Notes under the pieces: model-generated
Told to the model about the DNA's origin: nothing
Databases searched by the model: none
What the model saw: only the letters and a program-made list of their open reading frames with translations
Translations under genes and position numbers: made by a program
Source: a bacterium
GTDB lineage: Bacteria > SZUA-79 > Acidulodesulfobacterales > Acidulodesulfobacteraceae
Direction: 5' to 3'
Assembly (NCBI GenBank): GCA_021845685.1
Contig: JAJZVN010000003.1
Location: 1-64,000 of the forward strand
DNA length: 64,000 bases
Shown: positions 1-64,000 of the stretch, piece after piece
Position numbering within the stretch: position 1 is the first letter of the stretch
How the letters are laid out: each line of letters starts with the position of its first letter

Positions 1-58
1 CTTTATTAAAATCAAATTTTTGTGTACAGTTTGAGATTTCTTGATCTGTCTGTTCCAT
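1..58 (-). CDS. Partial CDS (N-terminal 19 codons), possibly a transposase
   Basis: An ATG at 58 follows an AAGGAG Shine-Dalgarno about nine bases upstream, and the frame stays open to the left edge. Only 19 residues are visible, beginning MEQTDQEISN and ending KFDFNK. No domain can be recognised from so little. Just upstream lies a sequence resembling the end of an IS256-family (mutator-type) element, so this could be the start of its transposase; that is inference. An overlapping ATG at 63 opens a different frame but sits too close to the ribosome site to be preferred. Confidence 0.4.
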   Translation of the reverse strand, partial: MEQTDQEISNCTQKFDFNK

Positions 59-127
59 TGCATCAATCTCCTTTTAATTAATTATAATTTAATTATACAG
101 GATTGACACAGAATTTTGAACGGTCTC
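1..127 (-). mobile_element. Possible end of an IS256-type insertion sequence, partial
   Basis: Read on the minus strand, the segment begins GAGACCGTTCAAAATTCTG followed by TGTCAATC, a form like the terminal inverted repeats I recall for IS256/mutator-type elements. A ribosome site and open frame follow within 70 bases, as expected for a transposase next to its terminal repeat. It sits exactly where a CARF-domain gene loses its expected continuation. The other end lies outside the window, so no inverted partner or target duplication can be checked. Confidence 0.3.
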
Positions 128-364
128 CATAAATCTGAACAGAACTTTTAAGTTTCTTATTCCATGAGCCATTATTGTTTCAATTTTAATTTTACAATTA
201 TACATCCCTATTTTAACGCTTTTTTGTATCCATTCAGTTTTTTTGTTGCTTTCCATTTTCTCCGTGCTTATAAATACAAGCTTGGCAACATCGTGGTTAG
301 ACTTAATAAATATTATATTGGGAATAGTTTGATCCGAAACCAAAGATACAATGATTTTATTCAT
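89..364 (-). pseudogene. CARF-domain (Card1/Can2-like, DUF1887) CRISPR-ancillary nuclease, 5' remnant
   Basis: The first 50-75 residues resemble the N-terminal CARF (Rossmann) domain of the DUF1887 family, which includes Card1/Can2, nucleases activated by cyclic oligoadenylate from type III CRISPR systems. Seen in the sequence: residues 4-20 read IIVSLVSDQTIPNIIFI, followed by VFISTEKM (30-37) and KTEWI (42-46), the family's opening strand, second strand and following helix. Full-length members have about 370 residues; this frame stops at 91. From about residue 80 the coding sequence runs into a stretch resembling an IS256-type end, so the nuclease domain is lost. No cas gene or CRISPR array lies in the window. 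The start lacks a strong ribosome site. Confidence 0.6.
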
Positions 365-436
365 ATCTCATATCTGTTTTATTTATCTTTATAATAATTG
401 AGCTGTTATAATACATAAGCATTGAAGCATATTATT

Positions 437-841
437 TTATTTTATAATCTGGTTTATAAATTCCGTAAAATCATTTAAATGGTTTTTTACTATTTCTATT
501 ATTATGTCTAAATTTAAACTCTGGTAGTCGTGAACGGCAATATTTCTAAACCCTACCATTGCCTGCATTCTTTTACTGACTTCGGACGATATTAAATTAT
601 TATTTTCTAAAATAACAAAAACTTCTCTATTGGTCTGAGGAATACCTAATTTTTTAATTCTAACGATATGAGAAGCTATATCTATAGTAGCCTGGGATGT
701 TCTTTCCAAATTTAATATTATAGAATCTTGTTTAGTAAAATCTAATTTAATAGAATTTTCAGATTTATTGTATTCGTGTCTTATCCTTTCAATACATTTA
801 TTTATCGTATTGATTTTATTAATAATCAAATCGTCATACAT
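437..841 (-). CDS. hepT: HepT-like RNase toxin (type VII toxin-antitoxin)
   Basis: A 134-residue all-helical protein of the HepT/DUF86 (HEPN) family, an RNase toxin of MntA-HepT modules. The catalytic signature R-x4-H-x-Y is present as R99, H104 and Y106 (RNIAVHDY). In characterised pairs the MntA partner AMPylates this tyrosine to neutralise the RNase. Length is normal for the family and the protein looks intact. The start codon at 841 lies inside the end of the upstream mntA-like gene (8-base overlap), so the two are translationally coupled, antitoxin first. A cytoplasmic role in RNA cleavage during stress or phage attack is family knowledge, not shown here. Confidence 0.88.
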   Translation of the reverse strand: MYDDLIINKINTINKCIERIRHEYNKSENSIKLDFTKQDSIILNLERTSQATIDIASHIVRIKKLGIPQTNREVFVILENNNLISSEVSKRMQAMVGFRNIAVHDYQSLNLDIIIEIVKNHLNDFTEFINQIIK

Positions 842-1313
842 AATATACTCCGTTTCTTATATCTTCTAATATAGCTTTTCTATCATCGTTTAATTGCAAA
901 TATATTGTATATATTTTGTCTAAATAAAGTTCTATATCTTTACTGCTATCGGCATATATAACAATACCTCCTGAAGCAATTTGAAATTTAAAAACATCGC
1001 TTGCGCTCTCCAAATCAACCAGATCAACATCTTTGTCTAAAATTGAGGCTAATTCTTCCTGTAATTTCCATCTTTGTATATTTGAAATTTTTTTTGAAGA
1101 TAAAAATGCTATATCTATATCGCTGTATCTGTTTTCGGAATTATTTGCAAAACTGCCGAATATAATAACTGCCCGAAGATCTTGTATTCTGGATCTGAGG
1201 TAATCGGCTATAATTTTTTTATACATTTTTAACTTTACCTGTTGTATGTATTGCATATTATAATTTTGCTCATAATATTTTTTAATTATACTAAATATAT
1301 TTTTTAATTGCAT
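834..1313 (-). CDS. mntA: MntA-like minimal nucleotidyltransferase antitoxin
   Basis: A protein of the polymerase-beta nucleotidyltransferase fold. The hallmark GSx10DxD motif is complete: G53-S54 followed by D65-I66-D67, giving the metal-binding carboxylates. In MntA-HepT systems this enzyme transfers AMP onto the toxin's active-site tyrosine. It precedes hepT and overlaps it by 8 bases. The 159-residue form starts at 1313 without a visible ribosome site; Met30 (about position 1226) gives 130 residues, closer to the usual length, and has a weak AGGT upstream, so the true start may be internal. Highly confident of the family and moderately of the start. Confidence 0.85.
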   Translation of the reverse strand: MQLKNIFSIIKKYYEQNYNMQYIQQVKLKMYKKIIADYLRSRIQDLRAVIIFGSFANNSENRYSDIDIAFLSSKKISNIQRWKLQEELASILDKDVDLVDLESASDVFKFQIASGGIVIYADSSKDIELYLDKIYTIYLQLNDDRKAILEDIRNGVYYV

Positions 1314-1432
1314 TTATTTTGTTAAAATTTAACTTTTTATATTATATATTTTTATATAATTGTCTAAAATTTAACCAAGAGTTTTAAATTAAATTAATTA
1401 GAAGCTTTAAATTAATTATTAAAATGCAGTAA

Positions 1433-1487
1433 TTTTGGCGGGCGATTTTTAAAAAATAAGTTTGTTTTTAAAAATCGCCCGCCAAAA
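1433..1487. repeat. 23-bp perfect inverted repeat with 9-base loop
   Basis: Left arm 1433-1455 begins TTTTGGCGGGCGATTTTT and the right arm 1465-1487 is its exact complement, with a 9-base loop. The GC-rich core (GGCGGGCG) stands out against AT-rich surroundings. It coincides with the 3' end of a truncated porin-like gene. It may be a small palindromic insertion or a bidirectional terminator: both strands end in an AT run. Confidence 0.85.
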
Positions 1488-1703
1488 ACATCCAATTAGT
1501 TTTCTGCATATTTTATCGAATATAAGATTATAAGTCCCGCCTGATTTTGAAGATATTCCGCTTAGACTCGTACCAGCTAATCCTCCATTTAAACCGAGAT
1601 AATAATTATTATAATACAAATTTGACGCGAATGCCGTTTTTACTGAAAATGCAGCCAATGCAAAAAATAATGCCAACACTGATAAATATATAATTTTTTT
1701 TAT
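1449..1703 (-). pseudogene. Truncated outer-membrane porin-like protein with apparent ATA start
   Basis: From an ATA codon at 1703 the frame encodes a textbook Sec signal peptide (KKIIYLSVLALFFALAAF followed by SVKTAFA), then SNLYYNNYYLGLNGG, the aromatic/glycine-rich opening of an outer-membrane beta-barrel. A perfect GGAGG (1711-1715) sits seven bases before the ATA, where an ATG is expected; the next possible start, a GTG at 1679, would cut the signal peptide. The reading frame then runs into a 55-base palindrome and stops after about 84 codons, far short of any porin. I infer a decayed gene with start codon changed from ATG to ATA and the barrel deleted. A start-codon sequencing error is an alternative. 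Confidence 0.55.
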
Positions 1704-1859
1704 TCTCGTTCCTCCTAAATAATTAATTTAATTAATGTAATTCAACTTAATTGCCACTTTTTAAAAAAATTATTGAATTATTCAATTTCAACATATATTG
1801 TTAAATATTCACCGCATTAATATTATTTAATATATATAACTTTCAAATATTTGTAATCA

Positions 1860-1875
1860 AAAACAACATTGTTTT
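1860..1875. repeat. Palindrome, imperfect copy of AAAACAACGTTGTTTT
   Basis: The 16-mer AAAACAACATTGTTTT differs by one base from the perfect palindrome at 2188-2203. The two copies bracket the small lipoprotein-like frame at 1880-2065, and both are followed by a T-rich stretch and TTATT. They could be paired terminators or operator half-sites. Confidence 0.6.
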
Positions 1876-1879
1876 TTAT

Positions 1880-2065
1880 TCAATAATTTCGTATATTGAT
1901 ATAATAATATTTATTAATGGACTTTAGTAAATAGAGTTCACTATTACGTGAAAGCGTTTGGTTGGATTGATTAAAAATTAGGCTATTTCCCATACCGTCG
2001 GCACAGCCTGAAAGAAACATAAGGGATAGCACCAAGATAAACGATAATAAAAATAGGAAGTTCAA
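1880..2065 (-). CDS. Possible small lipoprotein
   Basis: A 61-codon frame from a TTG at 2065. Residues 1-20 form a hydrophobic signal ending in a lipobox (FLSGC, Cys at about 21), followed by ADGMGNS. That pattern is what supports coding; no family is recognisable in the rest, which is Tyr/Asn-rich. No ribosome site is visible before the TTG, so it may be a fragment of a decayed lipoprotein gene. Flanked by two related palindromes. Confidence 0.35.
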   Translation of the reverse strand: MNFLFLLSFILVLSLMFLSGCADGMGNSLIFNQSNQTLSRNSELYLLKSINKYYYINIRNY

Positions 2066-2638
2066 ATGTAGTGCATAAAAAATAAGGAAAAGTTAGATAA
2101 TTAATTGTGCCAATAGGCATGAATTTTGATCCATTTGTTTCACCAATTTTGACCCACATATAAATTTATTTAATTAATTTTTAATTGAAAACAACGTTGT
2201 TTTTTATTATTTAATTTTAAAATATAAATAAAGGAGGTGAATATACAAATAAAAAAGTTAGTTTTTAGTCGGCAAAAACATTAGTTTTCGTTCGGTATTT
2301 AAATTACTTTTAAATCGGTGTCGACAGAACAAAATTGATATCGGTAGATTTAAAAAATAAAGCTCTTTTTTTACTATGAAATAAAAGATTATATTTAAAC
2401 CTATTGAATAATTATTTATAATATTTTTGTCTATATTAAAGAAAAATGCAGGCAATATTTTTGTAGTGATTGCACATAATGGTATATATCTTTGAATGAT
2501 ATTCGTTCAAAAGAAATAAATAATAATCTTTTTCAATTTTATAAGATTATTTATTCAGAGAATAGCGGACAACACGAAAGATTGAAAGAATTTTTTACCC
2601 AGAATATTTTCAAAATAAACAAAATCTTAAAATTACAA
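2066..2638. other. Non-coding accessory gap (573 bases)
   Basis: No convincing gene. It holds a strong AAGGAGGTG on the plus strand at about 2231-2239 that leads only to an 11-codon frame after an ATA. It also holds the palindrome at 2188-2203, a plus-strand frame from TTG at 2492 to 2653 (53 residues, hydrophilic, no recognisable domain), and a stretch around 2130-2158 rich in TTTTGAyCC motifs that might be an old transposon end. It reads as a graveyard between toxin-antitoxin units. Confidence 0.5.
2188..2203. repeat. Perfect palindrome AAAACAACGTTGTTTT
   Basis: A 16-base perfect palindrome. Its near-identical partner is at 1860-1875. On the plus strand it is followed by TTTATTATTTAA, so a weak terminator is possible. 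Confidence 0.65.
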
Positions 2639-3301
2639 TTAAATCTTTTTTAATATGTAATTTTTAATTTCTTTTTTAAAAAAATCAGACATTTCTTCTT
2701 TAGAAGTATCGTAAACCGGTTTAAGATGCCCTTCTATTGCGTTTTCTTCTAATAACTCTTTTGCTCTTATTAGACAATCAAAAAATATTCTTTTATTAAA
2801 TGAGCTGCCATATAAATAATCAGCCTCTTTAATTATTTTTTCTAATCCGTATTTTTTTGTTATTGCATATATATCGTAAAAATCTCTAATTACCGGTATT
2901 GTTCTTTGCGGAAGAGCATATGCTTTCATACCTATTAACGTATCTAATTTTGCAATTTTTAAATTATTTATTAAAATATTTTGTTCTTTATTTAAATAAG
3001 TTCTATCATGGGCAACGAATTCTACTTTAACACCTAAAATTAAAGCTTTTCTATGTGTAGAACTAAAAACGACGCCACTATCTTCTACATAATATCCTCG
3101 TTTATGCATATTATTTAAAATCTTATTAATATTTTCAGTATTTAATGATTCTTTAGGAGTGAATAAGTCTATATCTTCGGAGATTCTATGATTGAGATAA
3201 TATGAAAGAGCGCTTCCGCCGACAAAAATAAAACCTTCTACATCTTCTTTACTTATAGCTTCTAATACTCTATTTAATCCTGCAGCCCAAAATTCAGTCA
3301 T
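2639..3301 (-). CDS. AbiEii/MenT-like nucleotidyltransferase toxin
   Basis: A 220-residue member of the AbiEii/AbiGii nucleotidyltransferase family (PF08843 type), toxins of type IV-like toxin-antitoxin and abortive-infection systems that modify tRNA or nucleotides. Visible motifs: GGSALSYYLNHR (28-39) followed by SEDIDLF with D43 and D45, the metal-binding pair; a further acidic strand KVEF (E94); and RDFYDIYAI (139-147), the family's C-terminal signature. The gene starts 8 bases inside the end of the upstream small gene, so the two are translationally coupled. The product looks complete. It is the second of three unrelated nucleotidyltransferase-fold genes within 4 kb. Phage defence is inferred from the family only. 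Confidence 0.82.
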   Translation of the reverse strand: MTEFWAAGLNRVLEAISKEDVEGFIFVGGSALSYYLNHRISEDIDLFTPKESLNTENINKILNNMHKRGYYVEDSGVVFSSTHRKALILGVKVEFVAHDRTYLNKEQNILINNLKIAKLDTLIGMKAYALPQRTIPVIRDFYDIYAITKKYGLEKIIKEADYLYGSSFNKRIFFDCLIRAKELLEENAIEGHLKPVYDTSKEEMSDFFKKEIKNYILKKI

Positions 3302-3596
3302 TGTTAGTTTCTCTATTTAATACTGCATCAAAAAATATATCCATAAATGGAATAATGTTTTTCTCATCAAGCCAATTACTTTTTAAACATGCAGGTCTAA
3401 ATATTTTATTATATATATCAAATACTTCGTTTCTATCAAATATTTTTATTAAATCTATAAGACTTTCAAGAGTTCCGTTTTCTATTACATGAGAAACTAT
3501 AACGGAAAGCGGCAATGAAGCGTTTTCAAAGTCATAACTCCAGAAATATCCTTTATTGAACGGCAAATCTTTTAATTTATATTTTTTAGTTTCCAT
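3294..3596 (-). CDS. Partner of AbiEii-type toxin (DUF6922-like), probable antitoxin
   Basis: A 100-residue protein with an aromatic N-terminal segment (YFWSYDFENASLPLSVIV, about 18-35) followed by predicted helices. Proteins of this size and pattern commonly sit directly upstream of AbiEii-family toxins; from memory I associate this with DUF6922. It overlaps the toxin by 8 bases in the same order as an antitoxin-first operon. It has no recognisable DNA-binding wing, so it may act by direct binding. Upstream of the ATG at 3596 only a weak ribosome site is seen. Function as antitoxin is inferred from context. Confidence 0.65.
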   Translation of the reverse strand: METKKYKLKDLPFNKGYFWSYDFENASLPLSVIVSHVIENGTLESLIDLIKIFDRNEVFDIYNKIFRPACLKSNWLDEKNIIPFMDIFFDAVLNRETNND

Positions 3597-3782
3597 GATT
3601 ATATTATATCTTATTACATTAACTTATAATTATTAATTTTTATAAACTTTTAAGTATTTATAGTTTTTTTATTTTCCATAGTTATATTATGTCCTTTTTA
3701 AACCCATAACCTAAATATATAGTCACCGAATGTATGATGAATAAAAAATCAAACTAAAGTAAAATGCATAAAATTTTATAAA

Positions 3783-3798
3783 TGTTTCATATGAAACA
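3783..3798. promoter_or_regulatory. parS-like palindrome TGTTTCATATGAAACA
   Basis: A perfect palindrome (extending to 3781-3800) matching 14 of 16 positions of the ParB-binding consensus TGTTTCACGTGAAACA; only the central CG is replaced by TA. It lies about 13 kb from dnaA, the normal neighbourhood for parS. No parA or parB gene is in the window. Alternatives are an operator or terminator at the 3' end of the nucleotidyltransferase gene that ends at 3826. Confidence 0.4.
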
Positions 3799-3825
3799 TT
3801 ATTTTATTATTATTAAATATTATTA

Positions 3826-4851
3826 TTAAAGATTATTTTTACAAATATTTTCAATACTTTTTTTAATATCGGCTTCAAGTTCTTCTTTTATTTTTATTAA
3901 GTCATAATTATAATTGCTCTGATTTATCGTTTCAGACCCCATAGAATAAAAATTTTTTTTATTATTATCATCATTAATAAATTTATCTATTTGATGTTTA
4001 ATATTTTTTATCATTGAATCTATTAATTGCAAAATATCTTTCTTTGAAATAATTTTATTTTTAATATCTATATATATTTTTTCAAATTCAATATATGCAG
4101 CATTATTTTTAACAAAAAAATCAATTTTGCCCGTTGTTAAATAATTCTGAGCCAGATACAAAATTCTTAACGCATTTATTGCTTCTTTAATATCGTATCC
4201 GTATATATCTTTATATATTAGCGTATTGGAAGTATAATTATCTTTAGCGATATTTAATCTTTTGTTATTTGCAAGACCTATAAATGAATCGAAATTTTTC
4301 TTATAATTCAACAAAATGAATTTTTTAGTTTCTTCTATAAGATTTGATAATACAAAGTGCGGGCTTTGGGGTGTAATGGGAAAATAAATACTGCCGCAAA
4401 TTAAAGGTTCTATAAACTTTATATTTCCGTTTATTACATGATGCATATATTCATGAAAAGGAGTAATAAAATAATCATAATTTTCTTTAATTACTGAATG
4501 TCTAATAAATTTATGGTTGAAAAAATTGTGGAAATCAGGGTAATAAACAATAAAAAAATCATAGTCGCTTTGAGATTCGGCTAAACCATAATTTCTAGAA
4601 CCGTAAAAGCCTATAAAAGCAATATTTAATTTTTGGTCAGATTTTAAGTCTTTATCTTTATGTATATTTTCAGAAATATTTTTGATATATTCGGAGCTAT
4701 AAAATATTTGATTTGAATTTGATTGGGCGATTTTAATATTGTTATTGCAATATTGAGAAAAAAACTCAGATTTAGATAGACTTTTTATGATATTAGAAAA
4801 TGCGGCGGATTGAATAAAATTGCTATAATTTTTTTCTTTATCTAATAACAT
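3826..4851 (-). CDS. RlaP-like nucleotidyltransferase (PF10127 type)
   Basis: A 341-residue polymerase-beta-fold nucleotidyltransferase. The active-site loop reads GSRNYGLAESQSDYDFF (84-100): G84-S85-R86 then S95-D96-Y97-D98, the signature of the RlaP/PF10127 family often found with RNA-repair genes. The first 80 residues and the Asn/Lys-rich C-terminus show no further domain. The gene is only 15 bases downstream of the cytochrome c gene on the same strand, so the two are probably cotranscribed, an odd pairing. No RNA ligase or RtcB is nearby. The substrate is unknown; RNA end modification is inferred from the family. Confidence 0.72.
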   Translation of the reverse strand: MLLDKEKNYSNFIQSAAFSNIIKSLSKSEFFSQYCNNNIKIAQSNSNQIFYSSEYIKNISENIHKDKDLKSDQKLNIAFIGFYGSRNYGLAESQSDYDFFIVYYPDFHNFFNHKFIRHSVIKENYDYFITPFHEYMHHVINGNIKFIEPLICGSIYFPITPQSPHFVLSNLIEETKKFILLNYKKNFDSFIGLANNKRLNIAKDNYTSNTLIYKDIYGYDIKEAINALRILYLAQNYLTTGKIDFFVKNNAAYIEFEKIYIDIKNKIISKKDILQLIDSMIKNIKHQIDKFINDDNNKKNFYSMGSETINQSNYNYDLIKIKEELEADIKKSIENICKNNL

Positions 4852-4866
4852 TTAAGTAAATTAAAT

Positions 4867-5334
4867 TTATTTTAGCGATTTTAAATAAGCGGCAATTTTA
4901 TACACTTGGCTACCAGTCAAATAAGTATATTTAGGCATTATAGCATAATATTTTTTACCGTCAATAACAACGTTTGAACCAGGCTTAAAATATCTATCGG
5001 GATTTAATATTGCTTTCATAGTCCAGCTGAATTTTTTTCCCGATTTGCCATAATGACTCAGGTCAGGACCTAACGTTCCGCCTCTTGCATTAATTGTATG
5101 GCAATTTATACAACTATAATAATTAAATAAATATTTTCCTGATTTAATATTTTTTTTTGCGGAAGAATTTGTGGGATATAATAAATTTAATCCAAAAAAA
5201 ATAGAACATAAAAACAATATAAAAATTGAATTAAATATAAAATTTTTTGACATATTTATTTGATATTTATGATTATTTTTTTTATACATTAAATCATTAT
5301 TATTATTATTAAAGTTCGCGTCTTTTTTAATCAT
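4867..5334 (-). CDS. Monoheme membrane-anchored cytochrome c
   Basis: One heme-binding motif C75-I-N-C78-H79 and a candidate distal ligand Met132 in YAIMPKY define a class I-type monoheme cytochrome. Residues 31-53 form a hydrophobic segment that would anchor it in the inner membrane with the heme domain in the periplasm. The first 30 residues are an Asn/Lys-rich cytoplasmic tail, unusual for the family; Met28 is an alternative start but the ATG at 5334 has the better GAGG ribosome site. The GGTLGPDLS pattern after the heme resembles cytochromes c that shuttle electrons to terminal oxidases. It follows the efflux genes after 70 bases and precedes an RlaP-like gene by 15. Confidence 0.85.
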   Translation of the reverse strand: MIKKDANFNNNNNDLMYKKNNHKYQINMSKNFIFNSIFILFLCSIFFGLNLLYPTNSSAKKNIKSGKYLFNYYSCINCHTINARGGTLGPDLSHYGKSGKKFSWTMKAILNPDRYFKPGSNVVIDGKKYYAIMPKYTYLTGSQVYKIAAYLKSLK

Positions 5335-5404
5335 TTTTATGCCTCTATATTTCTAGTTTATTAAAATTTATTCTATTATAATTATAATTTGCGTAACGAC
5401 TTAG

Positions 5405-6568
5405 TTATTTAGTTGTTTTAATAGAAACTTCAACCATCATTCCCGGCTTTAAAATATGATTTTTATCATTTATAATTTTAATTCTCACAGGAAGCCTGTG
5501 CGTAACTTTTGTATACGTCCCGCTTGGATTATTAGTAGGTATTAAAGCAAACTTTGATGTTGTAACCGAACCCACAAACTTGACTATTCCCTTAAATATT
5601 CTGCCCGGAAACGAATCTACGGTAATTACTGCAGGATCGCCTTTTTTAATGTTAGCTACCAACGTTTCTTTTACATTTGCCGTAATCCATACCTTTTTAA
5701 GATTATTTATCATAATTATAGGGGTTCCGGGAGTAATATATTCGCCTAAATACGACATTTTTTCGCTTACGACTCCGTTAACGGGAGATTTTATAAATGT
5801 ATTTAAATAATTTGCTTTAGCTGATTTATAAGCTGATTTTGCTACTTTAATGGCGGCTTCTAAGGGTTTAACCGTCGTATATTTTTGGGCTGTTATAATA
5901 CTTTTGGCGTATTGAGCGTTAACATAACTTCTTTTAGCAGCTTTATAACTGTTTAAGGCAACAAAATAGTTCTGCCGTGCAACTAAATATGATGTTTTTA
6001 AAGTATCAAACTGCTCCTTAGTAATAAATTCCTTACTTAGAAGTTTAAGACCTCTTGAATAATTTCTTTTGTCCAATTTGTATGTTAATTTAGCAGCGGA
6101 TAGACTTGAGGCGGTCTTTTTTAAATTAAATTTATCTAAGTAATAATTATTAAAGGCATTTCCTGCAAAATTGCCTATGGAACCCCCCGCATTGAAAAGC
6201 TTTTCCTTGGCTAAATCGTAATTTGCCTTTGCCTGAAGCATTTCAGGCAAATAAGCGGATTGATTTATAACTGCAATAAGTTTTCCTTTTTTTAAATATT
6301 CATTTTTATGAACATAAATAGATTGTATATTCCCCGGAACCATAGAGCTTATAGCATATATATGACCGTCAACTTCCGCATCTTCAGTATATACATGATT
6401 TAGTGAATATAAATACCATTTTAATATAAATATACCTCCTATAATTGCAACTAAAATTATAATAGAAGCAAATATTATATTTTTTTTCGTAAATTTAGAA
6501 CCATTGTTTTCTGATTTAATATTTACGGCATCACTATTATTATTGGTGTTATTATTATCCTCGTTCAT
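5405..6568 (-). CDS. HlyD/EmrA-family membrane fusion protein
   Basis: A 387-residue periplasmic adaptor. Residues about 29-51 form a single transmembrane anchor after an Asn-rich cytoplasmic tail. Then follow a TEDAEVDG segment with a lipoyl/barrel-sandwich half motif (VPGNIQSIYVHKNEYLKKG, about 73-91), a long Ala/Lys/Tyr-rich helical hairpin (about 105-250) that reaches toward the outer-membrane channel, and the second half motif SPVNGVVSEK with the beta-barrel. It would link an inner-membrane pump to the TolC-like channel encoded 256 bases upstream. No MFS (EmrB) or ABC pump gene is adjacent, so the partner must be elsewhere or lost. EmrA-type rather than RND-type is suggested by the N-terminal anchor. 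Confidence 0.85.
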   Translation of the reverse strand: MNEDNNNTNNNSDAVNIKSENNGSKFTKKNIIFASIIILVAIIGGIFILKWYLYSLNHVYTEDAEVDGHIYAISSMVPGNIQSIYVHKNEYLKKGKLIAVINQSAYLPEMLQAKANYDLAKEKLFNAGGSIGNFAGNAFNNYYLDKFNLKKTASSLSAAKLTYKLDKRNYSRGLKLLSKEFITKEQFDTLKTSYLVARQNYFVALNSYKAAKRSYVNAQYAKSIITAQKYTTVKPLEAAIKVAKSAYKSAKANYLNTFIKSPVNGVVSEKMSYLGEYITPGTPIIMINNLKKVWITANVKETLVANIKKGDPAVITVDSFPGRIFKGIVKFVGSVTTSKFALIPTNNPSGTYTKVTHRLPVRIKIINDKNHILKPGMMVEVSIKTTK

Positions 6569-6824
6569 AGATACAATAAGCCTCCGAATTCTTATAGCAA
6601 AAATTTAAGTTTAAAATTTAATAAAATATAAATATATATATTATAAATATTTTAATAATATATTGAAAAAACATCATATTGCAGACATAAGCGCAATAAC
6701 TTTATCAGACTATCACAAATATAGTTAATTGTTAATAATTTAAAATTTACCGCATATTATAAATTGAAGTACTATAAATTGTATTAAGTATTAATATTAA
6801 GTTAAATATTTTTAAAATTTATCA

Positions 6825-8243
6825 TCATTTGAATTTGTCAATCTTCAAACTGATAAGCCGTCTCTTAAAGGAACCTGTTAAAGTTTTAAAATTTAATATA
6901 GAGGTATAATAGTTTAGCTGTTCGGCAAGAAGATTGTGTCTCGCCGAAGCAAGCTCTGCCAAAGAGGTCATTACGTCAACGCTTGTTGCGACGCCGGCTT
7001 TGTATTCTTCTTCAACAAGTTTGTAATTTTTATAGGCGTAAGATTCTTCATGCTGCAAAGCTATTATTTGATATTTAAGATTTTGTATATTATAAAAACC
7101 TGATGTCACATCGGCTCTTAAATTTCTTTTAGCCTGAATCAGATTATACATATTTGCATTATTTTTGGACCTTGCCTTTTCAATAGAAATAATCCTTGTG
7201 CCTCCTTGAAATATAGGGAAAGTTAAAACTCCGGCAGCGGTCCAGTAATGTTCGTTTCCCTGCGGTATAAAGTGTTTATCCGATATACCGTTATATGTTG
7301 CTTCAAAATTTACCGTAGGTATATATTGAGTTTCATAATAATAAACCTCGTCCTTTGATTCTTTTTTTAAAAATTTAAGGGATTTAAGCCCAGGATTATA
7401 TTTATAAGCTAATTTTATATAATTGTTTAATTTCCTGCTTAATAATCCTGGATTTTTAGATTTAACGACTTTAAAATTAAAACTCACTCCGATAATTGCT
7501 CTTAAGCTTGCCTTATCGGATTTTAACTGGTCTTTTGCAGCGATATATTGCTGTTTTGCCTGATAATATTCTGATTTTGCCTGCAGAACATCAGTTATAA
7601 TAGCAAGACCCGCCTTAAGCTTTGCTTGTGCCAATTGTAAATGAGATGAGGCTTCTTGCATAGTCTTTTTGTCAGCTTTTACTAAATTTTCATCGCTTAG
7701 AACATTATAATAATCTTTTGCTACATTAAATAATGTATTTTGCGATATATTGTTTAAAGAGTTTTTAGATGATTTTACAGAATTTTCGGCGGCGTAATAA
7801 GCCGGTATGGCTGAAATATTAAGCAGCGGCTGGGTTAATGAAAATGCATAGCCATAAGTCGGAAACATAAAAGAAAAAATATTACCTCCCTTTGAAGAGC
7901 CTGAAGACGACGAACTTACAGAATTATTATGAAACCTCTGGTCTTTATAGGTAAGAGAAATATTCGGCAGCAGCATACTTATTGCCGACCACTTAAGCAG
8001 TGTAGATTGATAATACGATTCGCGCTGAGACTTAATGGTTCCGTTTAATTTTGCGGCATATAAATATGCCTGATGTAAAGTAATGATTCTTTCGCCGTAT
8101 GTTTTTACAGGGTTAATCATTGTTAAAATTAAACAACAAAACAACAAAACAACAAAAATAAAATTTTGATTTTTCTCAAATATATTACCGGCTAAATTAT
8201 TTCGATAAAAATTAATAGATTGATTTTTATAAAATGTTTTCAT
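6825..8243 (-). CDS. TolC-family outer-membrane efflux channel
   Basis: A 472-residue outer-membrane factor. A hydrophobic signal lies at about 29-50 after an unusually long N-terminus. The body shows the duplicated helical repeats of the family (KADKKTMQEASSHLQLAQAK, about 198-217, and NYKLVEEEYKAGVATSVDV, about 412-430), with the paired AGLAIITDV and AGVATSVDV motifs typical of TolC repeats. It would form the trimeric exit duct used by the adjacent membrane-fusion protein. A palindromic operator-like site lies about 260 bases upstream. No inner-membrane pump is linked. Confidence 0.88.
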   Translation of the reverse strand: MKTFYKNQSINFYRNNLAGNIFEKNQNFIFVVLLFCCLILTMINPVKTYGERIITLHQAYLYAAKLNGTIKSQRESYYQSTLLKWSAISMLLPNISLTYKDQRFHNNSVSSSSSGSSKGGNIFSFMFPTYGYAFSLTQPLLNISAIPAYYAAENSVKSSKNSLNNISQNTLFNVAKDYYNVLSDENLVKADKKTMQEASSHLQLAQAKLKAGLAIITDVLQAKSEYYQAKQQYIAAKDQLKSDKASLRAIIGVSFNFKVVKSKNPGLLSRKLNNYIKLAYKYNPGLKSLKFLKKESKDEVYYYETQYIPTVNFEATYNGISDKHFIPQGNEHYWTAAGVLTFPIFQGGTRIISIEKARSKNNANMYNLIQAKRNLRADVTSGFYNIQNLKYQIIALQHEESYAYKNYKLVEEEYKAGVATSVDVMTSLAELASARHNLLAEQLNYYTSILNFKTLTGSFKRRLISLKIDKFK

Positions 8244-8499
8244 AATAATTTGTCCTGTGATTTATTAATATAATTATAAATTATAATTAATGTATTTATC
8301 TTTGATTTATTAAGTTATTGCAATTTTTAAATTATACGTACATATGAAATTATAAGAGCAGACTTAATTATTTTATTTTAATTTTATTATATTTTCATAT
8401 ATGCTTTAATATATACAATTAATTTATTTATTTATAACCAAATAATTATTTATTATTTTCAATTAATTAATTTTATTTAATTCTTTTATATATAATTAT

Positions 8500-8517
8500 A
8501 ATGACTAATTAGTCATT
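8500..8517. promoter_or_regulatory. Candidate repressor operator AATGACTAATTAGTCATT
   Basis: A perfect 18-base palindrome in the 352-base gap (8244-8595) upstream of the efflux genes. TGACTnnTTAGTCA-type palindromes are typical operators of TetR/MarR repressors controlling efflux pumps. Read toward the efflux genes (minus strand) it is followed immediately by ATAATTATATATAA, a plausible -10 region. No regulator gene is adjacent. The rest of the gap is AT-rich with nothing further recognised. Confidence 0.5.
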
Positions 8518-8595
8518 TTGCAACATATTTTTTAGCTGATGATATGTTACTTTATATTAACGATAAATTTGAAGAATTATAATTATTTATAATGG

Positions 8596-9345
8596 TTACA
8601 ATGAATGAATTATAAGTCCAATAGCTGCGAATAATAAAACTATCATCGTAAATATATAAAAATATTTTTGATTTATTCTAAAATGAAGCTTATTTCCAAA
8701 AAATAAACCTAATAATAAAAAAGGTATGAGTAAAAAGGACATTTTAAGAACGCTAAACGTTAATAATCCCAAATATGTATATAAAAAAGCTCTAAAAAGG
8801 CTATCTGTAATTGCTACAATTTGAAATGTTGCCCGAAAACCCCTTTTATTATGATGCCTCATCTGCAAATAAGCAACTATCGGAGGACCTCCGCCTCCGT
8901 ATAGACTGCCTATAAATCCACCCAAAAAACCTAACGGAGCCCCCACATAATTTTTAGCATACGGCAATTTTTCCTGCTTTATTATAAACCCGTAAATTAC
9001 ATATAAAAGTATAAATAAACCTAAAAATATGGTTAATTTTTGAGGATTAGCATATTTAAGCAAGATGCCGCCAAACATTAAACCAAAAACAGTAAACGGC
9101 AAAAGATAATTTAAATCATGCCATTTAACTTCTTTAAAATCGTACGCGCCGAGAAGCATGCTTCCGACAAAATCAAGAACAAATACTACGGGCACTGTAA
9201 ACCTGATAGGAAACAGCAAAGTTAAAATAGATACGGCAATTAAGCCTGAGCCGAATCCGATAGTAGCCCGCACAAAAAAAGCAATTAATATAACTAAAAC
9301 CGCTATGATAATCTTATAAGTAAAATAAGCAAAAATTGCATCCAT
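8596..9345 (-). CDS. TauE/SafE-family permease, possible sulfite/organosulfonate exporter
   Basis: A 249-residue polytopic inner-membrane protein with about seven or eight hydrophobic segments. The family's duplicated signature is clear: RATIGFGSGLIAV (26-38) in the first half and GFLGGFIGSLYGGGGPPIV (about 139-157) in the second. Members export sulfite, sulfoacetate or related anions. In an organism with a Sox cluster a role in sulfite efflux is plausible but inferred. It is transcribed with the efflux genes' orientation but separated from them by 352 bases. Confidence 0.85.
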   Translation of the reverse strand: MDAIFAYFTYKIIIAVLVILIAFFVRATIGFGSGLIAVSILTLLFPIRFTVPVVFVLDFVGSMLLGAYDFKEVKWHDLNYLLPFTVFGLMFGGILLKYANPQKLTIFLGLFILLYVIYGFIIKQEKLPYAKNYVGAPLGFLGGFIGSLYGGGGPPIVAYLQMRHHNKRGFRATFQIVAITDSLFRAFLYTYLGLLTFSVLKMSFLLIPFLLLGLFFGNKLHFRINQKYFYIFTMIVLLFAAIGLIIHSL

Positions 9346-9434
9346 AAATATTATTTTAAATATTTTTGATATATTGAAATAAAAATTTAGTTATTTTATT
9401 TAATAATTACAACAATCCATAGCTTTTTATATTT

Positions 9435-11315
9435 TTATATTTTTTTATTGCAATACATCAATAAAATGCTGACTGCGGCAGGCGTAATTCCTGAAATTCT
9501 ATTAGCTTCATAAATAGTTGCAGGCTTAATTTTATTTAATTTTTCAATAACTTCAAGCGATAATCCTGATATGCTTTTATAATCAATATTTTCGTCTAAA
9601 TGATAATTTTCAAATTTTCTCATTTTTTTTATTTCTTCTTTTTGTCTATTTATATAGCCTTCATATTTAATATAAAGTTCTGCCCGTTTTAAAATTTCAT
9701 TGCTATAATTTTTTAAATTTATATATAAATTATTTTCAATATCGCTCTTCGGATTTTGATGTATATTTAAATTATCAGTAGTATTTATAATATTTATGCT
9801 TAAATTTTTTAATCTTAATATATCAACATCCGGTCTTTTAAGCATATTGTATAATTTGCCTCCGTCCGATGTTTTTATGAATTCTAAAACTTCATTAAAT
9901 TCCGTAAATTTTTTCTTATATACGCTATATCTTTCATCGTCTAATAATTCTATTTTTCTGCCATATTCGCAAAGCCTGAAATCCGCATTATCTTCCCTTA
10001 GCAATAAGCGGTATTCCGCTCTTGAAGTAAACATTCTATACGGCTCCGCTGTTCCCAATGTAATAAGGTCATCAATCAGAACTCCGATATATGCTTCATC
10101 TCTTCCTAAAATTAGTGGATTTTTGTCTTTAAGTTTTAAAGAAGCGTTAATGCCGGCAATTAAGCCCTGCGCCGCGGCTTCTTCATAGCCTGAAGTGCCG
10201 TTAATTTGCCCTGCGAGAAATAGGTTTTCTATTTTTCTTGTTTCTAAGGAGTGATAAAGTTCAGTAGGCAATACATAATCATATTCTATCGCATATCCAG
10301 GGCGCATAATTTTAACCTTTTCAAGACCTTCTATAGTTCTTAGAAAATTTAGCTGCGTTTCTAAAGGCAAACTTGTGGAAAGTCCGTTAGGATAATATTC
10401 GTTTGAATCTAACGACTCTTTTTCCAAAAAAATCTGATGCCGTTCTTTATCTTTAAATCTGACTACTTTATCTTCTATAGAGGGACAATATCTTGGTCCT
10501 ATGCCTTTGATTACGCCGCAATATAGCGGAGATTTATCTAAATTTTCCCTTATAATATTATGTGTTTTTTCATTAGTATATGTAACAAAGCAGCTTATTT
10601 TATTTTCAATTTTTTTGCTATATAAAGAAAAAGGAATAAAATCATCATCGCCTTTTTGTTCTTCAAGTTTAGAAAAGTCAATAGTTCTTCCATCTAATCT
10701 CGGTGTTGTTCCTGTTTTTAGTCTGCCCAATTCCAAATTATTTTGGATTAAACTTAAAGATAATTTATTTGAAGCAAAATCCCCTGCCCTTCCTGCTTTA
10801 TAATTAAAAAGCCCTATGTGAACAAGCCCCCTTAAAAAAGTACCCGTGGTTAAAATTACGGCATCGGCGAAAAGTTTATCTCCAGTCCATAATTCTATAC
10901 CTCTAACTTTATTGTTTTCAACTATTAAAGAATCTGCCATAGATTGAACAAGCGTTAAATTTTTAGTATTTTCCAATACTGTTTTCATATATTGTTTATA
11001 TAAAAACATATCGGCTTGAGCCCGCGAGGATCTAACCGCAGGACCTTTTTTGGTATTTAGCGTTCTAAATTGAATGCCCGTTTTATCTATCGCCTTTCCC
11101 ATCTCTCCGCCGAGAGCATCAATCTCTCTTACTAAATGACCTTTGGCAAGTCCGCCTATCGCAGGATTGCATGACATTTGACCTATATTATCAAGATTGA
11201 TAGTAACGACGGCGGTATTAAAACCCATTCTTGATGACGCTATACAGGCTTCAATACCTGCATGACCTGCTCCAACAACAATGACATCAAAAAAATTTTC
11301 GGTTTTGATTTTCAT
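9435..11315 (-). CDS. mnmG: tRNA uridine-5-carboxymethylaminomethyl synthesis enzyme MnmG (GidA)
   Basis: A 626-residue FAD enzyme that with MnmE installs the (carboxymethyl)aminomethyl group on U34 of certain tRNAs. The dinucleotide-binding motif VGAGHAGIEA lies at 14-23, followed by GQMSCNPAIGGLAKGHLV, GRLKTGTTPRLDGRTIDF and RYCPSIEDK, all MnmG signatures. The length is normal and the helical C-terminal domain ends ITPAAVSILLMY. An AAGGA lies just before the ATG. It follows mnmE by 29 bases, so the two enzymes of the complex are coexpressed. The usual next genes, rsmG and parAB, are absent here. Confidence 0.97.
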   Translation of the reverse strand: MKIKTENFFDVIVVGAGHAGIEACIASSRMGFNTAVVTINLDNIGQMSCNPAIGGLAKGHLVREIDALGGEMGKAIDKTGIQFRTLNTKKGPAVRSSRAQADMFLYKQYMKTVLENTKNLTLVQSMADSLIVENNKVRGIELWTGDKLFADAVILTTGTFLRGLVHIGLFNYKAGRAGDFASNKLSLSLIQNNLELGRLKTGTTPRLDGRTIDFSKLEEQKGDDDFIPFSLYSKKIENKISCFVTYTNEKTHNIIRENLDKSPLYCGVIKGIGPRYCPSIEDKVVRFKDKERHQIFLEKESLDSNEYYPNGLSTSLPLETQLNFLRTIEGLEKVKIMRPGYAIEYDYVLPTELYHSLETRKIENLFLAGQINGTSGYEEAAAQGLIAGINASLKLKDKNPLILGRDEAYIGVLIDDLITLGTAEPYRMFTSRAEYRLLLREDNADFRLCEYGRKIELLDDERYSVYKKKFTEFNEVLEFIKTSDGGKLYNMLKRPDVDILRLKNLSINIINTTDNLNIHQNPKSDIENNLYINLKNYSNEILKRAELYIKYEGYINRQKEEIKKMRKFENYHLDENIDYKSISGLSLEVIEKLNKIKPATIYEANRISGITPAAVSILLMYCNKKI

Positions 11316-11344
11316 AACAATTCCTTATGGTAACTATTTGGCAT

Positions 11345-13123
11345 TTATTTTCCTATACAAAACTCTTTAAACAGCGTATCTAATATATCTTCGTTTGAAA
11401 CATTGCCTATAATATCTCTAAGAAAATTAATCCCGTCTCTAAGCTCAATTGATATAATTTCATAAGGTTCTGCATTATTAAAAGCATTTATTGCATTATT
11501 AAGACAAAATAGGGATTTTTCAAGCAGATTCTTTTGTCTTATCGTTGTAATAGCAATATTTTCTTTTAAGGAAGACTCAATGTTTATTATTAAATCATAT
11601 AAAGATTTTTTCAATATATCAATATTTAAATCGTTCATAGTACTTATAAAAAAAATCCCTGAAATATTTTCATTTATATTATTGCTATTTATATTTTTAA
11701 CAAAATGTTTATTATTATCTTTCGTATTATCATTCGGCATATTTATATTTATGCCGAATTTGCTCTCAATTTGTTTGAAAACTTCTGATTTTTTTTCTTT
11801 TAATTCATCGTCTGAAAGCTTATCTATTTTATTGAAAACTATTATTAACTTTTTGTTTTTATCGCAGTTATTTATAAATTCTAAATCATCTTCGTCTAAG
11901 CCCAACTTTTTCATAATATTTATTAAAGTAATATCTGAAGTAAAATCTACTGAAGTAAAATCTACTGAAGTAAAATCTAATGAAGTAATATCTATCAAAT
12001 ATAAAATAATATCGGATTTTTTAATAATTTCATATGTAAAATCAATTCCTGCCTTTTCAACATCGTCGTTCGATATTCTTAATCCTGCGGTATCTATTAT
12101 TTTAATTGTTTTATTAAACAAAAACAGGCTTTCTTCAATATAATCCCGGGTTGTTCCTGGAATATCACTAACTATTGCTCTTTGCTTTTTTAAAAATTTA
12201 TTTAAAAGACTGGATTTGCCTGCATTAGGCTTTCCGGCTATTGCAACATTTAAACCCTGCTTGTTTGCCATATATTCTTTATAGGAATTTATCAAATTTT
12301 CAATTAAACCGAAAAGTTCTTTACTTTTTAACAAAAACATTTTACTTATATCTTTAAATTCTTCTTCCGGAAAATCGATCAAAGCTTCAATGGATGCTAA
12401 AATATATAGAAAATTATCTTTAATAATATTAAGTTTAGATTCAAGCTGTCCATTGAGTTCATTATTTGCAATTAAAAGAGATTTGACGGAATTTGATTTA
12501 ATTATATCTAAAATTGCTTCAGCCTGTATTAAGTTTATTTTTTTATTTAAATATGCTCTTTTAGTAAACTCTCCGTTATAAGCAAGCCTCGCCCCCGATT
12601 TTAAGATCAACTCTAAAATATAGCGGGTATTAAAAACACCGCCGTGAGGATAGATTTCAGCCATATCTTCTCCCGTATAAGAATTGGGGGCTTTCATAAA
12701 AACAAAACCGGCTTCGTCTATAACGGCATTTATAAAATAATCATAAATATTGCACACATAAAATTGTTTTGGTTCGCAATCTGAAACACTGAAATTTTCT
12801 TTAATTTTATTTTCGCTGCATTTACAATCGGCATTGTTAATGTATATGCCATCATTAATACCGTCAATACAATTAATTCCATTGTTAGATTCATTTAAAT
12901 TTTTATCGCCGTTATCAAAATTATTTTCATTATTTCTTTTGTTACAATTTATATTAGTATTAAAAGTATTAAAATTAGCGTTCTTTCTTTTAAATTTAAG
13001 TATTTTGCTGCAAATTTCCAATGCAAGATTGCCAGATATGCGAATTATACTGATAGCTCCTTCGCCTTCAGGAGTAGATATTGCGCAAATGGTATCTAAT
13101 TCATTATTTAATATTGAATGCAT
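11345..13123 (-). CDS. mnmE: tRNA modification GTPase MnmE with two lineage-specific insertions
   Basis: The GTPase partner of MnmG. It shows an N-terminal formyl-THF-binding domain (DTICAISTPEGEGAI, 10-24), G1 GKPNAGKSS (297-305), G2 around TT (324-325), G3 DTAG (344-347), G4 NKID (431-434) and the C-terminal FCIGK with the catalytic-family Cys. At 592 residues it is well over the usual 450. Extra length comes from an Asn-rich insertion at about 46-118 in the N-terminal domain, a repeated DFTSV stretch at about 383-396 inside the G domain encoded by 15-base tandem repeats, and an Asn-rich segment near 460-485. All core motifs are intact, so it is probably functional. No ribosome site is obvious at the start. 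Confidence 0.96.
   Translation of the reverse strand: MHSILNNELDTICAISTPEGEGAISIIRISGNLALEICSKILKFKRKNANFNTFNTNINCNKRNNENNFDNGDKNLNESNNGINCIDGINDGIYINNADCKCSENKIKENFSVSDCEPKQFYVCNIYDYFINAVIDEAGFVFMKAPNSYTGEDMAEIYPHGGVFNTRYILELILKSGARLAYNGEFTKRAYLNKKINLIQAEAILDIIKSNSVKSLLIANNELNGQLESKLNIIKDNFLYILASIEALIDFPEEEFKDISKMFLLKSKELFGLIENLINSYKEYMANKQGLNVAIAGKPNAGKSSLLNKFLKKQRAIVSDIPGTTRDYIEESLFLFNKTIKIIDTAGLRISNDDVEKAGIDFTYEIIKKSDIILYLIDITSLDFTSVDFTSVDFTSDITLINIMKKLGLDEDDLEFINNCDKNKKLIIVFNKIDKLSDDELKEKKSEVFKQIESKFGININMPNDNTKDNNKHFVKNINSNNINENISGIFFISTMNDLNIDILKKSLYDLIINIESSLKENIAITTIRQKNLLEKSLFCLNNAINAFNNAEPYEIISIELRDGINFLRDIIGNVSNEDILDTLFKEFCIGK
11936..11995. repeat. Four 15-bp tandem repeats inside mnmE
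   Basis: Four consecutive units of TGAAGTAAAATCTAC (plus-strand reading), the first two perfect, the third with one change and the fourth with three. Because the unit is a multiple of three it stays in frame and encodes repeated DFTSV pentapeptides between the G3 and G4 motifs of MnmE. Confidence 0.9.
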
Positions 13124-13242
13124 AATAATAAACTATATTTAATTATTTAATGTAATGTCGTTTCAGGATTTATAGCTTTAATTATAACAACAAACATAAT
13201 AATAAACTATGTTTATATGTTTAACTTTAACGGTTGTCAAAT

Positions 13243-14838
13243 TTAAGCAAATTTTTTATTTATTATATACTGCTGCACAATTGTCAAGATATTATTGACA
13301 GTCCAGTATAAAAGGAGTCCTGCGGGGAAATTAATAAAAATAAACGTAAAAACAACAGGAAGAATAAGCATTATTTTGGCCTGAGCAGGGTCGCCTACCA
13401 TAGGATTCATTTTTTGAGAAATTAACATCGATAACCCCATAAGAATAGGTAAAATGTAATAAGGGTCAGGGGCGGCAAGGTTATGAATCCATAATATAAG
13501 CGGAGCGTTTCTTAGCTGAATTGAAGTACCTAAGGTTGTATATAAACCGTAAAAAACAGGTATCTGCAATATCATGGGCAAACATCCTCCTAAAGGATTT
13601 ACCTTGCTTTCTTTATATAATTCCATAATACGCTTGTTTAAATCAGCTTTATTATCTTTATATTTTTCTCTTAATTCATTAATTTTAGGAGTTAATTTTT
13701 GCATCTGCTTCATAGATTTAAATCCTGTATAAGTGAGAGGATAAAAAACAATCCTTATGCAAAGCACAAGTAAAATAATAGCAAGTCCGTAATTATGAAC
13801 AAATTTATAAAAAAATTCAAGAATATGAAGCAGCGGTATAGACAAGAAACTAAAAAAACCATAACTTAATGTTGAAGCGATATTATGTCCTACAGGATTT
13901 AATAAAGATAATTTTTTTGGTCCGGCATAAATATTATACATAAATTGCTTAGATTTACCCGGGGCAATTAATAATTTTTTATGAAATTTATAAATAATTA
14001 TATTATTATGCTGATTATAAATAACATTATTGCCGGGATTTATGACGGAGAATAAAAAATATTTTGAATTAAAACCTGCAAAAGAGATATTTCCCGCGTA
14101 TTTTACAGATTTTATACCTGTAGGAGCAGGGGTAATAGTTTTGTTATTAATATCTATTATAGAAGAATAATTTAAATAATTTATTTTTCCTTTAATATTA
14201 GGATTTAAGCCCGCTGACAAATTTAAATCGCCGCTAAACAAGACAGGCAGTTTAGATATATTTTTTGCGGATACAACTAACTTAATTAAATATCTTTTAT
14301 TATTATTTAAATTCTTTGAAAATTTATATTCTTTTGTTAATAAAATTTTATTATTAATTTTATAAATAAATTTTAAAGAATCCTTGCTAATTTTTTTGCC
14401 TACAAATGCAATTGAAGAAAATCTGGACGACGGTTTAAAATTAATAATTTGATTTATTTTTGATGCATTTTCAAGATTAACTTTATCATTAATATTGTTG
14501 GGACTATAATAATATTTCTTTAACCTTAAAGAATAAATAGAACCCGCAGGAATATAAAAACCGGCTTTTAAAAGTTTATTGTTGAATATTAACTTCTTTT
14601 GAGGAATCTTTGTATTTGAATTTTTTTTATTTTTAATTGAATTAACAGTATTGCTGTTAGAGTTTATATTAATATTATCGGATTTAGATAAATTAATTTT
14701 TTTGGAAGAATTAGCATTTTTTAGCGGCGTTTTAACGTTAGTTTGAGTAGGAGTCTGAGCAGGATGAGGCATAAAATACCCCCACATTACTACTAAAGCA
14801 ATAGATAAAATAACCGCGATTAAAACTCTTTTTTCCAA
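13243..14838 (-). CDS. yidC: Membrane protein insertase YidC
   Basis: A 531-residue insertase for inner-membrane proteins. TM1 is at residues 4-23, then an Asn/Lys-rich linker (about 30-80), a Gram-negative-type periplasmic beta domain (about 80-320), and the conserved five-TM core: YGLAIILLVLCIRIVFYPLT, KMQKLTPKINELREKYKD-type cytoplasmic hairpin, NPLGGCLPMILQIPVFYGLY, and a last helix ending LLYWTVNNIL. The start is a TTG at 14838 preceded by AGGCGG. It lies in the conserved mnmE-yidC-yidD-rnpA-rpmH order, with 119 bases between it and mnmE. Confidence 0.96.
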   Translation of the reverse strand: MEKRVLIAVILSIALVVMWGYFMPHPAQTPTQTNVKTPLKNANSSKKINLSKSDNININSNSNTVNSIKNKKNSNTKIPQKKLIFNNKLLKAGFYIPAGSIYSLRLKKYYYSPNNINDKVNLENASKINQIINFKPSSRFSSIAFVGKKISKDSLKFIYKINNKILLTKEYKFSKNLNNNKRYLIKLVVSAKNISKLPVLFSGDLNLSAGLNPNIKGKINYLNYSSIIDINNKTITPAPTGIKSVKYAGNISFAGFNSKYFLFSVINPGNNVIYNQHNNIIIYKFHKKLLIAPGKSKQFMYNIYAGPKKLSLLNPVGHNIASTLSYGFFSFLSIPLLHILEFFYKFVHNYGLAIILLVLCIRIVFYPLTYTGFKSMKQMQKLTPKINELREKYKDNKADLNKRIMELYKESKVNPLGGCLPMILQIPVFYGLYTTLGTSIQLRNAPLILWIHNLAAPDPYYILPILMGLSMLISQKMNPMVGDPAQAKIMLILPVVFTFIFINFPAGLLLYWTVNNILTIVQQYIINKKFA

Positions 14839-14948
14839 AAAATAGCCGCCTATTTAATTTATAATATAATAAATAATATTTATATTATTTATTATATTTA
14901 TTTATTATTTATACTTAATATTATTTTAATAAATTCTTTATTGCCATG

Positions 14949-14972
14949 TTATGGTTATGGTTATGGTTATGG
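14949..14972. repeat. Four tandem TTATGG hexamers
   Basis: A short perfect microsatellite in the yidC-yidD gap (14839-15066). Only four units, so probably slippage; nothing indicates a function. Confidence 0.8.
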
Positions 14973-15066
14973 TTAAAATTTATTCATATTATTAATGTTT
15001 AAAACCTCTTAGTATCACTAATTTTATTAAATATTTATTAGATTTAATGCTAAATTAATATTAATA

Positions 15067-15354
15067 TTAATGTTTATGTATAACAGGGTCATATCCGCCC
15101 TTAGAAAGAGGATTGCATCTTATTATCCTGTATACTGAAAGATATAAAGCTTTAAAAATATTAAAAGATTTAAAACATTCTTCGGCATATTCGGAGCAAG
15201 TCGGATAAAATCGACAATTATCTCCTAAATATGGAGATATAAATTTCTTATATATTTTAATTATAAAAATAAAAAATATATTTAATGTATATATATATTT
15301 GCTAATATTTTTTCTGGTTGTGAAATTTTTTCTTTTTTGTGAAATATTAAACAT
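15067..15354 (-). CDS. yidD: Membrane protein insertion efficiency factor YidD
   Basis: A 95-residue protein. After a 20-residue basic start and a membrane-associating segment comes the YidD signature: KFISPYLGDNCRFYPTCSEY (about 37-56) and RCNPLSKGGYDPV (about 79-91), including the conserved cysteines. It assists YidC-dependent insertion at the inner membrane. It sits in its normal place between rnpA and yidC, separated from rnpA by 116 bases and from yidC by 228, looser spacing than usual. The start at 15354 has no strong ribosome site; an internal Met is lacking, so the N-terminal extension is probably real. Confidence 0.95.
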   Translation of the reverse strand: MFNISQKRKNFTTRKNISKYIYTLNIFFIFIIKIYKKFISPYLGDNCRFYPTCSEYAEECFKSFNIFKALYLSVYRIIRCNPLSKGGYDPVIHKH

Positions 15355-15470
15355 TATAAATATAAATATTAATTATTCTTAAAATTATTCATAATAAAAT
15401 ATACTATAAATAATTTTGTTAATTTATTATATATTTTAATTTATTATTTATTATCGATCGCCGGCATTAC

Positions 15471-15821
15471 TTAACTGATTATATCATGTTTAGAAGAAAA
15501 TAAGAAATTAAGATCGTTATATAGCGATTGAAAAGAACAACAGGGATATTTGAATACAACAATAACACAATTAAAATTTTTTAATAGAAATTTATTAAGT
15601 CTTAAATATTCTTTAATTTTTCTTTTTATATAATTTTTTTCTGACGCTTTAAATTTATGTTTTTTAAAACCTACGGCATATTTAAAATTTTCCGAATGAT
15701 TAAAAAAAATTATAATATTATTAATTATTTTTTTTTTACCATCTTTAAAAATTTTATCAATTTCTTTTTTATTTTTTAAATGATAATTTTTACCGAATTT
15801 ATAACTATGCTCTAAAGACAT
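15471..15821 (-). CDS. rnpA: Ribonuclease P protein component
   Basis: A 116-residue basic protein that binds the catalytic RNase P RNA for tRNA 5' processing. Visible features: KIFKDGKK near the start, VGFKKHKFKASEKNYIKR (about 51-68) with the conserved basic helix corresponding to the RNR motif in a divergent form, and the following amphipathic strand. Two bases separate its ATG from the rpmH stop codon, so it is translationally coupled to rpmH as in most bacteria. The sequence is strongly Lys/Asn/Ile biased, in line with the AT-rich genome. Confidence 0.93.
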   Translation of the reverse strand: MSLEHSYKFGKNYHLKNKKEIDKIFKDGKKKIINNIIIFFNHSENFKYAVGFKKHKFKASEKNYIKRKIKEYLRLNKFLLKNFNCVIVVFKYPCCSFQSLYNDLNFLFSSKHDIIS

Positions 15822-15823
15822 TG

Positions 15824-15973
15824 TTATTTTGAGCTTATAATAGGAACAAGTATTTTCCTTCCTTTCCTTCTTCTTCTTGCGATAACTAATCTACCTGCTT
15901 TTGTTGCCATACGGCCTAAAAATCCATGCGTTCTTTTTCTTTTTAAATTGCTAGGCTGAAAAGTTCTTTTCAT
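15824..15973 (-). CDS. rpmH: 50S ribosomal protein L34
   Basis: A 49-codon gene. The product starts [18 protein letters not shown], continues with the GRMATKAGR core and ends with a basic [10 protein letters not shown] tail, an unmistakable L34. It has five extra residues beyond the common 44. A GGGGA lies ahead of the ATG at 15973. It is the first gene of the leftward rpmH-rnpA operon and borders the origin region. Confidence 0.97.
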
Positions 15974-16039
15974 AAATATTCCCCGTTTTTATTTTTTTAT
16001 TAATAATTTTATTAATAGTTTAACAAGATTAACTTATTA

Positions 16040-16068
16040 ATTTAATCAAATCTATAAATTAATGTCAA
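16040..16068 (-). promoter_or_regulatory. Sigma-70-type promoter for rpmH
   Basis: On the minus strand TTGACA (16068-16063) is followed after 17 bases by TTAAAT (16045-16040), about 65 bases before the rpmH start. The MITE target duplication lies only nine bases upstream of the -35 box. Confidence 0.5.
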
Positions 16069-16081
16069 TAAATTTTTAGTT

Positions 16082-16247
16082 CCCAAAATTGCCGATAGAA
16101 ATTTATAGACTGGATTTCCGCGTGGGCGGAAATGATTTTGATGGATTTTAAAAATTCACCTGTCGGGTGTCACTCCTGTGAAGGCAGGCATCCATTTATT
16201 GTTGAAATATTGCGGTATTCTCAATAATTTCTATCGGCAATTTTGGG
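16082..16247. mobile_element. MITE-like element, 166 bp, 22-bp perfect inverted termini
   Basis: The left end 16082-16103 starts CCCAAAATTGCCGATAG and the right end 16226-16247 is its exact complement over 22 bases. The element is flanked by a 5-bp direct repeat TAGTT (16077-16081 and 16248-16252), as expected of a target-site duplication. The interior has the core shared with the element at 16372-16519: a CTGGATTTCCGC-type half and a CTCCTGTGAAGGCAGGCATCC-like half. No coding capacity, so it would depend on a transposase elsewhere. Confidence 0.8.
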
Positions 16248-16371
16248 TAGTTTAGAATATTTAAGTGTATTTTAAATTTATATAATATATGATAATTCAT
16301 ATTATATTATTTTTATATTTATATTTAAAATTAAATTTTTAATTTTAATAAAACATATATAAATTTAAATC

Positions 16372-16519
16372 ACCGTTAGAAATTATTAAAACTGATTCAA
16401 TATATGATAAATACTGGATTCCCGCTTTAGCGGTAATGACACCAAATAGGTTAAAATTTAAATCTTCGCAAAGTCATTCCTGCATTGGCAGGAATCCAGA
16501 AAAAGAAATTTCTAACGGT
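16372..16519. mobile_element. MITE-like element, 148 bp, 13-bp inverted termini
   Basis: ACCGTTAGAAATT (16372-16384) is matched by its complement at 16507-16519. The interior contains CTGGATTCCCGC and GCAGGAATCCAG, which can fold on each other, and the same core arrangement as the element at 16082-16247 although the termini differ. No target duplication was seen. A related CCTGC palindrome occurs at 32603-32620. Confidence 0.65.
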
Positions 16520-16849
16520 TATTTAAGGTATAATATATTTTACAATTTAACATTTTTTAATTATAATTAAAAAATTATATTATAATTGTTTTTAAAAAAG
16601 TTTTTAATAAAAAATTGTTACAAAATTATTACATTATTAAATAATTATTTTATTTTATATATGTAAGTTGTTAATTTTATTAATTTAATATACTTATCAA
16701 CAGTTGTTAATAGATATGTTGAATTCTTATAAAATTTATAAATAAAAATAAGCTGTTGTTATATATAAAAATACAATAAAGATATATTTTACTATTAAAT
16801 ATTTAAATAAAATAAAAATTATACTAACTAAATAAATAAAACTGTAAAT
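16520..16849. other. Putative chromosomal replication origin (oriC)
   Basis: The 330 bases before dnaA are extremely AT-rich and lie at the point where gene orientation switches from leftward to rightward, between rpmH and dnaA, a classic oriC position. TTATCAACA at 16694-16702 is one base from the DnaA box TTATCCACA, and TTGTTAATA at 16705-16713 resembles an inverted, weaker box. No perfect box was found by eye. Together with the two MITE-like elements this accounts for the 876-base gap 15974-16849. Confidence 0.5.
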
Positions 16850-18340
16850 ATGGCAAACGATTTTTTTGATAAATTTTTAAAAAATCTGAAAGAAGAAATA
16901 GGCGCTCAAAATTTTAATTTATGGTTTTCGCCTTCAAATATCAATATTAATGAAAATACAATTATATTTTCAGTTCCTAATAAATTTTATAAAGATATTA
17001 TTGTTGAATCGTATAAAGAAATTATTTTAACTATATGGAAAAAATACAGTAATGAAGAATTGATTATTTCATTTAATATTAACGAAGAAATTAAAAACAG
17101 TTTAGTTGATATAAAAATTTCAGGTTTAGATGATTTTTTTCCGTCTGATGAATATAAAAAAAATAAAGAAGTTAACAATAAAAATATAAGTAATCTTAAT
17201 AATAATATAAATACTGCGGATGAATATAAAAAAGATAACAATATAAATATTACCGCTAATACGGCAAATGAAATATATAATAAAAAAACCAACGGTCATC
17301 AGCAAAAAAATTTAAAAAAACATTATCTAAATCTTAATACTAAATATACATTTGAAAATTTTGTTATAGGCTCAGGAAATCAATTTGCGCATGCGGCATG
17401 TTTTGCAGTTGCAAATCTCCCCGGTCATACTTATAATCCTATGTTTATTTACAGCGACGTCGGTCTTGGAAAAACACATCTGCTTAATGCAATCGGAAAT
17501 AAAATAATTAAAGAAAAAGATTTAAATGTTTTTTTGGTTTCGTCGGAACAATTTACAAATGAAATGATATCGTCTATTAGAGACGATAAAATGATAGATT
17601 TTAGAAATAAATACAGAAATGTAGATGTTTTATTAATTGACGATATACAATTTATTGCAGGAAAAGAAAGAACTCAGGAAGAATTTTTTTATACGTTTAA
17701 CGCTTTATATGAAAATCAAAAACAGATTGTTGTTTCAAGCGATAAAATACCTAAAAATATAGTCAGTTTAGAAGAACGATTAAGATCTAGATTTGAATGG
17801 GGTTTAATAGCGGATATACAACCGCCTGATTTTGAAACGAGAGTGGCAATTTTAAAGAAAAAAGCGTTTCTTAATGAAATTAATATCAGCGACGAAATAA
17901 TTTATTTTATTGCAAGTAAAATTTCAAATAATATTAGGGAATTAGAAGGTGCTTTGATAAAAGTTGCAGCATTTTCGTCTTTTACGGGAAAAAAAATAAC
18001 GCTTGAATTATCAAAAGAAGCTTTATTTAACCTTATAAAAGAAGAAGAAAAGCCTATGACTGCCGAAATTATTATTAAAACAGTCTGTAATTTTTTTAAT
18101 GTTAAAGTACCTGAAATAAAATCTAATAAAAAATTAAAAGAATTTGTGCTGCCGAGGCAAATTGCTATGTATATAATAAGAGCCAATACTACTCTGTCTT
18201 TTCCTGAAATAGGCGATAAATTTGGAGGAAAAGATCATTCATCTGTTATTTATGCGGTTAATAAAATTAAAAATAATTTAAAAAAAGATAAAGAATTAGA
18301 AAAAACAATCGAAAGTATAATTAAATTAATACAAAAATAA
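16850..18340 (+). CDS. dnaA: Chromosomal replication initiator DnaA
   Basis: A 496-residue AAA+ initiator that binds DnaA boxes and melts oriC. Domain I covers about 1-80, a long Asn-rich domain II linker about 97-160, then domain III with Walker A GLGKTH (205-210), Walker B VLLIDDIQF (about 258-266) and the arginine-finger region LRSRFEWGL. Domain IV ends with the helix-turn-helix signature GGKDHSSVIYAVNKI. The expected FGGK and DHSS residues are present. It begins the rightward replication block dnaA-dnaN-gyrB and directly follows the putative origin. The linker is longer than usual and is almost pure Asn/Asp/Lys/Ile. Confidence 0.98.
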   Translation: MANDFFDKFLKNLKEEIGAQNFNLWFSPSNININENTIIFSVPNKFYKDIIVESYKEIILTIWKKYSNEELIISFNINEEIKNSLVDIKISGLDDFFPSDEYKKNKEVNNKNISNLNNNINTADEYKKDNNINITANTANEIYNKKTNGHQQKNLKKHYLNLNTKYTFENFVIGSGNQFAHAACFAVANLPGHTYNPMFIYSDVGLGKTHLLNAIGNKIIKEKDLNVFLVSSEQFTNEMISSIRDDKMIDFRNKYRNVDVLLIDDIQFIAGKERTQEEFFYTFNALYENQKQIVVSSDKIPKNIVSLEERLRSRFEWGLIADIQPPDFETRVAILKKKAFLNEINISDEIIYFIASKISNNIRELEGALIKVAAFSSFTGKKITLELSKEALFNLIKEEEKPMTAEIIIKTVCNFFNVKVPEIKSNKKLKEFVLPRQIAMYIIRANTTLSFPEIGDKFGGKDHSSVIYAVNKIKNNLKKDKELEKTIESIIKLIQK

Positions 18341-18390
18341 GATAATAATTATATATATATTTAATTATTATAATTAATATTAATATCAGT

Positions 18391-18431
18391 TATATATATT
18401 TTATATATATTATATATATAAAATATATATA
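18391..18431. repeat. 41-base A/T-only palindrome in the dnaA-dnaN gap
   Basis: Two perfect 20-base arms of alternating TA with an AAAA/TTTT interruption around a single central base. It occupies the middle of the 333-base gap 18341-18673, which is otherwise A/T-rich and without genes. Possible uses are a terminator for dnaA, an easily unwound element, or simple-repeat slippage. Confidence 0.8.
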
Positions 18432-18673
18432 GTGTAATTGGTTAAATATTGTTTAAAAATATGTTTAATTAAAAATAAATTTATTTAAAAATAAAAAAAT
18501 TTAAAAAATTAAACAAATTCATTTAAATAACATCAATTATTTAAACAGATTTGACAACAGGTAAATTTAAATAAATTTAAATACTTATTTTATTTATTAA
18601 CTTTTTAGTGTATATTACTACTATTATTATCTTTTAATTATTAATATATAATTAGTAATAGGGAAATTAAAAA

Positions 18674-20047
18674 ATGTTTAATTTTAAAATTAAAAAAAAT
18701 ATTTTTTTAAAAAGTATTCTTATAACGCAGGGGGCTACAGAGAAAAAAATTTCACTGCCTGTGTTGTCTAATTTATTAATAGAATCAATTAATTTAAATA
18801 AAGAAAATTTATATTCCGATATAAATTCAGATAATAAAAATTACGGATTAATTAAAATCAGCGCAACCGATTTAGAAATAACAATTAAAGATTATTGCGG
18901 CGCTGAAATAATAAGCGAAGGTAAGATTACATTAAACGCCAAAAAACTATACAGTATAATTAAAGAATTTCCTGACGATAAAACTAATGATAATAATAAA
19001 GAAAATAAAAATGAAGATATTGATATTGAAATAAAAGAAACAGAATCAGGACTTGTTATAATAAGTTATAAAAAAATTATTTTCAAACTTACAACAATAC
19101 CTGTAATTGACTATCCTACATTATTAGATATAAATACCGATGACAATTTTAACGTTAATTTAAAATTTATAAAATTTGTAATAAACAAAGTAATATTTTC
19201 TACGGCATTAGAAGAAACTAAAAAGAGTTTATCTGGAGTTTATTTTATTTTATTGGAAATAGAAGGAGAGAATTATTTAAGGCTTGTAGCTACCGACGGT
19301 CACAGATTATCATTAGCTCAAATTAAACTTTTTAATAATAACGAAAATAAAATAGAAAAAATAAGTAAAGATATGTTAAATAAAGAGTCGTCGGAACAGG
19401 ATAGTTCAATATATGATAAATTTAAAGAAGGTATTATTATACCTAGAAAAATACTTAGTGAATTAATTAAAATAGATGTAGATAAAGATGTTTTTGTCAA
19501 TATTTCAATTAATTCAAATAATGTTATTTTTAAACTAAATGATGGAATTAATAATAAAGATAATATAAATTATATATACGGCACAACTTTTATTTCTAGA
19601 TTAATAGACGGCAAATATCCTAATTATGAATCTATATTACCTAAGAATAATTATAAAACTGCAATTATCAAAACAGAAGAATTAATAAATTCTATAAAAA
19701 GAGTTTATATATTGGCCGAAGAAAAAAGTCATTCAATTGAATTAAGTTTTGATAAAAATTTATTAATTATAAAAACAGTGCAGACAAATCAAGGAGAAGC
19801 AGTTGATGAAATAGAAATAGAATATAGCGGAGAACCTATAAATATAAAATTAAATTCTAAATATATTCTTGATTTTATAAGCAATATATATAATGAAAAA
19901 ATTATATTAAAATTTAATACTATATTTACTCCTTTAATTATTGAACCTTTAATTGAAGATAATAACAAAAAAAAATCAAAAAGTTCGATAGATTTAAATA
20001 CATTTGATTATCAATTAACCGGCGTATTTATGCCTATGAGGTATTAA
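18674..20047 (+). CDS. dnaN: DNA polymerase III beta sliding clamp
   Basis: The ring-shaped processivity clamp. Recognisable blocks are ATEKKISLPVLSNLLIES near the start, LRLVATDGHRLSLAQ in the middle domain, and the C-terminal QLTGVFMPMRY motif characteristic of DnaN. At 457 residues it is some 90 longer than typical clamps; the surplus is in hydrophilic loops, for example DDKTNDNNKENKNEDIDIE (about 102-120) and the segment around 220-250. Such loops suit a surface-exposed ring and do not interrupt the core. It lies 333 bases after dnaA and 9 before gyrB; recF, often next, is absent. Confidence 0.96.
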   Translation: MFNFKIKKNIFLKSILITQGATEKKISLPVLSNLLIESINLNKENLYSDINSDNKNYGLIKISATDLEITIKDYCGAEIISEGKITLNAKKLYSIIKEFPDDKTNDNNKENKNEDIDIEIKETESGLVIISYKKIIFKLTTIPVIDYPTLLDINTDDNFNVNLKFIKFVINKVIFSTALEETKKSLSGVYFILLEIEGENYLRLVATDGHRLSLAQIKLFNNNENKIEKISKDMLNKESSEQDSSIYDKFKEGIIIPRKILSELIKIDVDKDVFVNISINSNNVIFKLNDGINNKDNINYIYGTTFISRLIDGKYPNYESILPKNNYKTAIIKTEELINSIKRVYILAEEKSHSIELSFDKNLLIIKTVQTNQGEAVDEIEIEYSGEPINIKLNSKYILDFISNIYNEKIILKFNTIFTPLIIEPLIEDNNKKKSKSSIDLNTFDYQLTGVFMPMRY

Positions 20048-20053
20048 AAATAA

Positions 20054-22672
<2,619 letters not shown>

Positions 22673-22714
22673 TAAAAGAAAAAATATGTATCTGAATCTG
22701 AGCGGTTCAATAAA

Positions 22715-22998
22715 TCAGTGAACTACCCATCAATGAATTGAAAGGCTTCCTGTTTCATTGTATGATAACTTTTTAGGAGCAAATCATGAATACATTTACT
22801 TGGTCATCCATTAGAGCACACTCCGCAGGCGTTGTCCTTTCGGACGGTTCAGGCGATACCCGCCCCTTACCTTGCATAGAATATTTAAGTCTTTTAGCGT
22901 AATCGCTTGGCTATCGCTTTTACACTTAAAGACGGTTTTCAGGAACTTATTTTACGGTATCTCCATTAGACAGATACCAACCCGCATATAAGTTATCA
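22715..22998 (+). ncRNA. HEARO/IscB-type omega RNA (solo), with IS200/IS605-like left end
   Basis: A G+C-richer structured block in the 548-base gap after gyrB. It opens with CCCATCAATGAATTGA leading to GGCTTCCTGTTTC, like the foldback left end of IS200/IS605-family elements. It continues with CTCCGCAGGCGTTGTCC closed by a GTCC-TTTC-GGAC hairpin, and ends with the perfect hairpin GGTATCT...AGATACC and CCCGCATA. These blocks match what I remember of the HEARO RNA (Rfam), the guide RNA scaffold of IscB nucleases. Normally an iscB gene follows directly; here the next 220 bases have no open frame with IscB motifs. The rest of the gap up to 23220 is AT-rich with nothing recognised. Boundaries are approximate. 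Confidence 0.6.
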
Positions 22999-23220
22999 AA
23001 GAACAAAGATTTTGCAACCTGTAAGAATATTATATCGCAAATAAAAATAAAATCAATAGATTGCTTTCATCAATAGCTGCCATGTTACCCTTGTTATTTC
23101 AGTTAAGTAAAAGTTAAGTAAGGTAAGATAGATAAAAATATTAAAAATAATAGATAATAGATAACGATAAAATAAAAAATTTATATATTATTTAAATTAA
23201 TAATTATTATATTTATTCTA

Positions 23221-23682
23221 TTACTGGGTTTTTTTAGTAATATTTTTAGTAGTTGCGGCAGCGATATTTTTTTTAGCTTTTGGTTTAACTGGTTTAACCG
23301 ATGCAGGTTTTGTAGAATGTTTTTTTGTTGCAGCCGCAGATAAATCTAATGAATTAGTTTTTGTTTTTGGCTTGGTCCTTGTCGTCGAGGGCTGTTTCCT
23401 TTTTGCCGGCGATATATTTTTATTATTTGTTGAAGACGACAAAGGGTTTTCTAAAGGATTTATATTTTGTTTATTATCTAATTGCTGCTTACTCTGATTG
23501 CCCTCCCCATCTTCGTTATTTGCAGGGTCATTAAACTGATCTTTAAATTCTGTCGTGGCTTTTTTAAATTCTCGTAAACCCTTACCTAAAGATTTTCCTA
23601 TATCGGGAAGCCTTTTAGGACCGAATACAAGCAAAGCTACAACAATTATTATTATTATTTCCGGCGTTCCTATACCAAACAT
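23221..23682 (-). CDS. tatA: Twin-arginine translocase subunit TatA/TatB family
   Basis: A 153-residue Tat component. It has a short N-terminal membrane helix ([15 protein letters not shown], about 7-21), then the hinge and amphipathic helix [20 protein letters not shown] (20-39) typical of TatA. After residue 55 comes a long low-complexity Lys/Pro/Thr tail, which is longer than in most TatA proteins. TatA pores pass folded proteins such as SoxY and SoxB, whose twin-arginine signals are encoded a few kilobases away. It is the only gene on the minus strand right of the origin, and lies between two omega-RNA-like blocks. tatC is not in the window. Confidence 0.9.
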
Positions 23683-23940
23683 TTTCTCTCCCTTTTCTTT
23701 ATATATTATATATTATAACATATTTTATTAAATTATTAAAATAAAAAACTATTTAAGATATTTTAATGCCAAATAATTCAGGATTTGTGTTAAGTTAACT
23801 TTATTAAGAATCTGCTATATTATTATTAATATTATTAATGAATGCAATTAATATACCATGTATTATTTTGTAATGCAAAACATCTAACAAATTTAGGTTA
23901 AATTAAAAAATTTCTGCTAAACATAAATCTATGAATTTGA

Positions 23941-23986
23941 TATTAAACTATTAATTGTTCCAAAAGGAACAATTAATAGTTTAATA
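23941..23986. repeat. 46-base hairpin: 21-bp perfect arms, 4-base loop
   Basis: Left arm 23941-23961 (ending AATTGTTCC) and right arm 23966-23986 (starting GGAACAATT) are exact complements around AAAA. It sits in the 871-base gap 23683-24553 between tatA and ccdA and is followed by GTGTCCTAAATAGGTC. It might be a small palindromic element or a strong terminator for either strand. Confidence 0.85.
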
Positions 23987-24114
23987 AGTGTCCTAAATAG
24001 GTCAATTTTGAATACATATAATTATTAAACATTTTGTGTTTACGGCATCTAAATATATGGCATTATTTTTGCATATCATATTATTATGTTATTAAGCGCT
24101 GAATACTTAATTTT

Positions 24115-24245
24115 AATTCACGGTTCTTGCAATATCCGTATGGTATATTTAAACACGCATACGGACGGGGTTATCTCAAAAACCCCCTAAGCAACGCTTA
24201 AAAGAGCTGTTGCAAGCCCCTGCCTTTAGGCATGGGGACTATGAC
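24115..24245 (+). ncRNA. TnpB-type omega RNA / IS200-IS605 right end (solo)
   Basis: A run of stable hairpins: CCGTATG...CATACGG, GGGGTT...AACCCC, GCAAC...GTTGC, and finally CCCCTGCC-TTTA-GGCATGGGG followed by ACTATGAC. This order, ending in a GGCA-type foldback hairpin, is the usual form of the right end of IS605/IS1341 elements, whose transcript is the scaffold of the TnpB omega RNA with the guide just 3' of the element. No tnpB or tnpA frame is present upstream; the 430 bases back to tatA are AT-rich without coding potential. The guide position would be about 24246 onward. The element is therefore a remnant or a nuclease-less derivative. Confidence 0.55.
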
Positions 24246-24254
24246 GATATCAAA

Positions 24255-24288
24255 TATCTATTTATTTATAATTATAAATAAATAGATA
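24255..24288. repeat. 34-base perfect palindrome
   Basis: The sequence reads identically on both strands from 24255 to 24288 (centre TTATAATTATAA), starting ten bases after the TnpB-type right end. Its location is where an omega-RNA guide would be encoded. It could also be a landing-site hairpin preferred by single-strand transposition. Confidence 0.8.
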
Positions 24289-24364
24289 AATCTAAATGCC
24301 ATATATATTTATATATAATTATTATAATAAATAATATAATTATAATAAAAAATGCATTAGCATA

Positions 24365-24394
24365 TTGACATATAGTTATTACAAGTAATATAAT
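24365..24394 (+). promoter_or_regulatory. Sigma-70-type promoter for the ccdA-sox cluster
   Basis: TTGACA (24365-24370) and TATAAT (24389-24394), both perfect, separated by 18 bases, 160 bases before ccdA. It is the best promoter seen ahead of the sulfur-oxidation genes. Confidence 0.6.
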
Positions 24395-24553
24395 TATATA
24401 CAATAATAATATTAATATTAAATATTGTAAGTAATTATATATAATAAAAATGCATTTAATACATTGAAATACTGTCATTTTGTTATATTTGTATATTGTA
24501 AATAATATGTTAAAAATAAATAATATTGAGAAAGGAGGATTAATATAACAATA

Positions 24554-25276
24554 ATGTTTAATCTTAACCTGACATACAGCGTTGCTTTATTTGGAGGGAT
24601 GTTAGCCTTTTTTTCTCCTTGCGTTCTACCGTTAATCCCAGGATATATTTCATTTATAAGCGGGATAAATATAGAAACACTTACTTCCGAAAAAAATCAT
24701 AAGAATATGATTCGAGTTTTTACGGCGTCCCTTGCTTTTGTTATTGGATTTTCAGTAATATTCGTAGGACTTGGAATCGGTTCGGAGACAATTTTCAGTA
24801 ATTTTCTTAAATCAAATTTAAATATAGTAAGAATAGTCGGCGGTATCGTAATTATCCTTTTTGGGCTGTACTGTCTTGGTTTATTTAAGCTGAATTTTTT
24901 AAGCAGAGAAGTTAATATTCTACCGTGGAAAAAAAAGGGCGGTTTTATAATAGGGTCCTTTGTTTTAGGCATTGCATTTGCGGCGGGCTGGATACCATGT
25001 ATAGGACCGATACTTGCATCTATTCTTCTTTATACATCAATGAACGGATCATTAACAAAATCTATTGAACTCCTATCTTTTTTTAGCTTAGGGCTTGGTA
25101 TTCCGTTTATTTTAGCAGGTCTCTTTTTAACTTATTTTATGACATTTTTTAAAAAGATAAAACGTCATTTAAATTTATTTTCAATAGTTTCAGGAGGTTT
25201 TTTGATTTTAATGGGCATACTTACTATCACAGGGAATTTTGAAGCATTATCGCAATATCTAATCGGCGTTTTATAA
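24554..25276 (+). CDS. ccdA: Thiol-disulfide transporter CcdA (SoxV-like)
   Basis: A 240-residue six-helix inner-membrane protein of the CcdA/DsbD-beta family, which carries reducing equivalents from cytoplasmic thioredoxin to periplasmic thiol proteins. The redox pair is visible as C23 in FFSPCVLPLIPGYISF and C149 in GWIPCIGPILAS. In Sox clusters the homologue SoxV reduces SoxW, which is encoded next. The ATG at 24554 is 15 bases from a strong GGAGG; in-frame ATA codons lie nearer, so the start is slightly uncertain. It leads the sulfur-oxidation cluster and is preceded by a clean promoter. Confidence 0.92.
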   Translation: MFNLNLTYSVALFGGMLAFFSPCVLPLIPGYISFISGINIETLTSEKNHKNMIRVFTASLAFVIGFSVIFVGLGIGSETIFSNFLKSNLNIVRIVGGIVIILFGLYCLGLFKLNFLSREVNILPWKKKGGFIIGSFVLGIAFAAGWIPCIGPILASILLYTSMNGSLTKSIELLSFFSLGLGIPFILAGLFLTYFMTFFKKIKRHLNLFSIVSGGFLILMGILTITGNFEALSQYLIGVL

Positions 25277-25362
25277 ATATTTGGTGTTTGGCGTATAATT
25301 TTGGTGCATAATAAATTTAACCAATGATTTAATATTATAAATAAATTATATATAACATTAGT

Positions 25363-25887
25363 ATGATAAAGATAAAGATGATAAAACGAAAAAATGTTAT
25401 TTTGCAGATGATTTTATTATTTATTTTAACCGTATCGTTAATGGGGTCCCCGTCTGTTTTTGCCTCAAATCAAATTCATTGGGAGAATCTTTCTTCCGCT
25501 ATTAAAAACAATAAGGCAAATAAAAAAGTCTTTTTGCTCCACTTTTATTATCCTACCTGCAGTTACTGCATAATGATGGATAGAAATGTGTTCAGCAGCA
25601 AGAGGGTTATCAATTATCTTAATGCGCATTTTCATAATGTCTTGGTAGATATATATAGTCATAAAAAGGTGATGTATTTTAACGGAAAATATATGTCTGA
25701 TTCCCATATTGCATCAAAATTTAATATAACCGGAACCCCCACGGAGATATTTTTCAGCCCGACGTATAAAAAAATCTTTATTTTACCGGGATACTGGTCA
25801 AAAAACAATTTTTTACTTGTAGCAAAATGGATTGGATCAGGTAAATACAAGGTAGAAACATTAAGAAAATTTTCCCGCACCCAATAA
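25363..25887 (+). CDS. soxW: Periplasmic thioredoxin-like protein SoxW
   Basis: A 174-residue thioredoxin-fold protein with a Sec signal peptide (about 11-34, ending SVFAS). The redox motif is C66-S-Y-C69 in HFYYPTCSYCIMMDR, and the cis-proline loop is ITGTPTE (Pro126). SoxW keeps SoxY's sulfur-carrying cysteine reduced, receiving electrons through CcdA/SoxV. Its place between ccdA and soxY supports SoxW rather than a general DsbE/TlpA protein. No clear ribosome site precedes the ATG at 25363; Met6 is an alternative start. Confidence 0.85.
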   Translation: MIKIKMIKRKNVILQMILLFILTVSLMGSPSVFASNQIHWENLSSAIKNNKANKKVFLLHFYYPTCSYCIMMDRNVFSSKRVINYLNAHFHNVLVDIYSHKKVMYFNGKYMSDSHIASKFNITGTPTEIFFSPTYKKIFILPGYWSKNNFLLVAKWIGSGKYKVETLRKFSRTQ

Positions 25888-25953
25888 AGGTAGCATCATA
25901 TTATATATATAATATATAAACAAGCAATAGTTTAATATATTTAATAAAATTTA

Positions 25954-26031
25954 ATATATAATACAAATATATAATACAAATATATAATACAAATATATAA
26001 TACAAATATATAATACAAATATATAATACAA
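25954..26031. repeat. Six perfect 13-bp tandem repeats upstream of soxY
   Basis: Six exact copies of ATATATAATACAA. The array is bracketed by identical 13-base direct repeats CAATAGTTTAATA (25925-25937 and 26029-26041). It occupies most of the soxW-soxY gap (25888-26066). Each unit contains TATAAT, so the array could offer multiple -10 elements or binding sites. Confidence 0.92.
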
Positions 26032-26066
26032 TAGTTTAATAATTAAAACCAATGGAGGATCCAAAA

Positions 26067-26597
26067 ATGGATGAACATGTTTCAAGAAGGGATTTTATTA
26101 AAAAAACTGCGGTTATAACTTTGGCGGCGGTTGTGCCTATTTCGGTTGTTTCCGATGCTACCGCCGCATTTGCAGCGCCAAAACCAAAAATAGATAAGCC
26201 TGGCAAAAAGATTACAATTAATAAGTCAAAATTAAAAGAGTTTAAAGGAAAAGAGATTATATGGACGGAAAAGGGTTCCGCCGAATATAAAAAAATGATG
26301 CTTCCCAAGATACATTTGCCTTTAATCGCTCAAAACGGCGGACTTGTTCCTCTTGCTATTGCCTCTGATCATCCTATGGAAAAGGGTAATTATATCAGAG
26401 CTTACCATGTTTTTGACCTGAATAACCCCGTTCCGCGCATTGCTTCATTTTATCTGACGCCCGAAAACGGTAAGGCATTCATTGCGACAAGAATTAAAAT
26501 TCAGCAGGAATCTTATGTTCAGGTTGTAACCGAATATTCAAACGGTTTACTTTACGGCAATCGTAAATTTATTAAAGTTACAGTCGGCGGATGTTAA
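26067..26597 (+). CDS. soxY: Sulfur carrier protein SoxY
   Basis: A 176-residue SoxY. The start at 26067 is chosen because GGAGG (26054-26058) lies eight bases before it; the ATG at 26052 overlaps the ribosome site. The N-terminus is a Tat signal (VSRRDFIKKTAVITLAAVV, R7-R8) and the mature part has the immunoglobulin-like SoxY domain (LPLIAQNGGLVPLAI, ASDHPMEKGNYIRAYHVF). The swinging-arm cysteine, to which sulfur intermediates bind, is the very last residue: the protein ends VTVGGC, whereas the canonical terminus is GGCGG. The two missing glycines make the arm unusually short. SoxY works in the periplasm with SoxZ. Confidence 0.94.
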   Translation: MDEHVSRRDFIKKTAVITLAAVVPISVVSDATAAFAAPKPKIDKPGKKITINKSKLKEFKGKEIIWTEKGSAEYKKMMLPKIHLPLIAQNGGLVPLAIASDHPMEKGNYIRAYHVFDLNNPVPRIASFYLTPENGKAFIATRIKIQQESYVQVVTEYSNGLLYGNRKFIKVTVGGC

Positions 26598-26704
26598 AAA
26601 ACTTATAAGCTGAACCGCTTATTAACAGTTAATGTCAACAGTCAACACAAATTTTAAATTAGTTTAATGCAGATAATTTATTACTAAATAATTAATTATT
26701 AAAA

Positions 26705-26839
26705 ATTAAACAATAATTAAAGTTATTAAATAATATTTTAATAATAATATAAATAATATTAAATAAATAACATTAAAATAATTAAACAATAATTACAGTT
26801 ATTATATATTATTGAAATAATATAAATAATATAATAAAT
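26705..26839. repeat. Two imperfect AT-rich direct repeats in the soxY-soxZ gap
   Basis: ATTAAACAATAATTA begins at 26705 and again at 26781, each followed by roughly 45 similar bases made of AATAAT and TATAAA words. They make up the centre of an unusually long 285-base spacer between soxY and soxZ. Confidence 0.55.
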
Positions 26840-26882
26840 AATATATAAAAAATATAAACAAAATAACATAAAGGAGTTTGAT

Positions 26883-27212
26883 ATGAAATTAGGAGCAATG
26901 CTTATAAGAATCCCGAGAAAGGTAAAAGCGGGACAGATATTTAAAGTTATGTCAATAACGAAACATCCGATGGATACGGGTCTTGTCAAGAATCCTAAAA
27001 CGGGGAAAATAATACCTATGTGGATTATTAATAAAGTGGATATTTATTATGATAAAAAATTAGTAACGACTTGTGATTACGGCATAGCCATTTCTGCAAA
27101 TCCGTTTCTTGCCTTTTATCTTAGAGCAGACAAAAAAGCGCCTCTTGAATTTGTTGCATACGATACCCATCATAACGTCTATAAAAAAACTGTAATGGTC
27201 AATGTAGTATGA
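26883..27212 (+). CDS. soxZ: SoxZ, SoxY partner
   Basis: A 109-residue SoxZ with the immunoglobulin-like fold. Diagnostic stretches are SITKHPMDTGLVKNPKTGK (about 29-47), IINKVDIYYDKKLV and ANPFLAFYLRA. SoxZ has no export signal and is carried out with SoxY through the latter's Tat signal. AAGGAG lies six bases before the ATG. In most organisms soxZ follows soxY within a few bases; here 285 bases of repeated AT-rich sequence separate them, so the two may need independent expression control. Confidence 0.95.
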   Translation: MKLGAMLIRIPRKVKAGQIFKVMSITKHPMDTGLVKNPKTGKIIPMWIINKVDIYYDKKLVTTCDYGIAISANPFLAFYLRADKKAPLEFVAYDTHHNVYKKTVMVNVV

Positions 27213-27269
27213 GTATATATATTGTATATATAATATAAAGATATGAAATTATAAATTAACGAGGTAAGA

Positions 27270-27767
27270 ATGAAGAAAAAAAGGCTTATTGCGTATCTTA
27301 CGTTTATTTTTGCTTTATCCTTTTTTGCAGCAGCGTTTTTTCCCGTAAATTCATTTGCCGCAAAAATTCCAAAAGGTCCTTTTTATATTCTTAAAGTAAA
27401 AAAAAGATTTAAAAGCGCTCTGTTTGATTTAAAACAGGGGATAGAAAATGCAAACTACAGCATTCTTGCGATTGCTCCTATATCCACCGGAATAAAAGGA
27501 ATAGGATACAAGATCCCTGACCTGAAAGTTATCGACTTTTGCAAACTGATAGACGGCTATAGACTTTTAAAAGACAATATGAATTATGCTGCGTTTATGC
27601 CTTGCAGAATAGCCATCTATAAAGATGGTAAATATACGGTAATGATTTCCTTTTTACCTTCTTATTTTTCAAAATTTTTTAAGAATAACGCAGAGCAGAA
27701 AAAAACGATAACAACAGTGACGAAGCAGATTATTCAAATTATGAATTCTGTGAAGACAGGATTTTAA
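27270..27767 (+). CDS. Exported DUF302-family protein
   Basis: A 165-residue protein with a Sec signal (1-30, ending NSFAAK) and one DUF302-like domain: an alternating alpha/beta pattern with NYSILAIAPISTGIK, then DFCKLIDGYRLLK, then MPCRIAIYKDGKYTVMIS (about 107-124), the PCR...Y segment being typical of the family. DUF302 proteins often accompany periplasmic sulfur-oxidation genes but no biochemical role is established to my knowledge. It lies 57 bases after soxZ and 33 before soxB on the same strand, so belongs to the operon. Two cysteines (in DFCKL and PCRI) could take part in thiol chemistry. Confidence 0.75.
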   Translation: MKKKRLIAYLTFIFALSFFAAAFFPVNSFAAKIPKGPFYILKVKKRFKSALFDLKQGIENANYSILAIAPISTGIKGIGYKIPDLKVIDFCKLIDGYRLLKDNMNYAAFMPCRIAIYKDGKYTVMISFLPSYFSKFFKNNAEQKKTITTVTKQIIQIMNSVKTGF

Positions 27768-27800
27768 AAGTTAACTATAACAAGGGGGTTTATAATAAAA

Positions 27801-29492
27801 ATGGATTTAAAAAATATTACAAGAAGGGATTTTATAAAAAGCACGGCGCTTCTCGCAGGAGCTACGGCGATTAATCCGGTTAATCTTTTAAAGTTTAAGC
27901 CGGTAGGAAACCTGACGATAACGTGGAACTCCGATTCCCATGCGCATCTTAAGCCCGTATTATATCGTGAACCTTCCGTTAACATCGGTCCTCATTTAAT
28001 GAACGGAAGACCCGGCCATCTTGTCGGTGATGCTTTTAACCTTTATTACGATATAAATCCCGATTCCGCAATGGGTTATTTCTGTTCTTACGTGGATTTC
28101 GTAAAGCATGAAAAACAGTACGGTCTTATGGGCGGTTATGCCCACATGGCATCCGTATTCAATAAAATAAAAGCCGAAAGATACAATAAAACTATACAGC
28201 TTGATACAGGAGATGCATGGCAGGGTACAGGCGTAGCTCTCCTCACCAAAGGTATGGCGGTAGTAAATACTCAAAATGCCATGGGTTACGATGCAATGAC
28301 TGGACACTGGGAGTTTACTTACGGCGAAAAACAGCTTTTATCCAACATCAAAAAACTAAAGTTTCCGTTTATCGCTCAGAATGTTACTAATGCCACTTGG
28401 GGCGGTCTTATTTTTAAACCTTATATTATTAAGGAAGTCAACGGTTTAAGGGTAGGCATTATCGGACAGGCTTTTCCTTATGTTCCGCTTGCACACCCGT
28501 CACATTTTGTAAAAAATTGGAATTTTGGAATAGATACCTCCCATGCTCAGAAGATGGTCAATGAATTAAAAAATAAAGAAAAAGTTGATTTAGTAGTTGT
28601 CCTTTCACATAACGGTCTTGAAGTGGACAGAAAGTTTGCCGCTTTAATAAACGGAATAGATATTATAGTAGGCGGACATACCCACGACATACTTCCGGCT
28701 CCGCAGATTATAAATAATACAATAATAGTACAGGCTGGAACACACGGCAAGTTTGTAGGAAGAATAGATTTAAACGTTCAGAATAAAAAAATAATAGATT
28801 ATGACCACAAACTTATTCCGATAGTCACCGACTGGATTAAACCGGATCCGGAAATCAGCAAAATAATAGACGAAGAATTTGCGCCTTACGAACATATACT
28901 TAATGAAAAACTTGGAACGACGGAAGATTTATTATATAGAAGAGCAACATTTGTCAGTACGGTTGATAACGTTGCGCAGCAGGCATTTATAGAGAAATTT
29001 GATACTCCGTTATTTTTTGCTCCCGGCTGGCGCTGGGGGGAAACCTTACTTCCCGGTTCCGATATTACTATGGAAAATGTTTACGGTGAATACGGAACGA
29101 CTTATCCCGAGGTTTATAAAACTCTTCTTACGGGAAAACAGTTATTGTTATCGCAATTAAGTACTTTAAGCGATGTTTTTGCAAAAGATGCTTATTTGCA
29201 GATGGGCGGAGATGTAACCCGTGTTTCTAATTCAAAATTTCATTTACTTCTCAATGAGTCATTGCATAAAAGAATTAAAAGCTGGGAGATTAACGGAAAG
29301 CCGTTAGACTTGACTAAAAAATACTGGGCGGTATCGACCGGCGGAAAGATGCAAAACATGAATGCAGCCGATAAAGGATTAACAAAATTTAATGCAAGCG
29401 ATGTTATTGCAGAATACATCAGAAATCATAAAACTATTAAATCTATTAAAACAGAAGATGTTATATACAGGCATTCAAGGACGGCAGGGTAA
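27801..29492 (+). CDS. soxB: Thiosulfohydrolase SoxB
   Basis: A 563-residue dimanganese hydrolase that releases sulfate from SoxY-bound thiosulfate or sulfonate. N-terminal Tat signal ITRRDFIKSTALLAG (R8-R9). Metallophosphatase motifs: NSDSHAHLKPVLYREPSVN, QLDTGDAWQGTG, MTGHWEFTYG, VVVLSHNGLEVD and GGHTHDILP; the RE..VN and GHWEFTYG forms distinguish SoxB from 5'-nucleotidases. The C-terminal substrate domain (QAFIEKFDTPLFFAPGWRWG, VYGEYGTTYPEVY) is complete, so the enzyme should be active. A GGGGG precedes the start by about twelve bases. It is the central catalyst of the cluster. Confidence 0.97.
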   Translation: MDLKNITRRDFIKSTALLAGATAINPVNLLKFKPVGNLTITWNSDSHAHLKPVLYREPSVNIGPHLMNGRPGHLVGDAFNLYYDINPDSAMGYFCSYVDFVKHEKQYGLMGGYAHMASVFNKIKAERYNKTIQLDTGDAWQGTGVALLTKGMAVVNTQNAMGYDAMTGHWEFTYGEKQLLSNIKKLKFPFIAQNVTNATWGGLIFKPYIIKEVNGLRVGIIGQAFPYVPLAHPSHFVKNWNFGIDTSHAQKMVNELKNKEKVDLVVVLSHNGLEVDRKFAALINGIDIIVGGHTHDILPAPQIINNTIIVQAGTHGKFVGRIDLNVQNKKIIDYDHKLIPIVTDWIKPDPEISKIIDEEFAPYEHILNEKLGTTEDLLYRRATFVSTVDNVAQQAFIEKFDTPLFFAPGWRWGETLLPGSDITMENVYGEYGTTYPEVYKTLLTGKQLLLSQLSTLSDVFAKDAYLQMGGDVTRVSNSKFHLLLNESLHKRIKSWEINGKPLDLTKKYWAVSTGGKMQNMNAADKGLTKFNASDVIAEYIRNHKTIKSIKTEDVIYRHSRTAG

Positions 29493-29661
29493 TTTAGGAA
29501 CGGTAATTAAAAGGATAATTAAAACTCTTTATCTTATCCGCCGCCTTGCCTACTTAAATAGCCGTTATTAAAGACAAAGAAAATAAGGTGAGCAATTAAT
29601 GAATATATTTTATAACTATAACTATAAAACTATAACTTAATAATTAATTTAGGAGATTAAA

Positions 29662-30192
29662 ATGAAAAAGTCTCATTTATTTTTAAGTTTATTAACTATT
29701 TGCGCAGTTTCAATTTTCTTTCTCTCATCTTCAGGTAAGGCGGCATATGCTTTAAAGTACGGACAATCGTCTTACAGTTCCTATCCTGCGTATTATAATA
29801 CGCATCCGTTGCCCCTTCCTAAATATTTTAAACACAGAGTTATGAAAATGGTGATTGAAGTCGATTATGCAAAGCCTGCAAGATGGGGACTTGCGATTGC
29901 AAATATCAAAAATGTTATGGCGGCATTCGGCGATAACTCTTTTAAATATAAGATTGAACTTGTAGCATTTGGTCCAGGTATAAGAATGCTGATGAAGAAA
30001 TTCGATAAAAAAAATGGACCCGTTCTCCAAAGCTTGGTTACATATGGATTACAATTACGCGCTTGCCATAATACGATGTTGAAGGCTCATCTCACTAAAA
30101 AAGCACTTTTTTCATTTGTTAAAGTAGTTCCTGCAGGTGTCATAGAGATAGCAAGAAAAGAGATGCAGGGTTATACATTTTTAAAACCGTAA
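29662..30192 (+). CDS. Exported DsrE-family protein, copy 1
   Basis: A 176-residue protein: Sec signal peptide (1-30, KAAYA), Tyr/Pro-rich linker, then a DsrE/DsrF-like domain with KMVIEVDYAKPARWGLAI, YKIELVAFGPGIRML and a single mature-region cysteine in LRACHNTML (about 134). It ends with EMQGYTFLKP, a tail shared with two more copies downstream. DsrE-type proteins carry sulfur on one cysteine; most are cytoplasmic, whereas this one should be periplasmic. It follows soxB after 169 bases and is the first member of an alternating dsrE/cytochrome array. A sulfur-carrier role is inferred. Confidence 0.82.
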   Translation: MKKSHLFLSLLTICAVSIFFLSSSGKAAYALKYGQSSYSSYPAYYNTHPLPLPKYFKHRVMKMVIEVDYAKPARWGLAIANIKNVMAAFGDNSFKYKIELVAFGPGIRMLMKKFDKKNGPVLQSLVTYGLQLRACHNTMLKAHLTKKALFSFVKVVPAGVIEIARKEMQGYTFLKP

Positions 30193-30287
30193 TTAAGTAA
30201 TAAGCAGTGTTAATAAGCAGTCTAAACTAAAAAAGTCTATAATTAATTATAGAAAACAATTGTAAAAAAATTGGGAGGAGAATGTGT

Positions 30288-30725
30288 ATGAAGAAAATAA
30301 TTTTAGTTGCTTTAGCGGTTTTTTTAGTTATTTTTGCGTCATATTTTTTCAATAAAATTGCATATGCAAAGGGAAAATTAAGCAAAAAAATGATTGCTAA
30401 AGAAAAAATACAGGCAGCCTTAAAGATTGGGAAATCTATGTTTTATAGTCCTAAACTCGGGTCTAACGGGCTTTCATGCGCCAAATGTCATGTGTACAGC
30501 GTCGGTACATATATGCCAAAGATAGGTAAGACAGTTAGAAGTTTAGCGGGTGTTGCAGCTACTTTCCCAAGGTTCGATACAAAAACACATCAGATTGTTA
30601 CCATGGGAGAAAGAATCAATATGTGTATTGTACACGTGTTAAAAGGAAAACCGCTTAAAGGACAGAAATTAAATTATCTTACTTTTTATGTAACTTATTT
30701 AAGCAACGGATATAAAATTAAGTAA
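30288..30725 (+). CDS. Single-heme SoxA-like cytochrome c, copy 1
   Basis: About 145 residues from the ATG at 30288, chosen because GGGAGGAG lies nine bases upstream; an ATG at 30282 is too close. A signal or anchor helix covers residues 2-27. The heme motif is SCAKCH (C64, C67, H68). Downstream lies TMGERINMCI with a cysteine about 45 residues after the heme, then a GKPL turn and LTFYVTYLSNGYKI. This end resembles the C-terminal heme domain of SoxA, in which a cysteine serves as heme ligand and sulfur acceptor. Full SoxA is roughly twice as long, so this would be a minimal form. SoxX-like is the alternative. Confidence 0.75.
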   Translation: MKKIILVALAVFLVIFASYFFNKIAYAKGKLSKKMIAKEKIQAALKIGKSMFYSPKLGSNGLSCAKCHVYSVGTYMPKIGKTVRSLAGVAATFPRFDTKTHQIVTMGERINMCIVHVLKGKPLKGQKLNYLTFYVTYLSNGYKIK

Positions 30726-30773
30726 GAAAATTAAATAAGTTAGATAACGAAATAAATAAACAAGGAGAAGGAA

Positions 30774-31274
30774 ATGGCTATGAGTAATTTTTTAGTAAAA
30801 AAAGGTTTTTGGTATTTGAAAGGAATATTCATTCTTTCGGTTTTAGTTTTAATATATTTTAGCGGCAATGCGTATGCCTATAAAAAAATCCAGGCTCTGC
30901 CGTATTTTAAAAACAAAACCATGAAAGTTGTAATTCAAATATCTCAGGATAATCCTGCAAGATGGAATGTAGCTCTCGGCAATGCCGCTAAGGTTGTCCA
31001 AATTATGAGCGCTCACGGTATTAGTTATAAAATAGATGTAGTAGCGTATGGTCCGGGACTTAAGGTTTTCATAAAAAAGGATGATAAAAAATTCTACCCT
31101 TTGCTTCAGAGTTTAAATACTTATGGCGTTAATCTTGTTGCTTGTCATATGACGATGCTCGCTATGCATATTAATGAAAAAAAGCTCTTCCCATTCGTTA
31201 ATGTAGTATATCCGGGAGCAGTAGCTTATATTATCGAAAAAGAGATGCAAGGATATGCCTATGTAAAACCGTAA
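30774..31274 (+). CDS. Exported DsrE-family protein, copy 2
   Basis: A 166-residue paralogue of the proteins at 29662-30192 and 31879-32433. A signal or anchor helix runs from about 15 to 36 (ending NAYAYKK). The DsrE-like domain shows KVVIQISQDNPARWNVALGN, YKIDVVAYGPGLKVF and VNLVACHMTMLAMHI with the lone cysteine of the mature part in CHMTM, and ends EMQGYAYVKP. The ATG at 30774 follows AAGGAG after six bases. It sits between the two cytochrome genes, about 50 bases from each, in one probable transcript. Function as periplasmic sulfur carrier is inferred from the family and the context. Confidence 0.82.
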   Translation: MAMSNFLVKKGFWYLKGIFILSVLVLIYFSGNAYAYKKIQALPYFKNKTMKVVIQISQDNPARWNVALGNAAKVVQIMSAHGISYKIDVVAYGPGLKVFIKKDDKKFYPLLQSLNTYGVNLVACHMTMLAMHINEKKLFPFVNVVYPGAVAYIIEKEMQGYAYVKP

Positions 31275-31322
31275 ATAAAATATACGTTATTTAAATATTT
31301 AAATTTGGGAGGAATAAATAAT

Positions 31323-31784
31323 ATGCTTAAAAAAATTTCTTTAAATAAAAAAATATTTTTTATGTTTTTGTTTGTTTTGTTTACCTTAATGATTTATTTT
31401 GTTTATGTGTCGGGTCCAAAGATATCTATGGCAAAAGGCGGCGTAGTAACCCATCCGAAGACTCTTAAACAGGCGTTAGCTCTTGGAAAGCATTATTACG
31501 ACACTCCTCTCGGCGCGTCACATTTTAGCTGCGATACGTGTCATCCCGGCGGAGGAGCGGGTATTCTCGGCGGTAAGCCGACTAAGCCAGTAATAGGCGC
31601 TGCAGCTCATTACCCTACCTATAAAAAATGGGGTAAAATTATTACCATGCAGGATCAGTTTAATCACTGCATATATGTCGGAGAAGAAGGATTTAAAAAG
31701 AAGATAGGCTCTAAAGTATGGAAATATCTTGATTTATATGTTTACTCGCTTTCTAAGGGTTATAAGATAAATGTAGGAAAATAA
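31323..31784 (+). CDS. Single-heme SoxA-like cytochrome c, copy 2
   Basis: A 153-residue protein from the ATG at 31323, ten bases after GGAGG; an in-frame TTG at 31305 overlaps the ribosome site and is rejected. A membrane signal covers about 12-32. The heme motif is SCDTCH followed by PGGGAGILGGKP. Further on MQDQFNHCIY carries a cysteine at the place equivalent to the one in the first cytochrome, and LDLYVYSLSKGYKI ends the domain as in SoxA-type proteins. The two cytochromes share layout but are well diverged, so the duplication is not recent. Probably an electron acceptor for sulfur chemistry on SoxY or DsrE. Confidence 0.75.
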   Translation: MLKKISLNKKIFFMFLFVLFTLMIYFVYVSGPKISMAKGGVVTHPKTLKQALALGKHYYDTPLGASHFSCDTCHPGGGAGILGGKPTKPVIGAAAHYPTYKKWGKIITMQDQFNHCIYVGEEGFKKKIGSKVWKYLDLYVYSLSKGYKINVGK

Positions 31785-31878
31785 ATAAATTAAATTTTAT
31801 TATAATTATCGGTTTTCAATAGTAACGGCAATAAAATAAAATAAAATAATATTACGACATGAATTTACAGGAGATAAA

Positions 31879-32433
31879 ATGAAAAAAATATGGATATTGT
31901 TGATGATGGTTATGATTTCAGGGTCATTGTTATTAGCCGGATGCGCTAAAAAACCATCTGAACAGAAACCTGCTGCACCTAAATCATCTAAGCCGAAGTC
32001 TATAAAAAAAGCGCCTATGAAAGTTAAGATAAAAAAGCCCCTTTTGACAAAATCATCATACCACGGTTTTTTCAATAATAAGGTGGTCAAAGTTGTTTTT
32101 CAGGTATCGTCCCCAAATCCAAAAAAATGGAAAGTAGCTCTTGGGAATATGAATGATATAATATGGGAACTGCATTATAATCCTAAAAAATATAAAGTGG
32201 TTTTTGTAGCATACGGTCCTGCCGATAAAATGTTTCTTAAGAAAAATAATAAACTGACGCCTGTTATCGAAAAGCTCTATAAGCATAATGTAAGATTCGA
32301 CATATGCCATGTAGCAATGATTAAGTTGGGAATAAAGCCGGACGAGATTTTACCGTTAGTCCATATTACGCCGGACGGTTTTTATGCCATACTCCATTAT
32401 GAAATGCAGGGTTATTCCTATATAAAGCCGTAA
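31879..32433 (+). CDS. DsrE-family lipoprotein, copy 3
   Basis: A 184-residue paralogue with a lipoprotein signal: the lipobox LLAGC puts the acylated cysteine at residue 22, followed by a Lys/Pro/Ala-rich tether (about 23-60). The DsrE-like domain has KVVFQVSSPNPKKWKVALGN, YKVVFVAYGPADKMF and VRFDICHVAMIKLGI with one cysteine, and ends EMQGYSYIKP. Copies 1 and 2 are soluble or anchored by an N-terminal helix, whereas this one would be lipid-anchored. AGGAG precedes the ATG. It is the last gene of the sulfur cluster and is followed by a terminator-like hairpin. Confidence 0.82.
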   Translation: MKKIWILLMMVMISGSLLLAGCAKKPSEQKPAAPKSSKPKSIKKAPMKVKIKKPLLTKSSYHGFFNNKVVKVVFQVSSPNPKKWKVALGNMNDIIWELHYNPKKYKVVFVAYGPADKMFLKKNNKLTPVIEKLYKHNVRFDICHVAMIKLGIKPDEILPLVHITPDGFYAILHYEMQGYSYIKP

Positions 32434-32499
32434 AACAGGTATAAAGAAGGGGATATATTGCTTTTCATTATGCCCTTTCTATAAACGCTATATATTTTT

Positions 32500-32540
32500 A
32501 TATACCCCTCTTTTTTTTAAAAAAGAAAAAAGGGGTATAT
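32500..32540 (+). terminator. Terminator-like hairpin after the sox cluster
   Basis: ATATACCCC (32500-32508) pairs with GGGGTATAT (32532-32540) around a T-rich/A-rich inner stem. An alternative fold pairs the earlier GGGGATATA (32449-32457) with TATACCCC, after which TCTTTTTTTT would act as a release tract. Either way it marks the end of the sulfur operon. The 372-base gap 32434-32805 also contains a CCTGC palindrome and the promoter of the tRNA-tuf operon. Confidence 0.5.
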
Positions 32541-32602
32541 TATTCTTTAATCCTTACATGGAAACTATTAATGATATTTCAATAATAAGCAAATACTTGA
32601 TT

Positions 32603-32620
32603 CCTGCCTGCGCAGGCAGG
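32603..32620. repeat. Palindrome CCTGCCTGCGCAGGCAGG
   Basis: A perfect 18-base palindrome in the context GATTCCTG...GGATACCAGTCT. Its flanks match the inner core (CTGGATTCC / GGAATCCAG) of the MITE-like elements in the origin region, so it is probably another, terminally eroded member of the same dispersed family. Confidence 0.7.
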
Positions 32621-32700
32621 ATACCAGTCTAGTGAAACTATAATACCCCCTAAGAAACGGTTCGGTTTTAAAATTTAAATGACATTAATGAAAAAATATA

Positions 32701-32730
32701 TTGACAATGCCATAATGATTTTGTTAATAT
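32701..32730 (+). promoter_or_regulatory. Sigma-70-type promoter of the tRNA-tuf operon
   Basis: TTGACA (32701-32706) and TAATAT (32725-32730) with 18-base spacing, about 75 bases before the first tRNA. Good match and sensible position for a highly expressed operon. Confidence 0.6.
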
Positions 32731-32805
32731 TAAAATTTCATTAATAATTTATTATATTTTAAGTGTTTATTAAAATTTATAAACAGCTGTATTTTATCAG
32801 GTAAA

Positions 32806-32880
32806 GCTGGCGTAGCTCAATGGTAGAGCAGCTGATTTGTAATCAGCAGGCTGCGGGTTCGATTCCCATCGCCAGCTCCA
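32806..32880 (+). tRNA. tRNA-Thr (anticodon TGT)
   Basis: A 75-base cloverleaf: acceptor GCTGGCG/CGCCAGC, D-loop AGCTCAATGGTAGAGC, anticodon stem GCTGA/TCAGC with loop TTTGTAA, T-arm GCGGGTTCGATTCCCAT and encoded CCA. The first of four tRNAs in the order Thr-Tyr-Gly-Thr before tuf, the same order as in the Escherichia coli tufB operon. Confidence 0.97.
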
Positions 32881-32898
32881 AATATAATGCAAAAAGCA

Positions 32899-32984
32899 GG
32901 AGAGGTGCCCGAGCGGCTAAAGGGAACAGACTGTAAATCTGTCGGCGCAAGTCTACGGAGGTTCGAATCCTCCCCTCTCCACCA
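32899..32984 (+). tRNA. tRNA-Tyr (anticodon GTA)
   Basis: An 86-base tRNA with the long variable arm of tRNA-Tyr (GTCGGCGCAAGTCTACGG). Acceptor GGAGAGG/CCTCTCC, anticodon loop CTGTAAA, T-loop GGTTCGAATCC, encoded CCA. Confidence 0.97.
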
Positions 32985-33006
32985 GTTATAGTTGTTGTTT
33001 TTATTG

Positions 33007-33083
33007 GCGGGAATAGCTCAGTTGGCTAGAGCGTCAGCCTTCCAAGCTGAGGGTCGCGGGTTCGAATCCCGTTTCCCGCTCCA
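33007..33083 (+). tRNA. tRNA-Gly (anticodon TCC)
   Basis: A 77-base cloverleaf: acceptor GCGGGAA/TTCCCGC, anticodon stem TCAGC/GCTGA with loop CTTCCAA, T-arm GCGGGTTCGAATCCCGT, encoded CCA. Confidence 0.97.
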
Positions 33084-33133
33084 TTTTTTTACAATATTTT
33101 ATTGTTGCAAAATATGTTGGTTTAAAATTATGT

Positions 33134-33208
33134 GCCCATGTAGCTCAGTGGTGGAGCACTTCCTTGGTAAGGAAGAGGCCATCGGTTCAATCCCGATCAT
33201 GGGCTCCA
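33134..33208 (+). tRNA. tRNA-Thr (anticodon GGT)
   Basis: A 75-base cloverleaf: acceptor GCCCATG/CATGGGC, anticodon stem CTTCC/GGAAG with loop TTGGTAA, T-loop CGGTTCAATCCCG, encoded CCA. The last tRNA before tuf, 174 bases downstream. Confidence 0.96.
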
Positions 33209-33382
33209 ATTTAAATTTAATACAATATTTATATTGCTATTTTATTACCGCATTACATTAACATTAATACAACATTAATACAATAATGATGATGATGCAG
33301 ATATATACAAATAAAAAATATTTATATATTAATATATAAATTAATTAAAAAAATAATTCAGATTATTTTCCAGGAGGATTAG

Positions 33383-34579
33383 ATGTCCAAAGAAAAATTT
33401 GACAGATCAAAGCCGCATGTCAATATAGGCACAATAGGTCACGTAGATCACGGCAAAACAACTTTAACGGCAGCTATTACTAAAGTTCTTTCAAGAAAAG
33501 GAAAGGATTTTGCCAATTTTAAATCATATGATCAGATAGACAACGCCCCTGAAGAGAAAGAAAGAGGAATTACGATAGCGACATCTCACGTAGAATATTC
33601 TACGGATAAAAGACATTACGCGCATGTCGATTGTCCCGGTCATGCCGATTATGTTAAGAATATGATAACGGGCGCAGCTCAGATGGACGGTGCAATTCTT
33701 GTTGTTTCGGCTGCAGACGGACCTATGCCTCAAACAAGAGAGCATATTCTTTTAGCCCGTCAGGTCGGGGTGCCTTATATTGTCGTTTTTTTAAACAAAG
33801 TAGATATGGTTGACGATCCTGAGCTTTTAGAACTTGTTGAGTTAGAAGTAAGAGAGCTTTTGACGTCTTATAATTTTCCGGGGGACACGGTTCCAGTCAT
33901 AAAAGGTTCTGCCCTTAAAGCTTTAGAAGCGGATACCGACAATGAATGGACTGCAAAAATAATGGAGCTTATGGATGCCGTAGACGAATATATACCCGTT
34001 CCGAAAAGAGATATAGACAAACCTTTTTTAATGCCCGTTGAAGATGTATTTTCAATATCAGGCAGAGGAACTGTCGCTACAGGCAGGGTAGAAAGAGGAA
34101 TAGTTAAAGTAGGAGACGAAGTTGAACTTGTAGGTATTCAGCCCACATCTAAAACTGTCGTAACGGGCATTGAAATGTTCAGAAAGCTTCTTGACGAAGG
34201 CAGAGCAGGAGATAACGTAGGCGTCTTATTAAGAGGAAAAAAACGCGAAGATATAGAAAGAGGTATGGTTTTAGCTAAACCGGGTTCTATAACCCCGCAT
34301 AAAAAATTCAATGTTGAAGCTTATATATTAACTAAAGAAGAAGGCGGCCGTCATACTCCGTTTTTCAACGGTTATCGTCCGCAGTTTTATTTCAGAACTA
34401 CGGATGTTACGGGAGTCTGTACATTGCCGGAAGGAGTTGAAATGGTAATGCCTGGAGACAATGTATCTATGTCTGTAGAACTTATAACCCCTATAGCTGC
34501 CGAAAAGGAATTGAGATTTGCTATAAGAGAAGGCGGGCATACCGTAGGCGCAGGCGTAGTAACAGAAGTCATAGAATAA
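33383..34579 (+). CDS. tuf: Elongation factor Tu, copy 1
   Basis: A 398-residue GTPase that delivers aminoacyl-tRNA to the ribosome. G motifs: [10 protein letters not shown] (P-loop), DCPGHADY (G3) and NKVD (G4), plus the EF-Tu effector region [23 protein letters not shown] precedes the ATG. The encoded protein is identical to that of the second copy at 49815-51011, and the flanks match as well, suggesting gene conversion. It forms a tufB-like operon behind four tRNA genes and before rpmG, tRNA-Trp, secE and nusG. Confidence 0.98.
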
Positions 34580-34615
34580 ATATTATTGCATATTAAATAA
34601 AAAGAGGGGTTATAA

Positions 34616-34765
34616 ATGAGAGAGATTATTACACTGGCATGCAGTCAATGTAAACAAAGAAATTATACTACCACAAAAAATAAGAAATCTACCACAGATA
34701 AATTATTGCTTAAAAAATATTGCAAATTTTGCAAAACTCATACGGAACATAAAGAAACACGTTAA
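34616..34765 (+). CDS. rpmG: 50S ribosomal protein L33
   Basis: A 49-codon gene. The product [19 protein letters not shown]... has the zinc-binding CxxC pairs (ACSQCK at 8-13 and YCKFCK at 35-40) of the C+ form of L33, ending THTEHKETR. An AGAGGGG lies ahead of the ATG. It follows tuf by 36 bases in the conserved tuf-rpmG-trnW-secE-nusG order. Confidence 0.96.
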
Positions 34766-34786
34766 GTTTATTAAAGCATAAAATAT

Positions 34787-34863
34787 AGGCCAGTAGCTCC
34801 AACGGCTAGAGCATCGGACTCCAAATCCGAGTGTTGGGGGTTCGAATCCCTCCTGGCCTGCCA
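34787..34863 (+). tRNA. tRNA-Trp (anticodon CCA)
   Basis: A 77-base cloverleaf: acceptor AGGCCAG/CTGGCCT, anticodon stem TCGGA/TCCGA with loop CTCCAAA, T-arm GGGGGTTCGAATCCCTC, encoded CCA. Located between rpmG and secE, as in many proteobacteria. Confidence 0.97.
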
Positions 34864-34898
34864 GTAATTATTATATTATTATAAGGAAAATAAATTTA

Positions 34899-35111
34899 AT
34901 GAAAATAAATAGCTTAAATATTTTAGAACTTATAAAAAAAGGAAAAAAATATTTATATGATGTAAAATCCGAGTTAGGAAAGATAGTCTGGCCTACAAGA
35001 GATAAAACTACTAAGACTACCTATGTCGTTTTAGTTTTTATAGTACTTGTGACTATATTTTTAGGACTTGTAGATATTGGATTTTCTAAGGTTATTTCTT
35101 CTATAATTTAA
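34899..35111 (+). CDS. secE: Preprotein translocase subunit SecE
   Basis: A 70-residue single-span SecE. The conserved amphipathic helix and loop (YLYDVKSELGKIVWPTRDK, about 18-36) precede the C-terminal membrane helix (about 41-66). It clamps SecY in the translocon. AAGGA lies upstream of the ATG. The length is typical for the short bacterial form. Next to nusG, its standard partner. Confidence 0.95.
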   Translation: MKINSLNILELIKKGKKYLYDVKSELGKIVWPTRDKTTKTTYVVLVFIVLVTIFLGLVDIGFSKVISSII

Positions 35112-35164
35112 TAAATTTGAATTTTATTTATTTGAATTTTAATTGAGGCTGCATATTTACAAAT

Positions 35165-35776
35165 ATGCATATTTATAACAATATGATAGACAATTTAAAA
35201 GATTATGAAATTGATGATAAAGAATTGCATAATGACGAAGTAACGGATAAAAAATGGTATGCAGTACATACATATTCCGGATTTGAAGATCAGGTAAAAA
35301 TCGGTTTAGAAGAAAGGATTTCTTCAAGCGGATTAAAAAAATATTTTGGCGAAATTATAATACCTAAAGAAGACGTTATAGAAAAAAGTACAAAAGGCAT
35401 TAAAAAAAGAGTGCAGAGAAAATTTTTACCCGGCTATATATTTGTAAATATGGAAATAAATACCGAAACATGGCATTTACTGAAAGGAACTCCGAAAGTT
35501 ACGGGATTTGTAGGAGATCAATTAAATCCTCAATATGTTGACGAATCAGAGATAGAAAAAATAAAAGCACAAATAAATGAAGGAATAAAACGTCCTAAAT
35601 CTAAAATAGAATTCACAAAAGGCGACAGCGTTAAAATTATTGATGGTCCTTTTTCAGGTTTTAACGGCGTTATAGATGATATAAAATTAGATAAAAACAA
35701 ATTAGAAGTTTTAGTTTCTATTTTTGGCAGAGCAACGCCGGTTGAACTTGATTTTACACAAGTTGAAAGAAATTAA
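35165..35776 (+). CDS. nusG: Transcription elongation/antitermination factor NusG
   Basis: A 203-residue NusG. NGN domain: KKWYAVHTYSGFEDQVK (about 29-45) and RKFLPGYIFVNM; C-terminal KOW: FTKGDSVKIIDGPFSGFNG (about 153-171). It binds RNA polymerase and couples transcription with translation or Rho. About 20 extra N-terminal residues precede the conserved start; the ATG at 35165 lacks a close ribosome site (GAGG lies 16 bases away) and sits behind a small hairpin GCATATT/AATATGC, so the true start may be a later Met. Confidence 0.95.
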   Translation: MHIYNNMIDNLKDYEIDDKELHNDEVTDKKWYAVHTYSGFEDQVKIGLEERISSSGLKKYFGEIIIPKEDVIEKSTKGIKKRVQRKFLPGYIFVNMEINTETWHLLKGTPKVTGFVGDQLNPQYVDESEIEKIKAQINEGIKRPKSKIEFTKGDSVKIIDGPFSGFNGVIDDIKLDKNKLEVLVSIFGRATPVELDFTQVERN

Positions 35777-35814
35777 CATAAATTTATTTATAAATTTTAT
35801 CCGGAGATAAAAAT

Positions 35815-36243
35815 ATGGCAGTTAAAAAAGTCCAAGCTTTAGTTAAACTTCAAATTGTTGGAGGCAAAGCAAATCCTGCTCCTCCAGTCGGACCTGCACT
35901 CGGTCAGCATGGCGTTAATATAATGGAATTTTGTAAACAATTCAATGAAAAAACCAAAAGTCAAGAAGGAACAGTTGTTCCTGTTGTTATAACGATATAT
36001 GCGGACAGATCTTTTGATTTTATTTTAAAGACGCCGCCGGCTTCCGTTCTTTTAACTCAGGCTGCAGGAATTGCAAAAGGCTCCGGTCAGCCTAATAAAA
36101 ATAAAGTAGCATCATTACCGAAATCAAAAGTGGTTGAAATTGCAAAAACAAAAATGCCGGATTTAAATACTAAAAATCTTGACAGCGCTGTTAATACCAT
36201 AAAAGGTACTGCAAGAAGTATGGGAATAGATATAACAGATTAA
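35815..36243 (+). CDS. rplK: 50S ribosomal protein L11
   Basis: A 142-residue L11, part of the GTPase-associated stalk base. The N-terminal domain has [20 protein letters not shown] and the Gly/Pro hinge, the C-terminal rRNA-binding domain has KTPPASVLL and the end GTARSMGI. Full length. Gene order rplK-rplA-rplJ-rplL-rpoB-rpoC follows. Confidence 0.97.
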
Positions 36244-36319
36244 TAATCGAGAAAAGACTGCTTAAAATATTTAATTGAAGGTTATTTTAAGATTTATAAA
36301 TATATAAGGAGCAAATTTA

Positions 36320-37033
36320 ATGAAAAAACGAGGAAAAAAATATTTAGAAGCTATTAAAAAAGCAGGTATTGATAAAAATAAAAACTTTGGATTAGAGGAA
36401 GTTGTTAAAAATGTATCAGAATTACATTCTGCAAAATTTGACGAGTCTGTAGATATTGCTATAAATCTTGGAATTGATGTCAGAAAAGCAGATCAGCAAG
36501 TCAGAGGGGCAGTTGTATTGCCTCACGGCACCGGAAAAATTATAAAAATTCTTGTTTTTGCAAAAGCAGATAAAGAACGTGAAGCTATTAATGCAGGAGC
36601 TGATTATGTCGGGCAGGATGATATGATTACTAAAGTTCAGCAAGGTTTTATGGATTTTAACCGTGTTGTTGCAACGCCGGATATGATGGCTAGCGTCGGA
36701 AAATTAGGTAAAATTTTAGGTCCTAGAGGGCTTATGCCAAATCCAAAAGTCGGGACAGTAACATTTGATATTGCTAGAACTGTCAAGGAATTAAAAGAAG
36801 GCAGGATTGAATTTAAAGCGGAAAAAAATGGCATATTACATGCATCGGTCGGAAAAGTTTCTTTCGGAGCATCAAAATTAAAAGAAAATATCGGTGCGTT
36901 AATAGATACCGTAGTGAAATTAAAACCTGCGTCAAGCAAAGGCGTATATATTAAAAAAGTTTCATTATCTTCTACAATGGGAGTTGGTATGAACATTGAT
37001 ATAGTTAATTTAAGAACAGAATTTAATTTTTAA
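36320..37033 (+). CDS. rplA: 50S ribosomal protein L1
   Basis: A 237-residue L1, the mobile stalk protein involved in E-site tRNA release. Signatures: the KFDESVDIAINLGIDVRKAD start and GRVVLPHGTGK-like segment (here RGAVVLPHGTGK), and LGKILGPRGLMPNPKVGTVT. Length is normal. AAGGAG precedes the ATG at 36320. In many bacteria L1 represses its own operon by binding the leader; I saw no clear L1 site before rplK. Confidence 0.97.
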   Translation: MKKRGKKYLEAIKKAGIDKNKNFGLEEVVKNVSELHSAKFDESVDIAINLGIDVRKADQQVRGAVVLPHGTGKIIKILVFAKADKEREAINAGADYVGQDDMITKVQQGFMDFNRVVATPDMMASVGKLGKILGPRGLMPNPKVGTVTFDIARTVKELKEGRIEFKAEKNGILHASVGKVSFGASKLKENIGALIDTVVKLKPASSKGVYIKKVSLSSTMGVGMNIDIVNLRTEFNF

Positions 37034-37144
37034 TTATCATTATTATTTATAAATTTTTAGTTTAGTTTTTATTTTAATAATTTGTCAATGACTGTTGGTA
37101 TGAAAATAAATCCAACAATAGGCAAAAGAGCTAATAAACCCTTA

Positions 37145-37229
37145 TTTTCATTTAAATGCTCTTAATGTCGGCAAATATTCAGCATTGATAAAATTTCAAC
37201 ATTAATAAAATTTAAATGAAAAGGAGGGG
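37145..37229 (+). promoter_or_regulatory. rplJ leader: hairpin abutting the ribosome site
   Basis: TTTTCATTTAAAT (37145-37157) is exactly complementary to ATTTAAATGAAAA (37210-37222), which is directly followed by the rplJ ribosome site GGAGGGG. Upstream CCC could extend pairing into that site. The 205-base rplA-rplJ gap is the usual place of the L10 leader, through which the L10-L7/L12 complex represses its own translation. Confidence 0.6.
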
Positions 37230-37238
37230 AGAAGAAAA

Positions 37239-37760
37239 GTGAAAAAAGAAAAAAAGAACGAAGAAATTAGTTTAATCAAAGAAGCGGTAAATAATTCCAA
37301 AGGGATTTTTATAAGTCATTATGTCGGTCTTAGCGTTGAAAAATTTAATGCATTAAGAGATGCGATTAGTGCCAATAACAGTATTCTTAAGGTTTCAAAA
37401 AATACATTAACGAGTATTGCCTTTCAAGACACTTATGCAGATGCATTAAAAGATTATTTAAAAGGACCTAATTTTTTAGTTTTAACTAATAATGATGCCC
37501 AAGGATGCGCAAAAGTTTTGTCTAAATTCGCCAAAGATAATCCTGATAATATAAAAATCAGAGCAGGTTTTTATGAATCTTTTTTAGATCAGGATAAAAT
37601 TTTAGTGCTGGCGACATTGCCGTCTAAAGAAGTTTTAATTAGTAAATTTATGTTTGTTATTAAATCGCCTCAAGTACGTCTTGTGTTTGCTCTTAAATAT
37701 CCGCAGATTAAACTTTTACAAGTGCTTTCAGCTCTTAAGCTTAAAAAGTCTCAAGCTTAA
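37239..37760 (+). CDS. rplJ: 50S ribosomal protein L10
   Basis: A 173-residue L10 that anchors L7/L12 dimers at the stalk. Typical N-terminal block NNSKGIFISHYVGLSVEKFN (about 18-37), KVSKNTLTSIAF with the rRNA-binding pattern, and a C-terminal helix for L7/L12 binding. Starts with GTG at 37239 preceded by GGAGGGG. A hairpin in its leader suggests autoregulation. Confidence 0.95.
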   Translation: MKKEKKNEEISLIKEAVNNSKGIFISHYVGLSVEKFNALRDAISANNSILKVSKNTLTSIAFQDTYADALKDYLKGPNFLVLTNNDAQGCAKVLSKFAKDNPDNIKIRAGFYESFLDQDKILVLATLPSKEVLISKFMFVIKSPQVRLVFALKYPQIKLLQVLSALKLKKSQA

Positions 37761-37841
37761 TAATAACTTATAACAATTTATATAATTATATAAATATAAA
37801 ATTAAAAATTTATTTATATTTTAAATTTGGAGGAATTTATA

Positions 37842-38225
37842 ATGGCCATAACAAAAGAAGATGTTTTAAATTATATTGAAAGTGTCTCGGTTGTTGAATT
37901 AAATGATTTAATTAAAGCAATAGAAGATAAATTTGGAGTTCAGGCTCAAATGGCTATGGCAGGACCGCAGGTTGCCGCGGCCGGACCTGCCGGCGCGCCT
38001 GCCGCAGAAGAAAAAACTGAATTTGATGTAATCCTTGATAATGCCGGAGCAAATAAAATTCAGGTAATTAAAGTAGTGAGAGAATTAACAAGTCTTGGCT
38101 TAAAAGAAGCAAAAGACCTTGTTGACGGTGCTCCAAAGCCTGTTAAAACAGGTATTAGCAAAGAAGAAGCAGATAAAGTTAAAGCTAAATTAGAAGAAGT
38201 AGGAGCAAAAGTAGAAGTAAAATAA
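37842..38225 (+). CDS. rplL: 50S ribosomal protein L7/L12
   Basis: A 127-residue stalk protein that recruits translational GTPases. The ATG at 37842 is chosen because TTTGGAGG precedes it by nine bases; an in-frame TTG at 37827 overlaps that site. N-terminal dimerisation helices (1-35), an Ala/Gly/Pro hinge (about 35-55) and the C-terminal domain with [20 protein letters not shown] and [18 protein letters not shown]. Standard size. Confidence 0.97.
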
Positions 38226-38261
38226 TAGTATATTTTAATATTACCGGGAGTAAAAATTTAA

Positions 38262-41200
38262 ATGGCTAAAATAAAATCAGAAATATCACAATATGGTTTC
38301 GGGAATAGAGCATATAATTTAGAAAATTTAGATTCAATAATAATAAGAAAAGAATTTTCTAAAATTAAAAAAGTTATTGATATCCCGAATCTTTTAGATA
38401 TACAAAGAAAATCATATGAAAGATTTCTTCAAAAAGATGTTCCTCAGGATAAGCGGTTAAATACCGGTTTGCAGGGTGTGTTTAAATCAGTTTTCCCCAT
38501 CAAAGGATTTAATAATAATTTTTCATTAGAGTTTATCGGATATACGATAGGCGAACCTAAATATTCTATTGAAGAATGCAAACAAAAAGGACTTACTTAC
38601 AGCGCTCCTTTGCGAATTTTAGTTCATTTGATAACTTATGAAGAAACTGAAAGCGGATCTGATATCAATATTCCAAGAGACATAAAAGAGCAGGAAGTTT
38701 ATTTTGGTGAAATCCCTTTAATGACTGAAAACAGCTCATTTGTGATTAATGGAATAGAGAGAGTTATCGTAAGCCAGCTTCAAAGATCTCCCGGTGTAAT
38801 ATATGATAGAGACAAAATAAGAAATGACGCTCAAGGAAAATCATATTACACTGCCAGAATCATCCCCTACAGAGGGTCATGGCTTGATTTTGAGTTTGAT
38901 CAAAAAGATATGGTTTTTGTCAGAATTGATAGAAAAAGAAAATTTCCTGTTTCTATTTTATTAAAAGCTCTCGGATATAATAAAGAAGAAATATTAAATA
39001 ATTTTTACCAGGAAGAAATATATAAATATGAAGACGGAAAATTTTCAAGAAAGATACCTAAAAATTTTCTAAGTTCAATTAAAATTCCTGTTGATGTAAA
39101 AAATCCTGAAACAGGAGAAATTATACTTAGAAAAAACAAAAGAATCACCAAACTTATTATCAATAAATTAGAAGAAGCAGGCGTTGAATTTCTTCCATGC
39201 GACGAAGAAGGGATTGCAGGCAAGTATCTTATCAATGATGTTTTATTTAATAACGAAGTTATAGCAAAAGCTATGCAGCCGATTACACGCGATACCATAG
39301 AGTTGTTCAAAAAATACAATATAAATGAGTTTTCCGTATATTTTATTGACGATATAAATGTTTCTTCGTCTATATTAAATACTATATTGGCTGATAAAAT
39401 AGATACAAAAGAAGAAGCTTTTATTGATATATATAAAAGAATGCGCCCAGGCGATCCTGCGAGTTTATCGTCCTCGCAATCTTTTTTTGAAAATATGTTT
39501 TTTAACTCCGAACGTTATGATTTGTCGGAAGTCGGCAGGCTAAAAATTAATAACAAGCTTAATATGAATAAAAGCTTGAATGATAGAATCTTATCTCCGG
39601 ACGATATATTAAATGTCGTTAAATATTTGATAGATTTAAAAGACGGAAGGGGGATAGTAGACGATATTGACCATCTTGGCAATAGAAGAGTCAAAGCAGT
39701 AGGAGAGCTGCTTGAAAATCAATACAGGATAGGATTAGTAAGAATGGAAAGAGCTATTAAAGAAAGAATGAGCATTCAGCGTCCTGATTCATATATGCCG
39801 AACGATTTAGTTAATCCAAAGCCTGTAACATCTTTAATAAAAGAATTTTTTGGCAGAAGCCAATTGTCGCAATTTATGGATCAAACGAATCCTCTATCGG
39901 AAATTACTCATAAAAGAAGATTGTCGGCTTTAGGTCCGGGCGGATTAACTAGAGAAAGAGCGGGGTTTGAAGTAAGAGATGTTCATCCGACGCATTATGG
40001 AAGGATATGCCCTATTGAAACTCCTGAAGGTCCAAATATAGGACTTATTGCGTCATTAGCATCTTATGCAAGAGTTAATGAATACGGTTTTATAGAAACT
40101 CCCTACAGAAGAGTTAAAATAACCGATGAAGGCGCAATGATAACCGACGATGTTGATTTTTTGACTGCCATAGAAGAAGAAAAATATGTAATTGCTCAAG
40201 CTAATGCTGCGATAGATAGTGACGGTTATCTTGTTAATGAATTAATTCCCGTAAGAAGAAGCGGCGAAATAATTATGGCGTATCCAAATGAAGTTGATTA
40301 TATAGACGTGGCTCCTATGCAGTTAGTTTCAGTCGCAACTTCATTAATACCGTTTCTGGAAAATGACGACGCAAATAGAGCATTAATGGGATCAAATATG
40401 CAGAGGCAAGGGGTACCTTTATTAAAACCTGATGCTCCATTGATCGGAACGGGTGTTGAGAAAATAGTGGCTCAGGATTCAGGTGTTTGCGTCGTGGCAC
40501 GTAATGACGGCGCAGTTAGTTATGTTGATGGAACAAAAATAAATATAAGGCGCGATATGGCAGTACTAACCAATGCTGCCGAAGAAATAGCGCCTATAGA
40601 TATTTATAATTTAACAAAATTTGAAAGATCTAATCAAAATACCTGTTTAAACCAAAGACCGTTAGTAAGAATCGGCCAAAAAATAAAAAAAGGCGATATA
40701 ATCGCAGACGGTACATCTACGGAATTTGGAGAATTAGCTCTCGGTCATAATGTTTTAGTTGCTTTTATGCCATGGAACGGTTATAACTTTGAGGATTCTA
40801 TATTAATAAGCGAAAGAATATTGCAGGAAGATAGTTTTACTTCAATACATATTGAAGAATTTGAAGCAATATGCAGGGAAACTAAATCAGGAAAAGAAGA
40901 GATAACCTCAGATATACCTAATATCGGCGAAGATGCTTTAAAAAATTTAGATGAAGACGGCATTATAAGAATAGGGGCAGAAGTAAAGGCTCAAGATATT
41001 TTAGTCGGCAAAGTCACGCCTAAAGGCGAAACTGTTTTAACCCCCGAAGAGAAACTTTTGCGCGCAATATTTGGCGAAAAAGGAAGAGAAGTAAAGGATA
41101 CTTCTTTGCGAGTGCCTCCAGGTGTTGAAGGAGTTGTAGTAGATGTAAGAATATTTTCAAGAAAGGGCATAGATAAAGATTTGAGAACTAAAGAAATTGA

Positions 41201-42458
41201 AAATTCTGAAATTACCAAACTTTTAAAAGAAGAAAGTGACGAAGAAAAGGCATTATTAGAAAATGCTTTGAAAAAAATGCGGATTATTGTTTTAGATAAA
41301 ACTGTCAATGCAAAAATTGCTATATCGCAGGGACATAAACAAATTATTTTAAATAAGGGCGATAAAATATCGGAAGAAATAGCTATAAAATTAACTCGAA
41401 ACGATATTTTTAACTTAGAATTAGAAGAAGGATCTAAAAATATATATGATAAATTAAAAAAAATTGATGACGAAGCTCAGGACGGAGCTGAATTTATTAA
41501 AAATACATATGAAGAAAGAATTAATAGAACGCAAAAAGGAGACGAATTGCCTCCGGGGGTTTTAAAAACTATCAAAGTATATGTAGCAATGAAAAGAAGG
41601 CTGTCTGTAGGTGATAAAATGGCGGGAAGACATGGAAACAAGGGCGTCGTTTCCAGAATATTGCCGTTTCAGGATATGCCCTTTATGAAAGACGGCAGAA
41701 TAGTAGATATGGTTTTAAATCCTTTAGGCGTTCCTTCAAGAATGAATGTAGGGCAAATTCTTGAAACGCATCTTGGATGGGCTGCGCATAATCTTGGTAT
41801 TCAAATTAATGAACTGATAGAAAAGAATTTCGGAGCAGATGCCGTCAGAGAAAAACTATTATCCATTTTTGCAGATTCGTCTGTTGCTCAAATAATAAAA
41901 AATTTGAATGATGAAGAAGTCATAACGGTAGCTAAAAAATATAAAAACGGCGTTCATATGGCTACGCCAATATTTGACGGGGCAAAAGAATCGGATATTA
42001 ATAAATATTTAAAACTTGCAGGTGTTGATGAAAGCGGGCAGGTTGATCTATATGACGGAAGATCGGGAGATAAATTTGATAGAAAAGTTACCGTCGGAAT
42101 TATGTATATGCTTAAACTGCATCATTTAGTAGATGATAAAATACATGCGCGTTCAACAGGATCGTATTCATTAGTCACACAGCAGCCTCTTGGCGGTAAA
42201 GCGCAATTTGGAGGCCAAAGACTTGGGGAAATGGAAGTATGGGCAATGGAAGCTTATGGCGCTGCAAATACTCTTCAGGAGTTCTTGACGGTTAAATCGG
42301 ATGATGCTGTCGGCAGAACTAAAATGTATGAGGCTATTGTCAGAGGCGATACATCCTTTAAGGTTGGTTTGCCTGAATCATTTAATGTTCTTATAAAAGA
42401 ACTTCAAAGTTTATGCCTTAATGTGGAATTATTAAAGGAGGCAGATAATGTTGTTTGA
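38262..42458 (+). CDS. rpoB: RNA polymerase beta subunit
   Basis: A 1398-residue beta subunit, similar in size to proteobacterial RpoB. Fork-loop/rifampicin region: [20 protein letters not shown] and [20 protein letters not shown], with the usual sensitive-type residues. Later blocks include [28 protein letters not shown] (beta catalytic lysines) and the C-terminal [12 protein letters not shown] clamp region. Its last 11 bases overlap rpoC, so the two are translationally coupled. A CGGGAG precedes the ATG at 38262. Confidence 0.98.
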
Positions 42459-45400
42459 AAATGAAACAAATGATATAGAGACTATAAGTTTAGAAGATAT
42501 TACAAACGATTTAGAAAAAAAAGAAAGCGGAATTCATTTTGGAAAAGAAATGAATTTTAAAAAATTTTTTAATAAAGATGAAAGATTTTTTAATGAAGAA
42601 AACGATATTAAAGACCCTCTAAGTTTTAATAGAATTAAATTGAGCTTAGCTTCGCCGGAAATAATCAGAAAATGGTCCCATGGAGAAGTTAAAAAACCTG
42701 AGACGATTAATTATAGAACTCTAAAACCGGAAAGAGACGGATTGTTTTGCGCTAAAATATTCGGTCCGATAAAAGACTATGAATGCAATTGCGGAAAATA
42801 TAAAAGAATGAAGCATCGCGGCATAGTATGCGAAAAATGCGGTGTGGAAGTTATACAATCCAAGGTGCGCAGAGAACGGATGGGACACATTGAATTAGCT
42901 TCGCCTGTTGCTCATATTTGGTTTTTTAAAAGTCTTCCGTCAAGAATCGGCAGTTTGCTTGACATGACTTTAAAAGAAATTGAGAAAATTCTTTATTTTG
43001 AATCATATGTTATTTTGGATGCAGGAGATGCAGCCAAGGCAGGGATTAAAACAAAGGATGTAATAACCGAAGAAAAATATCTTAAACTTAAAAAAGAAGG
43101 CTATAATTTTACCGCAGAGATAGGGGCTGCCGCTATAAAAGAGCTTTTAAAGATGATAGAGCTTGAGTCAATGTCTAAAAGCTTAAAAGAAGAAATTAGA
43201 ATTTTGCCGAACGGAGTAAAAAAGAAAAAACTTGCAAAGCAGCTCAAAATAATAGAAGCATTCAGAACATCAGGGAATAAGCCTGAATGGATGATTCTTG
43301 ACGTAATTCCTGTTATTCCGCCTGATTTAAGGCCGTTAGTGCCTTTAGAAGGAGGCAGATTCGCAAGTTCGGATCTGAACGATCTTTATAGAAGAGTAAT
43401 AAATAGAAATAATCGTTTAAAGAAGCTGATGGAACTTTCGGCACCCGATATTATTATAAAAAATGAAAAAAGAATGCTCCAGGAAGCCGTTGATGCGCTA
43501 TTCGATAACGGCAGACGCGGAAGAGTAATAATGGGCTCTAACAAAAGACCGCTAAAGTCGTTAAGCGAAATGCTTAAAGGAAAGACCGGCAGATTTAGAT
43601 TAAATTTGCTGGGCAAAAGAGTAGATTATTCGGGAAGGTCGGTAATCGTTGTCGGACCTGAATTAAAGCTTCATCAATGCGGATTACCCAAAAAAATGGC
43701 TATTGAACTCTTCAAGCCGTTTATTTTTCATCAGCTTCAGCGCAGAGGCATTACTGATACTTTAAAAACTACTAAAAAATTAGTGGATAAAGAAACCCCT
43801 GAGGTTTTTGATATATTAGAAGAAGTTATAAAAGAACATCCGATTTTATTAAACAGAGCACCGACTTTACATAGATTAGGCATTCAAGCATTTGAGCCTA
43901 TATTGGTTGAAGGTAAGGCTATACATCTGCATCCATTAGTTTGTTCCGCATTTAATGCCGATTTTGACGGCGATCAAATGGCTGTGCATGTTCCGCTATC
44001 AGTAGAGGCGCAAGTAGAAGCTAGAGTGTTAATGATGTCAACTAATAATATCCTTTCGCCCGCGAACGGAAAACCGATTATTGTACCATCTCAGGATATG
44101 GTTTTAGGTTTATATTATATGACACGTGAAATGCCGTTTGCGAAAGGGGAAGGGAAAATATTTGCAAATGCGGATGAAGTTAAACTTGCTTATGAAAATA
44201 AGAATATAGATTTGCATTCTAAGGTAAAGGTGAGAATAAACGGAAAAATAGAAAATACTACTCCGGGAAGGGTTATTTTGTATGAAATAATACCTGAAAA
44301 ATTAGATTTTTCGTTAATTAATAAGTCAATGACAAAAAAAGAAATTGCAAATCTTATAGACTATGTGTTCAGAATTTGCGGACCCAAAGAAACCGTAATT
44401 CTTGCCGATAAATTAAAATCTATGGGTTATCAATATTCTACAAAATCAGGAATATCAATATGTATTAACGATATGGAAATTCCTAACGAGAAATATAAAA
44501 TGATAAAAGAAGTTACGTTAAGGGTGGAAGAAATTGAAAATAATTATAAAGAAGGATTAATAACCGACGGAGAAAGATACAATAAAGTAGTCGATACATG
44601 GGCAAATACTACCGAAGAAATAGCCAAGGTTATGATGGATAAACTCGGCTCCCAATCTTTTAAAGATGAGTCTACTGGAAAAAAAACAGAAGGAAAAAGT
44701 TTTAATTCTATTTATATGATGGCAGATTCAGGTTCAAGAGGTTCGGAGGCTCAAATCAGACAGCTCGCAGGTATGAGAGGACTTATGGCGAAACCGTCCG
44801 GCGAAATAATTGAAACTCCTATTACTGCTAATTTTAGAGAGGGGTTGACGGTTCTTCAATATTTTATTTCAACACACGGAGCAAGAAAAGGTCTTGCAGA
44901 TACGGCTTTAAAAACTGCCAACTCGGGTTACTTAACAAGGAGACTTGTAGATGTAGCTCAGGATACGATTATATCAGAACATGATTGTCATACTATTGAC
45001 GGCATAATCGTATCAACGTTAGTTGAAAGCGGAGAGATTATAGAGCCTATAGAAGAAAGAATTTTAGGAAGAGTTGCATTGGAAGATATATTAGATCCGT
45101 TTACGGGCAATCTTATAGTTAAAGCTAATGAAGAAATAACGGAATATCATTTGCCTGGAATAGAAAATGCGCATATTGAAAGCGTAAAAATAAGATCCGT
45201 GTTAACATGCACTTCAAAAAACGGCGTTTGCGTAAAATGTTACGGGAGAGATCTTTCCACAGGGCATTTGGTAAATATCGGAGAAGCAATCGGCGTTATG
45301 TCCGCTCAATCTATAGGTGAGCCGGGAACTCAATTGACCATGAGAACATTCCATGTCGGAGGAACCGCATCCAGAAGGACTGAGCAGGCCAGCATAGAAA

Positions 45401-46623
45401 ATAAATATGAGGGTATTGTTAAATTTAACAACATGAATGCGATAAAAAACAGATACAATGAGTATGTTGTTATAAATAGAAACGGTGAAATAATAATTGC
45501 CGATGAAGCAGGAAGAGAACTTGAAAAATTTAAATTAGCTTACGGTTCTAAAATTAAAGTAGAACCAGATTCTCATATTAAAGAAAACACGCTTATAGCA
45601 GATTGGGATTCGTATATAAATCCGATAGTGACGGATATTTCAGGAAAGGCAAGATTTGAAGATATTAGAGAATCCGAAAATATGCAGGAGCAGGTTGACG
45701 AAGCTTCGGGTTTATCCAGAAAAGTTATTGTAGATTCAAGAGATCAAAGTTTAAAACCAAAAATAATAGTTAAATCTCAAACTGAAGAAAAAACTTATTT
45801 ATTGCCTATAGGAGCGCATCTTTCGGTTCAGGAAGGCGATGAAGTATATGCAGGCGATATAATTGCGAGAATTCCAAGAGAAACTACTAAGACAAAAGAT
45901 ATAACAGGCGGATTGCCAAAGGTTGCAGAATTATTTGAAGCAAGAAAACCTAAGGAATTAGCCGTGATTACCGAAATAGACGGAACAGTTACTTTTGGAA
46001 AAGATTTTAAAGGTAAACGAAAAGTCATTATAGAACCTCCGCATGGTGAACCAAGAGAGTATCTAATTCCAAAAGGAAAGCTTGCAAGCGTTCATGAAGG
46101 CGACTATGTAAAGGCAGGCGAAGCATTAATGGACGGTTCTCCTAATCCGCACGATATTCTTAAAGTTCTTGGAGAAAAAGAACTTGCAAAGTTTCTTGTT
46201 GATGAAATACAAGAAGTTTATAGGCTTCAAGGAGTTAAAATAAATGATAAGCATATTGAAGTTATTGTCAGACAGATGCTTAAAAATGTCAGAATTAAAG
46301 ATTCAGGAAGTTCCCGTTTCCTTGAAGATGAAATAGTTGAAAAAAGTATTTTTGAAACAGAGAATAGAAAGGTAATTGAAGAAGGAGGAATCCCTGCATC
46401 TGCAGAACCTGAACTAATGGGTATAACTAAAGCTTCATTAAGTACAGAAAGTTTTATTTCTGCCGCATCATTTCAGGAAACTACCAAAGTATTAACCGAG
46501 GCCGCATTACAGGGCAAGGTTGATTTTTTGCGAGGCTTAAAAGAAAATGTGATAATGGGAAGACTTATACCCGCAGGAACGGGTTCTAAAAGGTATATAG
46601 ATATAGATATGAAAGTCTTATAG
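42448..46623 (+). CDS. rpoC: RNA polymerase beta' subunit
   Basis: A 1391-residue catalytic subunit. Zinc finger 1: [20 protein letters not shown] (about 112-131). Active-site loop [12 protein letters not shown] with three Mg-binding aspartates. The second zinc site is spread around [13 protein letters not shown], and the trigger-loop region is [20 protein letters not shown]. The length, without a large lineage insert, resembles proteobacterial forms. GGAGG lies eight bases before the ATG at 42448, inside the end of rpoB. Confidence 0.98.
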
Positions 46624-46678
46624 CATAAATTATTATTATATATAAATAAAAATATTTTAAATAATATAAAAAAAAGTA

Positions 46679-46707
46679 TTGACAAAATTGAAATTGAATA
46701 ATAAAAT
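46679..46707 (+). promoter_or_regulatory. Sigma-70-type promoter of the str operon
   Basis: TTGACA (46679-46684) and TAAAAT (46702-46707) with 17-base spacing, 121 bases ahead of rpsL. Confidence 0.55.
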
Positions 46708-46827
46708 TAACAATTCCACTAAATAATGTGGCGATTAATAATCAATGAAAAAGATATTCAAAATATCATATCTTAAAAAGACTAAAGTTATTTATTTATT
46801 TTATATAGTTAAGGGAGATAATTAATA

Positions 46828-47199
46828 GTGCCTACAATCAATCAATTAATAAGGAATGGCAGAAAAAAGATAACAAAAAAGACTTCTTCGCCTGCCTTAA
46901 AAAGCTGTCCTCAGAAAAGAGGCGTGTGTGTAAGAGTTTATACGACAACGCCGAAAAAGCCTAATTCGGCTCTTAGAAAAGTAGCAAGAGTAAAACTTAC
47001 CAACGGAATGGAAGTTACTTCTTATATCCCAGGTGAAGGACATAATTTACAGGAACATTCCGTAGTTTTAATCAGGGGCGGAAGAGTTAAAGATTTACCT
47101 GGCGTCAGATACCATATTATTAGAGGAGCATTAGACTGCGTCGGTGTTAACGGAAGAAAACAATCAAGGTCAAAATACGGCACAAAAAGACCTAAATAA
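46828..47199 (+). CDS. rpsL: 30S ribosomal protein S12
   Basis: A 123-residue S12 of the decoding centre. The [11 protein letters not shown] start, the [20 protein letters not shown] loop with the streptomycin-relevant lysine in wild-type form, and [13 protein letters not shown] are all present. Start codon GTG at 46828 behind GGGAG. First gene of the str operon rpsL-rpsG-fusA-tuf. Confidence 0.97.
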
Positions 47200-47223
47200 T
47201 TTATTAAGTCAAGGGAGCTTAAA

Positions 47224-47694
47224 TTGTCAAGAAGAAAAAGAGCGGTTAAAAGGGTAATTGAAGGTGACCCAAAATTTAACGATAAGGTAGTTCAAAAATT
47301 TATAAATAAAATAATGTACGACGGCAAGAAAAGTATAGCCGAAGGATTATTTTACAGATCTTTAGAAATTATTCAAGAAAAAACTAAAGAAGACGGGTTT
47401 AAAATGTTTAAACAGGCAATAGATAATGCAAAACCTGTTCTTGAAGTTAAAGCGCGCAGGGTAGGCGGCTCTAATTATCAGGTTCCTATAGAAGTGAGAA
47501 GCGATAGAAAACTTTATCTTGCTATAAGATGGATTGTTACATACGCAAGAATGAGAAACGAGAAATCAATGGAAGAAAATTTAGCTTTAGAAATATTAGA
47601 TGCTGCCAATAACAAAGGCGGTTCAATTAAAAAGAAAGAAGATACTTTTAAAATGGCGGAAGCTAATAAAGCGTTTGCTCACTTTAGATGGTAA
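47224..47694 (+). CDS. rpsG: 30S ribosomal protein S7
   Basis: A 156-residue S7, the assembly initiator of the 30S head. RRKRAVKRVIEGDPKFND start, VGGSNYQVPIEV core and EANKAFAHFRW C-terminus. The start is TTG at 47224 with GGGAG six bases upstream. Second gene of the str operon, 24 bases after rpsL. Confidence 0.97.
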   Translation: MSRRKRAVKRVIEGDPKFNDKVVQKFINKIMYDGKKSIAEGLFYRSLEIIQEKTKEDGFKMFKQAIDNAKPVLEVKARRVGGSNYQVPIEVRSDRKLYLAIRWIVTYARMRNEKSMEENLALEILDAANNKGGSIKKKEDTFKMAEANKAFAHFRW

Positions 47695-47709
47695 GCGGGG
47701 AAAATAATA

Positions 47710-49791
47710 ATGGCAGATAGAACATCGCTAGAAAAAATACGAAATATAGGAATAATGGCTCACATTGATGCAGGTAAAACTACGACCACCGAAAGAATTT
47801 TATACTATACAGGCGCCAATTATAAAATAGGAGAAGTTCATGAAGGAACCGCTACTATGGACTGGATGGAGCAGGAGCAGGAAAGAGGAATTACAATTAC
47901 TTCTGCTGCAACGACATGTTATTGGAAAAATCATAGGATTAATATAATTGATACTCCGGGGCATGTTGATTTTACTATAGAAGTAGAAAGATCTCTAAGA
48001 GTTCTTGACGGAGCTGTTGCAGTTTTTGACGGCGTAGCAGGTGTTGAGCCTCAATCGGAAACTGTATGGAGACAAGCAGATAAATATTCAGTTCCAAGAA
48101 TTTGTTTTGTCAATAAAATGGATAGAACTGGAGCAAATTTTTTTAGATGCGTTGATATGATTAAAACCAGACTTAATGCAGTTCCTGTTGTCATGCAAAT
48201 TCCATTAGGATTAGAAGATAAATTTAAAGGCGTTATAGATATAACTATAATGAAAGCATTTGTCTATACAGATGAAAATTTGGGATCGGAATATGATACA
48301 ACCGATATTCCTGAAGATTATATTAAAGATGCCCAAAAATACCATAACGAATTTATAGAAAAAGCATGTGATTTTAATGATGAATTGATGGAAAAATATT
48401 TAGCAGGCGAAGAAATTGATGTTAATACAGCTAAAAAAGCTATTAGACAGGGGGCATTAGAATTTAAAGTTGTTCCTGTATTCTGCGGATCAGCCTTTAA
48501 GAATAAAGGCGTTCAGCCTTTATTAGATGCGATAATAGAATATTTGCCGTCTCCTTTGGATGTTCCTTCTATTAAAGGAATTAATCCCGATACGGATAAA
48601 GAAGAATTTAGAAAAGCATCTGATAGTGAACCTTTTTCTGCGTTAGCTTTTAAGATTGCATCAGATCCGTATACGGGACAATTAACATACATACGCGTAT
48701 ATTCAGGAGTATTAACTTCCGGTTCATATGTTTTTAATTCAGTAAAAGACACAAAAGAAAGGATAGGCAGACTTTTAAGAATGCATGCAAATAAAAAAGA
48801 AGAAATAAAAGAAGTTTATGCTGGCGATATTGCAGCAGCCGTTGGCCTTAGAAGCACTACGACAGGCGATACGCTATGCGATGATTCAAATCCTATAATA
48901 TTAGAAGCTATGGATTTTCCGGACCCTGTTATTTCAATTGCTATTGAACCTAAAACGAAAGCAGATCAGGAAAAATTGGGATTATCTCTTCAAAAATTAA
49001 CGGTAGAGGATCCTTCGTTCAGAGTTAAAACAGATGAAGAAACAGGCCAAACTATCATATCCGGCATGGGAGAATTACATCTTGAAATTATTGTAGACCG
49101 TCTTTTAAGAGAGTTTAAGGTAGATGCCAATGTTGGTAAACCTCAAGTTGCATATAAAGAAACTATAAATAAAAAAGTACAATCCGAAGGGAAATTTATT
49201 AGACAATCAGGAGGTCGCGGACAGTACGGACATGTATGGCTTGAGATTGAACCGCTTGGAAAAGGGTCAGGGTTCGAATTTGAAAATAAGATTAAAGGCG
49301 GAGTTGTTCCGACGGAATATATTCCAGCTATAAATAAAGGAATAGTGGAAGCTATGACTAGCGGCGTTATGGCAGGTTATCCTGCAGTAGATATAAAAGT
49401 TGCAGTTTATGATGGATCGTTTCATGAAGTTGATTCTTCTGAAATGGCATTTAAAATAGCCGCTTCTATGGCTTTTAAAGATGGGTGCAGAAAAGCTTCC
49501 CCTGCTCTTCTTGAACCGATTATGAAAGTTGAGGTGTTAGTTCCGGAAGATTTTATGGGGGACGTTATAGGTGATTTAAATTCTAGAAGAGGAAGGATTT
49601 TAAATTTAGAAGCTAGAGCAGGCATTCAAGTAATTAATGCTGAAGTTCCGCTGGCTGAAATGTTTGGATACTCTACCGACTTAAGATCTAAAACTCAAGG
49701 TAGAGCTAATTATTCAATGGAATTTTTAAAATATGAACAGGTTCCTAAAAATATTTCAGAAGAAATTGTCGCAAAGTCGCAAGGTAAATAA
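47710..49791 (+). CDS. fusA: Elongation factor G
   Basis: A 693-residue translocase GTPase. G1 [16 protein letters not shown]3 [10 protein letters not shown]4 NKMDRTGA; domain [17 protein letters not shown] and domain [13 protein letters not shown] follow. Normal length, single-domain order as in fusA1. Lies 15 bases after rpsG and 23 before tuf. Confidence 0.97.
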
Positions 49792-49793
49792 AC

Positions 49794-51034
49794 ATTATTT
49801 TCCAGGAGGATTAGATGTCCAAAGAAAAATTTGACAGATCAAAGCCGCATGTCAATATAGGCACAATAGGTCACGTAGATCACGGCAAAACAACTTTAAC
49901 GGCAGCTATTACTAAAGTTCTTTCAAGAAAAGGAAAGGATTTTGCCAATTTTAAATCATATGATCAGATAGACAACGCCCCTGAAGAGAAAGAAAGAGGA
50001 ATTACGATAGCGACATCTCACGTAGAATATTCTACGGATAAAAGACATTACGCGCATGTCGATTGTCCCGGTCATGCCGATTATGTTAAGAATATGATAA
50101 CGGGCGCAGCTCAGATGGACGGTGCAATTCTTGTTGTTTCGGCTGCAGACGGACCTATGCCTCAAACAAGAGAGCATATTCTTTTAGCCCGTCAGGTCGG
50201 GGTGCCTTATATTGTCGTTTTTTTAAACAAAGTAGATATGGTTGACGATCCTGAGCTTTTAGAACTTGTTGAGTTAGAAGTAAGAGAGCTTTTGACGTCT
50301 TATAATTTTCCGGGGGACACGGTTCCAGTCATAAAAGGTTCTGCCCTTAAAGCTTTAGAAGCGGATACCGACAATGAATGGACTGCAAAAATAATGGAGC
50401 TTATGGATGCCGTAGACGAATATATACCCGTTCCGAAAAGAGATATAGACAAACCTTTTTTAATGCCCGTTGAAGATGTATTTTCAATATCAGGCAGAGG
50501 AACTGTCGCTACAGGCAGGGTAGAAAGAGGAATAGTTAAAGTAGGAGACGAAGTTGAACTTGTAGGTATTCAGCCCACATCTAAAACTGTCGTAACGGGC
50601 ATTGAAATGTTCAGAAAGCTTCTTGACGAAGGCAGAGCAGGAGATAACGTAGGCGTCTTATTAAGAGGAAAAAAACGCGAAGATATAGAAAGAGGTATGG
50701 TTTTAGCTAAACCGGGTTCTATAACCCCGCATAAAAAATTCAATGTTGAAGCTTATATATTAACTAAAGAAGAAGGCGGCCGTCATACTCCGTTTTTCAA
50801 CGGTTATCGTCCGCAGTTTTATTTCAGAACTACGGATGTTACGGGAGTCTGTACATTGCCGGAAGGAGTTGAAATGGTAATGCCTGGAGACAATGTATCT
50901 ATGTCTGTAGAACTTATAACCCCTATAGCTGCCGAAAAGGAATTGAGATTTGCTATAAGAGAAGGCGGGCATACCGTAGGCGCAGGCGTAGTAACAGAAG
51001 TCATAGAATAAATATTATTGCATATTAAATAAAA
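49794..51034. repeat. 1241-bp duplication containing the second tuf (partner 33362-34602)
   Basis: The matching blocks start at ATTATTTTCCAGGAGGATTA and end at TATTAAATAAAA in both places, a constant offset of 16432 bases. The proteins are identical, and so are translations I compared in other frames, so the DNA is probably identical throughout. Identity extends 21 bases before and 23 after the gene and stops abruptly, a pattern of gene conversion. Confidence 0.92.
49815..51011 (+). CDS. tuf: Elongation factor Tu, copy 2
   Basis: The str-operon copy of EF-Tu, encoding the same 398 residues as the gene at 33383-34579, with [18 protein letters not shown] and NKVD motifs. It follows fusA by 23 bases, and the identical block starts within that spacer, covering the ribosome site CAGGAGG. 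Having one copy behind fusA and one behind tRNA genes repeats the tufA/tufB arrangement of enterobacteria. Both copies should be functional. Confidence 0.98.
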
Positions 51035-51074
51035 TATTTATGTATTTCAATAATTAATGTTTATTATTTATATT

Positions 51075-51118
51075 AAAGGAGTTATGGCGTCGTATTAATA
51101 CACGCTATATAAAAAATG
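51075..51118 (+). promoter_or_regulatory. rpsJ leader: ribosome site separated from start by a hairpin
   Basis: AAAGGAG (51075-51081) is followed by ATG GCG TCG TAT TAA, a four-codon frame, and by a hairpin GCGT-c-GTAT-TA-ATAC-ACGC (51087-51105) with one bulged base. The rpsJ ATG (51116) has no closer ribosome site. The hairpin could bring AAAGGAG next to the ATG or the tiny frame could couple translation; either would be a control point at the head of the S10 operon. Confidence 0.5.
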
Positions 51119-51427
51119 GAAATTCAAAAAATTCGTATAAGATTAAAAGCGTTTGACCATAAATTATTAGATCATTCAGTTGAAGAAATAGTGGATACCG
51201 CAAAAAGAACGGGTTCAAAAGTTAGCGGACCGATTCCTTTGCCGACGAAGATCAATAAATATTGCGTATTAAGATCTCCTCATGTAGATAAAAAATCTCG
51301 GGAACAATTTGAAATGAGGACTCATAAAAGAATAATTGATTTGGTAGAGCCGACTCAGGCCACAATTGATGCGTTAATGAAACTTGATTTGTCATCAGGC
51401 GTTGATGTTGACATAAAACAGATATAA
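51116..51427 (+). CDS. rpsJ: 30S ribosomal protein S10
   Basis: A 103-residue S10 (NusE). [20 protein letters not shown] start, [20 protein letters not shown] loop and [17 protein letters not shown]. Also part of antitermination complexes with NusB. First gene of the S10 operon; its ribosome site is displaced by a hairpin. Confidence 0.97.
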
Positions 51428-51447
51428 TTGAATTTGGAGCGCTAAAT

Positions 51448-52095
51448 ATGTTAAAAGCATTAATAGGAAAAAAAATAGGAATGACGCAAGTATTTAATGA
51501 AGACGGCGGAATTGTGCCTGTGTCTATTTTAATGGCGGGTCCATGCACTGTAGTAACAAAAAAAACTGTTGAAAAAGACGGTTATAATGCGGTGCAGGTT
51601 GGGTATGGAGAAATTAAGTCATATAAAATAAATAAGCCTGAACTCGGTCATTTTAAAAAAAATAATGTTAATCCCGTAAAAATATTAAAAGAGTTTAGAA
51701 TACCGGATATTGAAACTGTTAATGTCGGAGAAATTTATAACGTTTCAGTTTTTGACGGAATAAAAAATGTAAGTATTTCAGGCGTTACTAAGGGTAAGGG
51801 ATTTCAGGGAGTTGTTAAAAGATGGGGATTTAAAGGCGGAAAAGATACGCACGGATCAAATTTTCATAGGGCGCCGGGATCAATCGGTCAATCTTCATAT
51901 CCTTCAAAAGTGTTTAAAGGATTGCACATGCCCGGACATATGGGGACTGATAAAATAAGCGTATTAAATTTAAAAGTTGTTAAAATTGATGCGGATAATA
52001 ATTTATTATATGTTAAAGGAGCCGTACCTGGAGCAAACGGCAATATTGTATATATCTATGCTGCGGACAACTCCGGAAGGAAAATTGTAAAATAA
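51448..52095 (+). CDS. rplC: 50S ribosomal protein L3
   Basis: A 215-residue L3. LIGKKIGMTQVFNEDG start, the extended GVTKGKGFQGVVKRWGFKGG loop reaching the peptidyl-transferase centre, and HMPGHMGTDKISVLNLKVV near the end. Standard length, complete. Start ATG at 51448, 20 bases after rpsJ, with TTGGAG upstream. Confidence 0.97.
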   Translation: MLKALIGKKIGMTQVFNEDGGIVPVSILMAGPCTVVTKKTVEKDGYNAVQVGYGEIKSYKINKPELGHFKKNNVNPVKILKEFRIPDIETVNVGEIYNVSVFDGIKNVSISGVTKGKGFQGVVKRWGFKGGKDTHGSNFHRAPGSIGQSSYPSKVFKGLHMPGHMGTDKISVLNLKVVKIDADNNLLYVKGAVPGANGNIVYIYAADNSGRKIVK

Positions 52096-52218
52096 ATTAA
52101 CAAATAATAACTTAATTTAAATATTTAGTGTTAAAATTTATTAAATTTATTAAATAAAAAAATTATTTTTATAATTTATAATTATCTATATATATAAATA
52201 TATAACTAAAGGTGTAAA

Positions 52219-52848
52219 ATGTCCCAAACAGCTGAAATGGTTAATATAAATAATGAAAAAATTGACAATATTGTATTAAACGATGCAATTTTTTTAAGTC
52301 CTCTAAACGAGGTTCTTATTAAGCAATATGTTTTATTGACGCAAGCCAATAAAAGACTTGGGCTTGCATCTACAAAAAATAGAAAGATTGTTTCTGGCGG
52401 AGGGAAAAAGCCATGGAAACAAAAAGGAACGGGAAGAGCAAGAGCAGGTTCTATTCGTTCTCCATTGTGGAAAGGCGGAGGTGTTATATTTGGACCTAAT
52501 TCTGAAAGAAATTACAATATGGATATGCCTAAAAAGGCTAGAAAAGGCGCCTTAAAATCTGTTTTTGCAGAATTATACAAAGAGAAAAAAATAACTTTTA
52601 TAGAGGATTTTGAAATAGCGGATATTAAAACCAAATTAATGGTTAATATTTTTAAAGCTTTAAATATAAAGAAAGGTATGCTGATATTACCTGAAAATAA
52701 CGATAAAATTATAAAATCAGCTAGGAATCTGTATAAATATAAAGTTTCTACGGTTGATAATTTTAATATTGTAGATTTATTAAAATATGAGAATATTATT
52801 ATCAGCAAATCAGCACTTAACAAATTAGAGGTGAAATTATTACAATGA
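52219..52848 (+). CDS. rplD: 50S ribosomal protein L4
   Basis: A 209-residue L4. The long exit-tunnel loop reads KPWKQKGTGRARAGSIRSPL, preceded by the KIVSGGGK segment, and the globular part follows with KKGMLILPENND. In proteobacteria L4 represses the S10 operon, but no L4-binding leader can be claimed here. A 123-base AT-rich gap separates it from rplC, longer than its neighbours' spacings. It overlaps rplW by four bases. Confidence 0.96.
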   Translation: MSQTAEMVNINNEKIDNIVLNDAIFLSPLNEVLIKQYVLLTQANKRLGLASTKNRKIVSGGGKKPWKQKGTGRARAGSIRSPLWKGGGVIFGPNSERNYNMDMPKKARKGALKSVFAELYKEKKITFIEDFEIADIKTKLMVNIFKALNIKKGMLILPENNDKIIKSARNLYKYKVSTVDNFNIVDLLKYENIIISKSALNKLEVKLLQ

Positions 52849-53132
52849 AAGAATTGCATAAAATAATAGAAAAGGTAATACTTTCCGAAAAGAGTTTAGG
52901 ATTACGGGAAACTCAAAATGTATATGTGTTTAATGTGAATAAACATGTTAATAAAAATGAGATAAAAATTTCGGTAGAGAAATTTTTTAACGTTAAAGTT
53001 GACAGTATAAAAACATTAATAAATAGAGGAAAATTTAAAAGAATCGGAAAGTACACAGGTAAATTATCAAATACTAAAAAGGCATACGTTAAATTAAAAG
53101 AAGGTCAGCGTATAAGCGCATTGGAAGTATAA
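52845..53132 (+). CDS. rplW: 50S ribosomal protein L23
   Basis: A 95-residue L23 at the tunnel exit, docking site for trigger factor and [24 protein letters not shown] start, [20 protein letters not shown], and the [13 protein letters not shown] end. The ATG at 52845 overlaps the rplD stop region, so coupled translation is likely. Confidence 0.96.
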
Positions 53133-53148
53133 TAGGAGAATTAAGTTT

Positions 53149-53973
53149 ATGCAGATTAAAAAATATAAACCTACATCAAGCGGGCGGAGATTTCAAAGTG
53201 TTTCAGATTTTTCTGAAATTACGAGGGAAACTCCCGAAAAGAATTTGACGACCGCCTATAAAAAAAAGGCAGGAAGGAATAATTACGGTCGTATTACCGT
53301 CAGGCATCAAGGAGGGGGGCATAAAACACGATATAGAATTATTGACTTTAAAAGAAATAAAAGAAATATTTCTGCCCTTGTTGCTGAAATAGAATACGAT
53401 CCGAATAGGACGGCTAGGATTGCTTTATTACATTACATTGACGGTGAGAAAAGATATATATTATGTCCGAACGGACTTAAACAAGGCCAGCATGTTATTG
53501 CTTCGGAAGAGGCTGATATACAGGTAGGCAATAGTTTGCCGCTGTCTAAAATTCCTGTCGGAACGATGATTCACAACATTGAACTAAAGCCGAACGCTGG
53601 CGGACAATTAGCGCGCAGCGCAGGGGCTTATGCGCAATTGATAGGAAAAGATAATGGATACGGTCAATTAAAAATGCCTTCCGGCGAGTACAGGATCGTT
53701 CCTGAGGGTTGCTATGCAACAATCGGACAGGTAGGAAATATTGACCATGAAAATATAAGCATTGGAAAGGCGGGAAGATCAAGATGGTTGGGGAAAAGAC
53801 CTTCGGTAAGAGGCGTTGCTATGAATCCTGTTGATCATCCGCATGGCGGAGGAGAAGGAAAGACATCCGGAGGAAGACATCCCGTTACACCATGGGGTGT
53901 TCCTACAAAAGGTTATAAAACAAGGAAAAATAAAGCAACATCTAAATATATAATAAAACGAAGGAAGCCGTAA
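53149..53973 (+). CDS. rplB: 50S ribosomal protein L2
   Basis: A 274-residue L2, needed for subunit joining and peptidyl transfer. [15 protein letters not shown] start, [18 protein letters not shown], and the strongly conserved C-terminal [19 protein letters not shown] with the functional histidine. Complete. Confidence 0.97.
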
Positions 53974-53988
53974 TTTTGGAGGATTATA

Positions 53989-54294
53989 GTGGGAAGGTCT
54001 GTTAAAAAAGGTCCATTTATTGATGAATCTCTAATAGAAAAAATAGATAAGGCAAATTCAAATAATGATAAAAAAATTATTAAAACATGGTCTCGAAGGT
54101 CGGATATAATTCCTGATATGGTCGGTCATACATTTGCAGTTCATAACGGCAAAAAATTTATACCCGTTTTTGTATCCGAAAATATGGTAGGACATAAGTT
54201 AGGTGAATTTTCTGCTACGAGGACGTTTACTATGCATTCGGGCGATAGAAAAGCTAAAGTAAAACAAGGGGCCGGAAAGACAGGTTCAAAATAA
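53989..54294 (+). CDS. rpsS: 30S ribosomal protein S19
   Basis: A 101-residue S19 starting GTG at 53989 with TGGAGG upstream. [18 protein letters not shown] start, [19 protein letters not shown] and [11 protein letters not shown]. Located between rplB and rplV as usual. Confidence 0.97.
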
Positions 54295-54312
54295 AATAAG
54301 AGAGGTTTTTAT

Positions 54313-54645
54313 ATGCAGTTTCAAGCAGAAGCTAAATATATTAGAGTTTCACCGCAAAAAGCTCGATTGGTTATAGACTTGGTGAGAGGAAAAAAAGTTT
54401 ATGAAGCTCTTAATATTCTAAAATTTACAAATAAGAAATCATCAAATATTATATATAAATTATTAAAATCAGCTATTGCAAATGCTTTAAATACTGGAAA
54501 AGTTGATGTTGACAATCTGTTTATATCTACCGCATATGTAAATATGTCATTTTCTTTAAAAAGAGTTATGCCAAAAGCAATGGGCAGAGCGGCAACTATA
54601 AAAAAAAGAATGAGCACAATAAAAATTATACTTGATGAAAAATAA
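54313..54645 (+). CDS. rplV: 50S ribosomal protein L22
   Basis: A 110-residue L22. [20 protein letters not shown] start and the beta-hairpin tunnel segment [19 protein letters not shown] near the end. Normal length and place. Confidence 0.97.
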
Positions 54646-54659
54646 TATCGGAGGTTAAT

Positions 54660-55292
54660 TTGGGTCAAAAAGTTAATCCAATAGGTTTGAGGTTGGGAAT
54701 TAATAAAACATGGGATTCTAAATGGTATAATAAAAAAGATTATAGCATAAATCTTCATGAAGATATTAAAATTCGCGCATTCTTAAAAAATAAATTGTAT
54801 TCGGCCGGAGTAGGAAAGATAGATATTGAACGTAAGGCCGATAAGCTTATTTTGAATATTTATACCGCAAGACCGGGTATGGTAATAGGAAAAAAAGGTT
54901 CGGAAGTTGATACTTTAAAAGCTTCAATCTCTAACTTTATAAAGGTAAAAGATAAAGATTTAAATATTAACATAATGGAAATTAAAAAACCCGAAGTTAA
55001 TTCTATATTAGTTGCCGAAGGAATTGCATCACAGCTTGAGAAAAGGATTGCTTTTAAGAGAGCTATGAAAAGAAGCGTTAATTTAGCATTAAAAAGCGGA
55101 GCTAAAGGAATTAAGATTTCATGCGGAGGAAGATTAGCCGGCGCCGAAATTGCACGAACCGAATGGTATAAAGAAGGCAGAGTTCCGCTGCATACTCTTA
55201 GAGCTGATATTGATTATGGAGTTGCAGAGGCTAATACGACTTATGGGAAAATTGGTATAAAAGTATGGATATATAAAGGGGATATTCTTTAA
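54660..55292 (+). CDS. rpsC: 30S ribosomal protein S3
   Basis: A 210-residue S3 starting TTG at 54660 behind [25 protein letters not shown] start, KH-domain motif [14 protein letters not shown], and C-terminal [20 protein letters not shown]. Part of the mRNA entry helicase of the 30S. Followed by a 126-base gap holding a palindrome. Confidence 0.97.
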
Positions 55293-55320
55293 TCTCATAT
55301 ATTTTTTGATTAGTCTGCAG

Positions 55321-55348
55321 TTTTTATATTAAAATTTTAATATAAAAA
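55321..55348. repeat. 28-base perfect A/T palindrome between rpsC and rplP
   Basis: The sequence from 55321 to 55348 equals its own reverse complement (TTTTTATATTAAAA then its mirror). It lies in the 126-base gap 55293-55418 within the otherwise tightly packed S10 operon. It could be a processing or attenuation hairpin. Confidence 0.8.
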
Positions 55349-55418
55349 TTTATTAGAATTTAAACAGTATTAAGCTTAATTGAGTTTAATAAATTAATAA
55401 ACAAATAGGTGAATTACG

Positions 55419-55832
55419 ATGTTAATGCCGTCTAAAACTAAGTTTAGAAAACAAATGAAAGGCAGAATGAAAGGTGTCGCTACCCGCGGTAATTCCATAG
55501 CATTCGGAGATTTTGGCTTAAAAGCATTAGAATGCGGATATATCACCTCTCGGCAAATAGAAGCTGCAAGAATTGCAATGACTAGATTTGTAAAGAGAGG
55601 AGGGAAAATATGGATAAAGGTATTTCCAGATAAGCCTATAACAAAAAAACCTGCCGAAACAAGAATGGGTAAAGGAAAAGGAAGCGTTGAAGAATGGGTC
55701 GTTGTTTCTCGTCCGGGATTAATTTTATATGAAATGGGCGGGATTTCCAAAGAAGTAGCTAAAGAAGCATTAAGGCTTGCATCCCATAAATTGCCGATTA
55801 AGACTATTTTTATTGAGAGAGGGGAATTTTAA
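55419..55832 (+). CDS. rplP: 50S ribosomal protein L16
   Basis: A 137-residue L16. [19 protein letters not shown] start, [38 protein letters not shown], and [12 protein letters not shown] near the end. Complete, in front of rpmC by two bases. Confidence 0.97.
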
Positions 55833-55834
55833 TA

Positions 55835-56038
55835 ATGAAATATAAATATAAAGAAATAAAAACTTTGGGATTGGAAGAGATTAAAATAAAAGAAGATGAT
55901 ATAAAAAAGGAAATATTTAATCTTAGAATACAAAAGTCCATAGGTTCTTTAGAAAATCCTAAAAGATTAAATATACTAAAAAAACAAATTGCATGGATAA
56001 AAACTTCATTAAACGAAAGAAATAGAGGTGTAAAATGA
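55835..56038 (+). CDS. rpmC: 50S ribosomal protein L29
   Basis: A 67-residue helical L29. LEEIKIKEDDIKKEIFNLRI and NPKRLNILKKQIAWIKT are the two recognised helices. Its last codons overlap rpsQ by four bases (ATGA). Confidence 0.95.
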   Translation: MKYKYKEIKTLGLEEIKIKEDDIKKEIFNLRIQKSIGSLENPKRLNILKKQIAWIKTSLNERNRGVK

Positions 56039-56271
56039 AAAAGACGTTTATCGGCAATGTATCTTCTGATAAAATGGATAAAACCATTGTTGTTTCAGTG
56101 TCTAATTTAGTTATGCATCCTCTTTTTAAAAAGTTTATAAAAACTGTTAAAAAATATAAGGTGCATGATGAAAATAATATAGCAAAAATAGGGGATAAAG
56201 TATTATTTTATGAGTCAAGACCTATATCAAAAGATAAAAAATGGAACCTCAAAAAAGTATTAGATAAATGA
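56035..56271 (+). CDS. rpsQ: 30S ribosomal protein S17
   Basis: A 78-residue S17 with an OB fold. GNVSSDKMDKTIVVSVSNLV, KKYKVHDENN and FYESRPISKDKKW mark the family. The start overlaps the rpmC stop, so translation is coupled. Confidence 0.96.
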   Translation: MKKTFIGNVSSDKMDKTIVVSVSNLVMHPLFKKFIKTVKKYKVHDENNIAKIGDKVLFYESRPISKDKKWNLKKVLDK

Positions 56272-56304
56272 TTTAATGGAAAATAAATTTAGGGGAATAA
56301 AAAA

Positions 56305-56673
56305 ATGATTCAGATGCAAACAATTTTAACCTCTGCTGATAATTCCGGAGCTAAAAAGCTGATGTGTATTAAAGTATTGGGCGGTTCAAAAAGAAAATAC
56401 GCTTCTATCGGCGACACGATTGTTGTTTCAATTAAAGAAGCTGCGCCTAATTCTAAAGTAAAAAAAGGGGATGTAGCAAAAGCTGTAATTGTAAGGACGG
56501 CAAAAGAAACAAGACGTCCTGACGGCACATATATTAAATTTGATAATAATTCTGCAGTTTTAATTAATGCTCAAAAAGAACCTATAGGAACTCGCATATT
56601 CGGTCCTGTCGCAAGGGAATTAAGAGCAAAAAAATTTACTAGAATTATATCTTTAGCTCCTGAGGTTTTATAA
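56305..56673 (+). CDS. rplN: 50S ribosomal protein L14
   Basis: A 122-residue L14. [19 protein letters not shown] start, [20 protein letters not shown], and [20 protein letters not shown] at the end. Canonical and complete. Confidence 0.97.
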
Positions 56674-56674
56674 T

Positions 56675-56989
56675 ATGACTATTAAATTAAAAAAAAATGA
56701 TTTAGTGCAAGTGTTGGCAGGTAAAGAAAAAGATAAAACTGGTAAAATACTGCGGATTGATAAAAAGCACAATAGAGTTGTAATTGAAAAGATTAATATG
56801 ATAAAAAAGCATATTAAACCTAGAAGCGCTCAGGAACCGGGCGGTATTATAGATAAAGAAGGGTCAATAAATATCTCTAATGTGGGAATTTATTGTCAAA
56901 AATGCAAAAAAGCCGTTAGATATTCTATTAAGATAAAAGATGATAATAAAAAAGTCCGCATTTGCAAAAAATGCGGAACTGAGCTGTAA
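56675..56989 (+). CDS. rplX: 50S ribosomal protein L24, zinc-ribbon form
   Basis: A 104-residue L24. KOW motif [20 protein letters not shown] followed by [19 protein letters not shown]. The C-terminus keeps two CxxC pairs (CQKC and CKKC), a zinc ribbon found in many but not all bacterial L24. It starts one base after the rplN stop. Confidence 0.96.
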
Positions 56990-57003
56990 TCGGGGGAATT
57001 AAC

Positions 57004-57546
57004 GTGATATCAAGATATATGGAATTATATAATAAAGAAATAATACCTCAATTAATGACGGAATATAAATATAAAAATATTCACCAAATTCCGAAGGTAG
57101 AAAAAATAGTAGTCAATATGGGATTAGGCGAAGCTACGTCAAATCCTAAAATAATAGAAAAGTCTACTGAAGAGCTAACTAAAATAGCAGGACAGCATCC
57201 TGTCGTTTCAAAAGCTAAAAAATCAATTGCCGCATTTAAACTTAAGGAAAAACAGGAAATAGGGATTTTTGTTACATTACGCAGCAAAAGAATGTATGAT
57301 TTTTTAGATAGACTTATTAACATAGCATTGCCTCGTGTTAGAGATTTTAAAGGTGTTTCAAGAAAATCGTTTGACGGCAGAGGCAATTATACTTTTGGAA
57401 TCAAAGAACAAATTATTTTTCCTGAAGTAAGCTATGAACTTGTTGAAAAATTAAAGGGGTTCAACATTACAATTGTAACTACCGCAAAAACAGATGAAGA
57501 AGCTTATAATTTATTAAAAACATTTAAATTTCCTTTTAAAAATTAG
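57004..57546 (+). CDS. rplE: 50S ribosomal protein L5
   Basis: A 180-residue L5 starting GTG at 57004 behind [40 protein letters not shown] and [20 protein letters not shown] are diagnostic. Binds 5S rRNA. Complete. Confidence 0.97.
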
Positions 57547-57557
57547 AGGATAGGTGT

Positions 57558-57743
57558 ATGGCGAAAAAATCATTATTCATAAAAGCTTTCAGAAAACCAA
57601 AGTTTAAGGTAAGGCAGCATAATAGATGTCCTATTTGCGGTAGACCCAGGGGCTATTACAGAAAATTTGATATGTGCAGAATATGTTTCAGAGCTTTATC
57701 TAATAAAGGTGAAATTCCCGGGGTTACAAAATCTAGCTGGTAA
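57558..57743 (+). CDS. rpsN: 30S ribosomal protein S14 type Z
   Basis: A 61-residue zinc-binding S14. The four cysteines appear in [11 protein letters not shown] and [11 protein letters not shown]. This short zinc form is common in AT-rich and thermophilic lineages and contrasts with the 101-residue enterobacterial form. Starts ATG at 57558. Confidence 0.97.
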
Positions 57744-57871
57744 ATTTTATTTTAATAATATGAGTACTTTAAGTATTCAGGTATATTTTACAATAATGAT
57801 TGTTTATTTAAATAAATTAGAATATAATGTCACTTCAAAATTATTTATTTAATATATTTATTTAATTATTA

Positions 57872-57892
57872 TATAGTTTATAGTTTATAGTT
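57872..57892. repeat. Three tandem TATAGTT heptamers
   Basis: Perfect triple repeat in the 183-base rpsN-rpsH gap (57744-57926), which is longer than other gaps in the operon and otherwise featureless AT-rich sequence. Confidence 0.75.
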
Positions 57893-57926
57893 TAATTTTT
57901 CAAAATTGCATAATGGGAGATAATAA

Positions 57927-58325
57927 ATGCAGGACCCTATTTCAGATTTAATCATCAGAATTAAAAATGCTTCTACGGCAGGAAAAAAATCTGTGGTAAT
58001 TCCATATTCAAAAATAAAAGAAGAAATATGTCTTAATTTACAAAAAAATGGATTTATTGAATCTACGACCATAACTAATTCGGAAAATATTGCAAAAAAA
58101 TCACTTGAAGTATTGTTAAAATATACTAATAAGAAGAAACCTTTAGTTGTAGAAATGAAAGTGACAAGTACTCCCGGTTTGAGGCAATATAAAAGCGTTA
58201 AAAATATCAAACCGTATAAGAATGGATTAGGAATGGAAATTTTTACAACATCTAAAGGCATAATTGCAGATTATGAATGTTTGGAACAAAATGTAGGCGG
58301 ATTATCATTATTAAAAATTATGTAA
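57927..58325 (+). CDS. rpsH: 30S ribosomal protein S8
   Basis: A 132-residue S8. QDPISDLIIRIKNASTAGKK start and VTSTPGLRQYKSVKNIK in the middle. The C-terminus IADYECLEQNVGGLSLLKIM has the consensus form but with D-Y-E-C in place of the more common D-x-E-A. In E. coli S8 represses the spc operon; no site was identified. Confidence 0.96.
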   Translation: MQDPISDLIIRIKNASTAGKKSVVIPYSKIKEEICLNLQKNGFIESTTITNSENIAKKSLEVLLKYTNKKKPLVVEMKVTSTPGLRQYKSVKNIKPYKNGLGMEIFTTSKGIIADYECLEQNVGGLSLLKIM

Positions 58326-58356
58326 ATATATATTAATAAAATAGGATATAAATATA

Positions 58357-58896
58357 ATGTCTAGGATTGGGAAAAAACCGGTTAATATACCGGCAGGAGT
58401 GAAAGTTAATTTAAAAGATAATTTGTTCACATGCACAGGGCCGAAAGGGTCGGTGTCTAAAAAATTACCGGAAAAATCTTCCGTAGCTATTAACGATTCC
58501 GTTATCACGGTTAGTTTAGCCGATAATGACAAAAATAATGAAAAATTTACTGGATTAACTCGGACAATTATTGCAAATTGCATAGAAGGTGTTTCGGATG
58601 GATTTTCTTTAAATATGGAAATTATCGGAGTTGGGTATAAAGCCGAGGTAAAAACAAATTCATTGAATTTAAATATAGGTTATTCCCATCCGATTATTTT
58701 TAATATCCCGGAATCAATTTCAATAAATGTTGAAAAGAACACTTTGTTAAAAATTACAGGAAACGACAAAGACCTTGTCGGTCAGGTTGCGGCTAAAATT
58801 AGAAGTTATAGAAAACCTGAGCCGTATAAAGGCAAAGGTATAAAATATAGCGATGAAATTATAAAAAGAAAAGTCGGGAAAGCTTCAGGAAAATAA
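58357..58896 (+). CDS. rplF: 50S ribosomal protein L6
   Basis: A 179-residue L6 with two similar domains. SRIGKKPVNIPAGVKVNLKD start and the C-terminal GQVAAKIRSYRKPEPYKGKG signature. Complete. Confidence 0.97.
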   Translation: MSRIGKKPVNIPAGVKVNLKDNLFTCTGPKGSVSKKLPEKSSVAINDSVITVSLADNDKNNEKFTGLTRTIIANCIEGVSDGFSLNMEIIGVGYKAEVKTNSLNLNIGYSHPIIFNIPESISINVEKNTLLKITGNDKDLVGQVAAKIRSYRKPEPYKGKGIKYSDEIIKRKVGKASGK

Positions 58897-58916
58897 TTTA
58901 AAAGGAAAGCATAAAT

Positions 58917-59273
58917 ATGAAAACGAAATTTGAAAAACGATTGAGAAGAAAGGTTCAAATTAAAAAAGCTATGCGTAATAATAAAAGACCTAGATTATGC
59001 GTTTACAAAAGTCTTAATAATATTTATGCTCAGGTTTTTTCTTTGGACAATAAAGTATTGGCGCAGGTGTCTACATTGTCAAATGAGATAAAAGACGAAA
59101 TCAAAGGGCATAAAGGCAATGTCGAATCTGCAAAAATAATAGGTGCCAAGATTGCTGAACTTTGTAAAAAAAATTCTATCAATGAAGTTGCTTTTGACAG
59201 AAATGGATATATATATCACGGCAGAGTTAAGGCGTTAGCCGATGCTGCAAGAGAAAACGGATTAATCTTTTAG
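58917..59273 (+). CDS. rplR: 50S ribosomal protein L18
   Basis: A 118-residue L18 that binds 5S rRNA with L5. KRPRLCVYKSLNNIYAQVF in the N-terminal half and AFDRNGYIYHGRVKALADAA at the end. Preceded by AAAGGAAAG. Confidence 0.97.
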   Translation: MKTKFEKRLRRKVQIKKAMRNNKRPRLCVYKSLNNIYAQVFSLDNKVLAQVSTLSNEIKDEIKGHKGNVESAKIIGAKIAELCKKNSINEVAFDRNGYIYHGRVKALADAARENGLIF

Positions 59274-59288
59274 TTTCGGGAGGATATT

Positions 59289-59783
59289 TTGGAGTTACTT
59301 AATGCAAAAGACTTAAATTTTAAAGACAAGGTAATACATATATCTAGGGTAGCCAAAGTTGTTAAGGGCGGTCGCCGGTTTGGTTTTTCTGCTTTAGTTG
59401 CAGTCGGAGATGAAGGCGCAGGATATGTCGGGATTGGACTCGGAAAAGCCAAGGAGGTTCCCGAAGCGATAAGAAAAGCGACAGAGCAGGCTAAAAAAAA
59501 TCTATTAAAAGTAAAAATTTTTAAAAATACAATTCCTCATGAACAAGATGCGAAAGCAGGCGCGGGATATGTTTTTATGAAGCCTGCTCCTGAAGGAACA
59601 GGAATTATTGCAGGCGGCGCAATGAGAGCAATATTTGAATTAAGCGGTATAAAAAATGTATATGCAAAAAGTATAGGCTCGTCAAACCCTCATAATGTTG
59701 CGAGAGCCACTATAAAATGTTTGTCTTCATTATATTATAAGAAAGAATTAATAAATAGAAGATTTGAAAATAAGGAAAAATAA
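59289..59783 (+). CDS. rpsE: 30S ribosomal protein S5
   Basis: A 164-residue S5 starting TTG at 59289 after [26 protein letters not shown] and [20 protein letters not shown], then the second domain [20 protein letters not shown]. Its stop codon abuts the ATG of rplO, leaving no room for rpmD. Confidence 0.97.
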
Positions 59784-60221
59784 ATGATAAGCTTAAGCAA
59801 ATTTAGCAAATTAGGAAATAAAAATAAAAAAAGACTCGGCAGAGGTCAGGGGTCAGGTCATGGCCAAACGTCAGGCAAGGGCAATAAGGGTCAGAATGCG
59901 CGTGCCGGAGGAGGGGTCAGAACAGGGTTTGAAGGCGGACAAATGCCCTATATCCGCAGAGTTCCCAAAAGAGGATTTAATAATCCATTAAAAATAGAAT
60001 ATATTATAGTAAATTTGAAAGATATTATTGATTTAAAAGAAGATAAAATTGATGTTAATATATTAAAAGAAGCAGGTTTAGTTAAAAATATCAACGGTAA
60101 AAAATTTAAAATATTGGGTGTAGGCAATATTGATCGTAAAATTAATATAACTTGTGATAAAATTTCTAAAAGCGCTAAAGATAAAATAGAAAAAGCTGGC
60201 GGAACTGTCGAGATAATATAA
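59784..60221 (+). CDS. rplO: 50S ribosomal protein L15
   Basis: A 145-residue L15. The Gly/Arg-rich KKRLGRGQGSGHGQTSGKG start, GGVRTGFEGGQMPYIRRVPK and a globular C-terminus. Begins immediately after the rpsE stop; rpmD (L30), which usually lies between, is absent. Overlaps secY by one base. Confidence 0.97.
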   Translation: MISLSKFSKLGNKNKKRLGRGQGSGHGQTSGKGNKGQNARAGGGVRTGFEGGQMPYIRRVPKRGFNNPLKIEYIIVNLKDIIDLKEDKIDVNILKEAGLVKNINGKKFKILGVGNIDRKINITCDKISKSAKDKIEKAGGTVEII

Positions 60222-61522
60222 TGGCGCAAAGTTTTGAAAATGTAAGCAAAATCCCAGAATTGCGCAATAGAATATTATATACATTATTGATGTTTATAAT
60301 ATTCAGGCTTGGCGTGCATATTACTACTCCAGGGGTTAATGCTGTTGCTTTATCTGCATTTTTTAATAAAGCGAATAGCAACTTGTTTGGAATGTTTAAT
60401 ATGTTTACGGGCGGCGCTTTATCCAGATTTTCTATATTTTCTCTGGGTATAATGCCGTACATCAGTTCGTCTATTATATTTCAAATGCTCCCGATGGTTT
60501 TTCCTTCTATGGATAGGCTGCAAAAAGAAGGGGAAGCAGGAAGAAAACGTTTAATGCAGTATATAAGATACGGAACCGTAGGATTAGCACTGCTTCAATC
60601 CATAGGTATTAGTTATGGGATTCAAGCAATGAAAAGTCCAAACGGAATTCCTATTGTATCAGATCCAGGATTGTCTTTTATGATTATATCCGTAATTACT
60701 TTAACTGCGGGCACGGTTTTTGTAATGTGGATTGGCGAAGAAATATCGGAAAATGGCATTGGAAATGGAATATCGCTAATTATTTTTGCAGGAATTGTTG
60801 CAGCTTTGCCTGCGGCTGCTATAAATACGTTTAAACTTGTCGGCGCTGGCGAATTAAGCCCTATGCTGCTCGTTCTAGTTGTCATTATGATGGCGCTTGT
60901 TATAGGATTTATTGTTTTTGTTGAATCTGCCCAGCGCAGAATTCCTATACAATATCCTAAAAAAATGGTAGGTAGAAAATTATATTCTGGACAGGTAAGT
61001 TATTTACCGATTAAAGTTAATACGGCGGGAGTAATTCCTCCAATTTTTGCTATGTCCATATTACTTTTCCCTGCTACTATTTCAAATTTTATAAAAGATC
61101 CGTTTTTTGAATCCGTATCTCAATATTTGAATCCGGAAGGTTTTTTATATAATTTAATATTTGTTATTTTAATTTTTTTCTTTTGTTATTTTTACACGGC
61201 AATAACTTTTAAAGTAGACGAAGTATCCGATGACTTGAGAAAATATGGCGGGAATATTCCTGGAATTAAACCTGGAAGGTCCACCGCAAATTTTATAGAC
61301 AAAATTCTTAACAGAGTTACATTTATAGGCGCTGTATATCTTTCGGCAATATGTTTATTGCCTACTATTTTAATAGATAAATTTCACGTCCCTTTTTATT
61401 TTGGCGGAACGGGTCTATTAATTGTAGTCGTAGTTGCAATGGATACTATTGTTCAAATTCAGTCGCATTTATTATACAGGAATTATGACAGTTTATTAAA
61501 AAAAGCATCTAAGAAAAAATGA
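60221..61522 (+). CDS. secY: Protein translocase subunit SecY
   Basis: A 433-residue ten-helix channel. Family blocks: FRLGVHITTPGVNAVALSAF, the ALSRFSIFSLGIMPYISSSI segment of helix 2b, QKEGEAGRKRLMQYIRYGT and GIKPGRSTANFIDKILNRVT with cytoplasmic loop residues that contact the ribosome. Complete; its end overlaps adk by four bases. Confidence 0.97.
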   Translation: MAQSFENVSKIPELRNRILYTLLMFIIFRLGVHITTPGVNAVALSAFFNKANSNLFGMFNMFTGGALSRFSIFSLGIMPYISSSIIFQMLPMVFPSMDRLQKEGEAGRKRLMQYIRYGTVGLALLQSIGISYGIQAMKSPNGIPIVSDPGLSFMIISVITLTAGTVFVMWIGEEISENGIGNGISLIIFAGIVAALPAAAINTFKLVGAGELSPMLLVLVVIMMALVIGFIVFVESAQRRIPIQYPKKMVGRKLYSGQVSYLPIKVNTAGVIPPIFAMSILLFPATISNFIKDPFFESVSQYLNPEGFLYNLIFVILIFFFCYFYTAITFKVDEVSDDLRKYGGNIPGIKPGRSTANFIDKILNRVTFIGAVYLSAICLLPTILIDKFHVPFYFGGTGLLIVVVVAMDTIVQIQSHLLYRNYDSLLKKASKKK

Positions 61523-62181
61523 AAGATAATTTAGTTTGTATACTAATCGGGCCGCCTGGAGCAGGGAAAGGTACACAGGCTAAAAATATAGCGAACAGGT
61601 ATCAATGCAAATTAGTTTCAACGGGTGATATACTCAGAGAAAATGTTGAAAATAATACTGTATTGGGAGTTCAGGCAAAAAAATATATAGACAATGGAAA
61701 TTTGGTACCTGCAGAATTAGTTGCTGCTATGATAAAAAATACCATGGAGCTATATGGAATAAATATAAATTATTTATTTGACGGTTTTCCTCGAGATATA
61801 GAGCAAAATATATTTTTTGAAAAAATATTGAACGAATTTGATTTATCAGTTAAAGCTATGATATATATAAATATAGAAGATGATATTGTTTTCGATAGAC
61901 TAACAAATAGAAGAATATGTCCTAAATGCCATAGAGTATATCATTTAAAATATTATCCGCCTAAATTTGATAATTTATGCGACGATTGTAAAGTTGAGTT
62001 AATAACGAGAGACGACGACAAAAAAGATGTAATAAAAAAAAGATTAGAGGTTTTCCAAAAATTAACGCATCCATTGGTTGAATATTATAAAAAACAAAAT
62101 AAAGTTATAGAAATTGATGGAAATAAAAATTCTGAAGATGTTTTTAAAAATATTATTTCAGGAATAAATTGTTTTAAATGA
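61519..62181 (+). CDS. adk: Adenylate kinase, zinc-LID type
   Basis: A 220-residue kinase equilibrating AMP, ADP and ATP. P-loop GPPGAGKGTQAK (12-23), AMP-binding STGDILRENV, DGFPRD. The LID carries a zinc site with CPKC and CDDC separated by about 20 residues, as in Gram-positive and many deltaproteobacterial-type enzymes. The start overlaps secY (ATGA), the end overlaps map. Confidence 0.97.
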   Translation: MKDNLVCILIGPPGAGKGTQAKNIANRYQCKLVSTGDILRENVENNTVLGVQAKKYIDNGNLVPAELVAAMIKNTMELYGININYLFDGFPRDIEQNIFFEKILNEFDLSVKAMIYINIEDDIVFDRLTNRRICPKCHRVYHLKYYPPKFDNLCDDCKVELITRDDDKKDVIKKRLEVFQKLTHPLVEYYKKQNKVIEIDGNKNSEDVFKNIISGINCFK

Positions 62182-62918
62182 TTAAATTAAAAAATAAAAA
62201 TGATATTGCAGAAATTAGAAAGTCCGGTAAAATTGTTAATGAGGTATTAAATAAATTAGCCGATATAACTAAACCCGGTTTAGCAACAAAAATATATGAT
62301 AAATTAGCAGAAGAGATAACATGGTCATATAATGCGAAATGTGCATTTAAAGGATACAAAGGCTTCCCGCATTCTATATGCGTATCAATTAACGAAGAGG
62401 TTGTTCATGGTTTTCCTTCTGATAGAAAATTACATGAAGGGGATATCGTGAGTTTAGATTTCGGCGTTTTATATAACGGATATTATGCCGATTCAGCCTT
62501 AACTGTTCCAGTAGGTTCAGTTTCAGATAAGGCTGAAGAATTAATAGATATTACAAGGAAATCTTTATATGAAGGTATATCTAATGCTAAAATAGGAAAT
62601 AATTTAAATGAAGTAGGCGGATCTATTGAAAATTATGTTTTAAATCATAATTTTTCAATCGTGCGGGATTTTGTAGGACATGGTCTCGGATTTGAATTGC
62701 ATGAAGATCCCCAGGTGCCTAATTATATTATTAAGACTTCTAACGTAATTTTAGAAGAAGGCTTAGTTATTGCAATAGAACCTATGGTGAATGAGAAAAA
62801 TTATAAAATAAAAATAAAGAAAAATAATTGGACGGTAATAACCGCAGATAAGGGATTATCCGCCCATTTTGAACATACAATAGCTATAACGGAAAATGGA
62901 CCTGAGATTTTAACTTAA
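62178..62918 (+). CDS. map: Type I methionine aminopeptidase
   Basis: A 246-residue metalloprotease removing N-terminal Met. GFPHSICVSINEEVVHGFPS (conserved His), SLDFGVLYNGYYADSALTV with the first metal Asp pair, VGHGLGFELHEDPQVPNY and the EPMV Glu are all present. Starts four bases inside adk. In the usual secY-adk-map-infA order. Confidence 0.97.
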   Translation: MIKLKNKNDIAEIRKSGKIVNEVLNKLADITKPGLATKIYDKLAEEITWSYNAKCAFKGYKGFPHSICVSINEEVVHGFPSDRKLHEGDIVSLDFGVLYNGYYADSALTVPVGSVSDKAEELIDITRKSLYEGISNAKIGNNLNEVGGSIENYVLNHNFSIVRDFVGHGLGFELHEDPQVPNYIIKTSNVILEEGLVIAIEPMVNEKNYKIKIKKNNWTVITADKGLSAHFEHTIAITENGPEILT

Positions 62919-63002
62919 AATTTATAATTTTAATTTAATTTATTTTAATTATATTATATTATAAAAAATTAAATTTATATAAATACGAAATTAAATAAAA
63001 AT

Positions 63003-63224
63003 ATGGCAAAAAAAGAGGACTTAATAGAAGTTGAGGGAATTGTCTTAGAACCTTTGCCTAATGCTATGTTTAAGGTAGAATTAGAAAATGGACATAAGGT
63101 TCTTGCCCATATATCCGGCAAGATGAGGATGCATTATATAAGAATTTTGCCAGGAGATAAAGTTACGGTTGAGCTTTCGCCTTACGATCTTACACGAGGC
63201 AGAATTATATTCAGAACAAAATAA
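63003..63224 (+). CDS. infA: Translation initiation factor IF-1
   Basis: A 73-residue OB-fold protein. [20 protein letters not shown] start, [20 protein letters not shown] and LTRGRIIFR end, all canonical IF-1. Confidence 0.97.
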
Positions 63225-63271
63225 ATAAATTAAATTTAAAGATAAATAAAAACAAGATAGGAGTAAAAAAA

Positions 63272-63385
63272 TTGAAAGTCAGATCTTCGGTAAAAAAAAT
63301 TTGCGATAAATGTAAAGTAGTTAAAAGAAAAGGCGTTGTCAGAGTTATTTGCGAAAATCCAAAACATAAACAGCGTCAGGGATAA
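63272..63385 (+). CDS. rpmJ: 50S ribosomal protein L36
   Basis: A 37-codon gene starting TTG at 63272, with AGGAG eight bases upstream. The product [18 protein letters not shown] and [13 protein letters not shown] contains the C-x2-C...C...H zinc set of L36. Lies between infA and rpsM as usual. Confidence 0.96.
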
Positions 63386-63398
63386 ATAGGAGGAACAC

Positions 63399-63770
63399 AT
63401 GGCAAGAATATCAGGTATTGATTTACCAAAAAATAAACGGATTGAAATAGGATTGACTTATATTTTTGGAATAGGAAAATCTACCGCAAAAAAAATATTA
63501 TCCAATGCAGGTATTGATTTAAATATTAAGGTTAATGATCTTACTGAACCCCAAGTTAATTTGATACGGCAGGCTATTGATAAAGAATTTAAAGTTGAAG
63601 GAGATCTTAAAAGAGAGATTCAAACCAATATTAAAAGACTTATAGATATAGCTTCATATAGAGGGCTTAGGCATAAAAAAGGATTGCCTGTAAGAGGACA
63701 AAGAACAAAAACAAATTCAAGAACTAGAAAAGGACCTAGAAAATCCATAGGGTCATTGAAAAAGGCTTAA
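63399..63770 (+). CDS. rpsM: 30S ribosomal protein S13
   Basis: A 123-residue S13. [20 protein letters not shown] start, [11 protein letters not shown] helix-hairpin-helix, [20 protein letters not shown] and basic tail. AGGAGG before the ATG. First ribosomal gene of the alpha operon part. Confidence 0.97.
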
Positions 63771-63842
63771 ATAAAAACTTAAACATAGCTTAAATTAAAT
63801 AGCTTACTAATTATAATAATTTGAATTCTTTAAGAGGTTTAA

Positions 63843-64000
63843 ATGGCTGAACACAAGAAAAAACTTATTAAGAAAAAAAAAGAAAAGAAAACAATACAGA
63901 ATGCAATTGCTCATGTAAAATCAACTTTCAATAATACAATAGTAAGCATTTCCGATTTAAACGGAAATGTTATTGCCTGGGCAAGCTCAGGCAGTTCTGG
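63843..64000 (+). CDS. rpsK: 30S ribosomal protein S11, 5' part
   Basis: The first 52 codons of S11, cut by the right edge: a Lys-rich start, then [20 protein letters not shown] and [13 protein letters not shown], the standard S11 opening. The ATG at 63843 follows an AAGAGG. Expected next are rpsD, rpoA and rplQ. Confidence 0.96.

Follow-up and report, generated by a model that had tools for sequence, protein, structure and literature searches.

The sox region analyzed here lies in a stretch of 64,000 nucleotides (contig JAJZVN010000003.1, positions 1 to 64,000), referred to as the window, from a Candidatus Acididesulfobacter species. The host is an uncultured acid-mine bacterium. The region is organized as an operon with the gene order soxV-soxW-soxY-soxZ-DUF302-soxB-dsrE1-soxA(N)-dsrE2-soxA(C)-dsrE3 (Table 1). 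The five open reading frames behind soxB encode, all on the plus strand, a DsrE protein, a cytochrome (cyt1), a DsrE protein, a cytochrome (cyt2) and a DsrE protein. This alternation was part of the original prediction and is real, as the reading frames and their matches to PF02635 and PF21342 confirm.

Table 1. Genes and features of the sox region, in window coordinates.
Feature	Position	Strand	Basis
ccdA/DsbD-type membrane thiol transporter (SoxV-like)	24554..25276	+	DsbD family match; same position at relative loci L053, L055, L058
Exported thioredoxin-like protein (SoxW-like)	25363..25887	+	Thioredoxin_2, 62.7 bits
soxY, Tat signal	26052..26597	+	PF13501, 95 bits
soxZ	26883..27212	+	TIGR04490, 82.7 bits (cut-off 76)
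Exported DUF302 protein	27270..27767	+	PF03625
soxB, thiosulfohydrolase, Tat signal	27801..29492	+	TIGR04486, 624 bits (cut-off 550)
dsrE1, exported DsrE (COG1416/MTH1491 type), CHNTM	29662..30192	+	PF02635, 32 bits; orthologue clade across family
soxA N-terminal half (cyt1), CAKCH heme, Cys-ligand motif ERINMC	30282..30725	+	PF21342, 49 bits; TIGR04484, 66 bits
dsrE2, exported DsrE, CHMTM	30774..31274	+	PF02635, 36 bits
soxA C-terminal half (cyt2), own signal, CDTCH heme, DQFNHC	31323..31784	+	PF21342, 37 bits; TIGR04484, 62 bits
dsrE3, DsrE lipoprotein, CHVAM	31879..32433	+	PF02635, 28 bits
Possible weak terminator 3' of dsrE3	32507..32535	+	12-pair stem; region no richer in such sites than shuffles

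The Sox core is represented by SoxB and SoxZ, which both exceed the curated cut-offs, and by SoxY, which exceeds the Pfam cut-off but scores below that of TIGR04488 (89.6 vs 125 bits). The carrier arm of SoxY terminates in VTVGGC with a cysteine as the last residue, an ending found in seven out of seven relatives. The reading frame of cyt2 ends at 31784 and begins at either 31305 or 31323. The more likely start is the ATG at 31323, which lies behind GGGAGG and gives a protein of 153 aa, the same length as in the sister species (G002, Ca. Acididesulfobacter diazotrophicus AP1). Comparison of the two species yielded dN/dS values of 0.04–0.12 for the five genes, and such purifying selection indicates that they are not decaying fragments. 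Promoter and terminator counts in the region were no better than in shuffled sequence.

Two halves of SoxA

Both cytochromes contain a single CXXCH motif and show a match to the SoxA/TsdA cytochrome domain (PF21342). Their original description as single-heme cytochromes was thus right in the number of hemes but overlooked the SoxA-type domain. Taken singly, they stay below the SoxA cut-off (66 and 62 bits vs 110 bits for TIGR04484), the match lying in the C-terminal part of the model. The corresponding order in the relatives G009, G012, G017 and G019 (the last with two such loci) is soxB, dsrE1, a gene for a diheme protein of 270–277 aa, dsrE2, (dsrE4) and dsrE3. This fused diheme protein reaches 140–145 bits against the same cut-off in the three copies scanned. 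Its N-terminal half is 68–82% identical to cyt1 and its C-terminal half aligns with cyt2, while in the phylogenetic tree cyt1 groups with the N-terminal halves and cyt2 nests among the C-terminal halves of the fused SoxA proteins (98/86). By domain, alignment and tree, cyt1 and cyt2 are the two halves of SoxA, and their proposed role as stand-ins for SoxXA is not supported, given the scores of the fused orthologues. The comparisons at the sequence level show a soxA gene that is divided into two single-heme genes on either side of dsrE2, in an operon to which three exported DsrE proteins with one invariant cysteine each also belong.

Among the relatives compared, the alternation with split soxA is present only in this species and in G002. 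A search for the same arrangement in relatives, as suggested earlier, thus recovers it in the sister species, but the sister genera carry a fused diheme SoxA gene before dsrE2, which deprives the alternation of its value as a mechanistic signal. The split is most simply explained as a recent and lineage-specific gene fission around dsrE2; its derived nature would follow from the nesting of cyt2 among the C-terminal halves of fused SoxA. The opposite history, in which two ancestral single-heme genes were fused in the relatives, is less likely: several branches of the tree are long and multiple fusions are conceivable, but the nested position of cyt2 speaks against it. Assembly error was ruled out as the cause of the split by its occurrence in two species, by the signal peptides and ribosome sites that each gene has of its own and by purifying selection, and an identity as unrelated c-type carriers was ruled out by the SoxA domain and the fused orthologues. 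A predicted structure model of SoxA was discarded (pLDDT 32, from an alignment of only four sequences).

Both halves keep the CXXCH motif and, as judged by alignment, the position of the distal cysteine ligand (motifs in Table 1). At the position of the SoxA/TsdA active-site arginine (Arg119 of TsdA, Cys-4), cyt1 has an arginine and cyt2 a glutamine; glutamine also occupies this position in all C-terminal halves of the family, and the monoheme relatives G003 and G005–G007 likewise have it. Of the two, cyt1 looks the better candidate for the catalytic half. The SoxA subunit of SoxAX (TIGR04484; PDB 1h31, 2c1d) has the same heme domain with CXXCH and a cysteine ligand and is likewise encoded adjacent to soxB, soxY and soxZ, whereas here the protein is distributed over two separate single-heme genes, no SoxX scores over the cut-off and the invariant arginine at Cys-4 is replaced by glutamine in cyt2.

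Exported DsrE proteins and their link to soxB

All three DsrE proteins exceed the PF02635 cut-off of 22.7 bits and form separate orthologue groups within the family. Their N-termini are hydrophobic, with AYA-type sites in DsrE1 and DsrE2 and a lipobox (LLAGC) in DsrE3 that is kept in seven of the eight orthologues examined; the export of all three, as originally predicted, is well borne out by these signals. The predicted motifs are also exact: besides the CHxxM cysteine, the three proteins share the tail EMQGYxxxKP (EMQGYTFLKP, EMQGYAYVKP and EMQGYSYIKP in DsrE1, DsrE2 and DsrE3, respectively). The cysteine, whose conservation had been named as a check, is invariant in 38 out of 38 family sequences and is a candidate sulfur carrier. 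Another exported DsrE-like protein of the same genome (own_C197) contains no cysteine at all, and the exported DsrE family can thus lose it.

The predicted model of DsrE2 (pLDDT 87) has MTH1491 as its best match in the PDB (1l1s, TM 0.94) and also matches chains of DsrEFH (2hy5). Fold and position of the conserved cysteine are the same as in DsrEFH/TusBCD, YchN and MTH1491 (COG1416), but the proteins described here carry a signal peptide or lipobox and are encoded in a sox operon instead of a dsr or tus operon. They do not correspond to the cytoplasmic heterohexamers of the DsrEFH/TusBCD type, as they have export signals and a separate DsrEFH-like set is encoded on contig C165.

Exported DsrE genes also accompany soxB in other bacteria. 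Genome G155, which belongs to another family outside this group, encodes soxX, Y, Z, A, B and C, two exported DsrE proteins, ccdA and a cytochrome that is SoxD-like by its position alone, and a plasmid of Sulfurovum mangrovi carries a sox cluster with a DUF302 gene between two DsrE genes downstream. We took a single soxB locus per genus from 20 genera belonging to the phylum of genome G346, along with all seven soxB genomes found in the class of G155. The phylum is probably Campylobacterota, as the tree places the DsrE of S. mangrovi within its sequences. In 18 of the 20 genera and in six of the seven genomes, soxB has an exported DsrE gene at a distance of no more than 8 kb, compared to 0.24 and 0.09 genomes, respectively, expected by chance placement. 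In G505, G510 and G619, the sox-linked exported dsrE has no second copy beside it in the genome. The remaining two genera have the DsrE gene elsewhere in the genome, and within the phylum of G346 exported DsrE occurs in all 20 soxB-positive and in none of 20 soxB-negative genomes. These figures come from a query alignment that held sox-linked sequences and from related genomes, with the soxB-negative set drawn mostly from a few families. No such DsrE was found at six of the seven sox loci first encountered outside the family (about 5–10 kb on each side, two of them on short contigs). The original assignment of the exported DsrE proteins to the sox genes is supported.

Single cases of sox-linked DsrE are on record without explanation, namely in Sulfurovum (PMC10045233) and as orf2 of Sulfitobacter sox clusters (PMC11034169). 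They share a DsrE family gene beside soxB, which is exported in Sulfurovum, but comprise one or two copies next to an intact soxXYZAB, whereas three paralogues and a split soxA are found here. The dsrE, soxW and soxH1 genes adjacent to sox in Sulfurovum indicum are upregulated 2.2–3.8-fold on thiosulfate (PMC10045233). Our search of the open-licence literature turned up neither a name nor an explanation for an exported sox-linked DsrE family. The exported DsrE looks like a widespread, unnamed Sox accessory protein that has multiplied in this lineage. The multiplication occurs where SoxC is missing.

A truncated Sox system and the possible fate of its sulfur

In a profile search of 19 family genomes, including our own metagenome-assembled genome (MAG), no match to SoxX exceeded the cut-off (control: 84 bits on G155). 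A SoxX candidate at 4873–5112 of the window was rejected as a generic cytochrome (39.5 bits vs a cut-off of 61) without linkage to sox. SoxC is likewise without a match over the cut-off in the family, the best in the own genome reaching 48 bits vs a cut-off of 420 (control: 620 bits on G155). With a MAG that is 96% complete in 199 contigs, SoxX and SoxC are likely absent from this genome; these whole-genome absences rest on the family searches, and the same absence across relatives makes them more credible. The Sox system is truncated, without SoxX or SoxC over the cut-off, and, to this extent, complete soxXA and soxCD elsewhere in the genome, originally named as a refuting find, did not turn up. 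A partial Sox system with soxA, soxB, soxY and soxZ but lacking soxCD has been reported for AP1-AP3 (PMC6776010) of Ca. Acidulodesulfobacterales, the group in which the window falls. AP1 is G002; the portion of that report consulted here does not mention a split of soxA or exported DsrE genes.

In G017, G019 and G010, dsrE3 is followed by genes for a TetR regulator, an NHL protein (seen in G017 and G010), TusA, a transporter of the YeeE/SoxT family (PF04143, 163–165 bits in two scanned copies), a cytoplasmic DsrE and an exported rhodanese. Our genome has the same TusA-PF04143-DsrE-rhodanese module on contig C61, not linked to sox, and furthermore encodes DsrA and a DsrA-related neighbor on contig C9. 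A closely related situation is that of Hyphomicrobium denitrificans, where Sox also lacks SoxCD and a YeeE-like importer, TusA and cytoplasmic sulfur oxidation are present, and where the way in which the sulfane sulfur of SoxYZ reaches the cytoplasm is stated as unknown (PMC11582611). DsbA or SoxS were proposed there to release the sulfur from SoxYZ and the cytoplasmic pathway is sHdr, whereas here the candidate is the exported DsrE and the pathway would be Dsr.

We consider it somewhat probable that this truncated, thiosulfate-oxidizing Sox system uses its exported DsrE proteins to pass the sulfane sulfur of SoxY toward import. The two SoxA halves would still jointly conjugate thiosulfate to the SoxY cysteine and SoxB would free sulfate. 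As no SoxCD was found, the sulfane sulfur left on SoxY would be accepted by the cysteines of the exported DsrE proteins, one of which is possibly anchored to a membrane as a lipoprotein. From there an importer of the YeeE/SoxT type, together with TusA and a cytoplasmic DsrE, may take the sulfur over and feed it into the Dsr pathway. This route is plausible because the import module, DsrA and DsrEFH-like genes are all present. The lack of linkage between the own import module and sox, the two genera with DsrE elsewhere, the glutamine of cyt2 and the cysteine-free own_C197 stand on the other side. The earlier idea that the array replaces SoxCD is weakened: SoxC was not found in the family, but the Sox operon of G155 contains the same kind of exported DsrE in addition to SoxX and SoxC. 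Since DsrE accompanies SoxC there, removal of sulfur in place of SoxCD cannot be its sole role. Tentatively, and with less confidence, the exported DsrE may be a general Sox component that accepts sulfane sulfur from SoxYZ in the periplasm and either supplies importers of the SoxT/YeeE type or returns the sulfur to Sox; the SoxCD-less Acidulodesulfobacterales would have a multiplied set of it along with a split SoxA.

The occurrence of exported DsrE in Sox systems that have SoxC would suit a role in the maintenance of SoxYZ together with SoxV and SoxW, in which excess sulfane sulfur is stripped or exchanged, or dead-end disulfides of the SoxY arm are resolved, without feeding an importer. The adjoining thioredoxin-like, CcdA and DUF302 genes are the usual company of such proteins. 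We regard this as rather unlikely, as the array adjoins the TusA-PF04143-DsrE-rhodanese module in three relatives, which points to transport, and DsrE is multiplied where SoxC is missing. It is improbable that the SoxA halves act as a TsdA-like thiosulfate dehydrogenase that forms tetrathionate uncoupled from SoxYZ, with a catalytic cyt1 and an electron-transferring cyt2. The arginine present in cyt1 and not in cyt2, the TsdA structures among the best PDB matches and the lack of a SoxX would fit such an enzyme; the shared operon with soxY, soxZ and soxB, the fused orthologues over the SoxA equivalog cut-off and the cysteine ligand retained in cyt2 do not.

Most doubtful of all is the mechanism originally envisaged, a relay of sulfur between DsrE cysteines with oxidation by the neighboring heme proteins, which would replace both SoxXA and SoxCD. 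It drew on the alternation of the genes and is compatible with the lack of SoxX and SoxC over the cut-off, but the heme proteins are SoxA halves, which already largely refutes its SoxXA part, sister genera have the same gene content without alternation and other phyla have DsrE without extra cytochromes. Nothing points to heme oxidation of DsrE-bound sulfur. We return to the transfer of sulfur from SoxY through the exported DsrE proteins toward import as the preferred reading.

The family-specific oddity of this locus is the derived split of soxA, which offers a natural experiment in which the two heme domains of SoxA are set apart as two proteins. The more general result is that exported DsrE is linked with soxB. 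Tracking soxB in at least three bacterial groups, the exported DsrE is a concrete candidate for the exit of sulfur from SoxYZ, and its occurrence beside sox genes in cultivable organisms makes the question of this exit accessible to experiment.

The SoxY carrier arm and divergence of the operon genes

The carrier arm of SoxY usually reads GGCGG. SoxY of the window ends in VTVGGC, with the carrier cysteine as its final residue, and seven relatives (L053, L055, L058, L060, L062, L063 and L064) share this ending, L060 in the variant VTLGGC. The GG after the carrier cysteine is missing from every family member checked (the window and these seven). Compared with the sister species Candidatus Acididesulfobacter diazotrophicus, dsrE1 and dsrE3 have dS values of 0.49 and 0.78, respectively, while the remaining operon genes range from 0.08 to 0.19, and these higher values suggest gene conversion or recombination in dsrE1 and dsrE3.

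Related genes outside the operon

The source genome encodes an additional exported DsrE-like protein, which contains no cysteines. Away from sox genes, it also encodes an additional SoxA-like protein that has one heme and scores 34 bits; Arg occupies its Cys-4 position (that of the SoxA/TsdA active-site Arg). On contig C61 (L048) of this genome, genes lie in the order TetR-NHL-TusA-YeeE-DsrE-exported rhodanese, and another TusA gene follows beyond them; this module is linked to the sox/DsrE array in three relatives. One relative (G019) harbors two diverged soxB-dsrE-soxA clusters within one genome (L056, L057).

Exported DsrE and soxB in other groups

In a phylum that is probably Campylobacterota, 18 of the 20 genera sampled have an exported DsrE near soxB, and six of seven genomes of another class do too. 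None of the 20 soxB-negative genomes searched in that phylum has one. Beside sox in genome G718, three DsrE copies with identical scores are spaced 3,883 bases apart and each visible repeat has two thioredoxin-like genes; this locus consists of tandem repeats of a thioredoxin-DsrE segment.

Locations of the genes and loci discussed
Feature	Sequence	Positions	Strand
soxY	window	26052-26597	+
dsrE1	window	29662-30192	+
dsrE3	window	31879-32433	+
DsrE-like, exported	L128 (C197)	5400-5867	
SoxA-like	L043 (C198, 81.4 kb)	5387-5827	
Exported DsrE near soxB	L118	14647-15594	
Exported DsrE near soxB	L131	8977-10825	
Exported DsrE near soxB	L133-L136, L138-L141, L143-L157		
DsrE repeats	G718 C1 (L153)	1764679-1772858
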